In this document: positions 1-54,855 of the stretch, in pieces
Layout: every line of letters begins with the position of its first letter
Position numbering within the stretch: position 1 is the stretch's first letter
Notes under the pieces: generated by a model
Told to the model about the DNA's origin: nothing
The model's input: only the letters and a program-made list of their open reading frames with translations
Databases searched by the model: none
From: Bacteroidia bacterium
Lineage (GTDB): Bacteria > Bacteroidota > Bacteroidia > UKL13-3
Direction of reading: 5' to 3'
DNA: 54,855 bases
Assembly (NCBI GenBank): GCA_018058135.1
Contig: JAGPCK010000017.1
Span: 1-54,855 of the forward strand
Position numbers and translations under genes: made by a program

Positions 1-4
1 TGCC

Positions 5-28
5 ATGGTTCGTGTCGTCACGAACCAT
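5..28. repeat. REP-like hairpin, copy A
   Basis: Perfect inverted repeat: arm ATGGTTCGTG at 5-14, loop TCGT at 15-18, arm CACGAACCAT at 19-28. It lies about 15 bases past the stop codon of the RAYT gene. Its loop is the reverse complement of the loop of copy B (650-673), so A and B face each other across the transposase gene. Related copies are at 2122-2151, 2258-2283 and 21368-21386. Confidence 0.85.
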
Positions 29-43
29 CTTCCCAAACTATTG

Positions 44-598
44 CTATTCCCCATCCAGTTCAATTCTTATATCCTTTAGAAAAGTAAAACTAATTTCCCC
101 TTTTTCATAAAAAGACGCAGAAGAGTATGGGTAAAGAGTAAAGTCATCGGTAAGGTTCCATTTTTTACTCACCGGATTGTGGTGAATATAGTCCAGCTTT
201 TGAAAAATGATTTCAGGTGAATAAAGTTCAGTAGCTAATGAATCCCTTTGCCAGAATTCAAATTTTTTGTTGGCCGCATTTACCTGAAATTTCAGAAGCT
301 CATCAGGTTGGGGGATGAGCATACTTTTGAATTGATGAGCTGTGTATTTTAAGAATGAAACATGTGGCATTTCTTTGCCGTTTTTTGATTCTGCCTTCCA
401 AATGAAGTGGACATGAGTAGGCATAATAACAAAGGCGTATACAGATAGATGTTTTTTGTCTGACAGATACGAAAGCGAGTTGAGAATAATGTTACAAGCA
501 TCCTCATGGTATAGAAGAGGAATATGCTGGTGTATACTGGCAGTCCAGAAATAGATAGTACCAAGTTCTATGTGAGATTTCCTTAAATCGTTTTCCAT
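44..598 (-). CDS. REP-associated tyrosine transposase (Y1_Tnp / TnpA_REP family)
   Basis: A 184-residue protein of the HUH single-strand transposase superfamily (related to IS200/IS605 TnpA). The metal-binding HxH pair is visible as MPTHVHFIW (H62, H64), preceded by the typical hydrophobic strand. The candidate nucleophile is Y137 in LDYIHHNP, followed by the NPV motif usual in RAYTs; FWQRD (115-119) is another family hallmark. Length is normal and no frameshift is seen, so the enzyme looks intact. Family members nick and join DNA at REP hairpins; matching hairpins flank this gene on both sides and recur elsewhere in the window. Start is ATG at 598, and the leader to hairpin B is about 50 bases. 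Base composition is AT-richer than the core genes to the right. Confidence 0.88.
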   Translation of the reverse strand: MENDLRKSHIELGTIYFWTASIHQHIPLLYHEDACNIILNSLSYLSDKKHLSVYAFVIMPTHVHFIWKAESKNGKEMPHVSFLKYTAHQFKSMLIPQPDELLKFQVNAANKKFEFWQRDSLATELYSPEIIFQKLDYIHHNPVSKKWNLTDDFTLYPYSSASFYEKGEISFTFLKDIRIELDGE

Positions 599-649
599 AA
601 GCTAGTTGGACGAATTTAAGAATTAGTTGTTACATTGAGGTGCAAGTTC

Positions 650-673
650 GTGGTTCGTGACGACACGAACCAC
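650..673. repeat. REP-like hairpin, copy B
   Basis: Perfect inverted repeat: arm GTGGTTCGTG at 650-659, loop ACGA at 660-663, arm CACGAACCAC at 664-673. It lies just upstream of the RAYT start and is oriented opposite to copy A. The right flank CACAGCGG is shared with copy E near uvrA (21378-21394), so the repeat unit extends some bases beyond the hairpin on that side. Confidence 0.85.
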
Positions 674-709
674 AGCGGGAGTATGTTAGCTATTATTTGA
701 TAAGAGAGT

Positions 710-1942
710 TTAATTGGAACTGCTGAATTGCTTATCAAAATGAGAGAACATTTTTAATCGCTCATAATAGTTACTAATTCTTGTAAGATTTTGTTTATGA
801 GTAATAATTTCTACATCAATTCCTAATCTATCATAGATTTCCTTTTCCATGTCCGAAAAATCCTGATTTTTACTTAGTATTAGCCTTACTTTTAATCCTT
901 CGGGGTTGAACTCACGATCAATATTATCCCTTATAAATTCAAGATTTGATTTGTTAGCAAATCCACTTTTATAGAGTTTTGCTTGAGTTAAAGCACTCCT
1001 GAAGACTTTTGCCTTGTGAGATGTTAAAGATTTATCAGGTAATTTAAATTCATCAATTTCTACAGGCACTGTCTTATTGTAATAAGGTATTTTTAAGAAA
1101 TCTGGATTTTCTTTCCAATTAAGTATTTTATCATTTAGGCTTGGTTCATAATGTGATCGTTTGTATAAACCCAATTTCAAGAGAGACTCATTCGAATTTC
1201 TGAAGAGAGGATGAAGTTTCTTTTTTTCATCATCAGGTTTTGAATATTTTCCCTCTAAGAATATTTGATAGTTTTCTATTTTTTCATGAAAGGAAGAAAT
1301 CAATTTGAAATTTAGCCAGTCGTAGTCTAATTTATGAGGGCTTGAGATAAAATCTTCAGATAGAATTTTTGTGAGTTTTGAATAATATTTTGGATTGTTA
1401 CCGAATTCAGTATAATACTTTGGATTAGACCAATTCGAAACTAATTGTTGCACCTGAGAGAACGGAAGGTTTAAGAAGGTAAAGTCATCAAAAATAAGCG
1501 AGCGCCAATTCTTTACGGCAGTAATAATATCAGAAATAAATTGATGGTTATAAGAATCTGAGTTGTGGAATGAGGGGCTATATTGGTTTCTATTGCGCAA
1601 GCTATTAAAAGAGTCTCTTGATATATTATTATATGTATTAGGTATTCTGATTATTGGTATTGACGAAAATTTAAAATTGTGATCATAAAAGGATTCATTC
1701 AGATTTTGGATCCAGAGAATTATGTCGTCTTCATAATCAGAGAAAGGATTATAACCTTTATCTTTTGAAATTATAACATCTAAAGGATTTTGGTGCTGAA
1801 GAACATTTTCTATTAAGAAATTTTTACCACTTGTTACATTATTGAAGTAGAACACAGACCTTATATCTGAGATATTATTATCACTTAAGAGATTCTCGTA
1901 ATGCTCTTTACTACTATCGGGATCAATAATTAATACAAACAT
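710..1942 (-). CDS. Shedu-like (DUF4263) putative nuclease with receiver-like N-terminus
   Basis: A 410-residue protein. The C-terminal part carries a PD-(D/E)xK layout as in DUF4263/Shedu nucleases: PDFL (280-283), then E298-x-K300 inside DEFKLP, then a helix with Q320 and Y324 (ALTQAKLY), then a strand LKVRLILSK and a terminal VEIITHKQNLTR that matches the family's usual end. The N-terminal ~105 residues look like an alpha/beta receiver-type fold: strand FVLIID with acidic residues D7 and D9, strand LDVIIS (54-59) and strand IPIIRI (95-100). The middle region is aromatic-rich and unrecognised. Shedu proteins are known single-gene antiphage systems, and N-terminal sensor domains vary between them. 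The assignment is by eye from motifs; another PD-(D/E)xK family is possible. The gene is AT-rich, on the same strand as the RAYT and isolated from other operons, which suggests horizontal origin. Confidence 0.6.
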   Translation of the reverse strand: MFVLIIDPDSSKEHYENLLSDNNISDIRSVFYFNNVTSGKNFLIENVLQHQNPLDVIISKDKGYNPFSDYEDDIILWIQNLNESFYDHNFKFSSIPIIRIPNTYNNISRDSFNSLRNRNQYSPSFHNSDSYNHQFISDIITAVKNWRSLIFDDFTFLNLPFSQVQQLVSNWSNPKYYTEFGNNPKYYSKLTKILSEDFISSPHKLDYDWLNFKLISSFHEKIENYQIFLEGKYSKPDDEKKKLHPLFRNSNESLLKLGLYKRSHYEPSLNDKILNWKENPDFLKIPYYNKTVPVEIDEFKLPDKSLTSHKAKVFRSALTQAKLYKSGFANKSNLEFIRDNIDREFNPEGLKVRLILSKNQDFSDMEKEIYDRLGIDVEIITHKQNLTRISNYYERLKMFSHFDKQFSSSN

Positions 1943-2030
1943 TACGTAAAGCAGTATTCTATAGACATTCGGATGTTCAGTTTCTTTCTAGATTCGTATT
2001 ACAAAGAACGATTCTCAAGCTACAATCTAC

Positions 2031-2111
2031 AACTTCTCCTTCAAATACTTCCCAGTGTAGCTTTTTTTCTCTTTCACCAAATCTTCGGGTAAGCCGGCAA
2101 ACACGACTTGT
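2031..2111 (-). pseudogene. Displaced copy of the uvrA 3' end
   Basis: Bases 2031-2111 align without gaps to 21451-21531, the last codons of uvrA, in the same orientation. Within 2034-2104 only three positions (2051, 2054, 2063) differ out of 71. The match decays after 2104 and stops about ten bases before REP copy C. No start or other part of uvrA is present, so it is a dead fragment. An open frame of 69 codons crosses it (1977-2186, minus), but in a frame different from UvrA, so it is not treated as a gene. Confidence 0.88.
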
Positions 2112-2121
2112 CTGGCCATTT

Positions 2122-2151
2122 GCTATGGTTCGTGTTATAACAAACCATAGC
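2122..2151. repeat. REP-like hairpin, copy C (degenerate)
   Basis: Outer arms GCTATGGTT (2122-2130) and AACCATAGC (2143-2151) pair perfectly. The inner CGTG...CA part is decayed relative to copies A and B. Orientation is that of copy A. It stands directly beside the uvrA-tail fragment and about 105 bases from copy D, which is in the opposite orientation, so C and D form an inverted pair like A and B but without a gene between them. Confidence 0.7.
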
Positions 2152-2248
2152 TTATTGTAAATATTCTGATGAAATTTTGCAGCCATGCCAGATAAATTTC
2201 AAGTAAAATTACGACCCCAAGTTCACAATTGCAAATTGGGTAAGTAGC

Positions 2249-2710
2249 TTAGTTGGGCTGTTTCGTGATGACACGAACCAGAGCCTTAGCTCCCATGCTT
2301 GATGGTCTTATAGTCGAAACGTCAACTCTGTATGCATATAATTTACAATCATACATGGGACTGACAGCAACATTAAACTTATTCTTATATACAATTCCTT
2401 TTACCTTCAATTCCTGAGTTAAAAAAACAGCAGAGGTCCGCAATTTATCAAGTTCAGAATTGTTATTCCAACACAATGAAACCATTTCATTCATTAGGAA
2501 CGCAAAATCAGGGTTGTCAACTTTGACAACTTGAAAGTCCTCATTTTCGTTCGCACAACCCACGAATTTATGTTTGCAATAAAAGGTAATTTCCGTTGCG
2601 TAATGTTGTTTGTATTTCCAATCTTTATACAAGTGCCATGCGTAAAAAACAGCACTTATTGTCAGAATAAGACCAAACGCATAGAACGTATATTTTAAAA
2701 GTGCTTTCAA
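2249..2710 (-). CDS. Membrane-anchored protein of unknown function, C-terminus encoded by a REP
   Basis: A 153-residue protein with one N-terminal membrane segment (about residues 8-26) and a basic patch KDWKYK after it, then a soluble domain with four cysteines (C45, C52, C80, C122 by rough count), which suggests an extracytoplasmic, disulfide-containing domain. The family is not recognised. The only in-frame start is TTG at 2710; an in-frame stop lies three codons upstream. The last ~10 codons run through REP copy D (2258-2283), so the tail after GAKALV is repeat-derived and the original stop was probably lost or replaced. Composition is AT-rich like the island to its left. It may be a decayed or recently altered gene. 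Confidence 0.5.
   Translation of the reverse strand: MKALLKYTFYAFGLILTISAVFYAWHLYKDWKYKQHYATEITFYCKHKFVGCANENEDFQVVKVDNPDFAFLMNEMVSLCWNNNSELDKLRTSAVFLTQELKVKGIVYKNKFNVAVSPMYDCKLYAYRVDVSTIRPSSMGAKALVRVITKQPN
2258..2283. repeat. REP-like hairpin, copy D
   Basis: Inner arms TTCGTG (2262-2267) and CACGAA (2272-2277) around the loop ATGA; the outer left arm is changed (GCTGTT instead of the expected ATGG). Orientation matches copies B and E. It lies inside the 3' end of the coding region at 2249-2710. Confidence 0.7.
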
Positions 2711-2761
2711 GATATATCAATTGATTCTTTCAGTATGGTTTATACCCCAATAAACATTCTC

Positions 2762-3619
2762 TTACATCGCCTTCAAACTAATGTCTATACTTTTTACCGA
2801 GTGGGTGAGTGCGCCTACGGAGATATAATCCACACCCGTTTCAGCATAGTTGCGTATGGTTTGTAGGGTAATGCCACCTGAGGCTTCTGTTTCGTATTGC
2901 CGGTTGATGAGTTGTACGGCTTCTTTTAAAGCAGATACTTCAAAATTATCCAGCATTATGCGGTGTATACCTCCTTTGGTTAAGGTGCGTTGTACCTCTT
3001 GCAGGTTACGTGTTTCCACTTCAATGCGCAGGTCAAGGTTATTGGCTTTTAAGTAAGCATGCACCTGGTCAATGGCGGCTTCCAGACCTCCGCAAAAATC
3101 AGCATGGTTGTCTTTAATCATAATCATGTCGTACAAACCAATGCGGTGGTTTTCTCCGCCTCCGCTTTTTACGGCCCATTTCTCCAGTAAGCGCATACCG
3201 GGAGTAGTTTTGCGGGTGTCCAGCACTTTGGTGTGCAAGCCCTGCAACTCCCGCACATAGCGGTTGGTGGAAGTGGCCACACCGCTCAAGCGCTGGCAAA
3301 GGTTAAGCACTAAACGCTCAGCCGTTAAAATGTTGCGCGATGAACCTTCTACTGTGAGGGCCACATCGCCCGGTTGAACGGGAGTGCCGTCTTGCAGCAA
3401 ATGCGTTACTTTTAAGTTGGGGTCAACCTGATGGAAAACTACCTCGGCCAGTTCCAAACCGGCAATAATGCCCTGTTCTTTGATGAGCATGCGTGATTGG
3501 CCCTGTGCGCTGGCAGGTATGCAGGCATTGGCAGAGTGGTCGCCTGAACCGATGTCTTCGGCCAAGCACTCTTGAATAAACTGAAGAATGTCGGGGGAAT
3601 GAAATAATGGATTCGTCAA
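2762..3619 (-). CDS. nadC: Quinolinate phosphoribosyltransferase (decarboxylating)
   Basis: A 285-residue NadC, converting quinolinate and PRPP to nicotinate mononucleotide in de novo NAD synthesis. Family motifs are clear: the phosphate-binding and substrate segment TRKTTPGMR, the GGGENHR motif and MIKDNH, and the C-terminal DYISVGALTHS. Length is normal. The start is TTG at 3619: reading upstream there are four sense codons and then TAA, with no ATG or GTG, and the next internal Met would delete part of the N-terminal domain. It follows the DUF4783 gene (3646-4047) by about 26 bases on the same strand, an arrangement familiar in Bacteroidota. Confidence 0.95.
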   Translation of the reverse strand: MTNPLFHSPDILQFIQECLAEDIGSGDHSANACIPASAQGQSRMLIKEQGIIAGLELAEVVFHQVDPNLKVTHLLQDGTPVQPGDVALTVEGSSRNILTAERLVLNLCQRLSGVATSTNRYVRELQGLHTKVLDTRKTTPGMRLLEKWAVKSGGGENHRIGLYDMIMIKDNHADFCGGLEAAIDQVHAYLKANNLDLRIEVETRNLQEVQRTLTKGGIHRIMLDNFEVSALKEAVQLINRQYETEASGGITLQTIRNYAETGVDYISVGALTHSVKSIDISLKAM

Positions 3620-3645
3620 AACGTTGGCTTTTTAATGCCGCGAAG

Positions 3646-4047
3646 TTACTCGTTTTCGAAATGCAATTCCTGAATGAGTTCTTGTCCGTTTTGTTCTTTG
3701 GTTAAAATGTACACCCGCAGCACGCCTTTGGCATACTCGTACCTGCCCACCACGTAGTGTGCCCCCTGTGCTGAGGAACCGCGGTGTTGTATGGTGTAAC
3801 TTTTGGCAGGGTATTGTTTAAAGAAGTCGCGCAGCAGTAATTCTGCCTGCGCTTTGCTGTACAGGTCAGAGTGCTCAGGCGTGGCAAAATCAATGGTGGC
3901 GTTAAAACTTTTGGCTATTTCTTTGGAGTTACCGCTTTTGATAAAAGGAATAAGGGTATCAAACAAATCGTTACCTGCCGCCAGAGCCAACATGCTACCC
4001 GTTAATACAACGGAGAGGAGGGTGATGAAAAGTTTACGCGTAACCAT
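3646..4047 (-). CDS. Exported DUF4783-type protein
   Basis: A 133-residue protein with an N-terminal signal peptide (hydrophobic residues 6-22, ending LALAA). The mature part reads like DUF4783, a small NTF2-like fold protein: FDTLIPFIKSGNS near the N-terminus, LLLRDFFKQYP in the middle and a repeated-strand C-terminus. Its function is unknown. It lies directly upstream of nadC on the same strand and is probably co-transcribed; the pairing is common in Bacteroidota but no functional link to NAD synthesis is established. Confidence 0.75.
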   Translation of the reverse strand: MVTRKLFITLLSVVLTGSMLALAAGNDLFDTLIPFIKSGNSKEIAKSFNATIDFATPEHSDLYSKAQAELLLRDFFKQYPAKSYTIQHRGSSAQGAHYVVGRYEYAKGVLRVYILTKEQNGQELIQELHFENE

Positions 4048-4150
4048 ATTGATAAGGATTAAATTCCTATGGCAAATTAGCCAATATTTTGTTTAAGTAC
4101 AAGTTTATTTAATGGGCAGTTCTTGCTGATACAGTTGAATTCTGTTGACT

Positions 4151-4987
4151 TTAAACAGCTATTCCACTTAACGTACTTAAGAACTTGGCCAAATGCTCGT
4201 TGAATTCAGTTGGCTGCTCCAGATTAGATACATGTCCGGCATTTTCAATGATGCAAAGTTGGGAACCTCTGATGTTTTTATGCATGGATTCCGATTGAGC
4301 AAGCGGTGTTACTTCATCTGCTCTGCCACAAATTATCAAGGTGGGAGCGTTAATCTCACCCAGGCCCGAACATGTTTCTGCCCGACCGGCAAGTGCTAGC
4401 AGTCCTTCTGCGATGATGTGCGGAGTATTAGCAAACACCACACTTCGCAATTGCTCCACTACTTCCGGTTTGTTGGTAAGGGAGTCTTGGTGAAAAACAC
4501 TTTTAAGAAACCCTTCGCTAAACTCAGCCGGACCTTTAGCTTCTATTTCTTTAATAATGGAATGGCGCTTTTCCTTCACCTCAGTCGTGTCAGCAATACA
4601 TTGTGTGTCGCATAAAATTAACGCCTTAAAACGGGTTGGGAACTGTTCTATTGCATTGAGCGCAATAAAACCTCCCATAGATAAGCCGCAGATAATCGCT
4701 TTGTCAATGTGCAGCCTGTCCATAAATAGGATTAAGTCATCGCCAAACAAGTCAACACTCAAGGCTGATTTCTCATCTGTTGATTTTCCGAATCCCCGGA
4801 TATCACAAGCAATTAAACGGTAATCAGGTTTCAGAAATTCGATCTGAGCCTGCCACATGTTTTTACTAAACGGATAACCGTGTAAAAAGATAATGGGAAT
4901 TTCCCCTTCTCCAACATCATCATAGGATAAGGTAAAGTTATTTACAGGGACAGTTAAATCATATCCTTTATTTTCCGGTTTCGTCAT
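4151..4987 (-). CDS. Alpha/beta-fold hydrolase
   Basis: A 278-residue single-domain alpha/beta hydrolase. It shows the oxyanion-side HGYPFSKNMW, the nucleophile elbow GLSMGGF, an acidic residue in the CGRADEVTP loop, and the catalytic histidine in AGHVSNLEQP. The overall layout resembles 3-oxoadipate enol-lactonase and bromoperoxidase-like esterases, but the substrate cannot be read from the sequence. It follows the flavin reductase gene by six bases and is certainly in the same operon, so it may act on a product or inhibitor linked to that redox enzyme. Confidence 0.88.
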   Translation of the reverse strand: MTKPENKGYDLTVPVNNFTLSYDDVGEGEIPIIFLHGYPFSKNMWQAQIEFLKPDYRLIACDIRGFGKSTDEKSALSVDLFGDDLILFMDRLHIDKAIICGLSMGGFIALNAIEQFPTRFKALILCDTQCIADTTEVKEKRHSIIKEIEAKGPAEFSEGFLKSVFHQDSLTNKPEVVEQLRSVVFANTPHIIAEGLLALAGRAETCSGLGEINAPTLIICGRADEVTPLAQSESMHKNIRGSQLCIIENAGHVSNLEQPTEFNEHLAKFLSTLSGIAV

Positions 4988-4993
4988 GTGTTT

Positions 4994-5665
4994 TTAAATT
5001 ATCTCTTTGGTAATATGCTCTTTCCTTACACCTAAATGAATCAATAGCTTCTCAACATCCTTTATCATGGGTGGAGGTCCGCATACATAAAACTGCTGAT
5101 TAAAGTTGGTGATGTTGGCCCTCAGAAACTCTTCTGTAATCCTGCCATGGTAGTAGCCCTCTACTTTCTCATCAGATAATATATTGATAAATGCTTTGCC
5201 CAATATTGTTTTTAACTCGTCTTCAAGAATGATATCAGCCTTTGTTTTATTGGCAAACACTAACATGTTTTTCCCGATTTCATTTTTTGCTTTCAGGTCT
5301 CTTAAAATGGAAATAAAAGGAGTAACCCCGGCTCCACCGGCTATAAATACACCTTCTTCAGTATAAGTAATGGTGCCGAACACACCGTGCAACACCAACT
5401 CATCATTTTGCTTTAAGTGCAGCAACTCATTAGTGACACTCTTTTGTTCGGGATAAGTTTTAATGGTAAATTCCAGCGAGTCAGCAGTTGGTAAATTCGT
5501 AAATGTAAACGGTCTTTCTTCGTCAAGCCATTCACTTTTATTGATAGCTATTTGTGTAGCTTGTCCGGGTATAAAGCTGAAGTCAGTTGGCTTGTCGGTT
5601 ACAATGCTCAGTACATCATGCGTTACTTTTTCTATTGACTTAATTTTAATGATGTGACTTTCCAT
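4994..5665 (-). CDS. FAD/NAD-binding oxidoreductase (ferredoxin-NADP reductase fold)
   Basis: A 223-residue reductase of the FNR superfamily without an iron-sulfur domain. FAD-binding residues are in ERPFTFTNLP, the nucleotide-binding motif is IAGGAGVTPFISIL, and the C-terminal YVCGPPPMIKDVEKLL completes the NAD(P) site. It therefore moves electrons between NAD(P)H and a flavin or a partner carrier. Start is ATG at 5665. It is the first gene of a two-gene operon with the hydrolase at 4151-4987. The partner electron acceptor is not in the window. Confidence 0.88.
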   Translation of the reverse strand: MESHIIKIKSIEKVTHDVLSIVTDKPTDFSFIPGQATQIAINKSEWLDEERPFTFTNLPTADSLEFTIKTYPEQKSVTNELLHLKQNDELVLHGVFGTITYTEEGVFIAGGAGVTPFISILRDLKAKNEIGKNMLVFANKTKADIILEDELKTILGKAFINILSDEKVEGYYHGRITEEFLRANITNFNQQFYVCGPPPMIKDVEKLLIHLGVRKEHITKEII

Positions 5666-5822
5666 TTTCTTACTGATTAATGCTTACAAACCTAAATTTT
5701 GAACAGAAGGAATGCCTTACACAATTGGAGAAAAGAGTTGTATAAATAGCACATCAGAAGGAGGAGGGGACTCGATTGGCCTTAATAGTACAATACGTTA
5801 ACGCTCTAAACGAAGTTGGTTT

Positions 5823-6419
5823 TTAGCCTGCGCTTTGAGCAAGCAGTTGTTGGTGCAGCTTTACCACTTGTTCAATCAGGGAGTGTTCTTCATCATTTTG
5901 CAAAAAGTACTGCCCCAGTCGGTTTCTTTCTTTATCAGACAGTTGGTTGTTGATGCGTTGCAGTATCGCTTCGCGGGTGCTGCCATCGCGCTGCATAGTA
6001 CGTGCAATACGTAACTCCAACGGAGAGTTGACCACAATTACGGCATCGAGTTTTTTGTAGGAACCGCTTTCAAAAAGGAGTGCGGCTTCTTTTAAGGTAT
6101 AAGGTACATGCTTTTGTTGCTTGTTCCAGCGATCGTAATCTTTTGCTACGGCAGGGTGTACCAAGGCATTCAGTTGTTGCAGTTTGGTTGGGTTGTTAAA
6201 TACCAATGCAGAGAGGTGAGCGCGGTTCAACTGCTGTTGTGTGGTATACACTTCTTCACCAAACGTTTTGATGAGGGCCTTGCGTAATGGCACATCTTCA
6301 TTCATCAACGCTTTGGCGCGAGTGTCGGCATAATAAACAGGTATGCCCGATAATTCAAACAGGCGGCAGGCTGTTGATTTTCCACTGCCTATACCGCCTG
6401 TTATGCCCAGCTTTAACAT
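5823..6419 (-). CDS. coaE: Dephospho-CoA kinase
   Basis: A 198-residue CoaE, phosphorylating dephospho-CoA in the last step of coenzyme A synthesis. The P-loop GGIGSGKST is at residues 8-16, followed by YYADTRAK and the lid-region segments VIVVNSPLELRIARTMQRDG. Length is normal. It is the distal gene of the nusB-DUF1573-yajC-coaE run. In many Bacteroidota a YbbR-like gene stands between yajC and coaE; here only 17 bases separate them. Confidence 0.95.
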   Translation of the reverse strand: MLKLGITGGIGSGKSTACRLFELSGIPVYYADTRAKALMNEDVPLRKALIKTFGEEVYTTQQQLNRAHLSALVFNNPTKLQQLNALVHPAVAKDYDRWNKQQKHVPYTLKEAALLFESGSYKKLDAVIVVNSPLELRIARTMQRDGSTREAILQRINNQLSDKERNRLGQYFLQNDEEHSLIEQVVKLHQQLLAQSAG

Positions 6420-6436
6420 GCTGTTGCGTTGTTTAA

Positions 6437-6781
6437 TTATTTTTTGTCTTTAGCGTCTTTGTCCTTATTGGCATTCAACGGTTGTGAGGCTTCCATAGAA
6501 ACCGCAGTTTTGTCGATACGCAGGCGGGTGCCTTCGCTGTCAATAATAAAGTGAGCTTCACCGGCATCAATAATTTTAGCATGAATACCGCCAATGGTAA
6601 TAATTTTATCGCCTTTGCCTAAAGCCTCGCGAAACTTCTTTTGCTGTTTGCTTTTGCGCATCTGGGGTAAAATCATGAATACATAAAATACCACCATAAT
6701 GAGGCCCAGCATAATGAGTTGTCCCATTCCACCGCCCTGCGCTCCGCCTTGTGCGGCTAATACAACTGAAATCATGTTCAT
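6437..6781 (-). CDS. yajC: Preprotein translocase accessory subunit YajC
   Basis: A 114-residue membrane protein with one transmembrane helix (about residues 18-38), then the basic segment PQMRKSKQQKKFREAL and the conserved GDKIITIGGIHAKI that identify YajC. It is an accessory of the SecDF translocon complex. The C-terminus is a charged lysine/aspartate tail. It starts 10 bases after the DUF1573 gene and is in the same transcription unit. Confidence 0.93.
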   Translation of the reverse strand: MNMISVVLAAQGGAQGGGMGQLIMLGLIMVVFYVFMILPQMRKSKQQKKFREALGKGDKIITIGGIHAKIIDAGEAHFIIDSEGTRLRIDKTAVSMEASQPLNANKDKDAKDKK

Positions 6782-6791
6782 ATACGTGTGT

Positions 6792-7244
6792 TTATTGTTT
6801 TGCTGTTACATCACCTTTTATGTGCAACTCCTTAATGGAAGGTTCACAATTGGTGGTGAGGGTGACCATTTTGTCTTGTATGCCGCTTTTGCCGTTGCTG
6901 TCAAACTTCACATCAATCTTGGCACTTTCACCCGCTTTAATGGGGTGGCGCGGATAATCAGGAACAGTGCAGCCGCAACTGGCAGTGGCATTGGAAATAA
7001 TCAAATCGCTGCCCCCGTTGTTGGTGAATTCAAAACTGTAGGTTACAACCTCGCCTGCGGTAATCTTACCGAAGTTATACTCCGTGTTTTTAAATTCAAT
7101 GTTGGGAAGTGAGGCAGGGTCGGCCTTTTCACTGGCTGATTGTGAGTTGGACACTACATCGGTAGAAATTTTACCTTCTCCGGAGTTTCCGCAGGCACCA
7201 AATAACAGTGCTGAAGTGGCAATTGAAAATAGTAATTGTTTCAT
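6792..7244 (-). CDS. DUF1573 lipoprotein
   Basis: A 150-residue lipoprotein: signal sequence with lipobox LLFGAC (Cys18) and then a linker rich in S and D. The mature part is a DUF1573 Ig-like/ASH-type domain, recognisable from FKNTEYNFGKITAGE, FTNNGGSDLIISNATASCGC and DYPRHPIKAGE. The CGC pair is characteristic of the family. Its function is unknown. It sits between nusB and yajC, a conserved order in Bacteroidota. Confidence 0.88.
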   Translation of the reverse strand: MKQLLFSIATSALLFGACGNSGEGKISTDVVSNSQSASEKADPASLPNIEFKNTEYNFGKITAGEVVTYSFEFTNNGGSDLIISNATASCGCTVPDYPRHPIKAGESAKIDVKFDSNGKSGIQDKMVTLTTNCEPSIKELHIKGDVTAKQ

Positions 7245-7276
7245 AATTGTATGGTTTACAAAAATAATGTTTCTGA

Positions 7277-8218
7277 TTATTCTATTAATCCGCGCCCTTC
7301 TTTGTTTAATTTTCCGGTGCTGCGCATTTCTTTTTGCAAGGCGTCCAATACACCGTTAATAAAGCTTTTGCTGTTGGGGGTGCTGTATGTTTTGGCAATT
7401 TCCAGGTATTCGTTAATGGTTACTTTAACCGGAATAGAGGGGAAGTGCATCATTTCACACAAGGCCATTTTCATCAGAATAATATCGGTTAAGGCGATGC
7501 GTTCAATGTCCCAGTTTTTTGTTTTATCCGAGATAAGGGATGATAATTCGGAGTTATAAACAAGGCAACGACCAAACAGTTCTTTGCTGAATTGAAAGAG
7601 CTCATCTGATTCACTATCGGGTGTGCTGATAAATTCACTGCTGCCGTCTTTCAATAAACGCAGGCTTCTGTTCACCACACTCATGATAAGTTCTTTGTCA
7701 TCCTGCCACGAGATATATACTTCTTCCATCTGGCTGTTAAAAAACTCGTTATCCTCGGCCATGCGGTTAAGCAGGTTTTGAATCACCTTCCGGGCATCAG
7801 ATAAAGAGTTGCCTGATTTGGCTACCAACGCACGGAAGTCTTCATCTTTTTTCAGTTCCACATACACATTGCGCAGCATGTCTTTGTGGGTTGCCCATTT
7901 GAGTTTAAGCTTATTCAGGGCATTGTTAAATCCCTGGTGCTGTTCTAACTCAACTATAAACTGATTTTTGGCAAAAGCGTGGTCTATGTTAATCTCTTTA
8001 GCCTCGGGGAAATACTTGGATTGCTCCATTTCAATTTCCAGTTCGGCAATGTGTTTTAAGTCGAGCGGGAGCGCGAGTATAAATAAATAGATGTCGTAAA
8101 TTTTGAGCAGGTTGGCACGTAGCTGTTTCTCGTAAAAAAGGCGGTCAGCCTCTTCATCCTGCCAGAAAGAATAGAGCGATTGAAAAACTTTAACCCGTAT
8201 GAGTCGTCTGTTGAGCAT
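7277..8218 (-). CDS. nusB: Transcription antitermination protein NusB (long form)
   Basis: A 313-residue NusB. The conserved RNA-binding N-terminus MLNRRLIRVKVFQSLYSF and the C-terminal helical NusB core (DIERIALTDIILMKMALCE, VTINEYLEIAKTYSTPNS, FINGVLDAL) are both clear. The protein is about twice the length of E. coli NusB because of a helical insertion between them, which is normal for Bacteroidota. NusB acts with NusE at boxA in rRNA antitermination. ATG at 8218; it begins the nusB-DUF1573-yajC-coaE run. Confidence 0.92.
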   Translation of the reverse strand: MLNRRLIRVKVFQSLYSFWQDEEADRLFYEKQLRANLLKIYDIYLFILALPLDLKHIAELEIEMEQSKYFPEAKEINIDHAFAKNQFIVELEQHQGFNNALNKLKLKWATHKDMLRNVYVELKKDEDFRALVAKSGNSLSDARKVIQNLLNRMAEDNEFFNSQMEEVYISWQDDKELIMSVVNRSLRLLKDGSSEFISTPDSESDELFQFSKELFGRCLVYNSELSSLISDKTKNWDIERIALTDIILMKMALCEMMHFPSIPVKVTINEYLEIAKTYSTPNSKSFINGVLDALQKEMRSTGKLNKEGRGLIE

Positions 8219-8240
8219 TTATGGTATATAAAGAACTATT

Positions 8241-8271
8241 GAAGGCCAAACGTTTTTTGCGTTTGGCCTTC
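8241..8271. terminator. Strong hairpin between amino-acid dehydrogenase and nusB
   Basis: A 12-bp perfect stem, GAAGGCCAAACG (8241-8252) with CGTTTGGCCTTC (8260-8271), around a seven-base loop TTTTTTG. It lies 15 bases past the stop of the dehydrogenase gene on the minus strand. There is no T run after the stem, so it may act as a 3'-end stabiliser or a weak terminator rather than a canonical one. Confidence 0.6.
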
Positions 8272-8285
8272 GGGTGAAATTTTTA

Positions 8286-9386
8286 TTAGTAAGTAGAGTG
8301 AACGCGCAACATATCGTTGATGCGTTTCTCTGACAGTTTAATGGCTGCTTCTTGTGTAGGGATTTTGTCTTCGTAGGCTTTCTTGAAAATGCTGAGCGTG
8401 GTTTCGTATATTTTCTCAGCCTGTGAATAAGCGCGCTCACGGTTGTAACCAATGTGCTCTGAGTAAACGTTAATCAAACCACCGGCATTAATCAGGAAGT
8501 CAGGTGCGTAAACGATGCCTTTGTCTAACAGAAGTTGTCCGTGTATTTTTTCATCAGCCAGTTGGTTGTTAGCTGCACCGGCAATAATCACACACTTCAG
8601 GCGGTTAATGGTATCGTTGTTTACTGATGCACCTAAAGCGCAGGGAGCATAAATGTCAATTGTTTGGTCATAAATGTCGTTCATGCCCACCACAGTAGCA
8701 CCCAATTTATCAGCATAATGTTTTAACGCGCCTTCGTTAATATCTGTAATCACCAGCTTTGCACCTTCTTTGTGTAAGTGTTCCAGCAGGTGACCACCCA
8801 CTTTACCCACACCCTGAACGGCAATTTTCTTTCCGGCTAAGCTATCATTGCCCCAAACCTGTTTGGCTGAGGCTTTAATGCCCATGTAAACTCCATAAGC
8901 TGTAACAGGAGAAGGATCTCCGCCACCGCCCATGCTTTCCGGCAAACCCACCACGTGGTCGGTTTCCATGTTGATGTATTCCATATCAAGGGTAGTAGTA
9001 CCCACGTCTTCAGCGGTGATGTATTTCCCGTTCAGGTTTTCTACAAAACGCCCGAATTTACGCATAAGGGCCTCAGTTTTCTGAGTTCCTGCATCCCCAA
9101 TAATTACGGCTTTTGCTCCACCCAGATTTAAACCTGAGATGGCAGCTTTGTAAGTCATACCGCGCGACAAACGCAAAACGTCTGTTATTGCTTCAGCATC
9201 ATTTTTGTAAGCCCACATACGTGTACCTCCTAAACCCGGCCCTAAAACCGTGTTGTGGATAGCGATAATGGCACGCAATCCCGTGTGCTTATCCTGGCAA
9301 AACACCAGTTTTTCATGATCATAGGTTGACAGGGTATCAAATAACCTGATGTCTTTCATTTCTACGGCTTCTTTTAACTCGGACAT
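8286..9386 (-). CDS. Leu/Val/Phe/Glu-type amino acid dehydrogenase
   Basis: A 366-residue NAD-dependent dehydrogenase of the Glu/Leu/Phe/Val family, closest in pattern to leucine dehydrogenase (oxidative deamination of branched-chain amino acids to 2-keto acids). Substrate-domain motifs are GPGLGGTRMW and SGLNLGGAKAV with the catalytic lysine region; the Rossmann motif is VQGVGKVGGHLLEHL. ATG at 9386 is chosen; an in-frame TTG two codons upstream is less likely. The gene is divergent from the ABC exporter with overlapping candidate promoters at 9411-9428. Confidence 0.9.
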   Translation of the reverse strand: MSELKEAVEMKDIRLFDTLSTYDHEKLVFCQDKHTGLRAIIAIHNTVLGPGLGGTRMWAYKNDAEAITDVLRLSRGMTYKAAISGLNLGGAKAVIIGDAGTQKTEALMRKFGRFVENLNGKYITAEDVGTTTLDMEYINMETDHVVGLPESMGGGGDPSPVTAYGVYMGIKASAKQVWGNDSLAGKKIAVQGVGKVGGHLLEHLHKEGAKLVITDINEGALKHYADKLGATVVGMNDIYDQTIDIYAPCALGASVNNDTINRLKCVIIAGAANNQLADEKIHGQLLLDKGIVYAPDFLINAGGLINVYSEHIGYNRERAYSQAEKIYETTLSIFKKAYEDKIPTQEAAIKLSEKRINDMLRVHSTY

Positions 9387-9410
9387 TCTCAATATGTATT
9401 AGGATAGTAC

Positions 9411-9428
9411 TAAATTTGCGCAAAAGTA
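9411..9428. promoter_or_regulatory. Back-to-back candidate -7 boxes for divergent genes
   Basis: TAAATTTG (9411-9418, plus strand) and TACTTTTG (9428-9421, minus strand) both fit the Bacteroidota -7 consensus TAnnTTTG and are separated by CG. They face the ABC exporter and the dehydrogenase respectively. No convincing -33 TTG at normal spacing was found for either, so the call rests on the -7 boxes alone. Confidence 0.35.
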
Positions 9429-9463
9429 AGGTATATTTTCAATTCTACATAACCCATAAATAA

Positions 9464-11272
9464 TTGCATCCGCTTCGACATTTAAATAAGTATTTCCTCA
9501 AGTACAAGTCTTATCTGCTGTGGGGTTTCCTCTTTGTTACACTCTCCAATCTGTTCGGGGTTTTTCCTGCTCAGGCAGTAAGGGTTGCGTTTGATATGCT
9601 GGCCGACAGTATTCTGCTGTACCGCACACTCAACGGTTTTGCCCTGCAAAGTTCGGTCTATGATGTGTTTGTGGTGCTGTTAATGTATTTCGCCTTCATG
9701 GTATTGTTATTCAATGTGATAAAAGGTGTGTTCATGTATTTTATGCGGCAAACACTCATTGTAATGTCACGACACATTGAGTTCGACATGAAAAACGAAA
9801 TTTTTGCCCATTACCAGCAGTTGTCCCCCGGCTTTTACCGCAAACAAAATACAGGAGATTTAATGGCCCGCATAAGTGAGGATGTGAGCCGTGTGAGAAT
9901 GTATGCCGGACCGGCCATTATGTACACCATGAACTTAGTGACCACTTTTGTACTGGTGATAAGTGTGATGCTGCAGGTAAATGCCACACTCACATTATAT
10001 GTATTACTTCCCTTGCCGTTTTTATCCTTCTCCATTTATTATGTCAACAACATCATTAACCGTAAAAGTGACGCTATTCAATCGCAGTTGTCGAGCATAA
10101 CTTCTTTTGTACAGGAAAGCATGTCGGGCATCAGGGTAATTAAATCTTTTGCAGTGGAAGAGGCCATGCTCCATAACTTTGAGAAAGAAAGTGAGCTGTA
10201 CAAAAAGAAAAGTCTTTCACTGGCCAAAGTAGATTCAATGTTTTTCCCGCTCATGATGTTACTGGTTGGTTTGAGCACTTTAATTACGGTTTACGTTGGC
10301 GGGGTTCAGGTGCTCAACGGTACCATTACTACAGGAAATATTGCGGAGTTTATTCTTTATGTGAATATGCTTACCTGGCCGGTAGCTTCTTTAGGCTGGG
10401 TAACTTCCATTATTCAACGGGCATCTGCTTCACAGCAACGTATAAATGAGTTTTTGGGCACCTTGCCCGAGGTGGTATCGGTCAATAATGAACCGGTTCA
10501 TTTCGAGAAAGAAATCCGTTTGGAAAGGGTGTCATTCCGTTATTTGACTGACGGGCCCGATGTGCTCAAAAATATTTCCTTTGTGCTGCCCAAAGGCAAA
10601 ACCACCGCTATCATTGGTGCAACAGGCAGCGGCAAGAGTACACTGGCCGCTTTACTTATGCGCATGTATGATGTTACAGAGGGGAAAATAACTGTTGACG
10701 GAAAAGATATCAAACAGATTAATCTGGACGCATTTCGGCAAAAAGCAGCCTTTGTTCCGCAGGAAGTTTTCCTTTTCTCCGATACCATTTATAACAACAT
10801 CCGTTTTGGTATCAGCGGTCAGGACACGGATGACTTACGCGAACGAGTGCAGCAAGCAGCCCGTATGGCTTCCGTAGAAAAAAACATTCTCGATTTCCCC
10901 AACGCGTATGAAACAGAAGTGGGGGAGCGGGGTGTTACACTTTCAGGAGGACAAAAGCAGCGCATTTCCCTGGCTCGTGCCATAGCGCGTAACCCTGAAT
11001 TGCTGGTACTGGACGATTGTCTTTCAGCTATTGATACCAAAACGGAGAATGAAATTCTGTCCAACTTCGGGCGTCTCTTTAAAGGGAAAACAGTTTTTAT
11101 AATAAGTCACCGGGTTTCCTCAGTTCAGCATGCCGATAATATTATGGTGCTGGATGAAGGTAAAATCGCAGAACAAGGTACCCACGAAGCTTTGATGCAT
11201 GAGCAGGGGAAATACTTTCAGATATATCAAAAGCAGCAACAGGAAGAAGTACAGGGGAGTGAAAAAAAATAG
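9464..11272 (+). CDS. ABC exporter, fused permease-ATPase (MsbA/MDR type)
   Basis: A 602-residue half-transporter: six-helix transmembrane domain in the first ~320 residues, then an ATPase domain with Walker A GATGSGKST, signature LSGGQKQRISLARA, Walker B ELLVLDDCLSAID and H-loop ISHRVSS. It should work as a homodimer exporting lipids, drugs or peptides. The start is TTG at 9464; a TAA directly precedes it in frame (9461-9463), so no longer start is possible and the N-terminal LRHLNKYFLKYK is conserved in relatives. The tail is glutamine- and glutamate-rich. Confidence 0.92.
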   Translation: MHPLRHLNKYFLKYKSYLLWGFLFVTLSNLFGVFPAQAVRVAFDMLADSILLYRTLNGFALQSSVYDVFVVLLMYFAFMVLLFNVIKGVFMYFMRQTLIVMSRHIEFDMKNEIFAHYQQLSPGFYRKQNTGDLMARISEDVSRVRMYAGPAIMYTMNLVTTFVLVISVMLQVNATLTLYVLLPLPFLSFSIYYVNNIINRKSDAIQSQLSSITSFVQESMSGIRVIKSFAVEEAMLHNFEKESELYKKKSLSLAKVDSMFFPLMMLLVGLSTLITVYVGGVQVLNGTITTGNIAEFILYVNMLTWPVASLGWVTSIIQRASASQQRINEFLGTLPEVVSVNNEPVHFEKEIRLERVSFRYLTDGPDVLKNISFVLPKGKTTAIIGATGSGKSTLAALLMRMYDVTEGKITVDGKDIKQINLDAFRQKAAFVPQEVFLFSDTIYNNIRFGISGQDTDDLRERVQQAARMASVEKNILDFPNAYETEVGERGVTLSGGQKQRISLARAIARNPELLVLDDCLSAIDTKTENEILSNFGRLFKGKTVFIISHRVSSVQHADNIMVLDEGKIAEQGTHEALMHEQGKYFQIYQKQQQEEVQGSEKK

Positions 11273-11370
11273 TCAGCAGTAAAATGTTTGGAAAATAGCC
11301 GGACGTTCAATTATATTTACCCGATAAAACCCAAATTTAGAACTATTAGTGAAGATGTAAAATTTTGATT

Positions 11371-11697
11371 ATGGATGATTTCAACAAAAATGACCGACAA
11401 GAGATTTATTCTAAAAAAATCAGAGCAGGCAAAAGAACCTACTTTTTCGATGTGAAGTCTACAAGAGGTAATGATTACTTTCTCACCATTACCGAAAGCA
11501 CCAAAAAATTTGAAGACGGCAATTATGTAAAGCATAAAATTTTTCTGTACAAGGAAGATTTCAGCAAGTTTGTGGATGCCTTGAATGAAACCATTGGCCA
11601 CATTAAAACAGAACTGATGCCGGAGTACGATTTTGAAGAATTTAACCGCAGAAGCGCCTCACAACAATCCGGAAGCGGATTTGAAGATGAGCAGTAA
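11371..11697 (+). CDS. PUR-alpha-like DNA/RNA-binding protein (DUF3276)
   Basis: A 108-residue protein of the bacterial PUR family (DUF3276): a single PUR repeat built from EIYSKKIRAGKRTYFFDVK, YFLTITEST and KHKIFLYKEDFSKFVDAL, then an acidic tail. The repeat forms a whirly-like nucleic-acid-binding dimer in relatives. The start is the ATG at 11371 (MDDFNK); an in-frame TTG six bases upstream is weaker. It is monocistronic, closed by the terminator at 11724-11755. Confidence 0.88.
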   Translation: MDDFNKNDRQEIYSKKIRAGKRTYFFDVKSTRGNDYFLTITESTKKFEDGNYVKHKIFLYKEDFSKFVDALNETIGHIKTELMPEYDFEEFNRRSASQQSGSGFEDEQ

Positions 11698-11723
11698 TAC
11701 ACTTCTGTTTTAACGATTAAGGG

Positions 11724-11755
11724 AGCCGGTTGTATTACACATCCGGCTTTTTATT
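11724..11755 (+). terminator. Rho-independent terminator after the PUR-alpha gene
   Basis: AGCCGG (11724-11729) pairs with CCGGCT (11743-11748), with an inner TGT/ACA pairing around ATTAC and one T-T mismatch, followed by TTTTTATTT. It lies 27 bases past the stop and separates this gene from the sugar transporter operon. Confidence 0.8.
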
Positions 11756-11769
11756 TAGCAGCAAAAAAT

Positions 11770-13203
11770 ATGACAAGTAAGAACAATACCACCGCACTCT
11801 ACACCCTCATTTCCGTTTTCTTTTTCTGGGGTTTTGTAGCGGCTTCCAATGATATTCTCATTCCGGTTTTTAAAGAAGAACTGCACCTGGAGCAATGGCA
11901 ATCGCAAATGGTATCGTTTGCATTTTATGTGGCCTACACAGTGGGCTCATTGTTGTATGTGCTGATATCAAAACTGAACGGAAAAGATTTGCTCAACAGC
12001 ATCGGTTACAAAAATGGTATAGCTCTGGGTTTGCTAGTTTCTGCTACAGGTACTTTATTGTTTTATCCTGCGGCTCAAATGGCTTCTTTCCCGTTAATGA
12101 TCAGCGGACTTTTTATAGTGGGTTTAGGTTTCTCATTGCAACAAACTGCAGCCAACCCGCTTATTATTAATTTAGGTGATGCATCTAAAGGGTCACAACG
12201 CCTGAGCTTGGCCGGAGCTATCAATAACGTGGGCACTACCATTGGTCCGTTGCTTATCAGCTATGCTATTTTTGGTGGAATTGGCGGCTCAACCAGCAGC
12301 GGAATGGAAAGTGTGAAAGTGCCTTACCTTATACTGGGTGCTGCGTTTGCTGTAATGGCTTTGGTGTTTAAATTTTCTTCTATTCCTGACCATATAGAAG
12401 AAACAGCGGCACAGGAAAAAGCATCGGAGGCTGATGCAGCCTCGGGAGCACTGGCTTTTCCGCAACTGGTGCTGGGTATGATAGCCATATTTGTGTATGT
12501 GGGTGTTGAAGTGTCAACCGCCAGTAACTTACCTGAGTTTATGCGGCAGGAGTTGAATGTTGAAACCAGTCAGATTTCTCCCTACATATCCTTGTATTGG
12601 GGAAGTTTAATGATAGGCCGTTGGACCGCTTCAGTAGGTGCGTTTAACCTTACAGGAGTGAAAAAACAAGCCCTGCGCTTGTTGATGCCTTACCTGGCAT
12701 TTTTGTTTTTTCTTGTGGTAAATACAATTGCCGGCAATGAAGTGACACCCTTTTACGTTTATGCCTTGATTATTTTAATTATGATAGGAGCAGATATGTT
12801 AAGTAAGGATAACCCGGCCCGACAGTTATTCATATACTCCGTTGCCGGAATGGTCGCTCTGTTGGTAGGAATGTTATCGAGCGGTTGGGTGAGCGTGTTT
12901 GCGTTTATCAGTGTGGGTTTGTTTTGCAGCACGTTGTGGCCTTGTATTTTTACACTGGCCATTGCGGGATTGGGTAAACACACCAACAACGGAGCAGGTA
13001 TGCTCATCATGATGATTATGGGCGGAGGTATCATCAGTTTATTGCAGGGATATTTATCAACGGATAATTTGTTAGGCATTAAATGGAGTTACCTTACCGG
13101 TGTGGTCTGTTTTGCTTACCTAGCCTGGTATGCCTATCGGGTGAAACACATTCTTCACCAACGTGGAATAGATTTTTTACCAACTCAAGGGGGAGGGCAT
13201 TAA
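11770..13203 (+). CDS. Sugar MFS transporter (FucP / glucose-galactose type)
   Basis: A 477-residue twelve-helix major facilitator. The N-terminus FFFWGFVAASNDILIPVFK and the QQTAANPLI segment with GLGFSLQQ are typical of the FucP/GluP branch that takes up L-fucose, glucose or galactose by proton symport. A cytoplasmic loop rich in A, E and D (about residues 215-235) separates the two six-helix halves. It is the first gene of an operon with a lipoprotein and 6-phosphofructokinase, which supports a hexose substrate. Confidence 0.85.
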   Translation: MTSKNNTTALYTLISVFFFWGFVAASNDILIPVFKEELHLEQWQSQMVSFAFYVAYTVGSLLYVLISKLNGKDLLNSIGYKNGIALGLLVSATGTLLFYPAAQMASFPLMISGLFIVGLGFSLQQTAANPLIINLGDASKGSQRLSLAGAINNVGTTIGPLLISYAIFGGIGGSTSSGMESVKVPYLILGAAFAVMALVFKFSSIPDHIEETAAQEKASEADAASGALAFPQLVLGMIAIFVYVGVEVSTASNLPEFMRQELNVETSQISPYISLYWGSLMIGRWTASVGAFNLTGVKKQALRLLMPYLAFLFFLVVNTIAGNEVTPFYVYALIILIMIGADMLSKDNPARQLFIYSVAGMVALLVGMLSSGWVSVFAFISVGLFCSTLWPCIFTLAIAGLGKHTNNGAGMLIMMIMGGGIISLLQGYLSTDNLLGIKWSYLTGVVCFAYLAWYAYRVKHILHQRGIDFLPTQGGGH

Positions 13204-14018
13204 TGCGATTACTTACCGTATTTTTTCTGCTGCTTATATCTTTAAGTTCCTGCGAGCGAAAGGTGGAAATTACACCCAACCCTCCGCAGGTAGGCTTTAA
13301 CCGACCGGCTTTCGGTACTACATTTACTTCCGGTAAAATATATTTTACTGTGAGGGCTACGTCTACTTCAAGGTTAATGAAAATGGACGTGAGGCGATCA
13401 CACAACGGTCAACCCGAAACGCAGGATACTGCTTTTGCCATCAGTGGTGAGCAGTTCGAATGGCCTTACGTTTTTACTGCCCCTGATACGTCAACAGTGC
13501 CCACCACTATTCGCCTGTTTTTTATTGTTACCGATGACAGAGGAATTTCCTCCTCAGCTGCTTTTGAAGTTACGCTGGGCAATGAACCATTGGATTTAAG
13601 TGCTGAACGTAACGGTGTTATTTACCACGTGAATGCTGCGGGCCGAAATGCCTTGTGGGATTTGGTAAACAATACGTCACGTAACCTCAACGATTCAGCC
13701 AACAGCGACATGATGAATACCTCTGCCGTAGCAAATATTTTTAGCAAAGGATGGAGAGTGCCGCTGCTTACACCGGCCAGTGTATTTGTGAAAAGCCCTC
13801 AGTTTGATTACACCAATGCTTCTGTAAAAACGGTTATCAATGCAATCAATAATCCGTCTTCAGTATTTTCTATTCGTGTAAATGATGTAGAAGTGGGAGA
13901 TGTTTTTTTGCTGAGTTTGCGTAACGGGGCCGTGGGTGTTTTAAAAGTTACGCAGATTGATGTGGGAGCTACATCCAATGACCAACGCATATTATTCACC
14001 TATAAAAAACAAGGTTGA
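13203..14018 (+). CDS. Lipoprotein of unknown function in the sugar transporter-pfkA operon
   Basis: A 271-residue lipoprotein: signal MRLLTVFFLLLISLSSC with the lipobox LSSC, so Cys17 is the modified residue. An Ig-like beta-sandwich follows (about residues 30-130, with a chitobiase/Big-type look), then a second domain of unknown type with GRNALWDLVNN and GWRVPLL. Its start overlaps the transporter stop by one base (TAATG), and pfkA begins four bases after its stop, so all three are translationally linked. The family is not recognised; a surface role in sugar handling is an inference from context. Confidence 0.8.
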   Translation: MRLLTVFFLLLISLSSCERKVEITPNPPQVGFNRPAFGTTFTSGKIYFTVRATSTSRLMKMDVRRSHNGQPETQDTAFAISGEQFEWPYVFTAPDTSTVPTTIRLFFIVTDDRGISSSAAFEVTLGNEPLDLSAERNGVIYHVNAAGRNALWDLVNNTSRNLNDSANSDMMNTSAVANIFSKGWRVPLLTPASVFVKSPQFDYTNASVKTVINAINNPSSVFSIRVNDVEVGDVFLLSLRNGAVGVLKVTQIDVGATSNDQRILFTYKKQG

Positions 14019-14022
14019 CATC

Positions 14023-14982
14023 ATGAAAAGAATAGGTATACTTTCTTCAGGAGGAGATGCACCGGGCATGAACGCCTGCATACGCGCAGCAGTGAGAACA
14101 GCCTTACATAACCAACTGCAGGTTTACGGCATATACAACGGCTATGACGGAATGATTAAAGGCGATATTCAGCAGCTCGATTACAAGAGCGTGGCCAATA
14201 TTATTCAACGTGGCGGAACCATTTTAAGAACATCGCGAAGTGAACAATTCAAAACAGAATCAGGGCGAACTGCAGCCTATGAACAACTGAAGAGACAGGG
14301 CATTGATGGTTTAATAACAATTGGTGGTGATGGAACTTTTACCGGTGCTGAAATATTTTCACGTGAATTTGATATACCTGTTATCGGTGCTCCGGGTACC
14401 ATTGACAATGATTTGTTCGGAACGGATTATACCATTGGTTTTGATACCGCAGTAAACACCGCTTTAGATGCCATTGACAGAATTCGCGATACTGCAGAGT
14501 CGCACGGGCGAACATTTTTTGTAGAAGTAATGGGGCGCGATACCGGTTTTATTGCGGTTAATTCAGGCATAGCCGGAGGGGCAGAATTGGTAGTGATTCC
14601 TGAAACAGAAACCAACATGGCCGAGATAGACAAAATAATTTCCAACCGAAAACGCTCTTTTTCCATTTTTGTGGTGGCTGAAGGAGATGAAGCGGGCGGA
14701 GCATTTGCATTGGATAAAAAAATTAAAACCAAGTATCCCGATTTTCAGTCAAGAGTAACCATACTCGGCCATATTCAAAGAGGTGGTAAACCAACGGCCT
14801 TCGATCGTTTGAATGCCTCATTAATGGGTGCAGGAGCAGTAGAAGCATTGCTGGCAGGTGAACGGAATAAAATGGTGGGTGTGATTAGCGGTGATGTTAA
14901 ACTCACTTCGTTTGCTGATGCTATTGGAAAACGAAAAGAAATTAATCCATTGTATCTGCACTTGGCAGAAGTACTCTCCTGA
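14023..14982 (+). CDS. pfkA: ATP-dependent 6-phosphofructokinase
   Basis: A 319-residue PfkA-type enzyme, phosphorylating fructose 6-phosphate to fructose 1,6-bisphosphate. The ATP site is GGDAPGMNACIRAAV, the catalytic region GTIDNDLFGTDYTIGFDTA has the catalytic aspartate, and the fructose-phosphate site is VEVMGRDTGFIA; the GGDGTFTGAE motif is also present. The glycine after GGDG (rather than a lysine-type PPi enzyme signature) favours ATP. ATG at 14023 follows the lipoprotein stop by four bases. It is the last gene of the sugar uptake operon. Confidence 0.95.
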   Translation: MKRIGILSSGGDAPGMNACIRAAVRTALHNQLQVYGIYNGYDGMIKGDIQQLDYKSVANIIQRGGTILRTSRSEQFKTESGRTAAYEQLKRQGIDGLITIGGDGTFTGAEIFSREFDIPVIGAPGTIDNDLFGTDYTIGFDTAVNTALDAIDRIRDTAESHGRTFFVEVMGRDTGFIAVNSGIAGGAELVVIPETETNMAEIDKIISNRKRSFSIFVVAEGDEAGGAFALDKKIKTKYPDFQSRVTILGHIQRGGKPTAFDRLNASLMGAGAVEALLAGERNKMVGVISGDVKLTSFADAIGKRKEINPLYLHLAEVLS

Positions 14983-15038
14983 GCACATGCGGCTGTTTTT
15001 ACCCTGATATTTATTTACTTTGCAGCCACTTTATCAGC

Positions 15039-17258
15039 ATGAAAACTGTCAGGGATTATCTACTTATATACATACTTGTTTTACTGAGTACGTTCATCTC
15101 ATGTACCTCAGAAGAAAAAACTGTTTCGACTCCTTCAGCGCAGGATAGTTTGCTTGTGCAGGCATTTAACGATAGTGTTATTGCCACGCGTTATGTCGAC
15201 AGGGCTGTGGCATTGCAATACTGCGATAGTCTCATTAATACTGCTGCTGAGAGCGGGATTACTTTTATGCAGATTACAGGTTACGTCAATAAAGCCTCTA
15301 TCCTCAGGCAAAAAGGAGACATTGCTTTGGCCTACCGCAATTTGTATCAGGCAAAAGAACTGGCCATTCGCATACAGGATTCTTTGTCGTTAGGCAGGGT
15401 GTATGGTAATTTGGGACACATCTATTATTCCGGACTCGACCCCTACATTGCCCGTGATTATTACCATCAGGCAATTCCTTTTTTTGCTGCGGCAGGCGAC
15501 TCATCTAAGTTAGCCGTGTGTATTGAATCAGTAGGAAACACTTACATGGATGTAGGTAATTATACTGAGGCTGTAAAATACTTTGAACAGGCCAATCAGA
15601 TTCATACTCGTTTGCAAGACTCAGCTGGTTTATACCGATACCAAAGCTCCATGGCGTTAATAGCCTATTTCAGAAAAGACATCAACCAGATTGCTTTCCA
15701 CGTAACTGAAGCTACCCGTTTGGTGAATGCAGGTGTCACTCCCTCACCGGAGCAACTGGTAAGAACCAAGTTGGTTGATGCCATGCAATACGTGTACGGG
15801 AAAAAAGATCTGGAAAAAGCCGGACGTATGATTGACGAAGCCGAGAAAATGGCCGAAGAAGATGACGTGGAGGAGATGAGGAAATTTGTATACTACCAGA
15901 AAGCAGCTTACCTGAAAGTGATGAACCGTTATGCCGAGGCAATCACTTATCATGAGAAAGCATCTGTGTTGGATGAGAAAGATAAATCGCTGAAGGCCAA
16001 AAGCCAGTTGTCAAAAATATATGCTGAGATAAGTAATTTTAATAAACAGAAAGAACTGGAGTTACTTAAGGAAAAAGACCAGTTGATGCAGAGGAACATT
16101 AATCAGCAAAGGGGGCTGTTGTTTTTGTTTGCCTTACTGATGGCCTTGCTCGGGTATATGGTGTATGCTTTTTACCGCAAAAAGGAAATTGTACAACAGA
16201 ATAACCTCTTACTGCAACAACAAAAACAAGATTACAGCAGTATATTTAATTTGATTACTGACGGTATTGCCATATTGGATGCCAACAACCGGGTTATTGA
16301 TACCAACAAAGCTTACCATGAGTTACTGCATAAAGCGGGATTAACAAGTGAGCAGAATCAACTGCCTGATAAAATAAAAAACGCACTCCCACAGTCTAAA
16401 CAATTGGTAACAATAGTTGCCTCAAGTGATAATGACGATGAGCAGGTAACCCTGAACGTGAGTACAGATGAGTTGAATTACTTTGGTAAGGACTGCCGCA
16501 TGGTGCTGATTTCTGATGTGAGCAATGTGGTGAAATTAAAAGAAAATGAACTGAGGCTGGAACAAATGGAATTCGGTCGTAGAATTACAGAGTTGAAACT
16601 ATGGGCGCTGCGTTCACAAATTAACCCGCACTTTATTTTTAACGCACTCAACTCTATTCAGTACCTCATTTTTAATGCACAGAACGATGAGGCCATCACG
16701 TACCTCACTAAATTTTCTAAGCTGCTACGCAATGTACTGGAGTCATCAGATGCTAAATCTATTTCCCTGCAACAGGAAATTACTCAGCTAAAATTGTACA
16801 TAGAAATTGAACAGTTGCGATTTGGTAAAGATTTTAAGTACGAGATTCAAACGCCACACTTATCAGAGGTGGACCTTAACCGCCTGCATATTCCTTCCAT
16901 GATTATTCAACCCTACGTGGAGAATTCGCTCTGGCACGGACTCAACCACAAGCAAGGTAAACAGGAGTTGCTTATACGTTTTGAAAAGAAGGATGGTGTG
17001 GTGTTGTGTACGGTAAAAGACAACGGTATCGGACGTGCAGCTTCCATGAAATTAAAAGAGAACAGGATTAACTACCACCAGTCGTTGGGTATGAGCAAAA
17101 CTGCTGAGCGTATCAGTTTGCTCAATTCCTCAGGTGGAGAGGATTCATCCATCACTATAGTTGATTTAGCAGAAAACGGAGAGGCCCTGGGCACTCAGGT
17201 CAATATCACAATGAAATACAAAGATGAAAACACTCAGAATACTGATAGTAGACGATGA
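15039..17258 (+). CDS. TPR-PAS-LytS-type sensor histidine kinase
   Basis: A 739-residue sensor. An N-terminal signal with a lipobox-like LLSTFISC precedes a long helical TPR array (residues ~40-340), one transmembrane helix near residue 365 (GLLFLFALLMALLGYMVYAF), a PAS-like domain (IFNLITDGIAILDANN), then a His_kinase domain with the phosphoacceptor motif LRSQINPHFIFNALNSIQ and a HATPase part ending in NGIGRAASMKLKE and GTQVNI. It belongs to the LytS/YehU class paired with LytTR regulators. Its 3' end overlaps the regulator gene by 35 bases, so they are translated together. The ligand is unknown. Confidence 0.9.
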   Translation: MKTVRDYLLIYILVLLSTFISCTSEEKTVSTPSAQDSLLVQAFNDSVIATRYVDRAVALQYCDSLINTAAESGITFMQITGYVNKASILRQKGDIALAYRNLYQAKELAIRIQDSLSLGRVYGNLGHIYYSGLDPYIARDYYHQAIPFFAAAGDSSKLAVCIESVGNTYMDVGNYTEAVKYFEQANQIHTRLQDSAGLYRYQSSMALIAYFRKDINQIAFHVTEATRLVNAGVTPSPEQLVRTKLVDAMQYVYGKKDLEKAGRMIDEAEKMAEEDDVEEMRKFVYYQKAAYLKVMNRYAEAITYHEKASVLDEKDKSLKAKSQLSKIYAEISNFNKQKELELLKEKDQLMQRNINQQRGLLFLFALLMALLGYMVYAFYRKKEIVQQNNLLLQQQKQDYSSIFNLITDGIAILDANNRVIDTNKAYHELLHKAGLTSEQNQLPDKIKNALPQSKQLVTIVASSDNDDEQVTLNVSTDELNYFGKDCRMVLISDVSNVVKLKENELRLEQMEFGRRITELKLWALRSQINPHFIFNALNSIQYLIFNAQNDEAITYLTKFSKLLRNVLESSDAKSISLQQEITQLKLYIEIEQLRFGKDFKYEIQTPHLSEVDLNRLHIPSMIIQPYVENSLWHGLNHKQGKQELLIRFEKKDGVVLCTVKDNGIGRAASMKLKENRINYHQSLGMSKTAERISLLNSSGGEDSSITIVDLAENGEALGTQVNITMKYKDENTQNTDSRR

Positions 17259-17976
17259 GCCTAACGGCAGAGCTTATCTTCAGCAAGTGATAGAACGTTA
17301 CCTTACAGATGATGTGGTAGCGGTACACTCAGCAGGTTCTTATGAGGAAGCAGTGAGTGCTATAAAAAGTTTTTCACCCAACCTTTTGCTGCTGGATATT
17401 GAGATGCCGTTTAAATCAGGCTTTGATGTGCTGGAAACAGCCGGTAATCTGGAGGCTGAAGTTATTTTTACTACGGCTTTTCATCAGTATGCCATTAAAG
17501 CATTTAAGTACGGTGCCATTGACTACCTGCTCAAACCCATTGATGTGGAAGAGCTGAAAATCGCTATCGGAAAAGCGAAAGAAAGAATTGAACAAAAACA
17601 ACCTCAGCACAATTTGCAGCAATTGTTTATGCAGTTGCAGGAGTCGCGTCAGAAACAAATAGGTTTACCTACACTGGCCGGCTTTTTACTGATTGATGTG
17701 GCTGAAATTATTCGTTTTGAAGCAGCCGGTAATTATGCCAATGTGATGCTCAGCAGCGGTAAGAAAGAAATGATCAGCCGTACACTTAAAGAAGTGGAGG
17801 ATGCCATAAAGGATAAAAATTTTATCAGGGTGCATAAATCGCACATCATCAACATTGCTCACATTAAGGCCTATCAGAAATCGGATGGTGGTTTTGTGTT
17901 GATGCGTGACGGGGCCGAGGTGCCGGTATCCAAGGCACACAAAGAGGAGCTGCTATCCCGTATTAACCTCATATAA
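17224..17976 (+). CDS. LytTR-family response regulator
   Basis: A 250-residue response regulator. The receiver domain is residues 1-120 with acidic pocket VDDE, phosphoacceptor D57 in LLLDIEMP and the switch lysine in DYLLKPI. The C-terminal LytTR DNA-binding domain begins near residue 150 and shows the family's RFEAAGNYANVM, RTLKEVED, FIRVHKSHIINIAHI pattern. It overlaps the kinase gene at 15039-17258 and is followed by a short hairpin (17985-18001). Confidence 0.93.
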   Translation: MKTLRILIVDDEPNGRAYLQQVIERYLTDDVVAVHSAGSYEEAVSAIKSFSPNLLLLDIEMPFKSGFDVLETAGNLEAEVIFTTAFHQYAIKAFKYGAIDYLLKPIDVEELKIAIGKAKERIEQKQPQHNLQQLFMQLQESRQKQIGLPTLAGFLLIDVAEIIRFEAAGNYANVMLSSGKKEMISRTLKEVEDAIKDKNFIRVHKSHIINIAHIKAYQKSDGGFVLMRDGAEVPVSKAHKEELLSRINLI

Positions 17977-17984
17977 AAAATCAA

Positions 17985-18001
17985 GCCCGTAAAATACGGG
18001 C
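17985..18001. terminator. Short hairpin after the LytTR regulator gene
   Basis: GCCCGTA (17985-17991) and TACGGGC (17995-18001) form a 7-bp stem around AAA, nine bases past the regulator stop. On the minus strand it would close the operon at 18058-21009, so it could serve convergent transcripts. There is no long T run. Confidence 0.5.
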
Positions 18002-18057
18002 CTGAAAGCGATGAGGTGTTTTGCACTCATCTGTATTAATTAATCAATAAACACACG

Positions 18058-18870
18058 CTACACCATTATTTTTTTGCATAATCTTTTCTGTCCCACTTTC
18101 ACCTGCACTACATAAATACCTTTGGGCCATCCGTTGGTATTAAAGGTATGTCCGTTCTCAGTTATAAATCCTTTGCTGTAAACAGTTTTTCCGGTCATGT
18201 CCAATACTTCGATATCAGCCGGACTGTTATCTATTCCGCTTAGCGTTACGTTGATGGTTTCATGGTTGGATTGTTTGATGAGCATAGCGGCTGTGAGGTA
18301 CTTGTTCTCAACACGGGTGGGCGTTGAACCGTTCAGTGAAAGTTCATCCAGCAAAATTTCGCTGTTGCCACTTATACCTGATCCATGTTGCGACCTGATG
18401 TTAAACCTTACGGCTATAGAATCTGCATTGGCTACCAAAGGGTTTTTTACCAGGTTTATAGTGGCCTTGGTATATTCTGTATGCGATTGGCTAAACTCAG
18501 CTGCACCCACCGCATAAATATTGTCGCCTTTTTTAAGTTGTATCAGCACATACAGTCGTTCCAAGGGAGCAAAATCACCTTTGTACCAGAAGTTAAATGT
18601 AGAGGCTACTGTCAGATTAGCAAGAGGAATAAACTCTTGCTCAAATGTACCGCTGGTGAGCAGGTCAACATTGTCCTGATCAACTGTGGGTTTCAAGAGA
18701 AGGGCTTGTGAGCCACCTTTGGCGGCATTCGTAATGGTTACTTCAGGCAAGGCGGTCCAGTGGGTTAATACACCGGCATTGGATTGTTCAAAGCTATGAT
18801 TCGGAATTTGTGCAAAGGTTACCTTTGACCCGGTCAGCAGTAACGTGAGGTAAATGAAAAGTTGTTTCAT
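18058..18870 (-). CDS. Secreted protein with T9SS type A sorting domain
   Basis: A 270-residue exported protein. It has an N-terminal signal (LFIYLTLLLTGSKVTFA), a beta-sandwich body of about 170 residues (jelly-roll look: HWTALPEVT, FNFWYKGDF, ILLDELSLNG), and a C-terminal sorting domain in the last ~75 residues (DIEVLDMTGKTVYSKG, GIYVVQVKVGQKRLCKKIMV) that directs export by the type IX secretion system. The ligand of the body domain is unknown. It is the last gene of a four-gene run with 2-4 base gaps; the gap to the gene before it is four bases. Confidence 0.85.
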   Translation of the reverse strand: MKQLFIYLTLLLTGSKVTFAQIPNHSFEQSNAGVLTHWTALPEVTITNAAKGGSQALLLKPTVDQDNVDLLTSGTFEQEFIPLANLTVASTFNFWYKGDFAPLERLYVLIQLKKGDNIYAVGAAEFSQSHTEYTKATINLVKNPLVANADSIAVRFNIRSQHGSGISGNSEILLDELSLNGSTPTRVENKYLTAAMLIKQSNHETINVTLSGIDNSPADIEVLDMTGKTVYSKGFITENGHTFNTNGWPKGIYVVQVKVGQKRLCKKIMV

Positions 18871-18874
18871 GTTT

Positions 18875-19390
18875 TTATTTTAATTGTAAGGTTAAACTTG
18901 ATTTTTTAATTACTCCGGTCTTTTCGTCCATAATGTCAATGTCGTTAAAGCTGATAGCAACAAGGTTTCCGTGACGTTTGAAATAAAGTGTGCCGCCTAC
19001 TCCCAGCCAGTAATTATTGTTGCTGTCGGTAATGCGTACAAAGGCATGTGTGGAGCCGGGAGTAACATCATAGTTTCCGCTGATAACATATTTTTTGCTT
19101 TCAGCAGGAATCACATCTTCAGTTAAACTGATGGATGCTGTAGCTTTTGTACCTAATGATAAAATCTGAAAGGTATTAAATCCGAAGCCGTGGTGTTTGA
19201 TAGCAGCCAAGGTTTGTACTTCATGTTTTTCGTTGTTGAAAAACAAATTCCCTTCGCCCTGCAGGCTTGATTTTTCAAAAGGGGTATTCGCAGGAACAGG
19301 ATTGCCCTCATCGTTTTTGTTACAGGCAGTGAGGCTTCCGGCCACTACTGTGAGTAGCCATACCACCATGGAGATAGTGTTCTTTTTCAT
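18875..19390 (-). CDS. Lipoprotein, DUF6252-like
   Basis: A 171-residue lipoprotein: signal with lipobox GSLTAC (Cys23). The mature domain is an all-beta fold with FFNNEKHEVQTLAAI, GNYDVTPGSTHAFVRI and a terminal FNDIDIMDEKTGVIKKSSL, a pattern of small Bacteroidota lipoproteins such as DUF6252. The function is unknown. It is the third gene of the cytochrome c-hemerythrin operon, so it is likely to sit in the same compartment as the diheme cytochrome. Confidence 0.7.
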   Translation of the reverse strand: MKKNTISMVVWLLTVVAGSLTACNKNDEGNPVPANTPFEKSSLQGEGNLFFNNEKHEVQTLAAIKHHGFGFNTFQILSLGTKATASISLTEDVIPAESKKYVISGNYDVTPGSTHAFVRITDSNNNYWLGVGGTLYFKRHGNLVAISFNDIDIMDEKTGVIKKSSLTLQLK

Positions 19391-19393
19391 AAA

Positions 19394-20041
19394 TTATATG
19401 TGAGTTTTTAAAAATTTAAAAGTTGCGGCCGGCAATACAGACTCAGCCAGTTGTAAGGTGCGTTCATATGCAGTTTTATCAGGTAAGGATTGTAAGGCTT
19501 TCAACAGCAGAATATTTTCAGTTGGAGTTTGTGCCGGAAACATGTGCTTATACCACATAGTCATGGTATCGGGCGGAATGCTTTTCAAAATGTTATTTCT
19601 TATTTCCTGCAGTTCAGCCTCATTGAAGTGCTTTTGCAATTCAGATTGAACACTTTGTTCTTCTTCCAGAGTGTGTGCGAGATAAACAGATTGAAACTCA
19701 ATAAAACTCAGGTAAAATCGGTAAAGTTGAGTAGCGGTGATGGTACTGTCTAAGTCGTAAATATTTTGCGTAATCCGTTGTTGCAAAGTATGTATTTGCT
19801 CATGTTGCCAGCTTGCGGTATGGGTGGTGCCGCTGGCCTTTTTTTCCAACATTTCAAATATAAAGGCATCTTCTTTTTTACTGTGATCAGTTAGCAGTAA
19901 CAGCATTTCCATACCCAGTTTTTTAAGTTGTTGCACCTCTTCTTTTTTCTCGGTATTTAAACGGCCCAAACGCAGTGCAAACTCGCCCATTATCTGACGT
20001 AAGGCTTTGTGGGGTGCAGTAAAAAGTTTAATGTGCTCCAT
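19394..20041 (-). CDS. Hemerythrin-like (HHE) cation-binding protein
   Basis: A 215-residue, mostly helical protein without a signal peptide. The HHE/hemerythrin pattern is present: H11, H53 with E57 (DHSKKE), H80 and H84 (WQHEQIH), and H123 with E127 (AHTLEE). These are the ligands of a di-iron centre in an anti-parallel four-helix bundle. Known members bind oxygen or nitric oxide or store iron, so a role in sensing or protecting against such molecules is possible. It is cytoplasmic and lies between the diheme cytochrome and two exported proteins, separated by 2-3 bases. Confidence 0.7.
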   Translation of the reverse strand: MEHIKLFTAPHKALRQIMGEFALRLGRLNTEKKEEVQQLKKLGMEMLLLLTDHSKKEDAFIFEMLEKKASGTTHTASWQHEQIHTLQQRITQNIYDLDSTITATQLYRFYLSFIEFQSVYLAHTLEEEQSVQSELQKHFNEAELQEIRNNILKSIPPDTMTMWYKHMFPAQTPTENILLLKALQSLPDKTAYERTLQLAESVLPAATFKFLKTHI

Positions 20042-20043
20042 AC

Positions 20044-21009
20044 TTATTGAGTTACTTGAACGACAGATGGGCCGGGATTATGGGCTGAAGCAGGCAATGA
20101 TTTCAGGTAGTTGTAAATGGCTGTTAAATCATTGTCCGACATATTGCGGTAAAAGTTCCAGGGCATTTCACTGTCAGGTATAAGTCTGCCGTTTCTAAAG
20201 CGATGGATAAATTGTTCTTTGCTCCAGTTGGTAATGCGCCCGTATTCTTTGTGTGGTGTTATATTCGGACTCACACATACAACATTGTTTTTACGTACCG
20301 AATTGAATTTGTTTCCTCCAGAATAAGGTTCACCAATGGGCTTACCTGTGGCGGGGTCAAAAGGGGTGTGGCAGCCGGTACAGTTGGCTACATTATTGGC
20401 CAGGTAAGCTCCGTAAGTAATGCCGGTGTCGGGTGTAAGTTGTGTGGGGTTTTGTCCATCCGGACCTTTGGGTCGCAGTACAAAGGCATTGATGGTTTTC
20501 CCCAACAGGTTATATGATTTTTCAGGAACGGTGTTGCTAACAGGTGGCAAGGTGCGCAAGTAGGAGATAAGTGCGGTAAGGTCCTCATCGCTCATGTTCT
20601 GGTAGGGCATTAAAGGCAGCAGCGTTTTTCCCTCGTGTGAGATTCCGTAGCGCAAGGCACCCACCAGTTGCTCATCTGTTAATGCGCCTATACCGGTAGA
20701 AACATCTGAAGTAATGTTGGCGGCATATATGTGACCGATGGGAAGATCGAATAAAAACCCGCCACTCTGGGGCAATTCACTCACGCTGTTCAGGTGTTCC
20801 ATCTTGCTCATATCTCCGTGGCAGGCACCGCAGTGAGCTACATTCTCCGCTAAGTATTTCCCCCTGTTGATTACAGCCTGGGAAGTATCCGCTTTGATAG
20901 ATGTGGCAGGATAGTCATAGGTCTTGAATTGCAGAGCGAAAATGGTAATAAGGAGCAGGAGCATTACAGAGAGCAGTCCCCATCCGATGTACTTAAAGGT
21001 TTTTTTCAT
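20044..21009 (-). CDS. Diheme cytochrome c, membrane-anchored
   Basis: A 321-residue protein starting at ATG 21009 (MKKTFKYIG); an upstream start would add nine poor residues. An N-terminal membrane segment (about residues 8-27) anchors it to the membrane. Two cytochrome c domains follow, each with a heme site: CGACH in the first and CTGCH in the second. Candidate methionine ligands occur in PYQNMSDEDL and YRNMSDNDL. It resembles alcohol/glucose dehydrogenase-type cytochrome subunits. It is the first gene of a four-gene operon with a hemerythrin-like protein. Confidence 0.88.
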   Translation of the reverse strand: MKKTFKYIGWGLLSVMLLLLITIFALQFKTYDYPATSIKADTSQAVINRGKYLAENVAHCGACHGDMSKMEHLNSVSELPQSGGFLFDLPIGHIYAANITSDVSTGIGALTDEQLVGALRYGISHEGKTLLPLMPYQNMSDEDLTALISYLRTLPPVSNTVPEKSYNLLGKTINAFVLRPKGPDGQNPTQLTPDTGITYGAYLANNVANCTGCHTPFDPATGKPIGEPYSGGNKFNSVRKNNVVCVSPNITPHKEYGRITNWSKEQFIHRFRNGRLIPDSEMPWNFYRNMSDNDLTAIYNYLKSLPASAHNPGPSVVQVTQ

Positions 21010-21116
21010 GTGCGTTGTTGCTTTTTGATGAAGCAAAGGTGCGTGCTCAAAGGGAACAGAATAGAAGTGGGTGTACCAATGTATACTCTTTGCGGATGAA
21101 AACCTGTTTTGGGTGA

Positions 21117-21257
21117 GTGTACGAATTAAAACTATTGTTAAGTTATGGAAGATCGAACCAGGTTGATAACAATATTCCTGATGAAAATTTTCAAAATATT
21201 CAGGATGGTTGGACCGGTATGTACTTCGGTGCCCTGAGAGAGTTTTATGAGGAGTGA
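21117..21257 (+). pseudogene. Remnant of an SRPBCC (AHSA1-type) gene
   Basis: The open frame ends at TGA 21255-21257. Its last ~30 residues (DNNIPDENFQNIQDGW, then GMYFGALREFYEE) look like the C-terminus of SRPBCC/AHSA1 proteins, where a GW pair is followed by a helix LKEFxE. The 5' two thirds are absent; upstream codons hold no recognisable family sequence. It is read as a 3' fragment of a lost gene. The rest of the 437-base gap (21010-21446) holds the REP copy E and nothing else recognisable. Confidence 0.45.
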
Positions 21258-21367
21258 GAAATTAAGGCAGTTGTGTATTCGGAACATAGGTCAGATACAT
21301 TACTTATTAAATTCGAATTTATACTGCCACAGATTGTACAGATTTTCATAAAAAGAATCCTTTGTCA

Positions 21368-21386
21368 TGGTTCGTGACACGAACCA
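21368..21386. repeat. REP-like hairpin, copy E
   Basis: TGGTTCGTG (21368-21376) and CACGAACCA (21378-21386) with a single-base loop, a shortened version of copies A and B in the orientation of B. Its flank CACAGCGG matches that of copy B. It stands 60 bases beyond the uvrA stop codon, on the side that is missing from the displaced uvrA fragment at 2031-2111. Confidence 0.8.
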
Positions 21387-21446
21387 CAGCGGAAATTCCC
21401 TACAACTAATAACCAATCAACCAATACCCAATGATCTATGGCATTC

Positions 21447-24332
21447 TCAGAGTTTCTCCTTCAAATACTTTCCCGTGTAGCTCTTTTTCTCTTTCACCAA
21501 ATCTTCGGGTAAGCCGGCAAACACCAATTGCCCGCCTGCATCGCCACCTTCAGGGCCTAAGTCAATGATCCAATCGGCACATTTAATCACTTCCATGTTG
21601 TGCTCAATAATCAATACGCTGTTGCCTTGTTCAATTAACGCATTAAAAGACAACATGAGTTTTTGAATATCGTGAAAGTGCAGGCCGGTGGTAGGTTCAT
21701 CAAAAATGAAAAGAATGTGTTCCTTACCACTGTTGCTGCTTTTGCCTAAGAAAGAAGCCAGTTTAATGCGTTGTGCTTCACCACCGCTCAAGGTGCTGCT
21801 GCTTTGTCCCAGTTGCACGTAACCCAAACCTACATCGTTCAGTGGTTTTATTTTATTGACAATGCTTTTTTCATCTTTAAAAAATTCCAGCGCTTCTTCC
21901 ACACTCAACCGTAATACCTCACTGATGTTTTTGTTGTGGTATTTCACTTCCAGCACCTCGTCTTTAAAACGTTGTCCTTTGCAGTCTTCGCACAACAAAT
22001 GAATATCAGCCATAAACTGCATTTCAACGGTTACTTCACCTTCGCCCTGGCAGGTTTCACAACGGCCGCCTTCTACGTTAAAACTGAAGTGCTGTGGTTT
22101 AAAAGCCCGGTTTTTGGAGAGCGGTTGTTGGGAGAATAAGTCACGTATGCTGTCGTAGGCTTTAATGTAAGTAACAGGATTGCTGCGCGAACTTTTACCA
22201 ATGGGATTTTGGTCCACCAGTTCTACCTGTTTAATGTTTTTAAGTTGGCCCTGTAGTTTATCAAACGCACCTGTTTTTTCACCGGCATAGTTGCCCGTGT
22301 GTTTTTGCAGGGCAGGGTAGAGGATGTTTTTCACCAAAGTGGTTTTACCGCTTCCGCTTACACCGGTTACCACCGTCATTACGTGTAGAGGGAATTTCAC
22401 ACTTACATTTTTCAGGTTGTTCTGGCGTGCTCCGGTAAGCTCCACAAACTCGTTCCATTTTCTGCGTTTGGTTGGTACAGGAATCTCCATACGTTGAGAG
22501 AGGTATTGCCCTGTTAAACTGTTTTTATCTTTCTTCAATTCATCCAGCGTACCTTCAGCAATAATCTCCCCTCCGTGTATGCCGGCCAATGGGCCTATGT
22601 CAATGATGTGGTCAGCTACCTGCATAATTTCTTCATCGTGTTCCACCACAATTACGGTGTTGCCCACATCGCGCAGTTGTTTTAAAACCGTAATGAGTTT
22701 TTGTGTATCGCGACTGTGCAGACCAATGCTGGGCTCATCCAGTATATACATGGAACCTACCAGGCTACTTCCTAAAGAGGTGGCTAAGTTGATGCGTTGT
22801 GTTTCACCACCTGAGAGGGAATTGCTCAAGCGGTTCAGGCTTAAATATCCCAGCCCAACGTGTTCCAGATAATTGAGGCGGTTGCGTATTTCGGTCAATA
22901 TGCGTTCAGCAATGCTTTGGTCGTGTTGGTTCAATTTCAGTTCATTGAAAAACACACGAGCATCACTCACACTCATCAGCATCAGTTCGCTCAGGCAACG
23001 GTAGTCATCACTTTTCTTAAAACGTGTGTCAGCAAGTTTAACGTAGTTGGCATCGGTTCGTAAGCGAGTGCCCATACAATCAGGACAGGTAGTTTTGCCC
23101 CTGTAGCGGGCCAGCATTACACGGTACTGAATTTTGTAGGTTTGTCCTTCTAAAAATTTAAAGAAACCGTTTATACCTTCCCATTCCTTGTTACCCCGCC
23201 ACAAAATATCTTTCTGTGTTTTGTTCAGTTCATAGTAGGGGCGGTGTATAGGGAAATCAGCTTTGCGGGCATATTTGATAAAGTGGTCTTTCCACTCGCT
23301 CATCTTTTCGCCTTTCCAGGGGGCAATGGCATCTTCATAAACAGATAAACTTTTATCGGGAACCACCAGATCTTCATCAATGCCTATAACAGAACCAAAG
23401 CCTTCACAGGTTTTGCAAGCTCCGTAAGGATTATTAAAGCTGAAAAAATTAACAGTAGGGCGCTCAAAAAGTTGTCCGTCCAGTTCAAACTTGTTGGAGA
23501 ATTGTTGCAGTTGGCGTTTATCTTTTTCGTCAATGGTTTCAACCAAACATTCTCCGTTGCCTTCCTGAAAAGTAGTTTGTACTGAATCGGCAATACGGTT
23601 GTTGTGGTCCTCATCTGTTTTGTTTACGGTAAAACGGTCAACCAGCAGAAACAAGGTTTTATCGCCTTTTTGTTTGAGCCAGGCATCCATTCCGTCAGCA
23701 ATAAATTCTTCCAAACGCACAACATCACCATTGGCATTCATACGGGAGAAACCTTTTTGCAACAGAATCTCGAGTTCCTTTTTCAGTTCTTTTTTATCCT
23801 TGAGGTGATGCAGGGCCACCATCAGAAACACCTTGGTATCATCTGCATGTTGGTTGATGTAGTTCACCACATCTTCAACCGAGTGGCTTTTTACTTCCAT
23901 GCCTGACTCAGGCGAATAGGTGCGACCTGCCCGGGCAAACAGCAGTTTCATGTAGTCGTAAATCTCCGTAGTGGTGGCTACTGTACTTCGCGGATTACGG
24001 GTGTTTACTTTTTGTTCAATGGCAATGGCCGGAGCAATACCTTTAATGTAATCCACATCGGGCTTGTTCATGCGCCCCATAAATTGACGAGCGTAAGCGG
24101 AGAGACTTTCTACGTACCTGCGTTGCCCTTCGGCATACAGGGTATCAAACACCAGCGATGATTTGCCTGAACCCGAAACACCTGTAACAACTACCAATTT
24201 ATTGCGGGGAATACTTACATCCACATTTTTGAGGTTGTGCATGCGTGCCCCTTTGATCAAAATATTTCTGTTGCTTGCAGGAGTTACTGAAGGAATTGTA
24301 TTGTTGGCTTTTGCCATTGATTTTGCTACCAT
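21447..24332 (-). CDS. uvrA: Excinuclease ABC subunit A
   Basis: A 961-residue UvrA, the damage-recognising ATPase of nucleotide excision repair. Two ABC ATPase modules are seen, with Walker A motifs [10 protein letters not shown] and [10 protein letters not shown], signatures LSGGETQR and LSGGEAQR, and zinc-module cysteines ([31 protein letters not shown]). Length is normal. ATG at 24332. A near-identical copy of its last ~26 codons lies at 2031-2111. The next gene on the plus strand, the sigma factor at 24566, is divergent. Confidence 0.96.
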
Positions 24333-24565
24333 AGTATTGAGTTGCGCAAATGTCGGAATAAAACATAAAGGGGCAGAGGTGAAAAAAGTTCATTCTGAAA
24401 AAAGTTTTCATCTTTTTTATCAGGTATTGTTTTTTCCGTTTTTTGTATTAATTTTACAACATCAAATAACATTAACCGCAATCAATTAACTAAAAACAGG
24501 AACAAGCATATCGAGTAAACTTCTACACTAATTTATTTTTTGTTTAACCCTTTAATTACCTACCT

Positions 24566-25147
24566 ATGAACAGGGCAAAAATTAGTGATCAGGAGTTGAT
24601 TGACTTGTATCTTGCGGGAAATGAAGCCTGCCTCGAAACTTTAATCAAACGTCACAAATCAAAGGTGTACACCACCATTTACCACATTGTGCTCGACCGC
24701 TACATGGCTGAGGACTTGTTTCAGGAAACCTTCATTAAAGTAGTACACACGTTTAAAAACGATAAGTACAACGAAGAGGGTAAGTTTTTACCTTGGGTAT
24801 TGCGTATAGCCCGCAACATGGCCATTGACCATTTCCGCAAAACCAAACGCACCCCAGTAATTACCGATACAGCCGGAAACGACATTTTATCCTACATCCA
24901 GTTGGCCGATGAATCAAGGGAAGATGTGATGATGCGCAAGGAAAGTGAAAGAACCGTGCGTGAACTGGTGAAGCTGTTGCCTGAAGAACAACGTGAGGTA
25001 TTGTTGATGCGTCACTACGGAGACATGAGCTTTAAAGAGATAGCCGATACTACCGGAGTAAGCATTAATACAGCTTTGGGGCGCATGCGTTATGCCCTGA
25101 ACAACCTGCGTAAAATGATTGAAGAAAAAGAAATTGTGCTGAGGTAA
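24566..25147 (+). CDS. RNA polymerase sigma factor, ECF-like
   Basis: A 193-residue sigma factor. Region 2 carries AEDLFQETFIKVVHTF and the DNA-melting segment FLPWVLRIARNMAIDHFRK; region 4 carries LPEEQREVLLMRHYGDMSFKEIA and the helix-turn-helix GVSINTALGRMRYAL. Only regions 2 and 4 are present, as in ECF factors. It is followed by a small gene (25200-25436) that may be its partner. The regulon cannot be inferred here. Confidence 0.9.
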   Translation: MNRAKISDQELIDLYLAGNEACLETLIKRHKSKVYTTIYHIVLDRYMAEDLFQETFIKVVHTFKNDKYNEEGKFLPWVLRIARNMAIDHFRKTKRTPVITDTAGNDILSYIQLADESREDVMMRKESERTVRELVKLLPEEQREVLLMRHYGDMSFKEIADTTGVSINTALGRMRYALNNLRKMIEEKEIVLR

Positions 25148-25199
25148 AATAAACCGATATATGCTGGCGTTATTAGGTTGTAAAATTCAAAAACAGCCT

Positions 25200-25436
25200 A
25201 TGCGCAAAGTATACACAACTGACGATTTAATCCGTTTTATTTACCGCGAAACTTCTGAAAATGAGGAAAGAGGCATTATGGAGCAACTTACTTCTGATGA
25301 GTCTTTTCTGCAAGAGTACCGCACAATGGTTAAAACGGTAACTGTTTTGGACGAAAAGCCGATGGAGCCTCACCCTACCAGCCTGAGTATAATTATGGAA
25401 TACTCAGCATCACTCAACGAAAAAACGGTACATTAA
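25200..25436 (+). CDS. Small protein downstream of the sigma factor, possible anti-sigma
   Basis: A 78-residue, soluble, acidic protein starting at ATG 25200 (MRKVYTTDDLIRF). Helical segments are LIRFIYRETSENEERGIMEQL and SIIMEYSASLNEK, with a PHPTSLS turn. A gene of this size and pattern downstream of an ECF-like sigma factor recurs in Bacteroidota, but it lacks a zinc-binding HxxxCxxC motif, so classical anti-sigma function is not shown. The 50-base gap suggests co-transcription with the sigma gene. Confidence 0.7.
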   Translation: MRKVYTTDDLIRFIYRETSENEERGIMEQLTSDESFLQEYRTMVKTVTVLDEKPMEPHPTSLSIIMEYSASLNEKTVH

Positions 25437-25491
25437 GTTCTTTTCAAAGGAGAAGGTTTGTTTGATGCTTTAGCATACAACAAATTCTATC

Positions 25492-25499
25492 TACTTTTG
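25492..25499 (+). promoter_or_regulatory. Candidate -7 box for nth
   Basis: TACTTTTG fits TAnnTTTG and ends 11 bases before the nth ATG (25510), giving a very short leader. TTTG motifs at 25457 and 25461 are too far away to be the -33 partner, so the assignment is tentative. Confidence 0.35.
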
Positions 25500-25509
25500 T
25501 TAACGAACC

Positions 25510-26169
25510 ATGACCCGTAAAGAACGCTTCGAGCAATTTATAGCTTATCAACTCAAAAACCACCCTCAGGCGGAAACGGAATTGCATTACGGTAATTCTT
25601 TTCAGTTGTTGATTGCGGTGATACTTTCGGCACAGTGTACGGATAAACGTATTAATCTGGTTACTCCCGCTATTTTTGAAGATTTCCCCACACCACAAAG
25701 TTTGGCAGCTACTGATTTTGATACCCTGTTTCCTTATATCAAAACGGTAAGTTACCCCAATAACAAAACTAAACACCTTATTGGCATGGCACAAATGCTG
25801 GTGAGTGACTTTAACAGCGAGGTACCATCTACCATAGAAGAGTTGGTAAAATTACCGGGAGTGGGGCGCAAGACGGCTAATGTAATTGCTTCAGTCATTT
25901 ACAATATGCCCGCTATGGCGGTGGACACACATGTGTTTCGCGTATCTGCCCGTTTAGGACTTACACAACGCGCCAAAACCCCGCTGGAAACCGAAAAACA
26001 ACTGGTTAAATACATTCCTGAAGAATACATTGCACGGGCGCACCACTGGCTCATTCTGCATGGTCGTTATGTGTGTGTGGCCCGTAATCCTAAATGTGAA
26101 GAATGCGGGCTAAAAGATATGTGCCAGTATTTTGAGAAAAAATTTATTAAAAAGGTAACTGTAAAATAG
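25510..26169 (+). CDS. nth: Endonuclease III
   Basis: A 219-residue DNA glycosylase/AP lyase for oxidised pyrimidines. The helix-hairpin-helix KLPGVGRKTANVI contains the catalytic lysine, the catalytic aspartate is in VDTHVFRVSARLGL, and the [4Fe-4S] cluster ligands are the C-x6-C-x2-C-x5-C set in CVARNPKCEECGLKDMC. Length is normal, ATG at 25510. It has its own candidate promoter. Confidence 0.96.
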   Translation: MTRKERFEQFIAYQLKNHPQAETELHYGNSFQLLIAVILSAQCTDKRINLVTPAIFEDFPTPQSLAATDFDTLFPYIKTVSYPNNKTKHLIGMAQMLVSDFNSEVPSTIEELVKLPGVGRKTANVIASVIYNMPAMAVDTHVFRVSARLGLTQRAKTPLETEKQLVKYIPEEYIARAHHWLILHGRYVCVARNPKCEECGLKDMCQYFEKKFIKKVTVK

Positions 26170-26220
26170 CTTGCCTTACCGGTTTTCTTTTTCTAATTTA
26201 CCTGAAAATTTATTACGCAT

Positions 26221-26646
26221 ATGAAAAAGATTACAACCCTTATGGCCATGGGCTTATTACTCATTACCTGGAAAGCGAATGCACAAACTGTTACTGTTCC
26301 GGAAACAGTAAAAAAGTCATTTGAAATGAACTATTCTGCCGTTAAGCAAGCCAATTGGGAAAAGCAGGAAATCATTGTTTACAAAGCCACTTACGTAGAG
26401 AATGGAATAACCTACGAAACATTTTATACCTCCGAAGGGCAATGGCTGCGCACGTATAACACGATAAAAGAAACCGATCTGCCTGTACAAATTACCAATC
26501 AGGTAACCACCATCTATAAAACATTTCAGATAGCCAAAACAGGAATGGAACTGAACAATGAGGGTAAGTTTTACCTTATACATCTGGAAAATGGAAAGGA
26601 CCGTATGACACTCTACTTTAATATGAGCGGCAAACTGGTGAAGTAA
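26221..26646 (+). CDS. Exported PepSY-like protein
   Basis: A 141-residue periplasmic protein: signal peptide cleaved after KANAQ near residue 21. The mature part has two repeated beta/alpha units (VPETVKKSFEMNYSAVKQANWEK, YKATYVENGITYETFY; then ITNQVTTIYKTFQIAKTG, EGKFYLIHLENG) like PepSY-like (DUF2874) proteins. Members are small periplasmic proteins of uncertain function, sometimes called beta-lactamase-inhibitor-like. It lies between nth and recA. Confidence 0.75.
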   Translation: MKKITTLMAMGLLLITWKANAQTVTVPETVKKSFEMNYSAVKQANWEKQEIIVYKATYVENGITYETFYTSEGQWLRTYNTIKETDLPVQITNQVTTIYKTFQIAKTGMELNNEGKFYLIHLENGKDRMTLYFNMSGKLVK

Positions 26647-26694
26647 TTTTCTCAGTAGTAAGAGTAGTTGTGGAAAAGTATACTAAAAAAGAAA

Positions 26695-26721
26695 TCACTA
26701 CGTAACGTTTTGGCGTAGTGA
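26695..26721. terminator. Hairpin between the PepSY-like gene and recA
   Basis: TCACTACG (26695-26702) pairs with CGTAGTGA (26714-26721) around an 11-base loop. AAAGA before and TCTTT after extend the pairing with a few mismatches. It lies about 50 bases past the PepSY-like stop and is immediately followed by the recA candidate -7 box. Confidence 0.5.
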
Positions 26722-26727
26722 CCTCTT

Positions 26728-26735
26728 TAAATTTG
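26728..26735 (+). promoter_or_regulatory. Candidate -7 box for recA
   Basis: TAAATTTG fits TAnnTTTG and ends 23 bases before the recA ATG. A TTTTG at 26708-26712 could be the -33 element but the spacing (15 bases) is short. No SOS-type operator was seen. Confidence 0.35.
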
Positions 26736-26758
26736 AACATTATTTAATTACAGAAGTT

Positions 26759-27784
26759 ATGAGCGATAATAAAGAAAAACTTAAAGCACTGCAGCTAACC
26801 GTTGAGAAGCTGGAGAAGTCTTATGGAAAAGGCGTAGTAATGCGCATGAGCGACAGTAAAGTAGAAGGTGTGGAAGCTTCTTCTACGGGTTCATTGAGTC
26901 TGGATATTGCATTAGGTATAGGCGGTTTTCCTAAAGGTCGTATTATAGAAATATACGGTCCGGAGTCATCAGGTAAAACCACCCTGGCCATTCACGCTAT
27001 TGCACAGGCTCAAAAAAACGGAGGTATGGCGGCCTTTATTGATGCAGAACACGCCTTTGATAAAAACTACGCAGAAAAATTAGGAGTAGATACCGAAAAC
27101 CTTCTTATTGCCCAACCGGATGATGGTGAGCAGGCACTGGAAATTGCCGATAACCTCATTCGCTCAGGAGCAATTGATATCATTGTAATTGACTCTGTTG
27201 CTGCTTTGGTTCCAAAGGCCGAGATAGAAGGCGACATGGGTGATTCTAAAATGGGTTTACAGGCGCGTTTAATGTCTCAGGCATTGCGTAAGCTTACCGG
27301 TACCATTAACAAAACCAATTGCGTTTGTATTTTCATCAATCAGTTGCGTGAAAAAATAGGCGTAATGTTTGGTAACCCTGAAACTACTACCGGTGGTAAT
27401 GCACTCAAGTTCTATGCTTCAGTTCGTTTGGATATTCGCAGAATAGGTCAGTTAAAAGACGGTAACGATATGGTGGGTAACCGCACCAAAGTTAAGGTGG
27501 CTAAAAATAAAGTGGCTCCTCCTTTCCGCGTGGTAGAGTTTGACATCATGTACGGAGAAGGAATTTCTAAGGTAGGTGAAATTGTGGACCTAGGAGTTGA
27601 TTTTGAAATCATCAAAAAATCAGGATCGTGGTTCAGCTACAACGAAACCAAAATAGGGCAGGGACGCGATGCGGTAAAACAGATGTTGCATGACAATCCT
27701 GAAATGGCAGATGAAATAGAGTTGAAAATACGTGAAAAAGCCATGACAGCCGGAGGACACCGTGCTAAGGTAGAAGCGGAATAA
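26759..27784 (+). CDS. recA: Recombinase RecA
   Basis: A 341-residue RecA for homologous recombination and strand exchange. Walker [10 protein letters not shown], the [14 protein letters not shown] segment, Walker [15 protein letters not shown] and the [19 protein letters not shown] loop are all present. The C-terminus is shorter than in E. coli, as usual in this phylum. A strong terminator follows. Confidence 0.98.
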
Positions 27785-27808
27785 AACTAAAAGTTGTTAA
27801 TACACAGA

Positions 27809-27844
27809 TAATGCCTTCTGAATTTTCAGGAGGCATTATTTTTT
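27809..27844 (+). terminator. Rho-independent terminator of recA
   Basis: A 12-bp stem from 27809-27820 with 27827-27838 (core AATGCCTTCTG and CAGGAGGCATT, one G-T pair) around AATTTT, followed by six T (27839-27844). The stem reaches over the stop codon of the convergent DUF983 gene at 27826. Confidence 0.88.
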
Positions 27845-28239
27845 GCCACATTGGCTCTGGACTTATCGAATCTGATAGGAGAGAAACCGTAAATCATAAG
27901 TACCCTGGAGTAACGGTAAGAGAAGGGGGAGAGCAAAACAATTATACTTACAATGGTAGTGATGTATACCCATGTATCCGGGTCACTAAGTAAAACATAC
28001 AGCGCAACCGCAGAGGTAATGGCTGTTGCAACCGATATAGCGTAACTTACATACATGGCACCCCAGAAAAAGCCGGGTTCAATTTCAAATTCCAATCCAC
28101 ATACCTCACAACTTTTGTTCATGTTAGTGAAGTTCTTTAAATCAGTAACGGGGTGAGAAAACATTTTTCCGCTCCGGCACCTGGGGCATTTGCATTGAAC
28201 TATTGCCTGTAATTTATTTTCAGTTAGCTGATTGCCCAT
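27826..28239 (-). CDS. DUF983 family protein
   Basis: A 137-residue protein with an N-terminal zinc-ribbon-like pair of cysteine motifs (CKCPRCRSGKMF and CEVCGLEFE) followed by two transmembrane helices (about residues 55-105). This is the DUF983 layout. Its function is unknown; members often sit at the end of cytochrome oxidase clusters, as here. It is separated from the small protein at 28241 by one base. Confidence 0.85.
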   Translation of the reverse strand: MGNQLTENKLQAIVQCKCPRCRSGKMFSHPVTDLKNFTNMNKSCEVCGLEFEIEPGFFWGAMYVSYAISVATAITSAVALYVLLSDPDTWVYITTIVSIIVLLSPFSYRYSRVLMIYGFSPIRFDKSRANVAKNNAS

Positions 28240-28240
28240 T

Positions 28241-28483
28241 TTATGCGTGTTGAGATTTCGATTTGTGAGCCTTTGCTTTCTTATACCACATGTATCCTAT
28301 AATGCTCACCAGCAGGTAAGGTAAAACCAATAAGTACAGTATTCCGTCATTTAATCCTGCACCTACTTTGGTATCGGAACCCTTTCGGGCTGTCTCTACA
28401 GCTGTGCGACACATTGGACATTGAGCAAACGTAGACAAAGTTTGCATCAGAAACAAGAAGAGAAAGGCCACTTTGTATTTCAT
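28241..28483 (-). CDS. Small membrane protein with CPMC motif
   Basis: An 80-residue protein: signal-like helix (residues 4-20), then the two-cysteine motif CPMCRTAVE at the start of the mature part, and a transmembrane helix (YLLVLPYLLVSIIGYMWYK). It is conserved within Bacteroidota oxidase clusters but has no assigned function; the cysteines could bind copper or heme during oxidase assembly. It sits downstream of DUF420. A TAACTTTG box (28488-28495, minus) directly in front of it could be a chance or a weak internal promoter. Confidence 0.7.
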   Translation of the reverse strand: MKYKVAFLFLFLMQTLSTFAQCPMCRTAVETARKGSDTKVGAGLNDGILYLLVLPYLLVSIIGYMWYKKAKAHKSKSQHA

Positions 28484-28498
28484 GGCGCAAAGTTATGT

Positions 28499-29050
28499 TT
28501 AAAATTGGTAATACGGAGAAATCATGAGGTAAACTATTACTCCGGTAATAGTTACATACAACCATATGGGGTAACTGAAACGGACCAGTTTACGGTGAGT
28601 AGTTACATTGTTTTGCAAACCGTGGTAAAAACTCAGTAATACTAGCGGCAGAACCAAAGCCGCCAATATGATGTGAGATATGAGTATAATTAAATACAGC
28701 GGTCTTACCGGATTGTCTTCCGGGAATTTGGTTTCTTTTGCGAAAAAGTGAAACAATACATACGAAACCAAGAACACAGAAGAAAGTACAAAGGCTGTAA
28801 GGTTGATGCGTTTGTGAATGTCAATGCGTTTCTTTTTGATATAATAAAGCGAAAGCAAAAGCAAAATACTGCATGTGCCATTTATAAAAGCGTTAAGCAG
28901 AGGAAGTAATTTCACAAATTCAGGTGTGGTTTCGGGAGCAGGTATGAATTTTTGATTCAAACTAACTACTAAAGCAAATACTGCAATAGAAATCCCCAGC
29001 ACAAATCTGAAGACCAGTTTATCGTTATTTTTTTGGTGTGTTTCGTTCAT
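28499..29050 (-). CDS. DUF420 membrane protein
   Basis: A 183-residue protein with five membrane segments. It shows the family's histidines in INLTAFVLSSVFLVSYVLFHF, LIILISHIILAALVLPL and YHGLQNNVTTHRKLVRFSYPIWLYV. DUF420 proteins accompany SCO and oxidase subunits; an assembly role is inferred from context only. Its start lies inside the end of the SCO gene (26-base overlap). Confidence 0.88.
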   Translation of the reverse strand: MNETHQKNNDKLVFRFVLGISIAVFALVVSLNQKFIPAPETTPEFVKLLPLLNAFINGTCSILLLLSLYYIKKKRIDIHKRINLTAFVLSSVFLVSYVLFHFFAKETKFPEDNPVRPLYLIILISHIILAALVLPLVLLSFYHGLQNNVTTHRKLVRFSYPIWLYVTITGVIVYLMISPYYQF

Positions 29051-29684
29051 GAATTTCTACCTGTAAAACCTTAATCTCGTCAATAAGTTTTTCTACTTCT
29101 TTCGGGTTGAGTCCATCGTAATATCCGCGGATTCTTCTCCAAGGGTCAATTAAAATCAGGTTTTGGGTATGGTCAATGGTGGTGTCTTCAGCAGTTACGG
29201 GAACCAGGTAGCCTTTTTCAGCTATTTCGTACAGCGATTGTTTACTGCCGGTTACAAAATGCCAACGGCTGGGGTCAGCCTTAAAGCGGGCAGCATACTC
29301 AGCCAGTACCGGTACTGTGTCATTTTCAGGATCTACAGTGTGGGAGATATATTTCACATTGGGCATGGCCGCTGTTTTCTCCACTACTTTACTCAGGTTA
29401 CGGTTGAGTTTAGGACAAATATCAGGGCAGGAAGCGAAGAAAAAGTCAGCTACAATAATGCTGGTATCAAAGTCAGCCAGAGACACAGCTTTATTTGTTT
29501 GATTGATAAAGTTGAAATCGGGAATGGTGTGAAAAACGGTGTCTTTAAGTTGTTCATCATAAAACCGTTCTCCGTAAACAGGAAGAAAATAATAGTTCTG
29601 TCTGCCTGTTTTGATGAGTAAATAAAAAAGAACAGGCGCTCCTACTATTACTAATATCAGGAGCGCCTCTTTGTATTTTTTCAT
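29025..29684 (-). CDS. SCO1/SenC family copper chaperone
   Basis: A 219-residue thioredoxin-fold protein with one N-terminal membrane anchor. The copper-binding CxxxC is in FFFASCPDICPKL, and the distal histidine is in DTTIDHTQNLILIDP. SCO proteins deliver copper to the CuA site of oxidase subunit II, and that subunit is encoded at 35338-36861. The start overlaps the stop of the subunit IV gene by one base. Confidence 0.93.
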   Translation of the reverse strand: MKKYKEALLILVIVGAPVLFYLLIKTGRQNYYFLPVYGERFYDEQLKDTVFHTIPDFNFINQTNKAVSLADFDTSIIVADFFFASCPDICPKLNRNLSKVVEKTAAMPNVKYISHTVDPENDTVPVLAEYAARFKADPSRWHFVTGSKQSLYEIAEKGYLVPVTAEDTTIDHTQNLILIDPWRRIRGYYDGLNPKEVEKLIDEIKVLQVEIHERNTPKK

Positions 29685-30037
29685 TAATCTAAGTTAATGT
29701 TGATGCTGTCCCAGAAATTACCTTCATATATGCAGGTGGCGATTAAGCCCAATATGAATAAAACCGGGAGAATGATTGTTTGAATAAGGTTCTTTCTTTC
29801 ATATTTCATGTGCATAAAAACACCCACAATAAAGTAAGCTTTTACAATACCCAAAAATATGAATACCCAGTTACGGAACATGCTGGGAGAAACTGCGAAA
29901 TAGAAAGCAATGTCAACAATAGTTAAGATAAAGAGAATCCAGAATGTTTTCCAGATGTCCTTTGTTCCGTGAGGTTGATCAGGATTGATGCCTGCACCTT
30001 CTATTGTGTTGATATGTTGATCGTGTGATGCGCTCAT
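29684..30037 (-). CDS. Cytochrome c oxidase subunit IV-like protein
   Basis: A 117-residue protein with three transmembrane helices (IWKTFWILFILTIVDIAFYF; NWVFIFLGIVKAYFIVGVFMH; LIQTIILPVLFILGLIAT), matching the prokaryotic subunit IV (COX4_pro) family. It sits between subunit III and SCO. The N-terminus is histidine- and aspartate-containing and cytoplasmic. Start ATG at 30037. Confidence 0.88.
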   Translation of the reverse strand: MSASHDQHINTIEGAGINPDQPHGTKDIWKTFWILFILTIVDIAFYFAVSPSMFRNWVFIFLGIVKAYFIVGVFMHMKYERKNLIQTIILPVLFILGLIATCIYEGNFWDSININLD

Positions 30038-30073
30038 ATACTTTTAATCTTAGTAGTTTAACAATAAATAAAA

Positions 30074-30862
30074 TCAGATGAGGTAGAAGAAGGTAAATAC
30101 GAATACCCAAACCAAATCTACAAAGTGCCAATACAAACCAACTTTCTCAATCATCTCATAGTGTCCGCGTTTGTCGTACGTGCCGTTTAATACATTCAGG
30201 TAAATGATTACGTTAATTACCACACCGCTGAATACGTGGAAACCGTGGAAACCCGTTACTATAAAGAACAAGGCCGCAAAAGCTGTAGGGCCGAACGGGT
30301 TACCTTGTAAGGAAGCTCCAGCGGTAATGAACTGGGTCCATTCCCAAGCCTGACAACCTAAGAAGGCCGCTCCACCTAAGATGGTATAGAACATGTATTT
30401 GGCTACACTCTGTTTATCCATCCTGTGACCTGCTTCTACCGCCAGTACCATGGTAACAGAACTAAAGATGAGAATGAAAGTCATCAAACTCACAAAAAAT
30501 AAAGGCAGGTGAAGACCATGCAGGAAAGGGAAGTGATTAAAAACCAAATCCGGTGAAGGCCAATGTGTTTTAGAGAAAAAGAAATCACCGTTGGCGGCTT
30601 TGGTTTCTCCTAAAAGTTCCACAAAGTTATCGGGAACGTGTCCCAGAGGTCTTACTTCTGCTCCGTGAATAACAGGGTTACCGTGCGGAGGTGAAGGGTG
30701 GGCATACCTTACTGTTCCATAGCTGATCAGTAAAGATGAAAAAGAGAAAGCATCCGATAGCAGGAAAATCCACATCATTAGCTTTCCGTAGCTCACATTG
30801 AAAGGAGAGAAGCCTCCGGCCCAAATGGAACGTTTCTTTAAGGTAGTTGTTTCTGTTGACAT
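30074..30862 (-). CDS. Cytochrome c oxidase subunit III
   Basis: A 262-residue subunit III with about six membrane segments. Hallmarks are the GFHGFHVFSGVVINVIIYL helix, LLSDAFSFSSLLISYG near the N-terminus and the C-terminal HFVDLVWVFVFTFFYLI. ATG at 30862 is preferred over a TTG five codons upstream. A periplasmic loop (about residues 55-95) is longer than usual. A second subunit III gene follows upstream at 30886-31479. Confidence 0.93.
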   Translation of the reverse strand: MSTETTTLKKRSIWAGGFSPFNVSYGKLMMWIFLLSDAFSFSSLLISYGTVRYAHPSPPHGNPVIHGAEVRPLGHVPDNFVELLGETKAANGDFFFSKTHWPSPDLVFNHFPFLHGLHLPLFFVSLMTFILIFSSVTMVLAVEAGHRMDKQSVAKYMFYTILGGAAFLGCQAWEWTQFITAGASLQGNPFGPTAFAALFFIVTGFHGFHVFSGVVINVIIYLNVLNGTYDKRGHYEMIEKVGLYWHFVDLVWVFVFTFFYLI

Positions 30863-30885
30863 ATCAGTTATCTTCAAAAATTATA

Positions 30886-31479
30886 TTATCGGTACAACAT
30901 AAAAAATACAAACAAATATACCCACAGTAAACCTATGAAATGCCAGTAAGTATTACACAGGCTGATGTTGAGTATGCTCTTTTTGTGCACTTTAAAATTA
31001 AAGCTTTGGTATAAAACAATGAATAACCAAAGTAACCCGCCCAAAATGTGAGCGAAATGTACTCCGGCAATAATGATCAGAAAAGAACCGGCCACGTTGG
31101 ATCCCGAAAGGTATACACCCATTTCAACCAAATCAAAAAATGCATTGTATTGGCTGTATAGGAATATGAAGCCCAGAATAAGTGTAGTAATCAATCCGTA
31201 TTTTACCTGATTAATACTGTCTTTTTTGGCTGCGCGGTAGGCCCAAACCATACTTACACTGCTCAGTAAGATAGTAAAAGTACTTATCCATAAACTGGCG
31301 GGTAATGCAAATTGCATCCAGTTTCCTTCGGCTCTGCGTACAATGTAAGCACTGGTAAAACCGGCAAAAAGCATTATGCTGGCAACAATCAGCAACCATA
31401 ACACAAACCTTGTAGGGTTTACAGCGTATTGCGGATCGTTGTTATTTTGTTTGATATTTTGTGCAGTCACACTACTCAT
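30886..31479 (-). CDS. Heme-copper oxidase subunit III, short form
   Basis: A 197-residue five-helix subunit III (short type, as in bo3/caa3 systems). It shows FAGFTSAYIVRRAEGNW, GVHFAHILGGLLWLFIV and the terminal YWHFIGLLWVYLFVFFML. It is the paralogue of the gene at 30074-30862; pairs of different-length subunit III genes are normal for Bacteroidota oxidases. It overlaps ctaB by four bases (ATGA). Confidence 0.9.
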   Translation of the reverse strand: MSSVTAQNIKQNNNDPQYAVNPTRFVLWLLIVASIMLFAGFTSAYIVRRAEGNWMQFALPASLWISTFTILLSSVSMVWAYRAAKKDSINQVKYGLITTLILGFIFLYSQYNAFFDLVEMGVYLSGSNVAGSFLIIIAGVHFAHILGGLLWLFIVLYQSFNFKVHKKSILNISLCNTYWHFIGLLWVYLFVFFMLYR

Positions 31480-32372
31480 ATTTTATCAAAGAATAAGGCT
31501 AATTGTACAATAGGTAAATACAGAAAGGAGGCGAACATTAGTTTTTTAGCATCACGTATTTCGCAGGTTCTGTAAAGTCGGTAAGATAAAAACAACAGCC
31601 ATAGACCACTGGCCAGCAATACAAAAGCTGAAATGGTTCCGGTCATGTTGTACATAGCGGGAATGAAGGAAAGTGGTATAAGCACCAGGGTAAAAGAAAG
31701 GTTTTGTAATGCACTCTTTTTATCCCGCCCATCTTTAGAAGGTAACATTTTGAATCCGGCTCTTTTGTAATCATCATCCAGTACCCAAGCAATGGACCAG
31801 AAATGTGGGAACTGCCAAAAGAACTGTATCAGGAAAAGAATAACGGCTTCAATAGATATATGTCCGGTTACGGCAACCCAACCCAACATAGGGGCAATTG
31901 CACCCGGGAAGGCACCTACAAATACACTTATTGGTGAAACCCTTTTCATTGGGGTATACACAAAGGCATACGAGAGCAAAGCAAACAAGGCCAGCATTGC
32001 ACTAACCTGATTGAGGAAAATACCCAAAATCACCACACCCGCAATACCCATTAACGTAGAGGCAATAGCTGCTTCAGTAACACTCATGCGATGAGTAGCC
32101 ACGGGTCGGTTGGCTGTGCGAATCATGAGCTTGTCAAAGTCTTTCTCAATAATCTGATTTAAGCCGTTGGATGCACCAACTACCAGAAATCCGCCCAATG
32201 AGAGCATAGCCATTTGCATCCAGTTGATATTACCCGAGGAGGCCATGGCAAAACTTATGACAGATGAAAACACCACCAGTAAATTCAGGCGCATCTTCAC
32301 CAACTCATTATAATCGCGCATTTTTTGCGACCAACTTACCGACTGAACAAGTGTTGCTTTTTCCGCAATCAT
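31476..32372 (-). CDS. ctaB: Protoheme IX farnesyltransferase
   Basis: A 298-residue polytopic prenyltransferase converting heme B to heme O. The first Mg-prenyl diphosphate motif is in GASNGLNQIIEKDFDKLMIRT, followed by RPVATHRMSVTEA, and the second loop is FWSIAWVLDDDYKRAGFKMLPS. About nine helices. It is followed downstream by the short subunit III with an ATGA overlap and preceded by ctaA (six bases), so heme A synthesis and oxidase assembly are co-expressed. Confidence 0.95.
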   Translation of the reverse strand: MIAEKATLVQSVSWSQKMRDYNELVKMRLNLLVVFSSVISFAMASSGNINWMQMAMLSLGGFLVVGASNGLNQIIEKDFDKLMIRTANRPVATHRMSVTEAAIASTLMGIAGVVILGIFLNQVSAMLALFALLSYAFVYTPMKRVSPISVFVGAFPGAIAPMLGWVAVTGHISIEAVILFLIQFFWQFPHFWSIAWVLDDDYKRAGFKMLPSKDGRDKKSALQNLSFTLVLIPLSFIPAMYNMTGTISAFVLLASGLWLLFLSYRLYRTCEIRDAKKLMFASFLYLPIVQLALFFDKI

Positions 32373-32378
32373 TTTATT

Positions 32379-33359
32379 TTAGTTACCGCTGTTATAGCGG
32401 GTTTTTGTAAATACCAGTATATAAATATACAACTGAATTCCTATGGAAATACTTCCGATAAACAGATGAAACATTTGGAGAATGGGAGGGATGTCTAACT
32501 TCTCCAGCAAAATACCTCCCAGCAATTGAGCGCCCAGTGACATGATGAGCCAGTTGGCTGCTTTGTTGAGTTGGGTGTTGCTGAACTGTTGGTAAATAGT
32601 GCTCATGAGCCACACATTTGCTACAACCAAAGCCAGTGAAAAGACTTTGTGCCAACCGAATACTGCACCCGATTGTCCCAGCCACAATTCACGCGAACTG
32701 TTTTGGTAAGCCAGTTGCATCAAATCAACTTCTTCTCTCACCTGTGTGCCAATTACTACTTGAGCAAGTGCCAGCAACAGGCCTGTTATCGTAATTATTT
32801 TCAAAGAACTCTTTTTCTTGTTTATGGCTGTTGACTCTATCACAAATTGCTGTGAGCGGGTAATGCTGTAAATTAATAAACCTACAATTACCAACGCCAG
32901 TAACATATGTATAGTCACCATCCAGTGCGCCAAATTGGTATCCACCACTTTGGCGCCTATCCATCCCTGCAAACCAACCAGCAAAAAAGCAAGCAGGTTT
33001 AACCAGAAGATAGCTGCATCTCTTTTCAAATAGGGAAAAGAAAATACAACGGTCAAAAAAATAAAGAACCCAATCAACACACCCGACAAACGATTGAGGT
33101 ACTCGGTCCATGTTCTCAAAACATTAAACTCCATACTTGCATACCCGTGGTCTTTATAAACCTCCTGGTAGTTTGCCGGTAACTCACTCACATCAGTAGG
33201 AGGTACCCATTGTCCGAAACATTTCGGCCAATCAGGGCAGCCCATTCCGGCTCCCGTTCCTCTTACTAATCCTCCAATAAATATCAGCAGAAAAACAGCA
33301 TATATGGTTAACCAACCAAATTTGCTTAAACGTTTTACTGCTGCATCTTCATTAATCAA
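32379..33359 (-). CDS. ctaA: Heme A synthase (COX15/CtaA)
   Basis: A 326-residue eight-helix protein that converts heme O to heme A. Histidine ligands are in LNRLSGVLIGFF-type and VTIHMLLALVIVG segments, and GTGAGMGCPDWPKCFG in the first loop is a family mark. The start is TTG at 33359: upstream in frame are four sense codons and TAA with no ATG. Two ATGs just inside the start are out of frame and meet a stop within six codons. It begins four bases past the coxI stop. Confidence 0.93.
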   Translation of the reverse strand: MINEDAAVKRLSKFGWLTIYAVFLLIFIGGLVRGTGAGMGCPDWPKCFGQWVPPTDVSELPANYQEVYKDHGYASMEFNVLRTWTEYLNRLSGVLIGFFIFLTVVFSFPYLKRDAAIFWLNLLAFLLVGLQGWIGAKVVDTNLAHWMVTIHMLLALVIVGLLIYSITRSQQFVIESTAINKKKSSLKIITITGLLLALAQVVIGTQVREEVDLMQLAYQNSSRELWLGQSGAVFGWHKVFSLALVVANVWLMSTIYQQFSNTQLNKAANWLIMSLGAQLLGGILLEKLDIPPILQMFHLFIGSISIGIQLYIYILVFTKTRYNSGN

Positions 33360-33363
33360 TGAA

Positions 33364-35301
33364 CTATTTGCTTAAACCCAAAAACTTCAGTAATCCGCCA
33401 AACATTACGTTGTTGGTAGGAGTAAAGGAAGCTGAAGGTGCATAAGTACTTTTATTATTTGTTAATTCAGGATGCGGGTGTTCGAACTCCTGATCTACAT
33501 CAGTTTGTCCTTCGTGAGGGACATTCTGAGGCATGAAATCTTCTACGTAGTTCGGATTGCTGTAGTCATATGGCCAGCGGTAAACAGACGGAATTTCTCC
33601 GGGCCAGTTACCGTGAATATGTTCAACAGGTGCAGTCCATTCGAGTGTATTTGATCTCCAAGGGTTTTGTTCAGTTTTTCTGCCTTTGAAAATGCTGTAG
33701 AAGAAGTTAACTAAGAAGATTAACTGAGCTAAACCACCCAACAATGCACATACAGTAATGAATTCGTTTACGTCAATCCAAATATTGAATTGATCATAAG
33801 CAGTGTTTGCATAATATCTGCGCGGTACACCGGCTAAACCTATAAAGTGCATAGGGAAGAATACTCCATAAGCTGAAATAAAGGTAAGCCAGAAATGCAG
33901 GTAACCTGCAGACTTGCTCATGTGGCGTTTAAACATTTTAGGGAACCAGTGGTAAATGCCGGAGAACATACCAAAAATAGCCGCACTACCCATTACAATG
34001 TGGAAGTGAGCCACTACGAAATAGGTATCGTGCAGGTTAATATCCAAGGTAGCATTTCCTAAGAAAATACCTGTTAATCCGCCTGAGATAAAGAAGGACA
34101 CCAATCCGATAGCAAACATCATGGCAGGTGTAAAGTGAATATTACCTCTCCACATGGTGGCCAGGTAGTTAAATGTTTTTACCGCTGAAGGAACGGCAAT
34201 GATTAAGGTGGTTACCATGAATACTGAACCCAGGAAAGGATTCATACCTGTAATAAACATATGGTGAGCCCACACAATGAATGATAGTACTGCGATTGCC
34301 AGAATAGAAATAATCATTGCACGGTAACCGAAAATTGGTTTACGAGAGTTGGTAGCAATAACTTCAGAAGTGATACCTAAAGCAGGTAATAAGATAATGT
34401 ATACTTCCGGGTGACCCAAGAACCAGAACAAATGCTGGAACAGGATAGGGCTACCACCGGTTCTTTCTACTCCACCGGTTAAATCAATCGGAATATCAGA
34501 CAGGTAGAAACTGGTTTCGAAACTGCGGTCCATTACCAGAAGTAAAGAACCTCCCAACAATACTGGGAAAGATAAAAGACCTAATACTGCGGTAATTAAG
34601 AATGCCCAGATAGTTAGAGGAAGACGGGACATTTTCATACCGTTGGTACGCATATTTAACACCGTAGTAATGTAGTTAATACCACCTAACAGTGCTGATA
34701 CAATGAAGAATATCATGGAAACGAGCCACAGTGTCATTCCTGTTCCTGATCCGGGTATGGCTTTAGGCAACGCACTCAGCGGAGGGTAAACTGTCCATCC
34801 TGCTGAAGCAGGTCCGTCATCCACAAACAAAGAGGCGAACATCACAAATGAAGAGAGGAAGAAGAACCAGTAGGACAGCATATTCATGAAAGGAGATGCC
34901 ATGTCGCGTGCACCTACCTGCAATGGAATAAGCAGGTTACTGAACGTTCCGCTCAATCCGGCTGTTAGTACAAAGAATACCATGATGGTACCGTGAATAG
35001 TAATAAGGGCCAGATAAAAGTTAGGGTCAAGTTTACCAAACCCGGTAGCTTCATCTACACTTATCCATTTACCTAAGAACGGTTTCAGGAAAGCCATGTC
35101 CATATCAGGGTATCCCAACTGAAGACGGAATACCATTGACATAAGCATACCCAGTACCCCCATTACAATACCTGTAATGAGGAACTGCTTAGCAATCATT
35201 TTGTGGTCCTGACTGAAAACATACTTGCTGATGAATGTTTCTTCATGGTGATGCTCATGAGCGTGACCATGTGCATCGTGACTGTGATCGTGATGACTCA
35301 T
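33364..35301 (-). CDS. Cytochrome c oxidase subunit I
   Basis: A 645-residue twelve-helix catalytic subunit holding heme a, heme a3 and CuB. Key residues are visible: the FLGHPEVYIILLP segment with the His-Tyr crosslink, WAHHMFITGM with the CuB histidines, and HDTYFVVAHFHIVMG with the heme ligands. The N-terminus has an unusual histidine-rich stretch within the first 25 residues (HDHSHDAHGHAHEHHHEE), cytoplasmic and possibly metal-binding. It is preceded by coxII and followed by ctaA. Confidence 0.96.
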   Translation of the reverse strand: MSHHDHSHDAHGHAHEHHHEETFISKYVFSQDHKMIAKQFLITGIVMGVLGMLMSMVFRLQLGYPDMDMAFLKPFLGKWISVDEATGFGKLDPNFYLALITIHGTIMVFFVLTAGLSGTFSNLLIPLQVGARDMASPFMNMLSYWFFFLSSFVMFASLFVDDGPASAGWTVYPPLSALPKAIPGSGTGMTLWLVSMIFFIVSALLGGINYITTVLNMRTNGMKMSRLPLTIWAFLITAVLGLLSFPVLLGGSLLLVMDRSFETSFYLSDIPIDLTGGVERTGGSPILFQHLFWFLGHPEVYIILLPALGITSEVIATNSRKPIFGYRAMIISILAIAVLSFIVWAHHMFITGMNPFLGSVFMVTTLIIAVPSAVKTFNYLATMWRGNIHFTPAMMFAIGLVSFFISGGLTGIFLGNATLDINLHDTYFVVAHFHIVMGSAAIFGMFSGIYHWFPKMFKRHMSKSAGYLHFWLTFISAYGVFFPMHFIGLAGVPRRYYANTAYDQFNIWIDVNEFITVCALLGGLAQLIFLVNFFYSIFKGRKTEQNPWRSNTLEWTAPVEHIHGNWPGEIPSVYRWPYDYSNPNYVEDFMPQNVPHEGQTDVDQEFEHPHPELTNNKSTYAPSASFTPTNNVMFGGLLKFLGLSK

Positions 35302-35337
35302 ATTTGAATTCTTTCGATTTTTTGCGGTTAAGAGAAA

Positions 35338-36861
35338 TTATTTAACTGAAGCTAAAGCCTTTTTAGTGGTTTTATCTTTTGACGCCTGAACTGCATTTTC
35401 TTCTGCAGGAGCGGCAGCGGGAACTTCTTCTGCTTTTTTAGCAAATGCAGGTTTTTGTTCAGCTACCCATTTCTTGTAGTTTTCTTCCGTGTCAATGATT
35501 ACTTTAACTTTCATACGGTAGTGTGCACTTCCGCATATTTTGTTACACAACAGCGCGTAATCAAAGGTAGGGTCACCTAATTCGGCTTGTTTATCTGCAG
35601 TTGTGATGGTGGGAGTGAATGTAAATTCAGTTGGCAGACCAGGTACGCAGTTCATTTGTACACGGAAATGCGGCAGGTAAGCACTATGAATTACATCTTT
35701 AGCTCTGAACTTCAAGGTTACCGGCTTATTTACAGGCAAGTGAATTTCGCTGCTGGTGAAGTCATCTGCTGATTTAGGGTCATCAGGAAGTACACCTAAA
35801 GCATTAGATTTTCCAATCTGACGGAAATCATAGCTACCCAATTCTTTATCACTACCCGGATAGCGGGCTGTCCAACCGAACTGGTAAGCAAATACCTCAA
35901 TCTTAGGTGTACCTTCAGCTGGTTTAGTGAATATCTTGTTCCAGTATTTCAAGCCGTTAATAACCAATACAGTTAATACTATGGCAGGAACAATAGTCCA
36001 GATGTATTCAATCTTATCATTGTGTGAGTAGAAAAATGCTTTTTCATTTTTCCGGTTTTTATATTTAAAAGCGAAGAAAAATAATGCAATCTGAGTTATA
36101 ATAAATACAACCCCTGTAAAGAAAAGGGTGATATTAAACATTTTATCAATTCCAACACCATGCTCTGATGCAGCAGTATTAGCATTTACGGTTAGTTTGC
36201 CATGGACTACAAATTCCCAAACAGCTAGAATCAAACCGACAGAACCAACAACTAACATGAGGGTAGCGTTAACCTTGTTCCAGTTAATTACCTCACGTCC
36301 TTGTATTTTACCAACTGTATCCAAAATACTGAATACCTGTACAATTACAACGGTCAGTAAACTAACAATAATAACCAGCAACCAGTGGATACGGGATTTA
36401 GTTTGTTTGTTTGCACCGGTCGCAGGAGCTGCAGCGGTGGAAGAGGCTGACTCATTTCCTGTAGAGGCTGCAACGGCTGCAGGAGCAGCTTCGCTTTCTT
36501 GTTTTACGTATGCTAGAATGCTCTTAACTTGTACATCTGATAAGCCATCAAAAGAGGTCATTACAGATTGGTTATACTTGTTGTACAACTCAACGGCATA
36601 AGCATCTCCGCTTTTTACAACGGCCTGTGAATTTTTAATCCATTTAATAAGCCAGGCTTCGTCTTTACGCTTGTGAACGTCTTTCAAAGCCGGACCAACC
36701 ACTTGCTCTTTTATGGCGTGGCAGGAAACGCAATTCGCGTCAAATAATTTTTTGCCTTCTTCCGCACTTTGTGCTGAGGCTGAAAATGTTAACGCAAAAA
36801 TTGCCGTTAATAGGGAGAGCTTTTTAACCAGTTTCAAGCTTCCTGAAAAGTGTGAAATCAT
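35338..36861 (-). CDS. Cytochrome c oxidase subunit II with N-terminal cytochrome c domain
   Basis: A 507-residue fusion. A signal peptide (cut near residue 31) leads into a monoheme cytochrome c domain with CVSCH at 44-48 and a methionine-containing segment QSVMTSFDGLS. A linker rich in Ala, Ser and Thr follows, then four membrane segments rather than the usual two, and the CuA domain: DVIHSAYLPHFRVQMN and CNKICGSAHYRM (C439, C443, H447, M450). In caa3 oxidases the cytochrome c domain usually follows the CuA domain; here it precedes it. It is first in the cluster on this strand and controls its expression. Confidence 0.92.
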   Translation of the reverse strand: MISHFSGSLKLVKKLSLLTAIFALTFSASAQSAEEGKKLFDANCVSCHAIKEQVVGPALKDVHKRKDEAWLIKWIKNSQAVVKSGDAYAVELYNKYNQSVMTSFDGLSDVQVKSILAYVKQESEAAPAAVAASTGNESASSTAAAPATGANKQTKSRIHWLLVIIVSLLTVVIVQVFSILDTVGKIQGREVINWNKVNATLMLVVGSVGLILAVWEFVVHGKLTVNANTAASEHGVGIDKMFNITLFFTGVVFIITQIALFFFAFKYKNRKNEKAFFYSHNDKIEYIWTIVPAIVLTVLVINGLKYWNKIFTKPAEGTPKIEVFAYQFGWTARYPGSDKELGSYDFRQIGKSNALGVLPDDPKSADDFTSSEIHLPVNKPVTLKFRAKDVIHSAYLPHFRVQMNCVPGLPTEFTFTPTITTADKQAELGDPTFDYALLCNKICGSAHYRMKVKVIIDTEENYKKWVAEQKPAFAKKAEEVPAAAPAEENAVQASKDKTTKKALASVK

Positions 36862-37040
36862 AGTGCCTGTATGGGTTTTAAAGGGTTATGCATACTGTTT
36901 CAATCTGCAATAATACAATGTATGGCCATTAAATCTTGGAGTTTTTACTAAATTTTTACATGCCCAATTGTTAATAACTGCTTCCCTGCTGTAAATGAGT
37001 TCAATACTACAGATTGGATTATTTCTAAATTTCATTTTTC

Positions 37041-38897
37041 TTATTCTGAGGGTAACAGCAGCAGGCTTTCGAAGCAATGAAAGGCAAATCCTTTAAATGA
37101 CGGATAAACTAACAATATTGGTGCAGCTGTATAAACTTCTTCGAGCATGCGTTGCAAACTTTTACCCTGAAAACTAAGTTTGGTATTGGTTTCTGAAGGT
37201 TGATAAATTACCTGTACGGTACTTAAACCATCCTTTGCCTTTTTTTTGATAACCCGCCATTCTGAAGAATTGCGGTTCAAATATTCATTTAACATTACTG
37301 CCATATGTTCTTTGTCAGCCTTCACTTGCCATTGAGCCAAAAGGTTTTGAAACTCAACAATAGCCATTTTATTTTGTTTGCGTATTTTTCTTTTAACCTT
37401 TTGAGGCTGCTCTATGCCCATAAATATGTAGCCGTTGTATTCAAACAGCATCAAACGAAACCCTTTGTACCTGCTGCTTCTGCTAATCACCTTTTCGTTT
37501 TGTTTCAAAAAATCGCTGAGTTCATCTTTTCCAAAACAGGTAAACAAGGTATAACCTCCCGGAGTTTCTGTAATAGTTTCTACACCGGCCCAAATGGATT
37601 TACCCGGAATGCCCGAAGCATAAATAATCTCATTGAGGTCCTTATTAATCATTCCGTCTGAACCGTACGTGAAATTGCGGTAGCCCATAATGTCAATGTG
37701 CTGGGCCATATCAATCATATGGTAACTGGCGGCCTGTTCTTTGTTGTTGAATAAGGTGTGGGTGGCAGCCAACCCCGTGCTATCGGGGTCTTCATACCAA
37801 AACGGAATATCCAGACCTAAGATGAGGTTTTTTTGCCTGCACAGTTCTGCCAGTTTCTTTTTCAGGTCGAGGTTTTCGTAAATAATTTGTTTTTTTAATG
37901 AGGGGTCATTGAACCCGAGTAGAAGATAAGGTTCAATATCAAAGTGAGCACCAGCCAGCTTTTCTTTAAAAGAGGCTGATGCATTATACTGAGCAATGAG
38001 GTTAACAATACTTAAAGGTACTTCATGCTTTTCATAAAGTCCCCATTCAGGTGAGCCATCCAGGCCGTATATTTTAATTCCCTTGTCGTAACACAAAGAA
38101 GTAAGTGCTTTTAAAGAATCGGCAAACAGAAGAGTGGTGAGGTTATCGTCATAAAACAGTTGCAGGTAAACGTGCTGAATATTCAACCGCTTGCAGTAGT
38201 CGAAAAACTTTTCCCGGTAGGCCAGGTTGTTAAACAGTTTGTTGGTTTGCCACACCCACATGGCATTTTGTAATTCTTTGTTCAGCCGTTGAATGTTGGG
38301 CTGAGTGGTAAGCGGGGTGGGGTCGTTTGCCGTTTTTTTCAGGCAAATATCATCGACAAAAACTTCATAACATCCGGTTGAGGTGAAGTTAAACGTGAGT
38401 CCGGCCAGTTGAGATGGATCAAAACGTTCCAAGTCTTTTAGCGGAATCAACACTTCCTGCCATACAGTAGTAATACCTTGTGGTAAGTAAGTGGATAAAG
38501 GCTTGGCCGGACGCGAATCTTCCCGCTCACTCAGGCTTTTATCCGACAATTGTATCTGCACCTGTTCACCACCTTTGGCCCCTTTGATGTAAAACGAGAT
38601 GTAGTTGAACTCAGCAGCATGAATGTATCGTACCTGATTCCGTTTAATAAAGAAAAAGTTTATCCAGGCTCCGCAATATCCTTCTGTTTGTTTGCAGGCA
38701 ATCACTTGTAAGCTTTTACCACCGGCACCATGATACACACTGTCTGTTAAATAGATTTTTGAAGAGGAGGGAGCGCGTTCAAACTTGTTGTAGCCGCCTT
38801 TAAAATCGAGGGAGTCGAAGTTCCACAGGGGTAGTGTGTTTTGAGCCGCACATAAACTACATTGTAGCAATAAAAGAAAGGAGAGTATGGTTTTCAT
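37041..38897 (-). CDS. Exported TIM-barrel protein with carbohydrate-binding-like N-terminal domain
   Basis: A 618-residue exported protein. After a signal peptide (LLLLQCSLCAAQ) there is a beta-sandwich of about 170 residues (FNYISFYIKGAKGGEQVQIQL, GCYEVFVDDICLKK) resembling carbohydrate-binding modules. A TIM-barrel-like region then shows AGAHFDIEPYLLLGF, where D and E would be candidate acids, plus ILGLDIPFWYEDPD. The C-terminal 130 residues are not recognised. Substrate and activity are unknown, though a glycoside-hydrolase-like fold is likely. Its ATG overlaps the stop of the DUF1801 gene (ATGA). Confidence 0.7.
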   Translation of the reverse strand: MKTILSFLLLLQCSLCAAQNTLPLWNFDSLDFKGGYNKFERAPSSSKIYLTDSVYHGAGGKSLQVIACKQTEGYCGAWINFFFIKRNQVRYIHAAEFNYISFYIKGAKGGEQVQIQLSDKSLSEREDSRPAKPLSTYLPQGITTVWQEVLIPLKDLERFDPSQLAGLTFNFTSTGCYEVFVDDICLKKTANDPTPLTTQPNIQRLNKELQNAMWVWQTNKLFNNLAYREKFFDYCKRLNIQHVYLQLFYDDNLTTLLFADSLKALTSLCYDKGIKIYGLDGSPEWGLYEKHEVPLSIVNLIAQYNASASFKEKLAGAHFDIEPYLLLGFNDPSLKKQIIYENLDLKKKLAELCRQKNLILGLDIPFWYEDPDSTGLAATHTLFNNKEQAASYHMIDMAQHIDIMGYRNFTYGSDGMINKDLNEIIYASGIPGKSIWAGVETITETPGGYTLFTCFGKDELSDFLKQNEKVISRSSRYKGFRLMLFEYNGYIFMGIEQPQKVKRKIRKQNKMAIVEFQNLLAQWQVKADKEHMAVMLNEYLNRNSSEWRVIKKKAKDGLSTVQVIYQPSETNTKLSFQGKSLQRMLEEVYTAAPILLVYPSFKGFAFHCFESLLLLPSE

Positions 38898-39301
38898 TTT
38901 TTACTTTTCATTTCATCCAACTCTGCTGCTTCAAACAAAAGTGTGCGGATTATTTCTTCGTGTTCATTAATTTCTTTAAGGGTATAAAACATTCGGGTGG
39001 CGATTACTTTCTTTTTATCCATATTCAAAAAATTCCACTCGTCATGCAATTGTTGTCCGTTGGCAAAACCCAGCGATACTCCCTCGCGTGTGCCGCCCCA
39101 TGGGATGGAGCCCGGCCAGATGTAACACAGGCGTTTGCTCTTAAAATAAAAGGGGGCATTGTAGTTCAGTCGCTCAGTAACGTGGGGGATGCAATCGAAA
39201 ATTAACCCACGCAAACGATTGACCATGGCACGTTCGTGTTCAGGTAAATAATCGAGGCATTCCTGTACATCAGCAAAACTTACGTTCTGAAATTTGTTCA
39301 T
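38894..39301 (-). CDS. DUF1801 protein
   Basis: A 135-residue protein starting at ATG 39301 (MNKFQNVSF); a longer frame upstream is poor. The family signature is LPEHERAMVNRLRGLIFDCIPHVTERLNYNAPFY plus CYIWPGSIPWGG and VSLGFANGQQL. DUF1801 (YdhG-like) has a small iron-transport-related frataxin-like fold and unknown function. It overlaps both neighbours by four bases (ATGA), coupling it to the VIT-type transporter and the TIM-barrel gene. Confidence 0.8.
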   Translation of the reverse strand: MNKFQNVSFADVQECLDYLPEHERAMVNRLRGLIFDCIPHVTERLNYNAPFYFKSKRLCYIWPGSIPWGGTREGVSLGFANGQQLHDEWNFLNMDKKKVIATRMFYTLKEINEHEEIIRTLLFEAAELDEMKSKK

Positions 39302-40005
39302 CAGCCCAGCATCTTGGCCACAAAAAAGGCCGCACCGGCTGCTAATGCTCCGATGGCCATTATGCGCAGGCCACCTTTTAAAGGATGCTGACCAATAAGT
39401 TTGCTTTTGACGTAACCGAAAATAAACAAACATACCAAGGTGATGATGCTGGAATACAATAGTCCCGATTCAGGCAGATCAGTAAAAATGTAAGCCAGTA
39501 AGGGAATAAATCCGCCAACAACGTATGATGTGCCGATGGTTAATGCACTTTGCCTTGCACGGTTTAAGCTGGGTTTTTCGAGGCCCAGTTCAAATTTCAT
39601 CATAAAATCAACCCAGCGTTTTTTATCGGTAGCCAAATCATCAGCAACTTCATCCTGTATCTTTTTACTGATGCCGAATTCTACAAACACATCCCGCACT
39701 TCCTGTTTTTCTTTTTCAGGAAACTTGTCTACTTCGAAGTATTCTCGTTTAAGTTCAGCATCGTAATGTTCGAGTTCGGTTTTGCCGGCTAAGTAACCAC
39801 CTAAACCCATTGCAATAGAACCTGCAATAATCTCTGCGGTACCTGCTGTAATGATGATGGCATTTGAATCAACTGCACCGCTTAATCCTGCTGCCAGTGC
39901 AAAGGGTACAGTTAATCCGTCACTCATACCAATTACCACATCGCGCACAATTTCCGAGCCTTTAAAATGCTTTTCTTCATGCGAATGGTGCAGGTGAATA
40001 TCCAT
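39301..40005 (-). CDS. VIT1/CCC1-family transporter
   Basis: A 234-residue membrane protein of the VIT1/CCC1 family (iron or manganese transport). It shows VRDVVIGMSDGLTVPFALAAGLSGA, GSIAMGLGGYLAGKTE, a cytoplasmic helical metal-binding domain (residues ~75-140) and the C-terminal pair of helices. The N-terminus has HLHHSHEEKH. Iron efflux or detoxification fits the coupling to DUF1801. It lies five bases downstream of fabI. Confidence 0.88.
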   Translation of the reverse strand: MDIHLHHSHEEKHFKGSEIVRDVVIGMSDGLTVPFALAAGLSGAVDSNAIIITAGTAEIIAGSIAMGLGGYLAGKTELEHYDAELKREYFEVDKFPEKEKQEVRDVFVEFGISKKIQDEVADDLATDKKRWVDFMMKFELGLEKPSLNRARQSALTIGTSYVVGGFIPLLAYIFTDLPESGLLYSSIITLVCLFIFGYVKSKLIGQHPLKGGLRIMAIGALAAGAAFFVAKMLG

Positions 40006-40010
40006 AATAA

Positions 40011-40832
40011 TTATCCTTCTTTAGGTGTAAGTCTTTCTACCAGTTCCTGGCTTACTCCGGTAAAGGAGAATCCTCCGTCATGGAATAAATTCTGCATGGT
40101 AACCATACGGGAGTAATCAGAGAACATGAGGGTAACATAATCCGCACAACTATCGGCTGAGGCGTTGCCTAGTGGCGACATAGCTTCTGCATATTCATGG
40201 AAGGCATCAAAACCTTTTACACCTGAACCGGCAGTAGTTTTAGTAGGTGATTGAGAGATGGTGTTTACACGTACTTTTTTAGCTTTACCGTAGTGGAAAC
40301 CCCAGCTGCGGGTAATGGATTCCAGCAATGATTTGGCATCGGCCATTTCACTGTAATCAGGAAATACGCGTTGTGCGGCTATGTATGTTAAAGCTACAGC
40401 AGAACCCCATTCAGAGATGGCATCTTTCTGGTAGCATATTTTCAATAAACGGTGAAGTGATATGGCTGAAATGTCGAGTGTTTTTTTCATGAACTCGTAA
40501 TCCAGATCAGTGTAGTGTTTGCCTTTACGAATGTTGAGTGACATGCCCACAGAGTGCAGCACAAAGTCAATTTTGCCACCCAGTATTTCCATTGATTTAT
40601 CGATAAGGTTCTCAATATCGGCATCACTGGTAACATCAGCCGGGATAATTTGTGCATTGCATTGAGCAGCCAGATCATTAATGGCTCCCATACGCATAGC
40701 AATAGGAGCGTTGGTCAATGTAAATGTTGCGCCTTCAGCATGGCAGCGTTGAGCCACTTTCCAAGCTATAGAGTTAGAATCTAACGCACCGAAGATGATG
40801 CCGCGTTTACCTTTCAAAAGATTGTAAGCCAT
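40011..40832 (-). CDS. fabI: Enoyl-[acyl-carrier-protein] reductase (NADH)
   Basis: A 273-residue FabI of the SDR superfamily for the last step of the fatty acid elongation cycle. The cofactor region is FGALDSNSIAWKVAQ, the active-site segment LTYIAAQRVFPDYSEMADAK holds the Y-x6-K pair, and the substrate loop SQSPTKTTAGSGVKGF follows. Length is normal. Start ATG at 40832. It is followed by the VIT-type transporter on the same strand. Confidence 0.95.
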   Translation of the reverse strand: MAYNLLKGKRGIIFGALDSNSIAWKVAQRCHAEGATFTLTNAPIAMRMGAINDLAAQCNAQIIPADVTSDADIENLIDKSMEILGGKIDFVLHSVGMSLNIRKGKHYTDLDYEFMKKTLDISAISLHRLLKICYQKDAISEWGSAVALTYIAAQRVFPDYSEMADAKSLLESITRSWGFHYGKAKKVRVNTISQSPTKTTAGSGVKGFDAFHEYAEAMSPLGNASADSCADYVTLMFSDYSRMVTMQNLFHDGGFSFTGVSQELVERLTPKEG

Positions 40833-40888
40833 ATTTATGTTGTCAAAATTTGAGTGTGCAAAATAGGAAAGTTTATACGAATACTAAA

Positions 40889-43800
40889 CTAATCTCCGCG
40901 GTTATCTAACAACATTGAATCAACAGGGGTGGTGGTAGTGGAATCAGTAGGCAGGTAAATGTTGTTGTCTTCCACCTTTTTAGCGTCAGTTTTTCTTTTT
41001 TTCTTCTTTTCACTACGCCTGAAAATCTCACCGATTTTATTGAACTGCCGACTGTAGTACAAACCCATACCCTGCGTTTGTACATTTTGTGTGTTAAACA
41101 GGTTGGAGTTATTGGTACTGAAAGCTTTCAGCTTCAAACGTCCGTCATCAGTTAAATCATATTTGGCCTGAAAGTTTATGTTCAAGTCGGTGCGCAAAAC
41201 ATCAGAACTTGTTTGTACCTCCAGGCGGTCATTCAAAAATCGTCTCGACAAAGAAATAATCATTTCCCGCTGTTTGCTTTCATCCTGAAACTGGTAGTTT
41301 AAGCCAATATCCCAGTTAGGGTCTATCTGAGAGAGCAAATTACTCAATTGGTTGGAGAGCAAATCACCTGCACTCTGGTATGCTGCACTTCCAAAATGAA
41401 CAGCACTGTTTCCGCTGGAACTTATTTGTCCTATGTTATCCGGTTGTGTAAACGAACCGGTCATGAGCAAACTGAAAAACTGTTTGTTCATTTCATCCTG
41501 ATTTCCTTTCAAGCGTTGAATGGCCTGAGTAGCCTGTGCTGTGGAGTTGCCCCCCATGGTGTTGAGCTCCGGGAAATTCAGGTCAAACTTAATATCGGGT
41601 TGCAGCAGCAGTCCGCTCAGCATTAGTTTACAATCAACCGGTATTCTTCGTTTGGCAGTGGTTTCATCTGTTGTGGTTATAAGCGGAGGTAAGGGTGTTC
41701 GCACTTTGTATACGGCTGTCATGTTCATCTGGGCTTTCAGTGCATCTCCGTTCCAGTTAATAGTTCCTCCGTTTTCAATTACAAATTTTTTGTTGATAAT
41801 GTTAAGAGCAGTAAACAGGTAGGCACCTTCCACTACGGTATATTGGCCGTACATCAGAAAGTCGCCTTGTTTGGTGAGTTCTAACCTCAGGTTGGCTTTT
41901 CCTTTCCCCCGTATCACGTCACCGGTTTGTGAATTGAACACCAGCTGAAATTCTGCATCGGGAGTAATTTCCAGATTAAACGTCATGGTAATGCCTGAGG
42001 TTTTGGCTTTAAATATCTCTGTTTTTTTGTTCAGTTTCCAGTTCTCGTAAGTAATGAAGCGAACAAAGTCTGATTTCTCTGCCTCTTCAGCATTACTTAA
42101 CGGCATCATTATTTTTGTACCTACACCTGTTTTTAAGCGGGCATCAATATTTACTGCTTCGAAAGTACCGGTAATGGTGGCTTCTCCTGTGGCATATCCT
42201 TTGCCGAAAAAGAGCTCATTGTCTTTGTACTCGGTATTCATTGCCCAGAAATCTTTTAACTCCCTGAAGTTAAATTTATAGCTGAAGTTGGTAAAATAAT
42301 CATGCTTCATCCAGCCCGATACTTCACAGTAAATTGCTTTTTTAGCCCGCTCATCCATCATCTGAAAATTCTTCAGAATAAAGATGTTTTCTTTTATCTC
42401 AATTTCAGCATCAATAATGTAAAATATCGATTGCAGGTATCCAACCTTAACCCCGGTGTTTTTTATTTTTGCCAGCCCGGTGAGTACCGGTTTTTTGAGT
42501 GTTCCGCCAATGTTGAGTTCAGCGCTTACTTTGCCTCCCATATCGCTGAATACAGCTTTTAGTTTTTCTTTAATAATGTTGAGGTGAAAGTAGCCTACAC
42601 TCACATCAATATCTATTTCCTGTTCTCCGGAAAGGTCAATATATCCTTTAGCCTTCATCTCCCTTATCTTTCCGTTATCAATGCTGGCATCTACCATCAT
42701 TCTGTTGAGTACACTTTCATAGGTACTGCTCAGGTTAATTTCACCTAGAGTGTCGTCAATAAAAACTGCATTTTTTATATTGAGGTTGGAGAGGAAAACC
42801 TGCCGGCTGTTCATGTACCTCAGGTTAGCATTTCCATTGGCTACACCGTTAAAATGGTAATTGCTGTCGTTTATAAAGTAACTGATTAAATCAAGGCCCA
42901 GATTGTTCACCTCTATCATCAGGTTTTCTTTGTTATTATTGGCATAAATACCGTTCAGTTTCACACTTTGGTTATTTTCAGCCAGCAGCAGGTTATTAAA
43001 CACAATGCCTGAATCGGTGATGCTAATGCTGCCGTCTTTTTTCAGGTTAAACGATTTGTTTTTGAACATCAGCTTAGAGGGTAAAAAGGTAATATCGGCT
43101 GAGTGTTCTTGCATCACAATGGATGCGGTAAGGTCTACTTCATTCTTTAACGTGTTTTCAATAAAATAAAACCGGTTGTTAATCTGGTTGGGTTTAAACA
43201 ATCCTTCGCACGAAGCCTTATCGGCCATCTTTTTGTTCTTCATGGTTACATGTGCGGCATTTACGGTATAGCGTATATCGGGCGAGTTAAACTTGCTGGC
43301 ATTTATTTTCAATTCTTTGGCCGACCACTGCTGAAAGGCAAAACTATCTACTGTAGCCTTCAGGTTCAGGTTGGCACTTCGGCTGTTGTACTCTGCTTTT
43401 ATTATTCCGTGATTAAAACTTAAATCAGGGTAAAAAAGAGGGAAGAAGGGCTCTGATGTTTTAAGGGTGAGTTGGATATCGCAATGCTGCTCGGGTAAGT
43501 TGGGGTAAACTTTCGGGAACAGGTAAGGAGCCTGTGTATGTAAAAAGTTGTTAATGGATTTGGGCAGGTAGTTAAAGTTGTATACTCCGCTCATGTCGAG
43601 GTCAAGTATACCGGAGGTAATATTAAGCCGCGAGATATTGTCTTTTTGTGCAGCATCAATTTTTATGTTTTCAAAAGGAATGTCTGTACCGTTTCGGGTA
43701 ATGCAAATGTTGTTGATGTAGAGCAAACCGTTGTTGTTGTAAAACTTATCATCTGCCGTAGCTTTCATGGTGGCATTAGCTGTAACAACTGTTTCATTGG

Positions 43801-45403
43801 TGTCAAACCCTAAAGGTTTCAGGTTGGCATGATAGAGGTCGAGCCTAAAATTGTATTTGTTTAACTTTGGCCTGAAGTCAACTGTTCCGTCAAAATTAAA
43901 GCCGAGGTTGGGGTCATTGGCCACAATTTTTCCGGTAAAGAAACTGTTTTCGATATTGCCTTTTACATTCAATCCATGGTAGGTGTATTGGTACAAACGG
44001 AGTTCTGAAATTTTGGTGGTTAAATCAGCATGAACCGATTGCAACGTTAATCCTTTTCCTTTTACATTGCCCTTAAGCGATACCACGCCTATGGTTTTGG
44101 TATCATTCACCAAACGGCCCACGTTAAAACCCTGCAACTCTATTTCACCTGAGTATTCACTTTTCGAGAGGTTATCACCCAGCTTCATGTTAATGTCAGA
44201 CACTACTTTTCCCAGTTCGGATGACAAGGTTCCTGAAGCCACAAAGTCGTTGATAAAGCCTGTAAAGCGACCTTTGAAAGAGGTTTGCCCCAGGCGCGAA
44301 ATTTCCTTAGGAAGTTTTACTTGACGCATCAGTAGGGCCAAATCAGCCTCGTTGCTTTGCACATTGTTAGCCTTTAAATCAATAAAGGTTTCTTTAATAT
44401 TGGGTAACCCGCGCATATTGAGGTCACCGTCAAACTCACTGTTTTTACCAAAAGCAATATTTAATCCTTTACCTCTTAACCTGCTGAGCGGACCGTTTAC
44501 TCTTCCGTTCAGTTTTAGTTTAACATCGAAGTCTTTCAGTTCCGGAGCAAAGTAGCCAATCTCTTTCAGGTTAATGTAGGAATCGTCTAAATCGCCCACC
44601 ATTTTAACGCTGTTTTTAAAATCACTGAAATCGGTCCAGGCTTTATATTCCATAGCAAAGGCATGGTGCAGTTCACTGTGTTCCGTTTTGAGCAACAGGT
44701 CCTCAAAACCCAGCAAAGATGAGGATATGGTGATGTGCCCGCGCAAGTGCTCAATGCGCATGCCGCATCGGTCAATGGTGCCCAGGTGCTTGAGGTTAAA
44801 AACAATGGAGTCGTTAATAATTTTTAAATCATTCACCTGCATGTTCAACTCCTTCAGATCCATGTGGGCCTCGTCAAACCGGTCTTCCTTGGGAGTGATG
44901 TTAAAATCGGTATACGAAAAACGGGAGTTGTTAATTTTTACCTCACGTACATCCAGCGTAAACGGACTTCTGCCCGGAGTACGTACCGTATCTTTTGATT
45001 GAAAAAATTTGATGATGTAGTTAAGGTTCATGCTGCTACTTCCCTTGTGCTTAATCAAGGCAAAGTGGAGCGAGTCCAGTTCTACCCGCTGCAATACCAG
45101 CAGGTTTTTCTCCAGATTAAATTCTTTGATGTTGGCTTTCAGTTTTTGGGTGTAGAGCAGTGTATCCTGCTTTTCATCGCACACCAGCACGTTTTCTAAC
45201 TGCAGGGTATTGAACAGTTTGAACTTTATACGCCCTATACTTACAGGAGTATTCAGTTGCTCTGAGAGATATTTGGTAACTTTGTCCACCGCCCAGTTTT
45301 GGAAAGGGGCACTGTTAAGCAGTATAAGCAACAGCATGGTGGTAAACAACAGCAACATGCCGATGAATACAGTACTTTTTAATATGGTTTTTTTCCAACT
45401 CAA
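40889..45403 (-). CDS. tamB: Translocation and assembly module protein TamB
   Basis: A 1504-residue protein with an N-terminal membrane anchor (residues 8-30), a long beta-helical body (AsmA/TamB-like repeats of strand-rich blocks) and a C-terminal DUF490 domain of about 300 residues ending in GLNYQFQDESKQREMIISLS and LRTDLNINFQ. TamB works with TamA-like proteins in moving lipids or proteins to the outer membrane. The only start is TTG at 45403; TAG lies six codons upstream and there is no ATG or GTG between. It is divergent from tsaD with only 50 bases between the start codons. Confidence 0.9.
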   Translation of the reverse strand: MSWKKTILKSTVFIGMLLLFTTMLLLILLNSAPFQNWAVDKVTKYLSEQLNTPVSIGRIKFKLFNTLQLENVLVCDEKQDTLLYTQKLKANIKEFNLEKNLLVLQRVELDSLHFALIKHKGSSSMNLNYIIKFFQSKDTVRTPGRSPFTLDVREVKINNSRFSYTDFNITPKEDRFDEAHMDLKELNMQVNDLKIINDSIVFNLKHLGTIDRCGMRIEHLRGHITISSSLLGFEDLLLKTEHSELHHAFAMEYKAWTDFSDFKNSVKMVGDLDDSYINLKEIGYFAPELKDFDVKLKLNGRVNGPLSRLRGKGLNIAFGKNSEFDGDLNMRGLPNIKETFIDLKANNVQSNEADLALLMRQVKLPKEISRLGQTSFKGRFTGFINDFVASGTLSSELGKVVSDINMKLGDNLSKSEYSGEIELQGFNVGRLVNDTKTIGVVSLKGNVKGKGLTLQSVHADLTTKISELRLYQYTYHGLNVKGNIENSFFTGKIVANDPNLGFNFDGTVDFRPKLNKYNFRLDLYHANLKPLGFDTNETVVTANATMKATADDKFYNNNGLLYINNICITRNGTDIPFENIKIDAAQKDNISRLNITSGILDLDMSGVYNFNYLPKSINNFLHTQAPYLFPKVYPNLPEQHCDIQLTLKTSEPFFPLFYPDLSFNHGIIKAEYNSRSANLNLKATVDSFAFQQWSAKELKINASKFNSPDIRYTVNAAHVTMKNKKMADKASCEGLFKPNQINNRFYFIENTLKNEVDLTASIVMQEHSADITFLPSKLMFKNKSFNLKKDGSISITDSGIVFNNLLLAENNQSVKLNGIYANNNKENLMIEVNNLGLDLISYFINDSNYHFNGVANGNANLRYMNSRQVFLSNLNIKNAVFIDDTLGEINLSSTYESVLNRMMVDASIDNGKIREMKAKGYIDLSGEQEIDIDVSVGYFHLNIIKEKLKAVFSDMGGKVSAELNIGGTLKKPVLTGLAKIKNTGVKVGYLQSIFYIIDAEIEIKENIFILKNFQMMDERAKKAIYCEVSGWMKHDYFTNFSYKFNFRELKDFWAMNTEYKDNELFFGKGYATGEATITGTFEAVNIDARLKTGVGTKIMMPLSNAEEAEKSDFVRFITYENWKLNKKTEIFKAKTSGITMTFNLEITPDAEFQLVFNSQTGDVIRGKGKANLRLELTKQGDFLMYGQYTVVEGAYLFTALNIINKKFVIENGGTINWNGDALKAQMNMTAVYKVRTPLPPLITTTDETTAKRRIPVDCKLMLSGLLLQPDIKFDLNFPELNTMGGNSTAQATQAIQRLKGNQDEMNKQFFSLLMTGSFTQPDNIGQISSSGNSAVHFGSAAYQSAGDLLSNQLSNLLSQIDPNWDIGLNYQFQDESKQREMIISLSRRFLNDRLEVQTSSDVLRTDLNINFQAKYDLTDDGRLKLKAFSTNNSNLFNTQNVQTQGMGLYYSRQFNKIGEIFRRSEKKKKRKTDAKKVEDNNIYLPTDSTTTTPVDSMLLDNRGD

Positions 45404-45453
45404 GGGGACGTTCCAAAAATACTACAGTAACAGGCCATTAAAAAACGAAAGTT

Positions 45454-46455
45454 TTGCATAAAGAGGTATACATTTTAGCGATAGAGTCTTCGTGTGACGA
45501 CACAGCAGCGGCCGTGCTGCACAATGGCAAAATACTTGCCAACGTGGTAGCCGGACAAGAAGTTCACCGCCTGTACGGTGGCGTAGTACCCGAGCTGGCC
45601 TCGCGTGCACACCAGCAAAATATAGTGCCCGTAGTAGATGTGGCCCTGCAAAAAGCAGGTATTCAGAAATCGCAATTAAGTGCCATTGCCTTTACCCGTG
45701 GCCCCGGTTTGCTGGGCTCTTTGCTGGTAGGTGTGTCTTTTGCCAAGGCTATGGCACTGGCTTTAAACATTCCGTTGATTGAGGTGCACCACATGCAGGC
45801 ACACGTGCTGGCCCATTTTATTGATGAACCCGTTCCTCCGTTTCCTTACCTGTGTCTCACGGTATCAGGTGGGCATACCCAAATTGTACGGGTGAACTCA
45901 GCTACTGATATGCAGGTGCTGGGCGAAACCATTGACGATGCAGCGGGAGAGGCCTTTGATAAAATTGCCAAAGTGATGGGATTGCCTTACCCGGGCGGAC
46001 CGTTAATTGATCAACATGCACAAAACGGCAACCCGCTGGCTTTTGAGTTTCCGGTTTCGCGCATGCCGGAGTACGATTACAGTTTTAGTGGTTTAAAAAC
46101 TGCGGTGCTGTACTTTTTACAAAAGCAGCCGGAGGGTTTTATTGCACAACACCTGGCTGATTTGTGTGCCTCGGTGCAGTACACCATCATCAAACAACTG
46201 ATGCTGAAGTTGAAGAAAGCAGTAAAAGATACGGGAATCACACACGTGGCCATTGCCGGAGGCGTATCGGCCAACAGCGGTTTGCGCACGGCCTTGCAAC
46301 AAGATGGAAACACCTTGGGCTGGACGGTTTACATTCCCGCGTTTCAATACTGTACTGATAATGCCGGTATGATTGCTATGGCCGCTTATTTCAAGTACCT
46401 GGCCAATGATTTTGCTGAACAAACTGTAGCGCCCTCTGCACGGTTCAACGGGTAG
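45454..46455 (+). CDS. tsaD: tRNA N6-adenosine threonylcarbamoyltransferase
   Basis: A 333-residue TsaD/Kae1 enzyme for t6A37 of tRNAs. The ATPase/metal motifs are EVHHMQAH, TVSGGHTQI, DDAAGEAFDK and VAIAGGVSANSGLR. Length is normal. The start must be TTG at 45454: the upstream frame is closed by TAA five codons earlier and contains no ATG or GTG, and the N-terminus VYILAIESSCDDT is the family's normal beginning. It is divergent from tamB. Confidence 0.97.
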   Translation: MHKEVYILAIESSCDDTAAAVLHNGKILANVVAGQEVHRLYGGVVPELASRAHQQNIVPVVDVALQKAGIQKSQLSAIAFTRGPGLLGSLLVGVSFAKAMALALNIPLIEVHHMQAHVLAHFIDEPVPPFPYLCLTVSGGHTQIVRVNSATDMQVLGETIDDAAGEAFDKIAKVMGLPYPGGPLIDQHAQNGNPLAFEFPVSRMPEYDYSFSGLKTAVLYFLQKQPEGFIAQHLADLCASVQYTIIKQLMLKLKKAVKDTGITHVAIAGGVSANSGLRTALQQDGNTLGWTVYIPAFQYCTDNAGMIAMAAYFKYLANDFAEQTVAPSARFNG

Positions 46456-46511
46456 TTGCCAGAATATTCAACTTTTCTGCATATTTGAAAAACAGTGTAT
46501 ATTGCATTGAC

Positions 46512-46539
46512 ATAGTACTGTTAGTTGTAACAACTATTT
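46512..46539. repeat. Hairpin H1, second palindrome family (degenerate)
   Basis: The element ATAGTACTGTTAGTTG then TAA then CAACT matches H2 (48202-48225) at 20 of 24 positions. The inner AGTTG/CAACT pairs. It ends about 20 bases before the ATG at 46558. Confidence 0.6.
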
Positions 46540-46557
46540 GTGAATTTAGATTTTAAT

Positions 46558-47181
46558 ATGAAAATTTCCTGTTGTTTACTTATTTTCTTTAGCCTGATAA
46601 AATATTCTTGGGCACAAGATTGTGCAGTTCTTTCTGCATCAAATAATATTTTATACCATGGATATCCAAATCTTGTGAAGGTTTTTGTTGAGAAAAAAGG
46701 GTGTGATAAATTAACACTGTCTACTAAAAACAAAAGAGTTAGAATACTAAGAGAGAAGGAGTGTCTGTTTACTATAGAAATAGATAGTTTTACAGAAAAG
46801 GTTATTTTGGAAGTCAATTATTTAGGGGAAACTAAAAAGCAATCAAAAGAGTTCTTATTTACAGTAAAGGAAGTTCCAATGCCTGAACTTACATTGTATT
46901 CTTACACGAATGGTCAAAGAATTGAATTGGACTCTTTTAAGGTTGTTAATACTCCTTCATTAAAATGGGATTTTCGTTTGCATTGTAATATTTTGAATTT
47001 TAAAGCCTGCATAATTCGTAATAACACATGTATTGACTCTGTAAATTGTGATGCTACGATAACTGATGCAAGATTTATTTCTAATTTAAGAAAAGGAGAT
47101 ACCTTATTACTTTATGATATATTGGTTAGAATTGAATCTGTTAAAAGAAATATAGCTCCCTGTCAGTTTGTAATTCAGTAA
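46558..47181 (+). CDS. Secreted protein resembling the GldM C-terminal domain
   Basis: A 207-residue exported protein starting at ATG 46558, with a signal peptide ending KYSWAQ. The mature part resembles the C-terminal domains of GldM: an Ig-like strand region beginning VLSASNNILYHGYPN, then FTVKEVPMPELTLYS, SLKWDFRLHCNIL and a closing LRKGDTLLLYDILVRIESV. GldM is part of the gliding/T9SS motor, and free GldM-C-like proteins exist in Bacteroidota. Similarity is by pattern and could be coincidental with another Ig-like fold. The gene is AT-rich and begins a block of five unknown genes. Confidence 0.55.
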   Translation: MKISCCLLIFFSLIKYSWAQDCAVLSASNNILYHGYPNLVKVFVEKKGCDKLTLSTKNKRVRILREKECLFTIEIDSFTEKVILEVNYLGETKKQSKEFLFTVKEVPMPELTLYSYTNGQRIELDSFKVVNTPSLKWDFRLHCNILNFKACIIRNNTCIDSVNCDATITDARFISNLRKGDTLLLYDILVRIESVKRNIAPCQFVIQ

Positions 47182-47187
47182 TTATTG

Positions 47188-48147
47188 ATGAAAAGCGTAG
47201 TTAAGTGTCACCCAAAAGACAAGACAATAAGTAAACTGATACTCTTTTTACTAATTTTTATTCACCCCCTCATACTTCATGCACAGGTCTCTAGTCTCAA
47301 TGACAAGTATGTTAAGGAGGAGATTTATAAAAGTGTAATCAGAAATTTTATTCATTATGAAGTATACAAAAATATTGAAAATCAGAAAAAAGATTTTTTC
47401 TCTGGAGATACGCGTAAATTAAATTTCCAAAATTTCATTCCTGATAGTAACATGTATTATGGATTATTTTTAAGAGAATTGAATGATAAAATAAATCTTT
47501 ATAATGAAGAGTACACCTTAATTGAAGTAAAAGGCTTGACTCAGCTCAGAATTAAAAAGGAAAGAGACTCAATAGATATAAAGCTTGGTCTTCCTCCTTA
47601 TGATTTAACCGTAAATCGGCTCACGGAATGGAATTCATCTTTAATTGCCTATAATTTTAAAAAAAGAGAAATACTTTATCTGAGTGGCCCATTTTTTTTG
47701 GACAGTATTATTAATGAATATGTGAGATTATCTGAGCCAATAGACACAGTGAAGGTTAGACAATATGTTTCCTTAAAGTACTATATGTGTGAACCCCAAA
47801 ATATTTACATTAAAGCTCAAAGAAAAGAAACTGTAATTGTGGAGTTTCAGTCAGGGTTTTCTGGAGAAACAATACAGGTAACCGTATTAAAAAGAAGAAA
47901 TAGCATTGAAGAGAAAATCCGGAGAATAGTCTTCTTCAAAGACAAAATATGGAGCATAGAACAAGAAAGAGGGGAATCATTATCTGGTATTACCTCACAG
48001 TTAGAGATTGATAGAATTAATGAGCTTTATAATTACATTTTAAGTAAGGTGAAGCAAAATGCAAACGTAGAAATAAGTAGTAAGGAAGGTAAAAAATTAA
48101 TTAAGGAAATTGAGGAAGCAAAAAAGAAGGTAAATAGGAAAAAATGA
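47188..48147 (+). CDS. Exported protein of unknown function
   Basis: A 319-residue protein starting at ATG 47188; a TTG three bases earlier is less likely. Signal-like hydrophobic segment at residues ~18-32 (LILFLLIFIHPLILHAQ), then a mainly alpha/beta mature part ending in a lysine/glutamate-rich helix. No family was recognised. It begins six bases after the GldM-C-like gene stop, so the two are co-transcribed. Lysine- and asparagine-rich composition reflects the AT-rich DNA. Confidence 0.75.
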   Translation: MKSVVKCHPKDKTISKLILFLLIFIHPLILHAQVSSLNDKYVKEEIYKSVIRNFIHYEVYKNIENQKKDFFSGDTRKLNFQNFIPDSNMYYGLFLRELNDKINLYNEEYTLIEVKGLTQLRIKKERDSIDIKLGLPPYDLTVNRLTEWNSSLIAYNFKKREILYLSGPFFLDSIINEYVRLSEPIDTVKVRQYVSLKYYMCEPQNIYIKAQRKETVIVEFQSGFSGETIQVTVLKRRNSIEEKIRRIVFFKDKIWSIEQERGESLSGITSQLEIDRINELYNYILSKVKQNANVEISSKEGKKLIKEIEEAKKKVNRKK

Positions 48148-48203
48148 TAATCATAAAAAGAAACAGCAGAAATAGTATGTGTTTCAATATGTTTTTTCTT
48201 TAT

Positions 48204-48233
48204 AGTGCTGTCAGTCGTTACAACTGACATAGG
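48204..48233. repeat. Hairpin H2, second palindrome family
   Basis: TGTCAGTCG (48209-48217), loop TTA, CAACTGACA (48221-48229): nine-base arms with one mismatch. The 30-base unit, AGTGC at the left and ATAGG at the right, matches the reverse complement of H3 at 27 of 30 positions. It ends 18 bases before the ATG at 48252. Confidence 0.8.
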
Positions 48234-48251
48234 AAAAGTATAAAAGATACA

Positions 48252-49265
48252 ATGAAGCAGAATACTAAAATAAGTTCCTTTTCAATAAACTCATTTACTA
48301 TAAGCTGGGTTGTACTCCTCTATTATATTCTACAGAGCAATTGCACAGTTGATGAAACTAAACAGCAACAGTATCAAAAATCTATTGATTCGTCTGTTGT
48401 TGCTAATCACCTCCTAAAGCAATTTTCAAAGGAGGATCATGCAAAGGGTTACTACGTTCTTGAACCTAAAATGTTGATTGGGCTACCTAATTACTTAGAG
48501 AAATGCTGGAAAGATACTCTTTCAAGTGGAGTTGAACTGTTTTATATAGGACGTTTTCGCCCTCTAATTGATAGGCATGGACCAGATTTTTTAATAAAGT
48601 ACAACAATGAATACGATGTTTACATTCATGAAAATATAAAGCCAGCATCTTCTGCAAAAACTGAGTGTGACGTAAATACTATACTTGCGTCAAGTCTGAA
48701 TGAATTTTTACAAGAATCAAGAATTCTTAATGGTCGAAATATTTCTGAAAGGGATAAGATTGATCTGATTCAGAAGTTATATGTGGCTACAGTAATTCAG
48801 CAGCATTATGTTCAATCTGATTACGGATTCTATATTTCACCTTATTATTTTTTAAATGAAAGGAACATTAATAGAATAAATTCTATATCTGACTTCAATC
48901 AGTTACAAAAGATAATAAGTTTGAATAATTTGCCTTTTAATATTCGCCAAACTCTTCCCAGCGATAATTTTGATACTTCTTTATCAGGAGAAGAGTATGT
49001 TAGCTTAAGTAGAAGAACTTTCAGAGAAATGAGAATCAGAGAAGACTCAATGATTAAGTTAAATTGGCAAGAAAACGTTGCATATTTGAAAACACAGATT
49101 AATGATATCAAGCACGAAATCAATGCTCCATATACATATTTTTACTATACGTATCCAGACGTTCGTGTATTTAAGTTGATTATTACTAAGAAAAATTCAA
49201 ATTATTTTATTGTTTCTGAGCATATAAATTGTTTAAGTGAATACTGTGGTATGCTATTACTTTGA
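48252..49265 (+). CDS. Protein of unknown function, membrane-anchored
   Basis: A 337-residue protein with one N-terminal hydrophobic segment (residues ~14-30, ending LQSNC) that may be a membrane anchor or a non-standard lipobox; the residue before Cys is Asn, so lipidation is doubtful. The rest is soluble and alpha/beta with many charged residues. No family recognised. It lies between hairpins H2 and H3, which are inverted relative to each other. Confidence 0.75.
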   Translation: MKQNTKISSFSINSFTISWVVLLYYILQSNCTVDETKQQQYQKSIDSSVVANHLLKQFSKEDHAKGYYVLEPKMLIGLPNYLEKCWKDTLSSGVELFYIGRFRPLIDRHGPDFLIKYNNEYDVYIHENIKPASSAKTECDVNTILASSLNEFLQESRILNGRNISERDKIDLIQKLYVATVIQQHYVQSDYGFYISPYYFLNERNINRINSISDFNQLQKIISLNNLPFNIRQTLPSDNFDTSLSGEEYVSLSRRTFREMRIREDSMIKLNWQENVAYLKTQINDIKHEINAPYTYFYYTYPDVRVFKLIITKKNSNYFIVSEHINCLSEYCGMLLL

Positions 49266-49290
49266 TGTTTTTTTTGAAGAAAATATAAAC

Positions 49291-49320
49291 CCTATGTCAG
49301 TTGAAGCAACTGACAGCACT
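49291..49320. repeat. Hairpin H3, second palindrome family
   Basis: TGTCAGTTG (49295-49303), loop AAG, CAACTGACA (49307-49315): a perfect nine-base stem. It is H2 in reverse orientation. It ends seven bases before the ATG at 49327. An ATG at 49294 sits at its edge. Confidence 0.85.
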
Positions 49321-49326
49321 GAAAAA

Positions 49327-49773
49327 ATGAAAAAGAAAATTAAATTTTCGATAGTTTCATTCTTTATTTTTAGCATGATTAATTTATTGTGCTATCTCAT
49401 AATTAATGTGGTTGATGATATTGGTTTTAAGGGTGTTTATTTTGAATATATATTTAGCTTACCTTTCGTTTACTGCCTCTTTTTGTTCTTATTTTCGCTA
49501 TTTATAGAAAAATCGTTCCTTTGGTTCCCTTTGTTTTCGCTTACATGGAAATTATGTTTAATCATTCCAGAATATGATTTTAAACATGCTGATATATTGT
49601 TAGGAATAACAACTAACTTTTCTTTGATTTTTAATATGGCACAAAAAGCTCTGCAATATACTGTTGGACATACTGCCACAACAGAAATAACTTTGCATAC
49701 CCTAGGGATGTTTTTATACCAAGTATTAATACTTTATTTCGCTAAAAAGGTTTCAGATAGAACTGAAGAATAG
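49327..49773 (+). CDS. Multi-pass membrane protein of unknown function
   Basis: About 148 residues with four to five hydrophobic segments (IVSFFIFSMINLLCYLIINV; YIFSLPFVYCLFLFLFSLFI; FLWFPLFSLTWKLCLII; LGMFLYQVLILYFA). ATG at 49327 is chosen since the alternative ATG at 49294 lies within the hairpin and would encode it. No family recognised. The AT-rich composition is clear: of the 60 bases 49501-49560 only 18 are G or C. Confidence 0.65.
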   Translation: MKKKIKFSIVSFFIFSMINLLCYLIINVVDDIGFKGVYFEYIFSLPFVYCLFLFLFSLFIEKSFLWFPLFSLTWKLCLIIPEYDFKHADILLGITTNFSLIFNMAQKALQYTVGHTATTEITLHTLGMFLYQVLILYFAKKVSDRTEE

Positions 49774-49786
49774 AATTCTAAATCAC

Positions 49787-50113
49787 ATGAAGATAGAAGG
49801 CAATAAGTTATTGTTAAATGAAGAGGTAAAGTTTCCATTTCCTATTACAAAATGTATTGTTTCTCAGAATAAAATTTTAGTTCTTCTCAACATTTCCCCC
49901 AAAGTTATTTTTAACGAGAACGTATATTGTGTTGGCTTAAATGCTAATATTATCTGGCAGATTAGTAAACAAGATTATTTATATGAAAACAGTCCATTTG
50001 TTAACATTATGGAATCTGATAATGGTGATATTTTGGTTATAAATTGGGATGGTTCTCAGTATACTGTTGACATGGAAACAGGTAATATTCTTAGACGGAA
50101 TTTTCATAAGTGA
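49787..50113 (+). CDS. Small protein with a beta-propeller-blade-like pattern
   Basis: A 108-residue soluble protein. The strand pattern VYCVGLNANIIWQI, IMESDNGDILVINWDGSQYTVD and METGNILRRNF resembles one or two blades of a PQQ/WD-type propeller, where a Trp-Asp-Gly turn and a terminal D-x-x-T-G closure recur. Too short for a full propeller. It could be an immunity- or adaptor-like protein but nothing shows this. It is the last gene of the AT-rich block, 13 bases after the membrane protein. Confidence 0.6.
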   Translation: MKIEGNKLLLNEEVKFPFPITKCIVSQNKILVLLNISPKVIFNENVYCVGLNANIIWQISKQDYLYENSPFVNIMESDNGDILVINWDGSQYTVDMETGNILRRNFHK

Positions 50114-50180
50114 TATCCAATTGTCTGAGAGAAAATTCACACTCCAGCATTCAAGCAATATTTCTTGAAGTTTCCTCAAG

Positions 50181-50651
50181 TTACCTCACCACAATAAACG
50201 CCAGCAATGCATTTACAGGAATCCCGTTTTTATATACCTGGTATTTGAGCATCAGTTCCGTATCGGTCAGGTGTTTTACGGGGTAGGTGAGGTTGCCTAT
50301 TTTAATGAATGCACCTGCGGGTTCTTTGCCCCAATTGAGGGTTTCCTGTTCGGGTTCGTTTACAAAACAAAAGGTGGTAAAGTGTTGCTTAAACAAATCC
50401 CCGTTTTTCTTAAACGTCCACAGGTCGTCTTTTTCGCAATCGTCCAGCGGTTCTATAACGTTATCAATTACCTTGTAAACGGGTCGCCAGGTTTTGTTGG
50501 TGTCGTTGGTTAGGGTGAGCACAATGTTTTCTGCCACCGTTGGTCCCATGTAGGGGTCGGGGTTCTCCAGTGGCGGGTGCGTTTCACAGCTGCTTAAGGT
50601 GATGGCCGTTAGTAGTAAAAAACTACAGGCTAATCGTATTTTAGTTGACAT
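50181..50651 (-). CDS. Lipocalin-like lipoprotein
   Basis: A 156-residue lipoprotein starting at ATG 50651. The lipobox is ITLSSC, so Cys22 is the likely anchor. The mature part matches small Bacteroidota lipocalin-like domains: DDCEKDDLWTFKKNGD with paired cysteines (DDC and FCF), then GAFIKIGNL and LMLKYQVYKNG. Ligand unknown. It is divergent from the DPP-IV-like peptidase with 66 bases between starts. Confidence 0.75.
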   Translation of the reverse strand: MSTKIRLACSFLLLTAITLSSCETHPPLENPDPYMGPTVAENIVLTLTNDTNKTWRPVYKVIDNVIEPLDDCEKDDLWTFKKNGDLFKQHFTTFCFVNEPEQETLNWGKEPAGAFIKIGNLTYPVKHLTDTELMLKYQVYKNGIPVNALLAFIVVR

Positions 50652-50717
50652 TTGCTGCAAAATAAGTGTACTTGTGCCGTTGAACACAAAAATTAGACGA
50701 ATAAAAATATACAAGGG

Positions 50718-52877
50718 ATGAAAAGAATAGTATTTGCAGCCGTTGTGCTGTTGCTGAGCCTGAGTGGTTTTGCTCAAAACAAGTTGCTCACCATAGAAGA
50801 TGCGGTGATGAAAGGGCGCACCACGCTGGCCCCCGCACGCCTAAACCAACTGAACTGGGTAACGGGCACAACTAAATTGGCTTTTATTGGTAAACGAGCC
50901 GATAAGGAGGTTCTGATTGTTACCACTGCAGAACAGGCTGTAAACGATACCATCCTCAGCATAGATGAACTGGCCGCAGCCTTAAAAGCAGCAGACGATA
51001 AAGCCTCGCCTTTGGCACGTTTCCCGGGTATTAGCTGGGTATCGGATAAGTCGTTTCGTTTTTACCACGGCACCACGTTTTACCTCTATAACTTGGAGAG
51101 CAAAAAATGTTTTGTCATCAACCGCTTAATCAACAGAGCCGAGAATGTAGACTTTGAACCCACCAGCAATGCTGCTGCGTATACCTTGGAAAATAACCTG
51201 TATGTGAGTTTTGGTGAAAGTGTGGCGCAGGTTACTGCATACAGCATGAAGGGCATGGTAAGCGGGCAAACCGTTCACCGCAATGAGTTTGGTATTAGTA
51301 AAGGTACCTTCTGGTCGCCCAAAGGCAAGTACATGGCCTACTACCGCATGGATGAAAGTATGGTGGATGAATATCCGATAATGGATTTGAATAAAAAACC
51401 TGCCACACCCGATATGATTCGTTACCCCATGGCCGGCAAAGCCAGTCATCAGGTAAAGGTGGGCATTTTTGAAGCCTCATCTAAATCGGTTATTGAACTG
51501 AAAACAGGTTTCCCTTCAGACCAGTACCTCACCAACATTGCCTGGGATCCGAATGAAGAAATGGTTTACGTAGCCGTCTTAAACCGTGAGCAAAACCACA
51601 TGCAACTGAATCAATATTCAGCCTTTACCGGAGATTTTATAAAAACACTTTTTGAAGAGAAATCAACCAAGTATGTGGAGCCTGAACATCCGGTGCAGTT
51701 TGTAACCGGCAAGCCTGATTTATTTATCTGGCAAAGCGAGCGTGACGGATACAATCATCTGTACCTCTACAACCGCCAGGGTAAATTGATTCGTCAGTTA
51801 ACCAAAGGAGCCTGGGTAGTTACCGATGTGTTGGGTTTTGACAACAAAGGGGAGTACGTTTACATTCAGGCTACCAAAGAAAGCCCGTTGGAGCGCCACA
51901 TTTATGCCGTACAAATTTCATCGGGTAAACTCACCAAAATAAGTGCAGCAGTTTCAGGCACACATACCGCACAGTTCAATAGCGGCTTCACTCATTTTAT
52001 TGATAATTATTCTTCCGTTAATGTGCCGCGTAATATTGATGTAATCAGTTCAGACGGAAAGCCGGTGCGTAACCTGTTAACCGCAGCCAATCCGCTGGCA
52101 GATTACCGCTTGCCGGAGATGAGTATGTTCACCCTAAAAACCGCTGACGGCACAACCGATTTACACTGCCGTATGTTTAAGCCTTTAAACTTTGATGCCA
52201 CCAAAAAATATCCGGTGCTGGTGTATTTGTATGGTGGTCCGCACTTGCAGTTGGTAAACAACACCTTTATGGGTGGTGCTGATTTGTGGCTGGTGTACAT
52301 GGCGCAGCAAGGCTACGTGGTGTTTACATTAGATAACCGTGGCTCACTCAACCGTGGCCGCGACTTTGAACAGGCCACACATTTGCAATTGGGTACCGTA
52401 GAAATGAGCGACCAGTTGCAGGGCGTGAATTACCTCAAAAATCAATCGTTTGTTGACACTACACGCATGGGAGTTTACGGCTGGAGTTTTGGCGGTTTTA
52501 TGACCACCTCACTGATGACCCGAAATGCAGGAGTGTTCAAAGCCGCAGTTGCCGGTGGCCCCGTGATTGACTGGAGCATGTACGAAGTGATGTACACTGA
52601 GCGGTACATGAGCACTCCGCAGGAAAACAAAAAAGGTTTTGATGAGTCGAACCTGCTTAACCATGCGGGCAAACTCAAAGGCAAATTGTTGATGATACAC
52701 GGTACCTCTGATGATGTGGTGGTATGGCAGCACAGCCTTAAGTTTTTGGAAGAGTGCGTAAAACAAGGCGTGTTGGTGGACTATTTTGTATATCCCGGAC
52801 ACAAGCACAACGTATTGGGGCCTGATAGGGTGCACCTGATGAAAAAAATTACACAATATTTTAAGGAAAATTTATAG
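50718..52877 (+). CDS. S9 family peptidase, dipeptidyl peptidase IV type
   Basis: A 719-residue exported serine peptidase. A signal peptide (LLLSLSGFAQ) is followed by an eight-blade beta-propeller domain (residues ~70-450) and an alpha/beta hydrolase catalytic domain. The nucleophile is in GWSFGGFM, the acid in HGTSDDVVVW and the histidine in PGHKHNVLG. The family cleaves X-Pro or X-Ala dipeptides from N-termini, and acts in the periplasm or cell surface. Length is normal for DPP-IV-like proteins in the phylum. Confidence 0.93.
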   Translation: MKRIVFAAVVLLLSLSGFAQNKLLTIEDAVMKGRTTLAPARLNQLNWVTGTTKLAFIGKRADKEVLIVTTAEQAVNDTILSIDELAAALKAADDKASPLARFPGISWVSDKSFRFYHGTTFYLYNLESKKCFVINRLINRAENVDFEPTSNAAAYTLENNLYVSFGESVAQVTAYSMKGMVSGQTVHRNEFGISKGTFWSPKGKYMAYYRMDESMVDEYPIMDLNKKPATPDMIRYPMAGKASHQVKVGIFEASSKSVIELKTGFPSDQYLTNIAWDPNEEMVYVAVLNREQNHMQLNQYSAFTGDFIKTLFEEKSTKYVEPEHPVQFVTGKPDLFIWQSERDGYNHLYLYNRQGKLIRQLTKGAWVVTDVLGFDNKGEYVYIQATKESPLERHIYAVQISSGKLTKISAAVSGTHTAQFNSGFTHFIDNYSSVNVPRNIDVISSDGKPVRNLLTAANPLADYRLPEMSMFTLKTADGTTDLHCRMFKPLNFDATKKYPVLVYLYGGPHLQLVNNTFMGGADLWLVYMAQQGYVVFTLDNRGSLNRGRDFEQATHLQLGTVEMSDQLQGVNYLKNQSFVDTTRMGVYGWSFGGFMTTSLMTRNAGVFKAAVAGGPVIDWSMYEVMYTERYMSTPQENKKGFDESNLLNHAGKLKGKLLMIHGTSDDVVVWQHSLKFLEECVKQGVLVDYFVYPGHKHNVLGPDRVHLMKKITQYFKENL

Positions 52878-52928
52878 CAGTTTTCAGAAAAAAGTGTAAT
52901 TTCGATAGTCTAAATAAATACTGAACTT

Positions 52929-53213
52929 ATGAACAATTCAGCCACCATTATTGAAAAAGAGGAAATTGTTAACCTGAAATTTCCCAAGCACGAGGTACTG
53001 CGCACCAAAGATGAAATTATTCAAAGAAGACAGGACCTGGAGCGAGCGATGGTACTGGGCAATGCAGAGCATGGCAAAATGCGCATTACTTTTGAAACAA
53101 CTGACGGTGTAAAGGCTGTAGAAACAACAGTATGGGCCGCATCTGATACAGAAATAAGCTTAAAAGGCGGAGTAAGTATTCCGGTGAATGCCATTCACCG
53201 TGTGAGTTTATAA
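52929..53213 (+). CDS. Small conserved protein of unknown function
   Basis: A 94-residue cytoplasmic protein. An N-terminal helix (HEVLRTKDEIIQRRQDLERAM) is followed by a beta-rich domain (MRITFETTDGVKAVETTVW, GGVSIPVNAIHRVSL). It resembles short conserved Bacteroidota proteins without function. It follows the peptidase gene by 51 bases and is closed by the terminator at 53234-53259. Confidence 0.8.
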   Translation: MNNSATIIEKEEIVNLKFPKHEVLRTKDEIIQRRQDLERAMVLGNAEHGKMRITFETTDGVKAVETTVWAASDTEISLKGGVSIPVNAIHRVSL

Positions 53214-53233
53214 ACAGCATTAATTTAAAAAAG

Positions 53234-53259
53234 AAAAGGCAACCCGAGGGTTGCCTTTT
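53234..53259. terminator. Bidirectional terminator between convergent genes
   Basis: AAAAGGCAACCC (53234-53245) and GGGTTGCCTTTT (53248-53259) with a two-base loop, flanked by A and T runs on both sides. It stands between the plus-strand gene at 52929 and the minus-strand TlpA-like gene at 53281. Confidence 0.9.
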
Positions 53260-53280
53260 TCAGTTATGGGTATTTAAGAA

Positions 53281-53775
53281 TTACTTCTTGGCGATTTCTT
53301 TGATTTTCTTTTCCAGTTCAAACTCGTCACCTTCTACGTAGCCGTTGTGGGTGTACACAATCTTTCCGGTTTTGTCCAGCAGAATGGTGTAGGGAACGGA
53401 AGGCGCGTTAAGGGCGCGTTTCAAATCTTCATTAATGTCGAACAACACATCGTAGTCCCAGCCTTTGCCTTCCACAAAAGGTTTTACCTTGAGTGAATTT
53501 TTCGCATTGTCAATGGTAACTGCCACCAATTGCACATCGTAGTTATTGCGCCAGTCGTCAATGAGGCCTTGTATGTTGGATAATTCTTTTACGCAGGGAG
53601 AGCACCAGGTGGCCCAGAACGAGATGATGGTGATTTTTCCGCTTTTGGAGTAATCACTCACGTTTTTGTTTTTTCCGTTTAAGTCTTTCAGAACCAAATC
53701 AGGTAATGATTGAGCATTTTGAGCAAATACACTCACAAAGGTGAGGCACATTAAAGTAAGGGCAACTTTTCTCAT
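53281..53775 (-). CDS. TlpA-like thioredoxin-fold protein
   Basis: A 164-residue periplasmic thiol-disulfide protein: signal peptide ending VFAQ, then the active site WATWCSPCVKEL (CxxC), the conserved VPYTILLDKTGKIVYTHNGYV with the cis-proline, and IISFWATW strand. It resembles ResA/TlpA family members used in cytochrome c maturation or general disulfide reduction. It is alone on this strand. The cluster at 27.8-36.9 kb needs cytochrome c maturation, but no direct link is shown. Confidence 0.9.
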   Translation of the reverse strand: MRKVALTLMCLTFVSVFAQNAQSLPDLVLKDLNGKNKNVSDYSKSGKITIISFWATWCSPCVKELSNIQGLIDDWRNNYDVQLVAVTIDNAKNSLKVKPFVEGKGWDYDVLFDINEDLKRALNAPSVPYTILLDKTGKIVYTHNGYVEGDEFELEKKIKEIAKK

Positions 53776-53918
53776 GTTAACTGTAATTTACAGCTACGAT
53801 TTTACAACAATTGCACCACAAATGCCACAACAGCTTTCGACTTTACGGGACAATCCCTGTTGTTGCCGTGCTTAAGCAGTGTTCAGGGTTTTCCACAAAT
53901 GACGTTATAAACTACCTG

Positions 53919-53947
53919 TTTGAAATACGGGCATACGCTTATATTTG
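53919..53947 (+). promoter_or_regulatory. Candidate promoter of the D-Ala-D-Ala ligase gene
   Basis: TTTG (53919-53922) and TATATTTG (53940-53947) are separated by 17 bases, matching the Bacteroidota pattern TTTG/TAnnTTTG. The -7 box ends only six bases before the ATG at 53954, which implies a leaderless or very short 5' end. Confidence 0.45.
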
Positions 53948-53953
53948 TGCTGC

Positions 53954-54855
53954 ATGAGAATTGGAATCATTTTTGGCGGTTCTTCGCGTGAGCGGGAAGT
54001 GTCTTTTGCCGGTGGTCGCACCGTGTATGATAACCTGAACAAAGACCTGTTTGAGGCTGTTCCTTTGTTTGTGGACAGCTTTAATAACATCATTCTGCTC
54101 AACTGGGAGTTTATTTACAAAGGCAGCATACGTGATTTTTATCCGCCTGTATCCGCTTTACCTGCCACACAACTGGAGTTTCAATTTTATGCAGAGAACC
54201 TGGGCGAGTTAACCCCGGCACAACAATTTGCACTAATTGAGAAAATCGGTCGCAAAGTGCAACCCGAAGAACTCAAAGAATTGATAGATTTTGCCTTTTT
54301 AGCTTTACACGGGGCTTATGGTGAAGACGGTACCATTCAGGGTTTGTTGGAGTGGGCCGGAATTCCTTACTCGGGTTCGGGTATATTGCCCTCTGCCATA
54401 GGTATCAATAAAAAAGTACAAAAACAGTGGCAACAGGCTGCAGGTTTTGCATCCCCCAGGGTGTTTTCCATTGCACGTAATAACTGGTTCAGGGGCGACA
54501 GGAAAGCAATTTTTGAAGAGGTGTCGCAGCACATGACTTTGCCCTTTGTGATGAAACCCGCCAATCAGGGTTCGTCAATAGGGGTGAGTGTATTTCGGGA
54601 GTTGCATTTTGATGCATTTCAGCAAGCCATAGAACAGAGTTTTTTCAGACACGTTTTACACAGGAACGAATGGGCAGCACTAACGGCTGATTTAAAAGCA
54701 AAAGAGGTTTTACGTTTGGCCGATATACGCGAAGGAGTGGGGCTACCAGCGCTGGTGGGTGGTCAAAAAATATTTAATGCCGATGAGTTATTGCATTCCA
54801 TTGAACAGGAATTTAAGCAACATGAGGTAGTTACCATTGAAGGATTATCGGGCGA
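53954..54855 (+). CDS. D-alanine-D-alanine ligase-family protein, truncated by the window end
   Basis: An open frame from ATG 53954 continues past the window end (300 codons seen). It begins RIGIIFGGSSREREVSFAG, a Ddl N-terminal nucleotide-loop pattern, and holds ALHGAYGEDGTIQGLLEWAG and the ATP-grasp segment VMKPANQGSSIGVSVF. It should join two D-alanines (or D-Ala with another group) for peptidoglycan. The segment between residues ~60 and ~120 is longer than in E. coli Ddl, so a related ATP-grasp ligase is possible. The 3' part with the catalytic loop is not in the window. Confidence 0.85.
   Translation, partial: MRIGIIFGGSSREREVSFAGGRTVYDNLNKDLFEAVPLFVDSFNNIILLNWEFIYKGSIRDFYPPVSALPATQLEFQFYAENLGELTPAQQFALIEKIGRKVQPEELKELIDFAFLALHGAYGEDGTIQGLLEWAGIPYSGSGILPSAIGINKKVQKQWQQAAGFASPRVFSIARNNWFRGDRKAIFEEVSQHMTLPFVMKPANQGSSIGVSVFRELHFDAFQQAIEQSFFRHVLHRNEWAALTADLKAKEVLRLADIREGVGLPALVGGQKIFNADELLHSIEQEFKQHEVVTIEGLSG

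Follow-up and report, generated by a model that had tools for sequence, protein, structure and literature searches.

The nuclease gene and its surroundings

We have analyzed a stretch of 54,855 nucleotides from a Bacteroidia bacterium, which we call the window. Close to its start there is an open reading frame on the minus strand, coding for a protein of 410 amino acids (P0001). The features found in this region are given below, where the domain names are predictions:

6–27, no strand: REP-like palindrome TGGTTCGTGNNNNCACGAACCA
44–598, minus: putative RAYT (REP-associated tyrosine transposase), NF047646 with E 3.2e-19, below the cut-off
651–672, no strand: REP-like palindrome, exact inverse of the 6–27 copy, between the RAYT and the nuclease gene
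710–1942, minus: nuclease gene, 410 amino acids (P0001), ATG start, stop included; pseudo-receiver head, helical middle part and PD-(D/E)XK Shedu-type nuclease
713–1306, minus: Shedu-type nuclease domain, residues 213–410, from the match of the family profile to 8ps4 and of the homologues to PF14082 and a Bacteroidota Shedu profile
1043–1045, minus: Lys300 of E-x-K, predicted catalytic, in 13 of 13 members; same column as K of E-V-K in 8ps4
1049–1051, minus: Glu298 of E-x-K, predicted catalytic, E in 12 of 13 members and D in one; same column as E of E-V-K in 8ps4
1100–1102, minus: Asp281 of the PDF motif, predicted catalytic, in 13 of 13 members
1307–1501, minus: middle part, residues 148–212, with signature TKILSE-F-(x4)-KLDYDWLNF, from family conservation; structure of low confidence
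1502–1942, minus: pseudo-receiver domain, residues 1–147, from the match of the family profile to host receivers, the modelled fold of L035 and, more weakly, that of P0001
1763–1765, minus: acceptor position Lys60, inside the pseudo-receiver domain, preceded by an invariant Asp55
2122–2147, no strand: REP-like palindrome with 2 mismatches, upstream of the nuclease gene
2259–2280, no strand: REP-like palindrome with 1 mismatch, upstream of the nuclease gene

An earlier note, made from the sequence alone, had described the gene as AT-rich and placed beside a RAYT; the first point agrees with our results, and the neighbour is a putative RAYT. The region 1001–2000 has 29.8% GC, compared with 38–47% across most of the window. 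The RAYT match reaches 69.2 bits, while the cut-off of the model is 80; it aligns residues 10–159 of 184 with positions 6–146 of the 146 in the model, and palindromes are found on both sides of the gene. There are 17 copies of the palindrome in the genome (with up to 3 mismatches), four of them within window positions 1–2290, compared with a single copy of a control pattern. In two congeners a different gene follows nadC, which by reading of the open reading frames resembles a proton pyrophosphatase in one (G002) and an acetyltransferase in the other (G001), so the segment which contains P0001 is accessory. No known defence gene is recognised next to P0001 in the window, where the contig starts at base 1.

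Another AT-rich region (28–31% GC) is found at 46540–50113 of the window, after a TsaD gene. It contains five consecutive open reading frames on the plus strand. The four which were scanned present no Pfam family above the cut-off, with one weak NCBIfam match similar to GldM.

P0001 is present as a single copy in its own genome, and no further one turns up among 58 genomes from the closest groups. No matches appear when plasmid and phage records are searched by tblastn with P0001, or plasmids with its relatives L002 and L035, and no relative is found in the viral contigs scanned. Used alone, the protein matches no family at E ≤ 1 in Pfam, PADLOC or NCBIfam, and no PDB sequence; a search of PHROGs gives one match, at chance level.

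Homologues and the nuclease half

The relatives of P0001 are much more informative than the protein alone. Searching 395 genomes from the phylum gives a match, L002, with E 8.6e-18 over residues 4–311, which covers both the head and the D-ExK residues. When a two-row alignment is compared with the genome collection, three other members appear: L034 in a Chitinophagaceae MAG (E 2e-17), L035 in Pedobacter frigoris (E 3e-14) and L036, which is frameshifted, in Mucilaginibacter corticis. Matches are found in 13 of the 351 genomes of the taxonomic family of L035, some of them as partial copies only, and in 11 of the 246 genomes of the taxonomic family of L034, where this head is only present in L034, L055 and L056. 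In total, 12 full-length homologues contain both the head and the nuclease halves; they come from Pedobacter, Chitinophagaceae and other Bacteroidota. Our family alignment contains these and P0001, 13 proteins altogether, and an 11-row version was also made. The signature of the middle part is conserved across the family.

Some members are broken. There is a frameshift in L036 (7645–8816) and an interrupted frame in L041 / L112 (around 6077–7248, genome G753), and L050–L052 are partial copies. The frame breaks in M. corticis and in G753 may correspond either to frequent decay or to assembly errors. The genome which contains L002 (G191) also has a second, ordinary Shedu gene (L009, contig C10), which shares the contig of L002 at a distance of 121 kb.

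The C-terminal half of P0001 had been considered similar to Shedu nucleases (SduA, DUF4263 / PF14082). This similarity is borne out by the homologues, through the Pfam SduA_C family and a profile match to 8ps4, while P0001 alone is below detection. The profile search for DUF4263 which had been proposed is positive for some of the homologues and negative for P0001 itself, both in Pfam and in PADLOC. Five of the 12 homologues pass the SduA_C cut-off of 27 bits (L002, with 52.8 bits, L042, L043, L046 and L048), the other seven score under it. The SduA models of PADLOC match six of the 10 homologues tested, five of them below E 1e-4 (L002, L034, L042, L043 and L044) and L035 weakly (E 0.04); for L045–L048 they give nothing. 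These matches start at residue 180 or later, so the PADLOC models leave this head uncovered. A profile made from 20 other Bacteroidota Shedu proteins finds L002, L034, L035 and L036, with E values from 7e-12 to 8e-9 for the four homologues, and does not find P0001.

When the family profile is compared with all PDB sequences, the best match is the E. coli Shedu protein 8ps4 (E 1.2e-5, 125 positions), with E-x-K aligned on E-x-K. It is the only match under E 0.01, and the next one has E 0.5. The PDF aspartate lies at the edge of this alignment and does not fall on any Asp of 8ps4, so its correspondence rests on the alignment with Bacteroidota Shedu proteins.

All the residues which had been named in P0001 are present: P280-D281-F282-L283, E298-F-K300-L-P302, Q320 and Y324, as well as D7 and D9 in the head. 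The protein ends in VEIITHKQNLTR, as had been stated. D281, K300 and Y324 are invariant in the 13 members, position 298 carries E in all but one, which has D, and position 320 is Q in 12 of 13. P0001 retains E266, D281, E298, K300, Q320 and Y324, and its D281, E298 and K300 occupy the D and E-x-K columns of PD-(D/E)XK nucleases. The nuclease part gives models of low confidence, both for P0001 and for L035; no Shedu chain appears in the structural match lists, which has little weight for a part modelled so poorly. From the sequences of its relatives, we consider that the C-terminal half of P0001 is a Shedu nuclease homologue, as the protein itself falls under the detection limit.

The receiver-fold head

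The N-terminal part had been described as a receiver or flavodoxin fold covering the first 105 residues. The receiver part of this description is supported by profile and structure matches, and the fold extends over the first 145 residues approximately; the flavodoxin part is not, as receivers dominate the structural matches. The head alignment of the 13 proteins, compared with 30 receivers of the host genome, gives an hhalign probability of 93.4% and a score of 43.5, with a colinear match over residues 3–129. Control scores are much lower: at most 18.5 for 200 column-shuffled receiver alignments, 12.9 for the reversed alignment and at most 18.1 for 20 single heads of other Shedu proteins. The head of P0001 alone reaches 4.9%, short of significance, so it has been assigned by homology with its family.

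AlphaFold2 models were built from a five-row alignment. In the model of the L035 head, block means are mostly 64–89 up to residue 140, with one block of 47. It presents five strand-helix units, (beta-alpha)5; helix 3 is followed by an inserted short strand, and helix 5 is long. Compared with solved receivers it gives a best Z value of 13.1, with an rmsd of 2.3 for 126 residues. Receivers make up most of its top matches, and the top Foldseek match is CheY. The model of P0001 (mean pLDDT 43) is poor past the first 60 residues; nevertheless, its best structural matches are receiver proteins. Profile and model evidence from the relatives leads us to assign the head of P0001 to the receiver fold. 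A flavodoxin fold was also considered and dropped: most of the 50 best structural matches are receivers, with PurE and B12-binding folds further down the Foldseek ranking.

The residues required by a working receiver are a different matter. The acceptor residue is Y, E, Q, E, N, D, E, E, D, D, E, N and K in the 13 members, the last one being Lys60 of P0001. At the canonical receiver positions P0001 has D7, P8, K60, P101 and H126, where the alignment is uncertain at H126. Neither the acidic pair nor the Thr/Ser is conserved across the family. The K-P after strand 5 is kept in L046–L048, and the Lys also in L042, L043 and L056. On the other hand, the Asp located five residues ahead of the acceptor (Asp55 in P0001) is invariant in the family, and is found in 24 of the 30 host receivers. 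The Pfam Response_reg model (PF00072) does not match P0001 at E ≤ 1, nor any of five members at E ≤ 10, and P0001 is absent from the 37 receivers detected in its own genome.

Special mention had been made of D7 and D9, acidic residues which follow the first strand. D7 does occupy one canonical acidic position, while D9 lies outside the pair. They are not evidence of phosphorylation, since a lysine, Lys60, takes the acceptor position and the family conserves none of these positions. We consider this head to be a pseudo-receiver, as its residues indicate. As the acceptor varies among D, E, N, Q, K and Y, control by kinase phosphorylation is unlikely. The domain looks like the product of decay from an ordinary receiver ancestor.

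Proposed function and relation to known Shedu systems

We consider it likely that the gene codes for a divergent, single-protein Shedu-type (type I) anti-phage nuclease with a pseudo-receiver as its regulatory head. Type I Shedu proteins are autoinhibited nucleases, freed when the N-terminal domain senses, for example, DNA ends (PMC12904381; see also PMC12137116, PMC12409362). Their heads are diverse, and some are enzymes, for example a GHKL ATPase (PMC12137116). The variable N-terminal regulatory domain of this type (PMC12137116, PMC12409362) corresponds here to the receiver-fold head. By analogy, the PD-(D/E)XK domain would be held inactive within a resting oligomer. The pseudo-receiver would be a sensor or clamp which binds a protein or ligand and oligomerises, rather than the target of a histidine kinase; dimerisation without phosphorylation is one possible mode of pseudo-receivers, according to a review (PMC12632262). 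A cue made by the phage, such as DNA ends, a phage protein or a small molecule, would meet the pseudo-receiver and rearrange it. This change would pass through the helical middle part and release the nuclease, and we predict that nucleases of the P0001 type probably cut phage DNA.

A maximum-likelihood tree was obtained from the nuclease parts only of the 13 family proteins and 24 other Shedu proteins. All 13 are placed on one side of a single branch (100/96), which indicates that this head has been kept within a single lineage of nucleases. The longest branch (2.58) is that of P0001, whose position within the clade is unsure. P0001 has also lost the near-invariant G-R and TYDE motifs, which appear as S357-K358 and T381-H-K. 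This long branch and the lost motifs make the activity of P0001 itself less certain; it may be weakened or repurposed. They would also fit a copy in decay beside a RAYT/REP insertion, almost or fully inactive, and plainly broken relatives, such as those mentioned above, indicate that decay is frequent in the family. We find this unlikely: The reading frame is full-length with an ATG start, all the putative catalytic residues are kept at about 25% overall identity, and of the 15 positions which do not vary among the other 12 members, 13 are retained.

The surroundings of the homologues give a varied picture. L034 immediately precedes a type II restriction gene, which is accompanied by its methyltransferase, and has a HEC-01A ATPase gene nearby. 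The homologue at L111 has a type I specificity subunit in its vicinity, an AbiZ-like gene adjoins that at L108, and near that at L114 there is an ATPase which matches MzaB weakly. Conjugation or mobilisation genes surround L035, L103 and L109, by reading of the open reading frames. The ten neighbours scanned were picked by hand, so the defence genes are supporting evidence rather than statistical evidence. The location of several homologues on conjugative or mobilisable elements might suggest that the receiver-headed nuclease serves a purpose other than phage defence, for instance by controlling plasmids and conjugative elements, or in competition between mobile elements. We give little credit to this possibility, as other homologues adjoin restriction-modification and abortive-infection-type genes, and the Shedu systems which have been tested act against phages (PMC12137116, PMC12904381).

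Two other neighbours should be mentioned. A 124 amino acid reading frame which by reading resembles a free-standing receiver of the LytTR type (L109:5609–5980, minus strand) directly adjoins the L048 gene, a Shedu with a pseudo-receiver head. The gene adjoining L045 (L106:4392–5987) is matched by Argonaute-associated PADLOC models (E 9e-23), perhaps through a shared domain of the Schlafen/AlbA type.

It is very improbable that the head is a working receiver, phosphorylated by an infection-sensing histidine kinase which would turn the nuclease on: The fold is of the receiver type, the acceptor Asp is kept in L044, L047 and L048 and the K-P in L046–L048, but the variable acceptor, the unconserved acidic pair and Thr/Ser and the Lys60 of P0001 argue against it, and no kinase gene is recognised among the neighbours which were read.

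The preferred reading, a Shedu-type nuclease with a pseudo-receiver head, may be compared with three known systems. E. coli EcSduA (8ps4, 8ps5) also has a C-terminal DUF4263 PD-(D/E)XK nuclease behind a regulatory N-terminal domain. The differences are the receiver-fold head, a sequence match to 8ps4 which is limited to the nuclease part, and the lack of G-R and TYDE in P0001. VcSduA, a type I-D Shedu, has likewise recruited a signalling-type domain as its head, but this is a GHKL-ATPase needed for activity (PMC12137116), whereas the head described here is a non-catalytic receiver fold. Bacterial pseudo-receivers (PMC12632262) share the receiver fold without phosphotransfer residues. Those in this review were computationally identified as receivers, while this head is missed by Pfam Response_reg; here the output is a nuclease, a word which is absent from the main text of the review.

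Our literature search did not find any paper joining Shedu or DUF4263 with receiver domains. A Mol Cell 2025 study of Shedu heads reportedly distinguishes about 79 head types in eight classes. We propose this protein as a candidate new Shedu variant with a pseudo-receiver head, which the published catalogue of head types may already include. It is possible, although we would not go as far as to call it probable, that these proteins form a separate, undescribed Shedu branch of Bacteroidota, in which a receiver stripped of its phosphorylation site acts as the infection sensor of the nuclease, and which has several members missed by current defence-gene models.

How Shedu heads decide on cutting is an open question in this family (PMC12904381), and the way in which bacterial pseudo-receivers are switched on has been called a mystery (PMC12632262). 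Few switches have been studied as well as receivers, so a pseudo-receiver head would make the question of the cutting decision directly testable. Four of the 10 homologues tested have no PADLOC SduA score and seven of the 12 fall under the Pfam cut-off, so surveys would undercount this branch. It exposes a blind spot of present defence-gene models in the Shedu systems of Bacteroidota.
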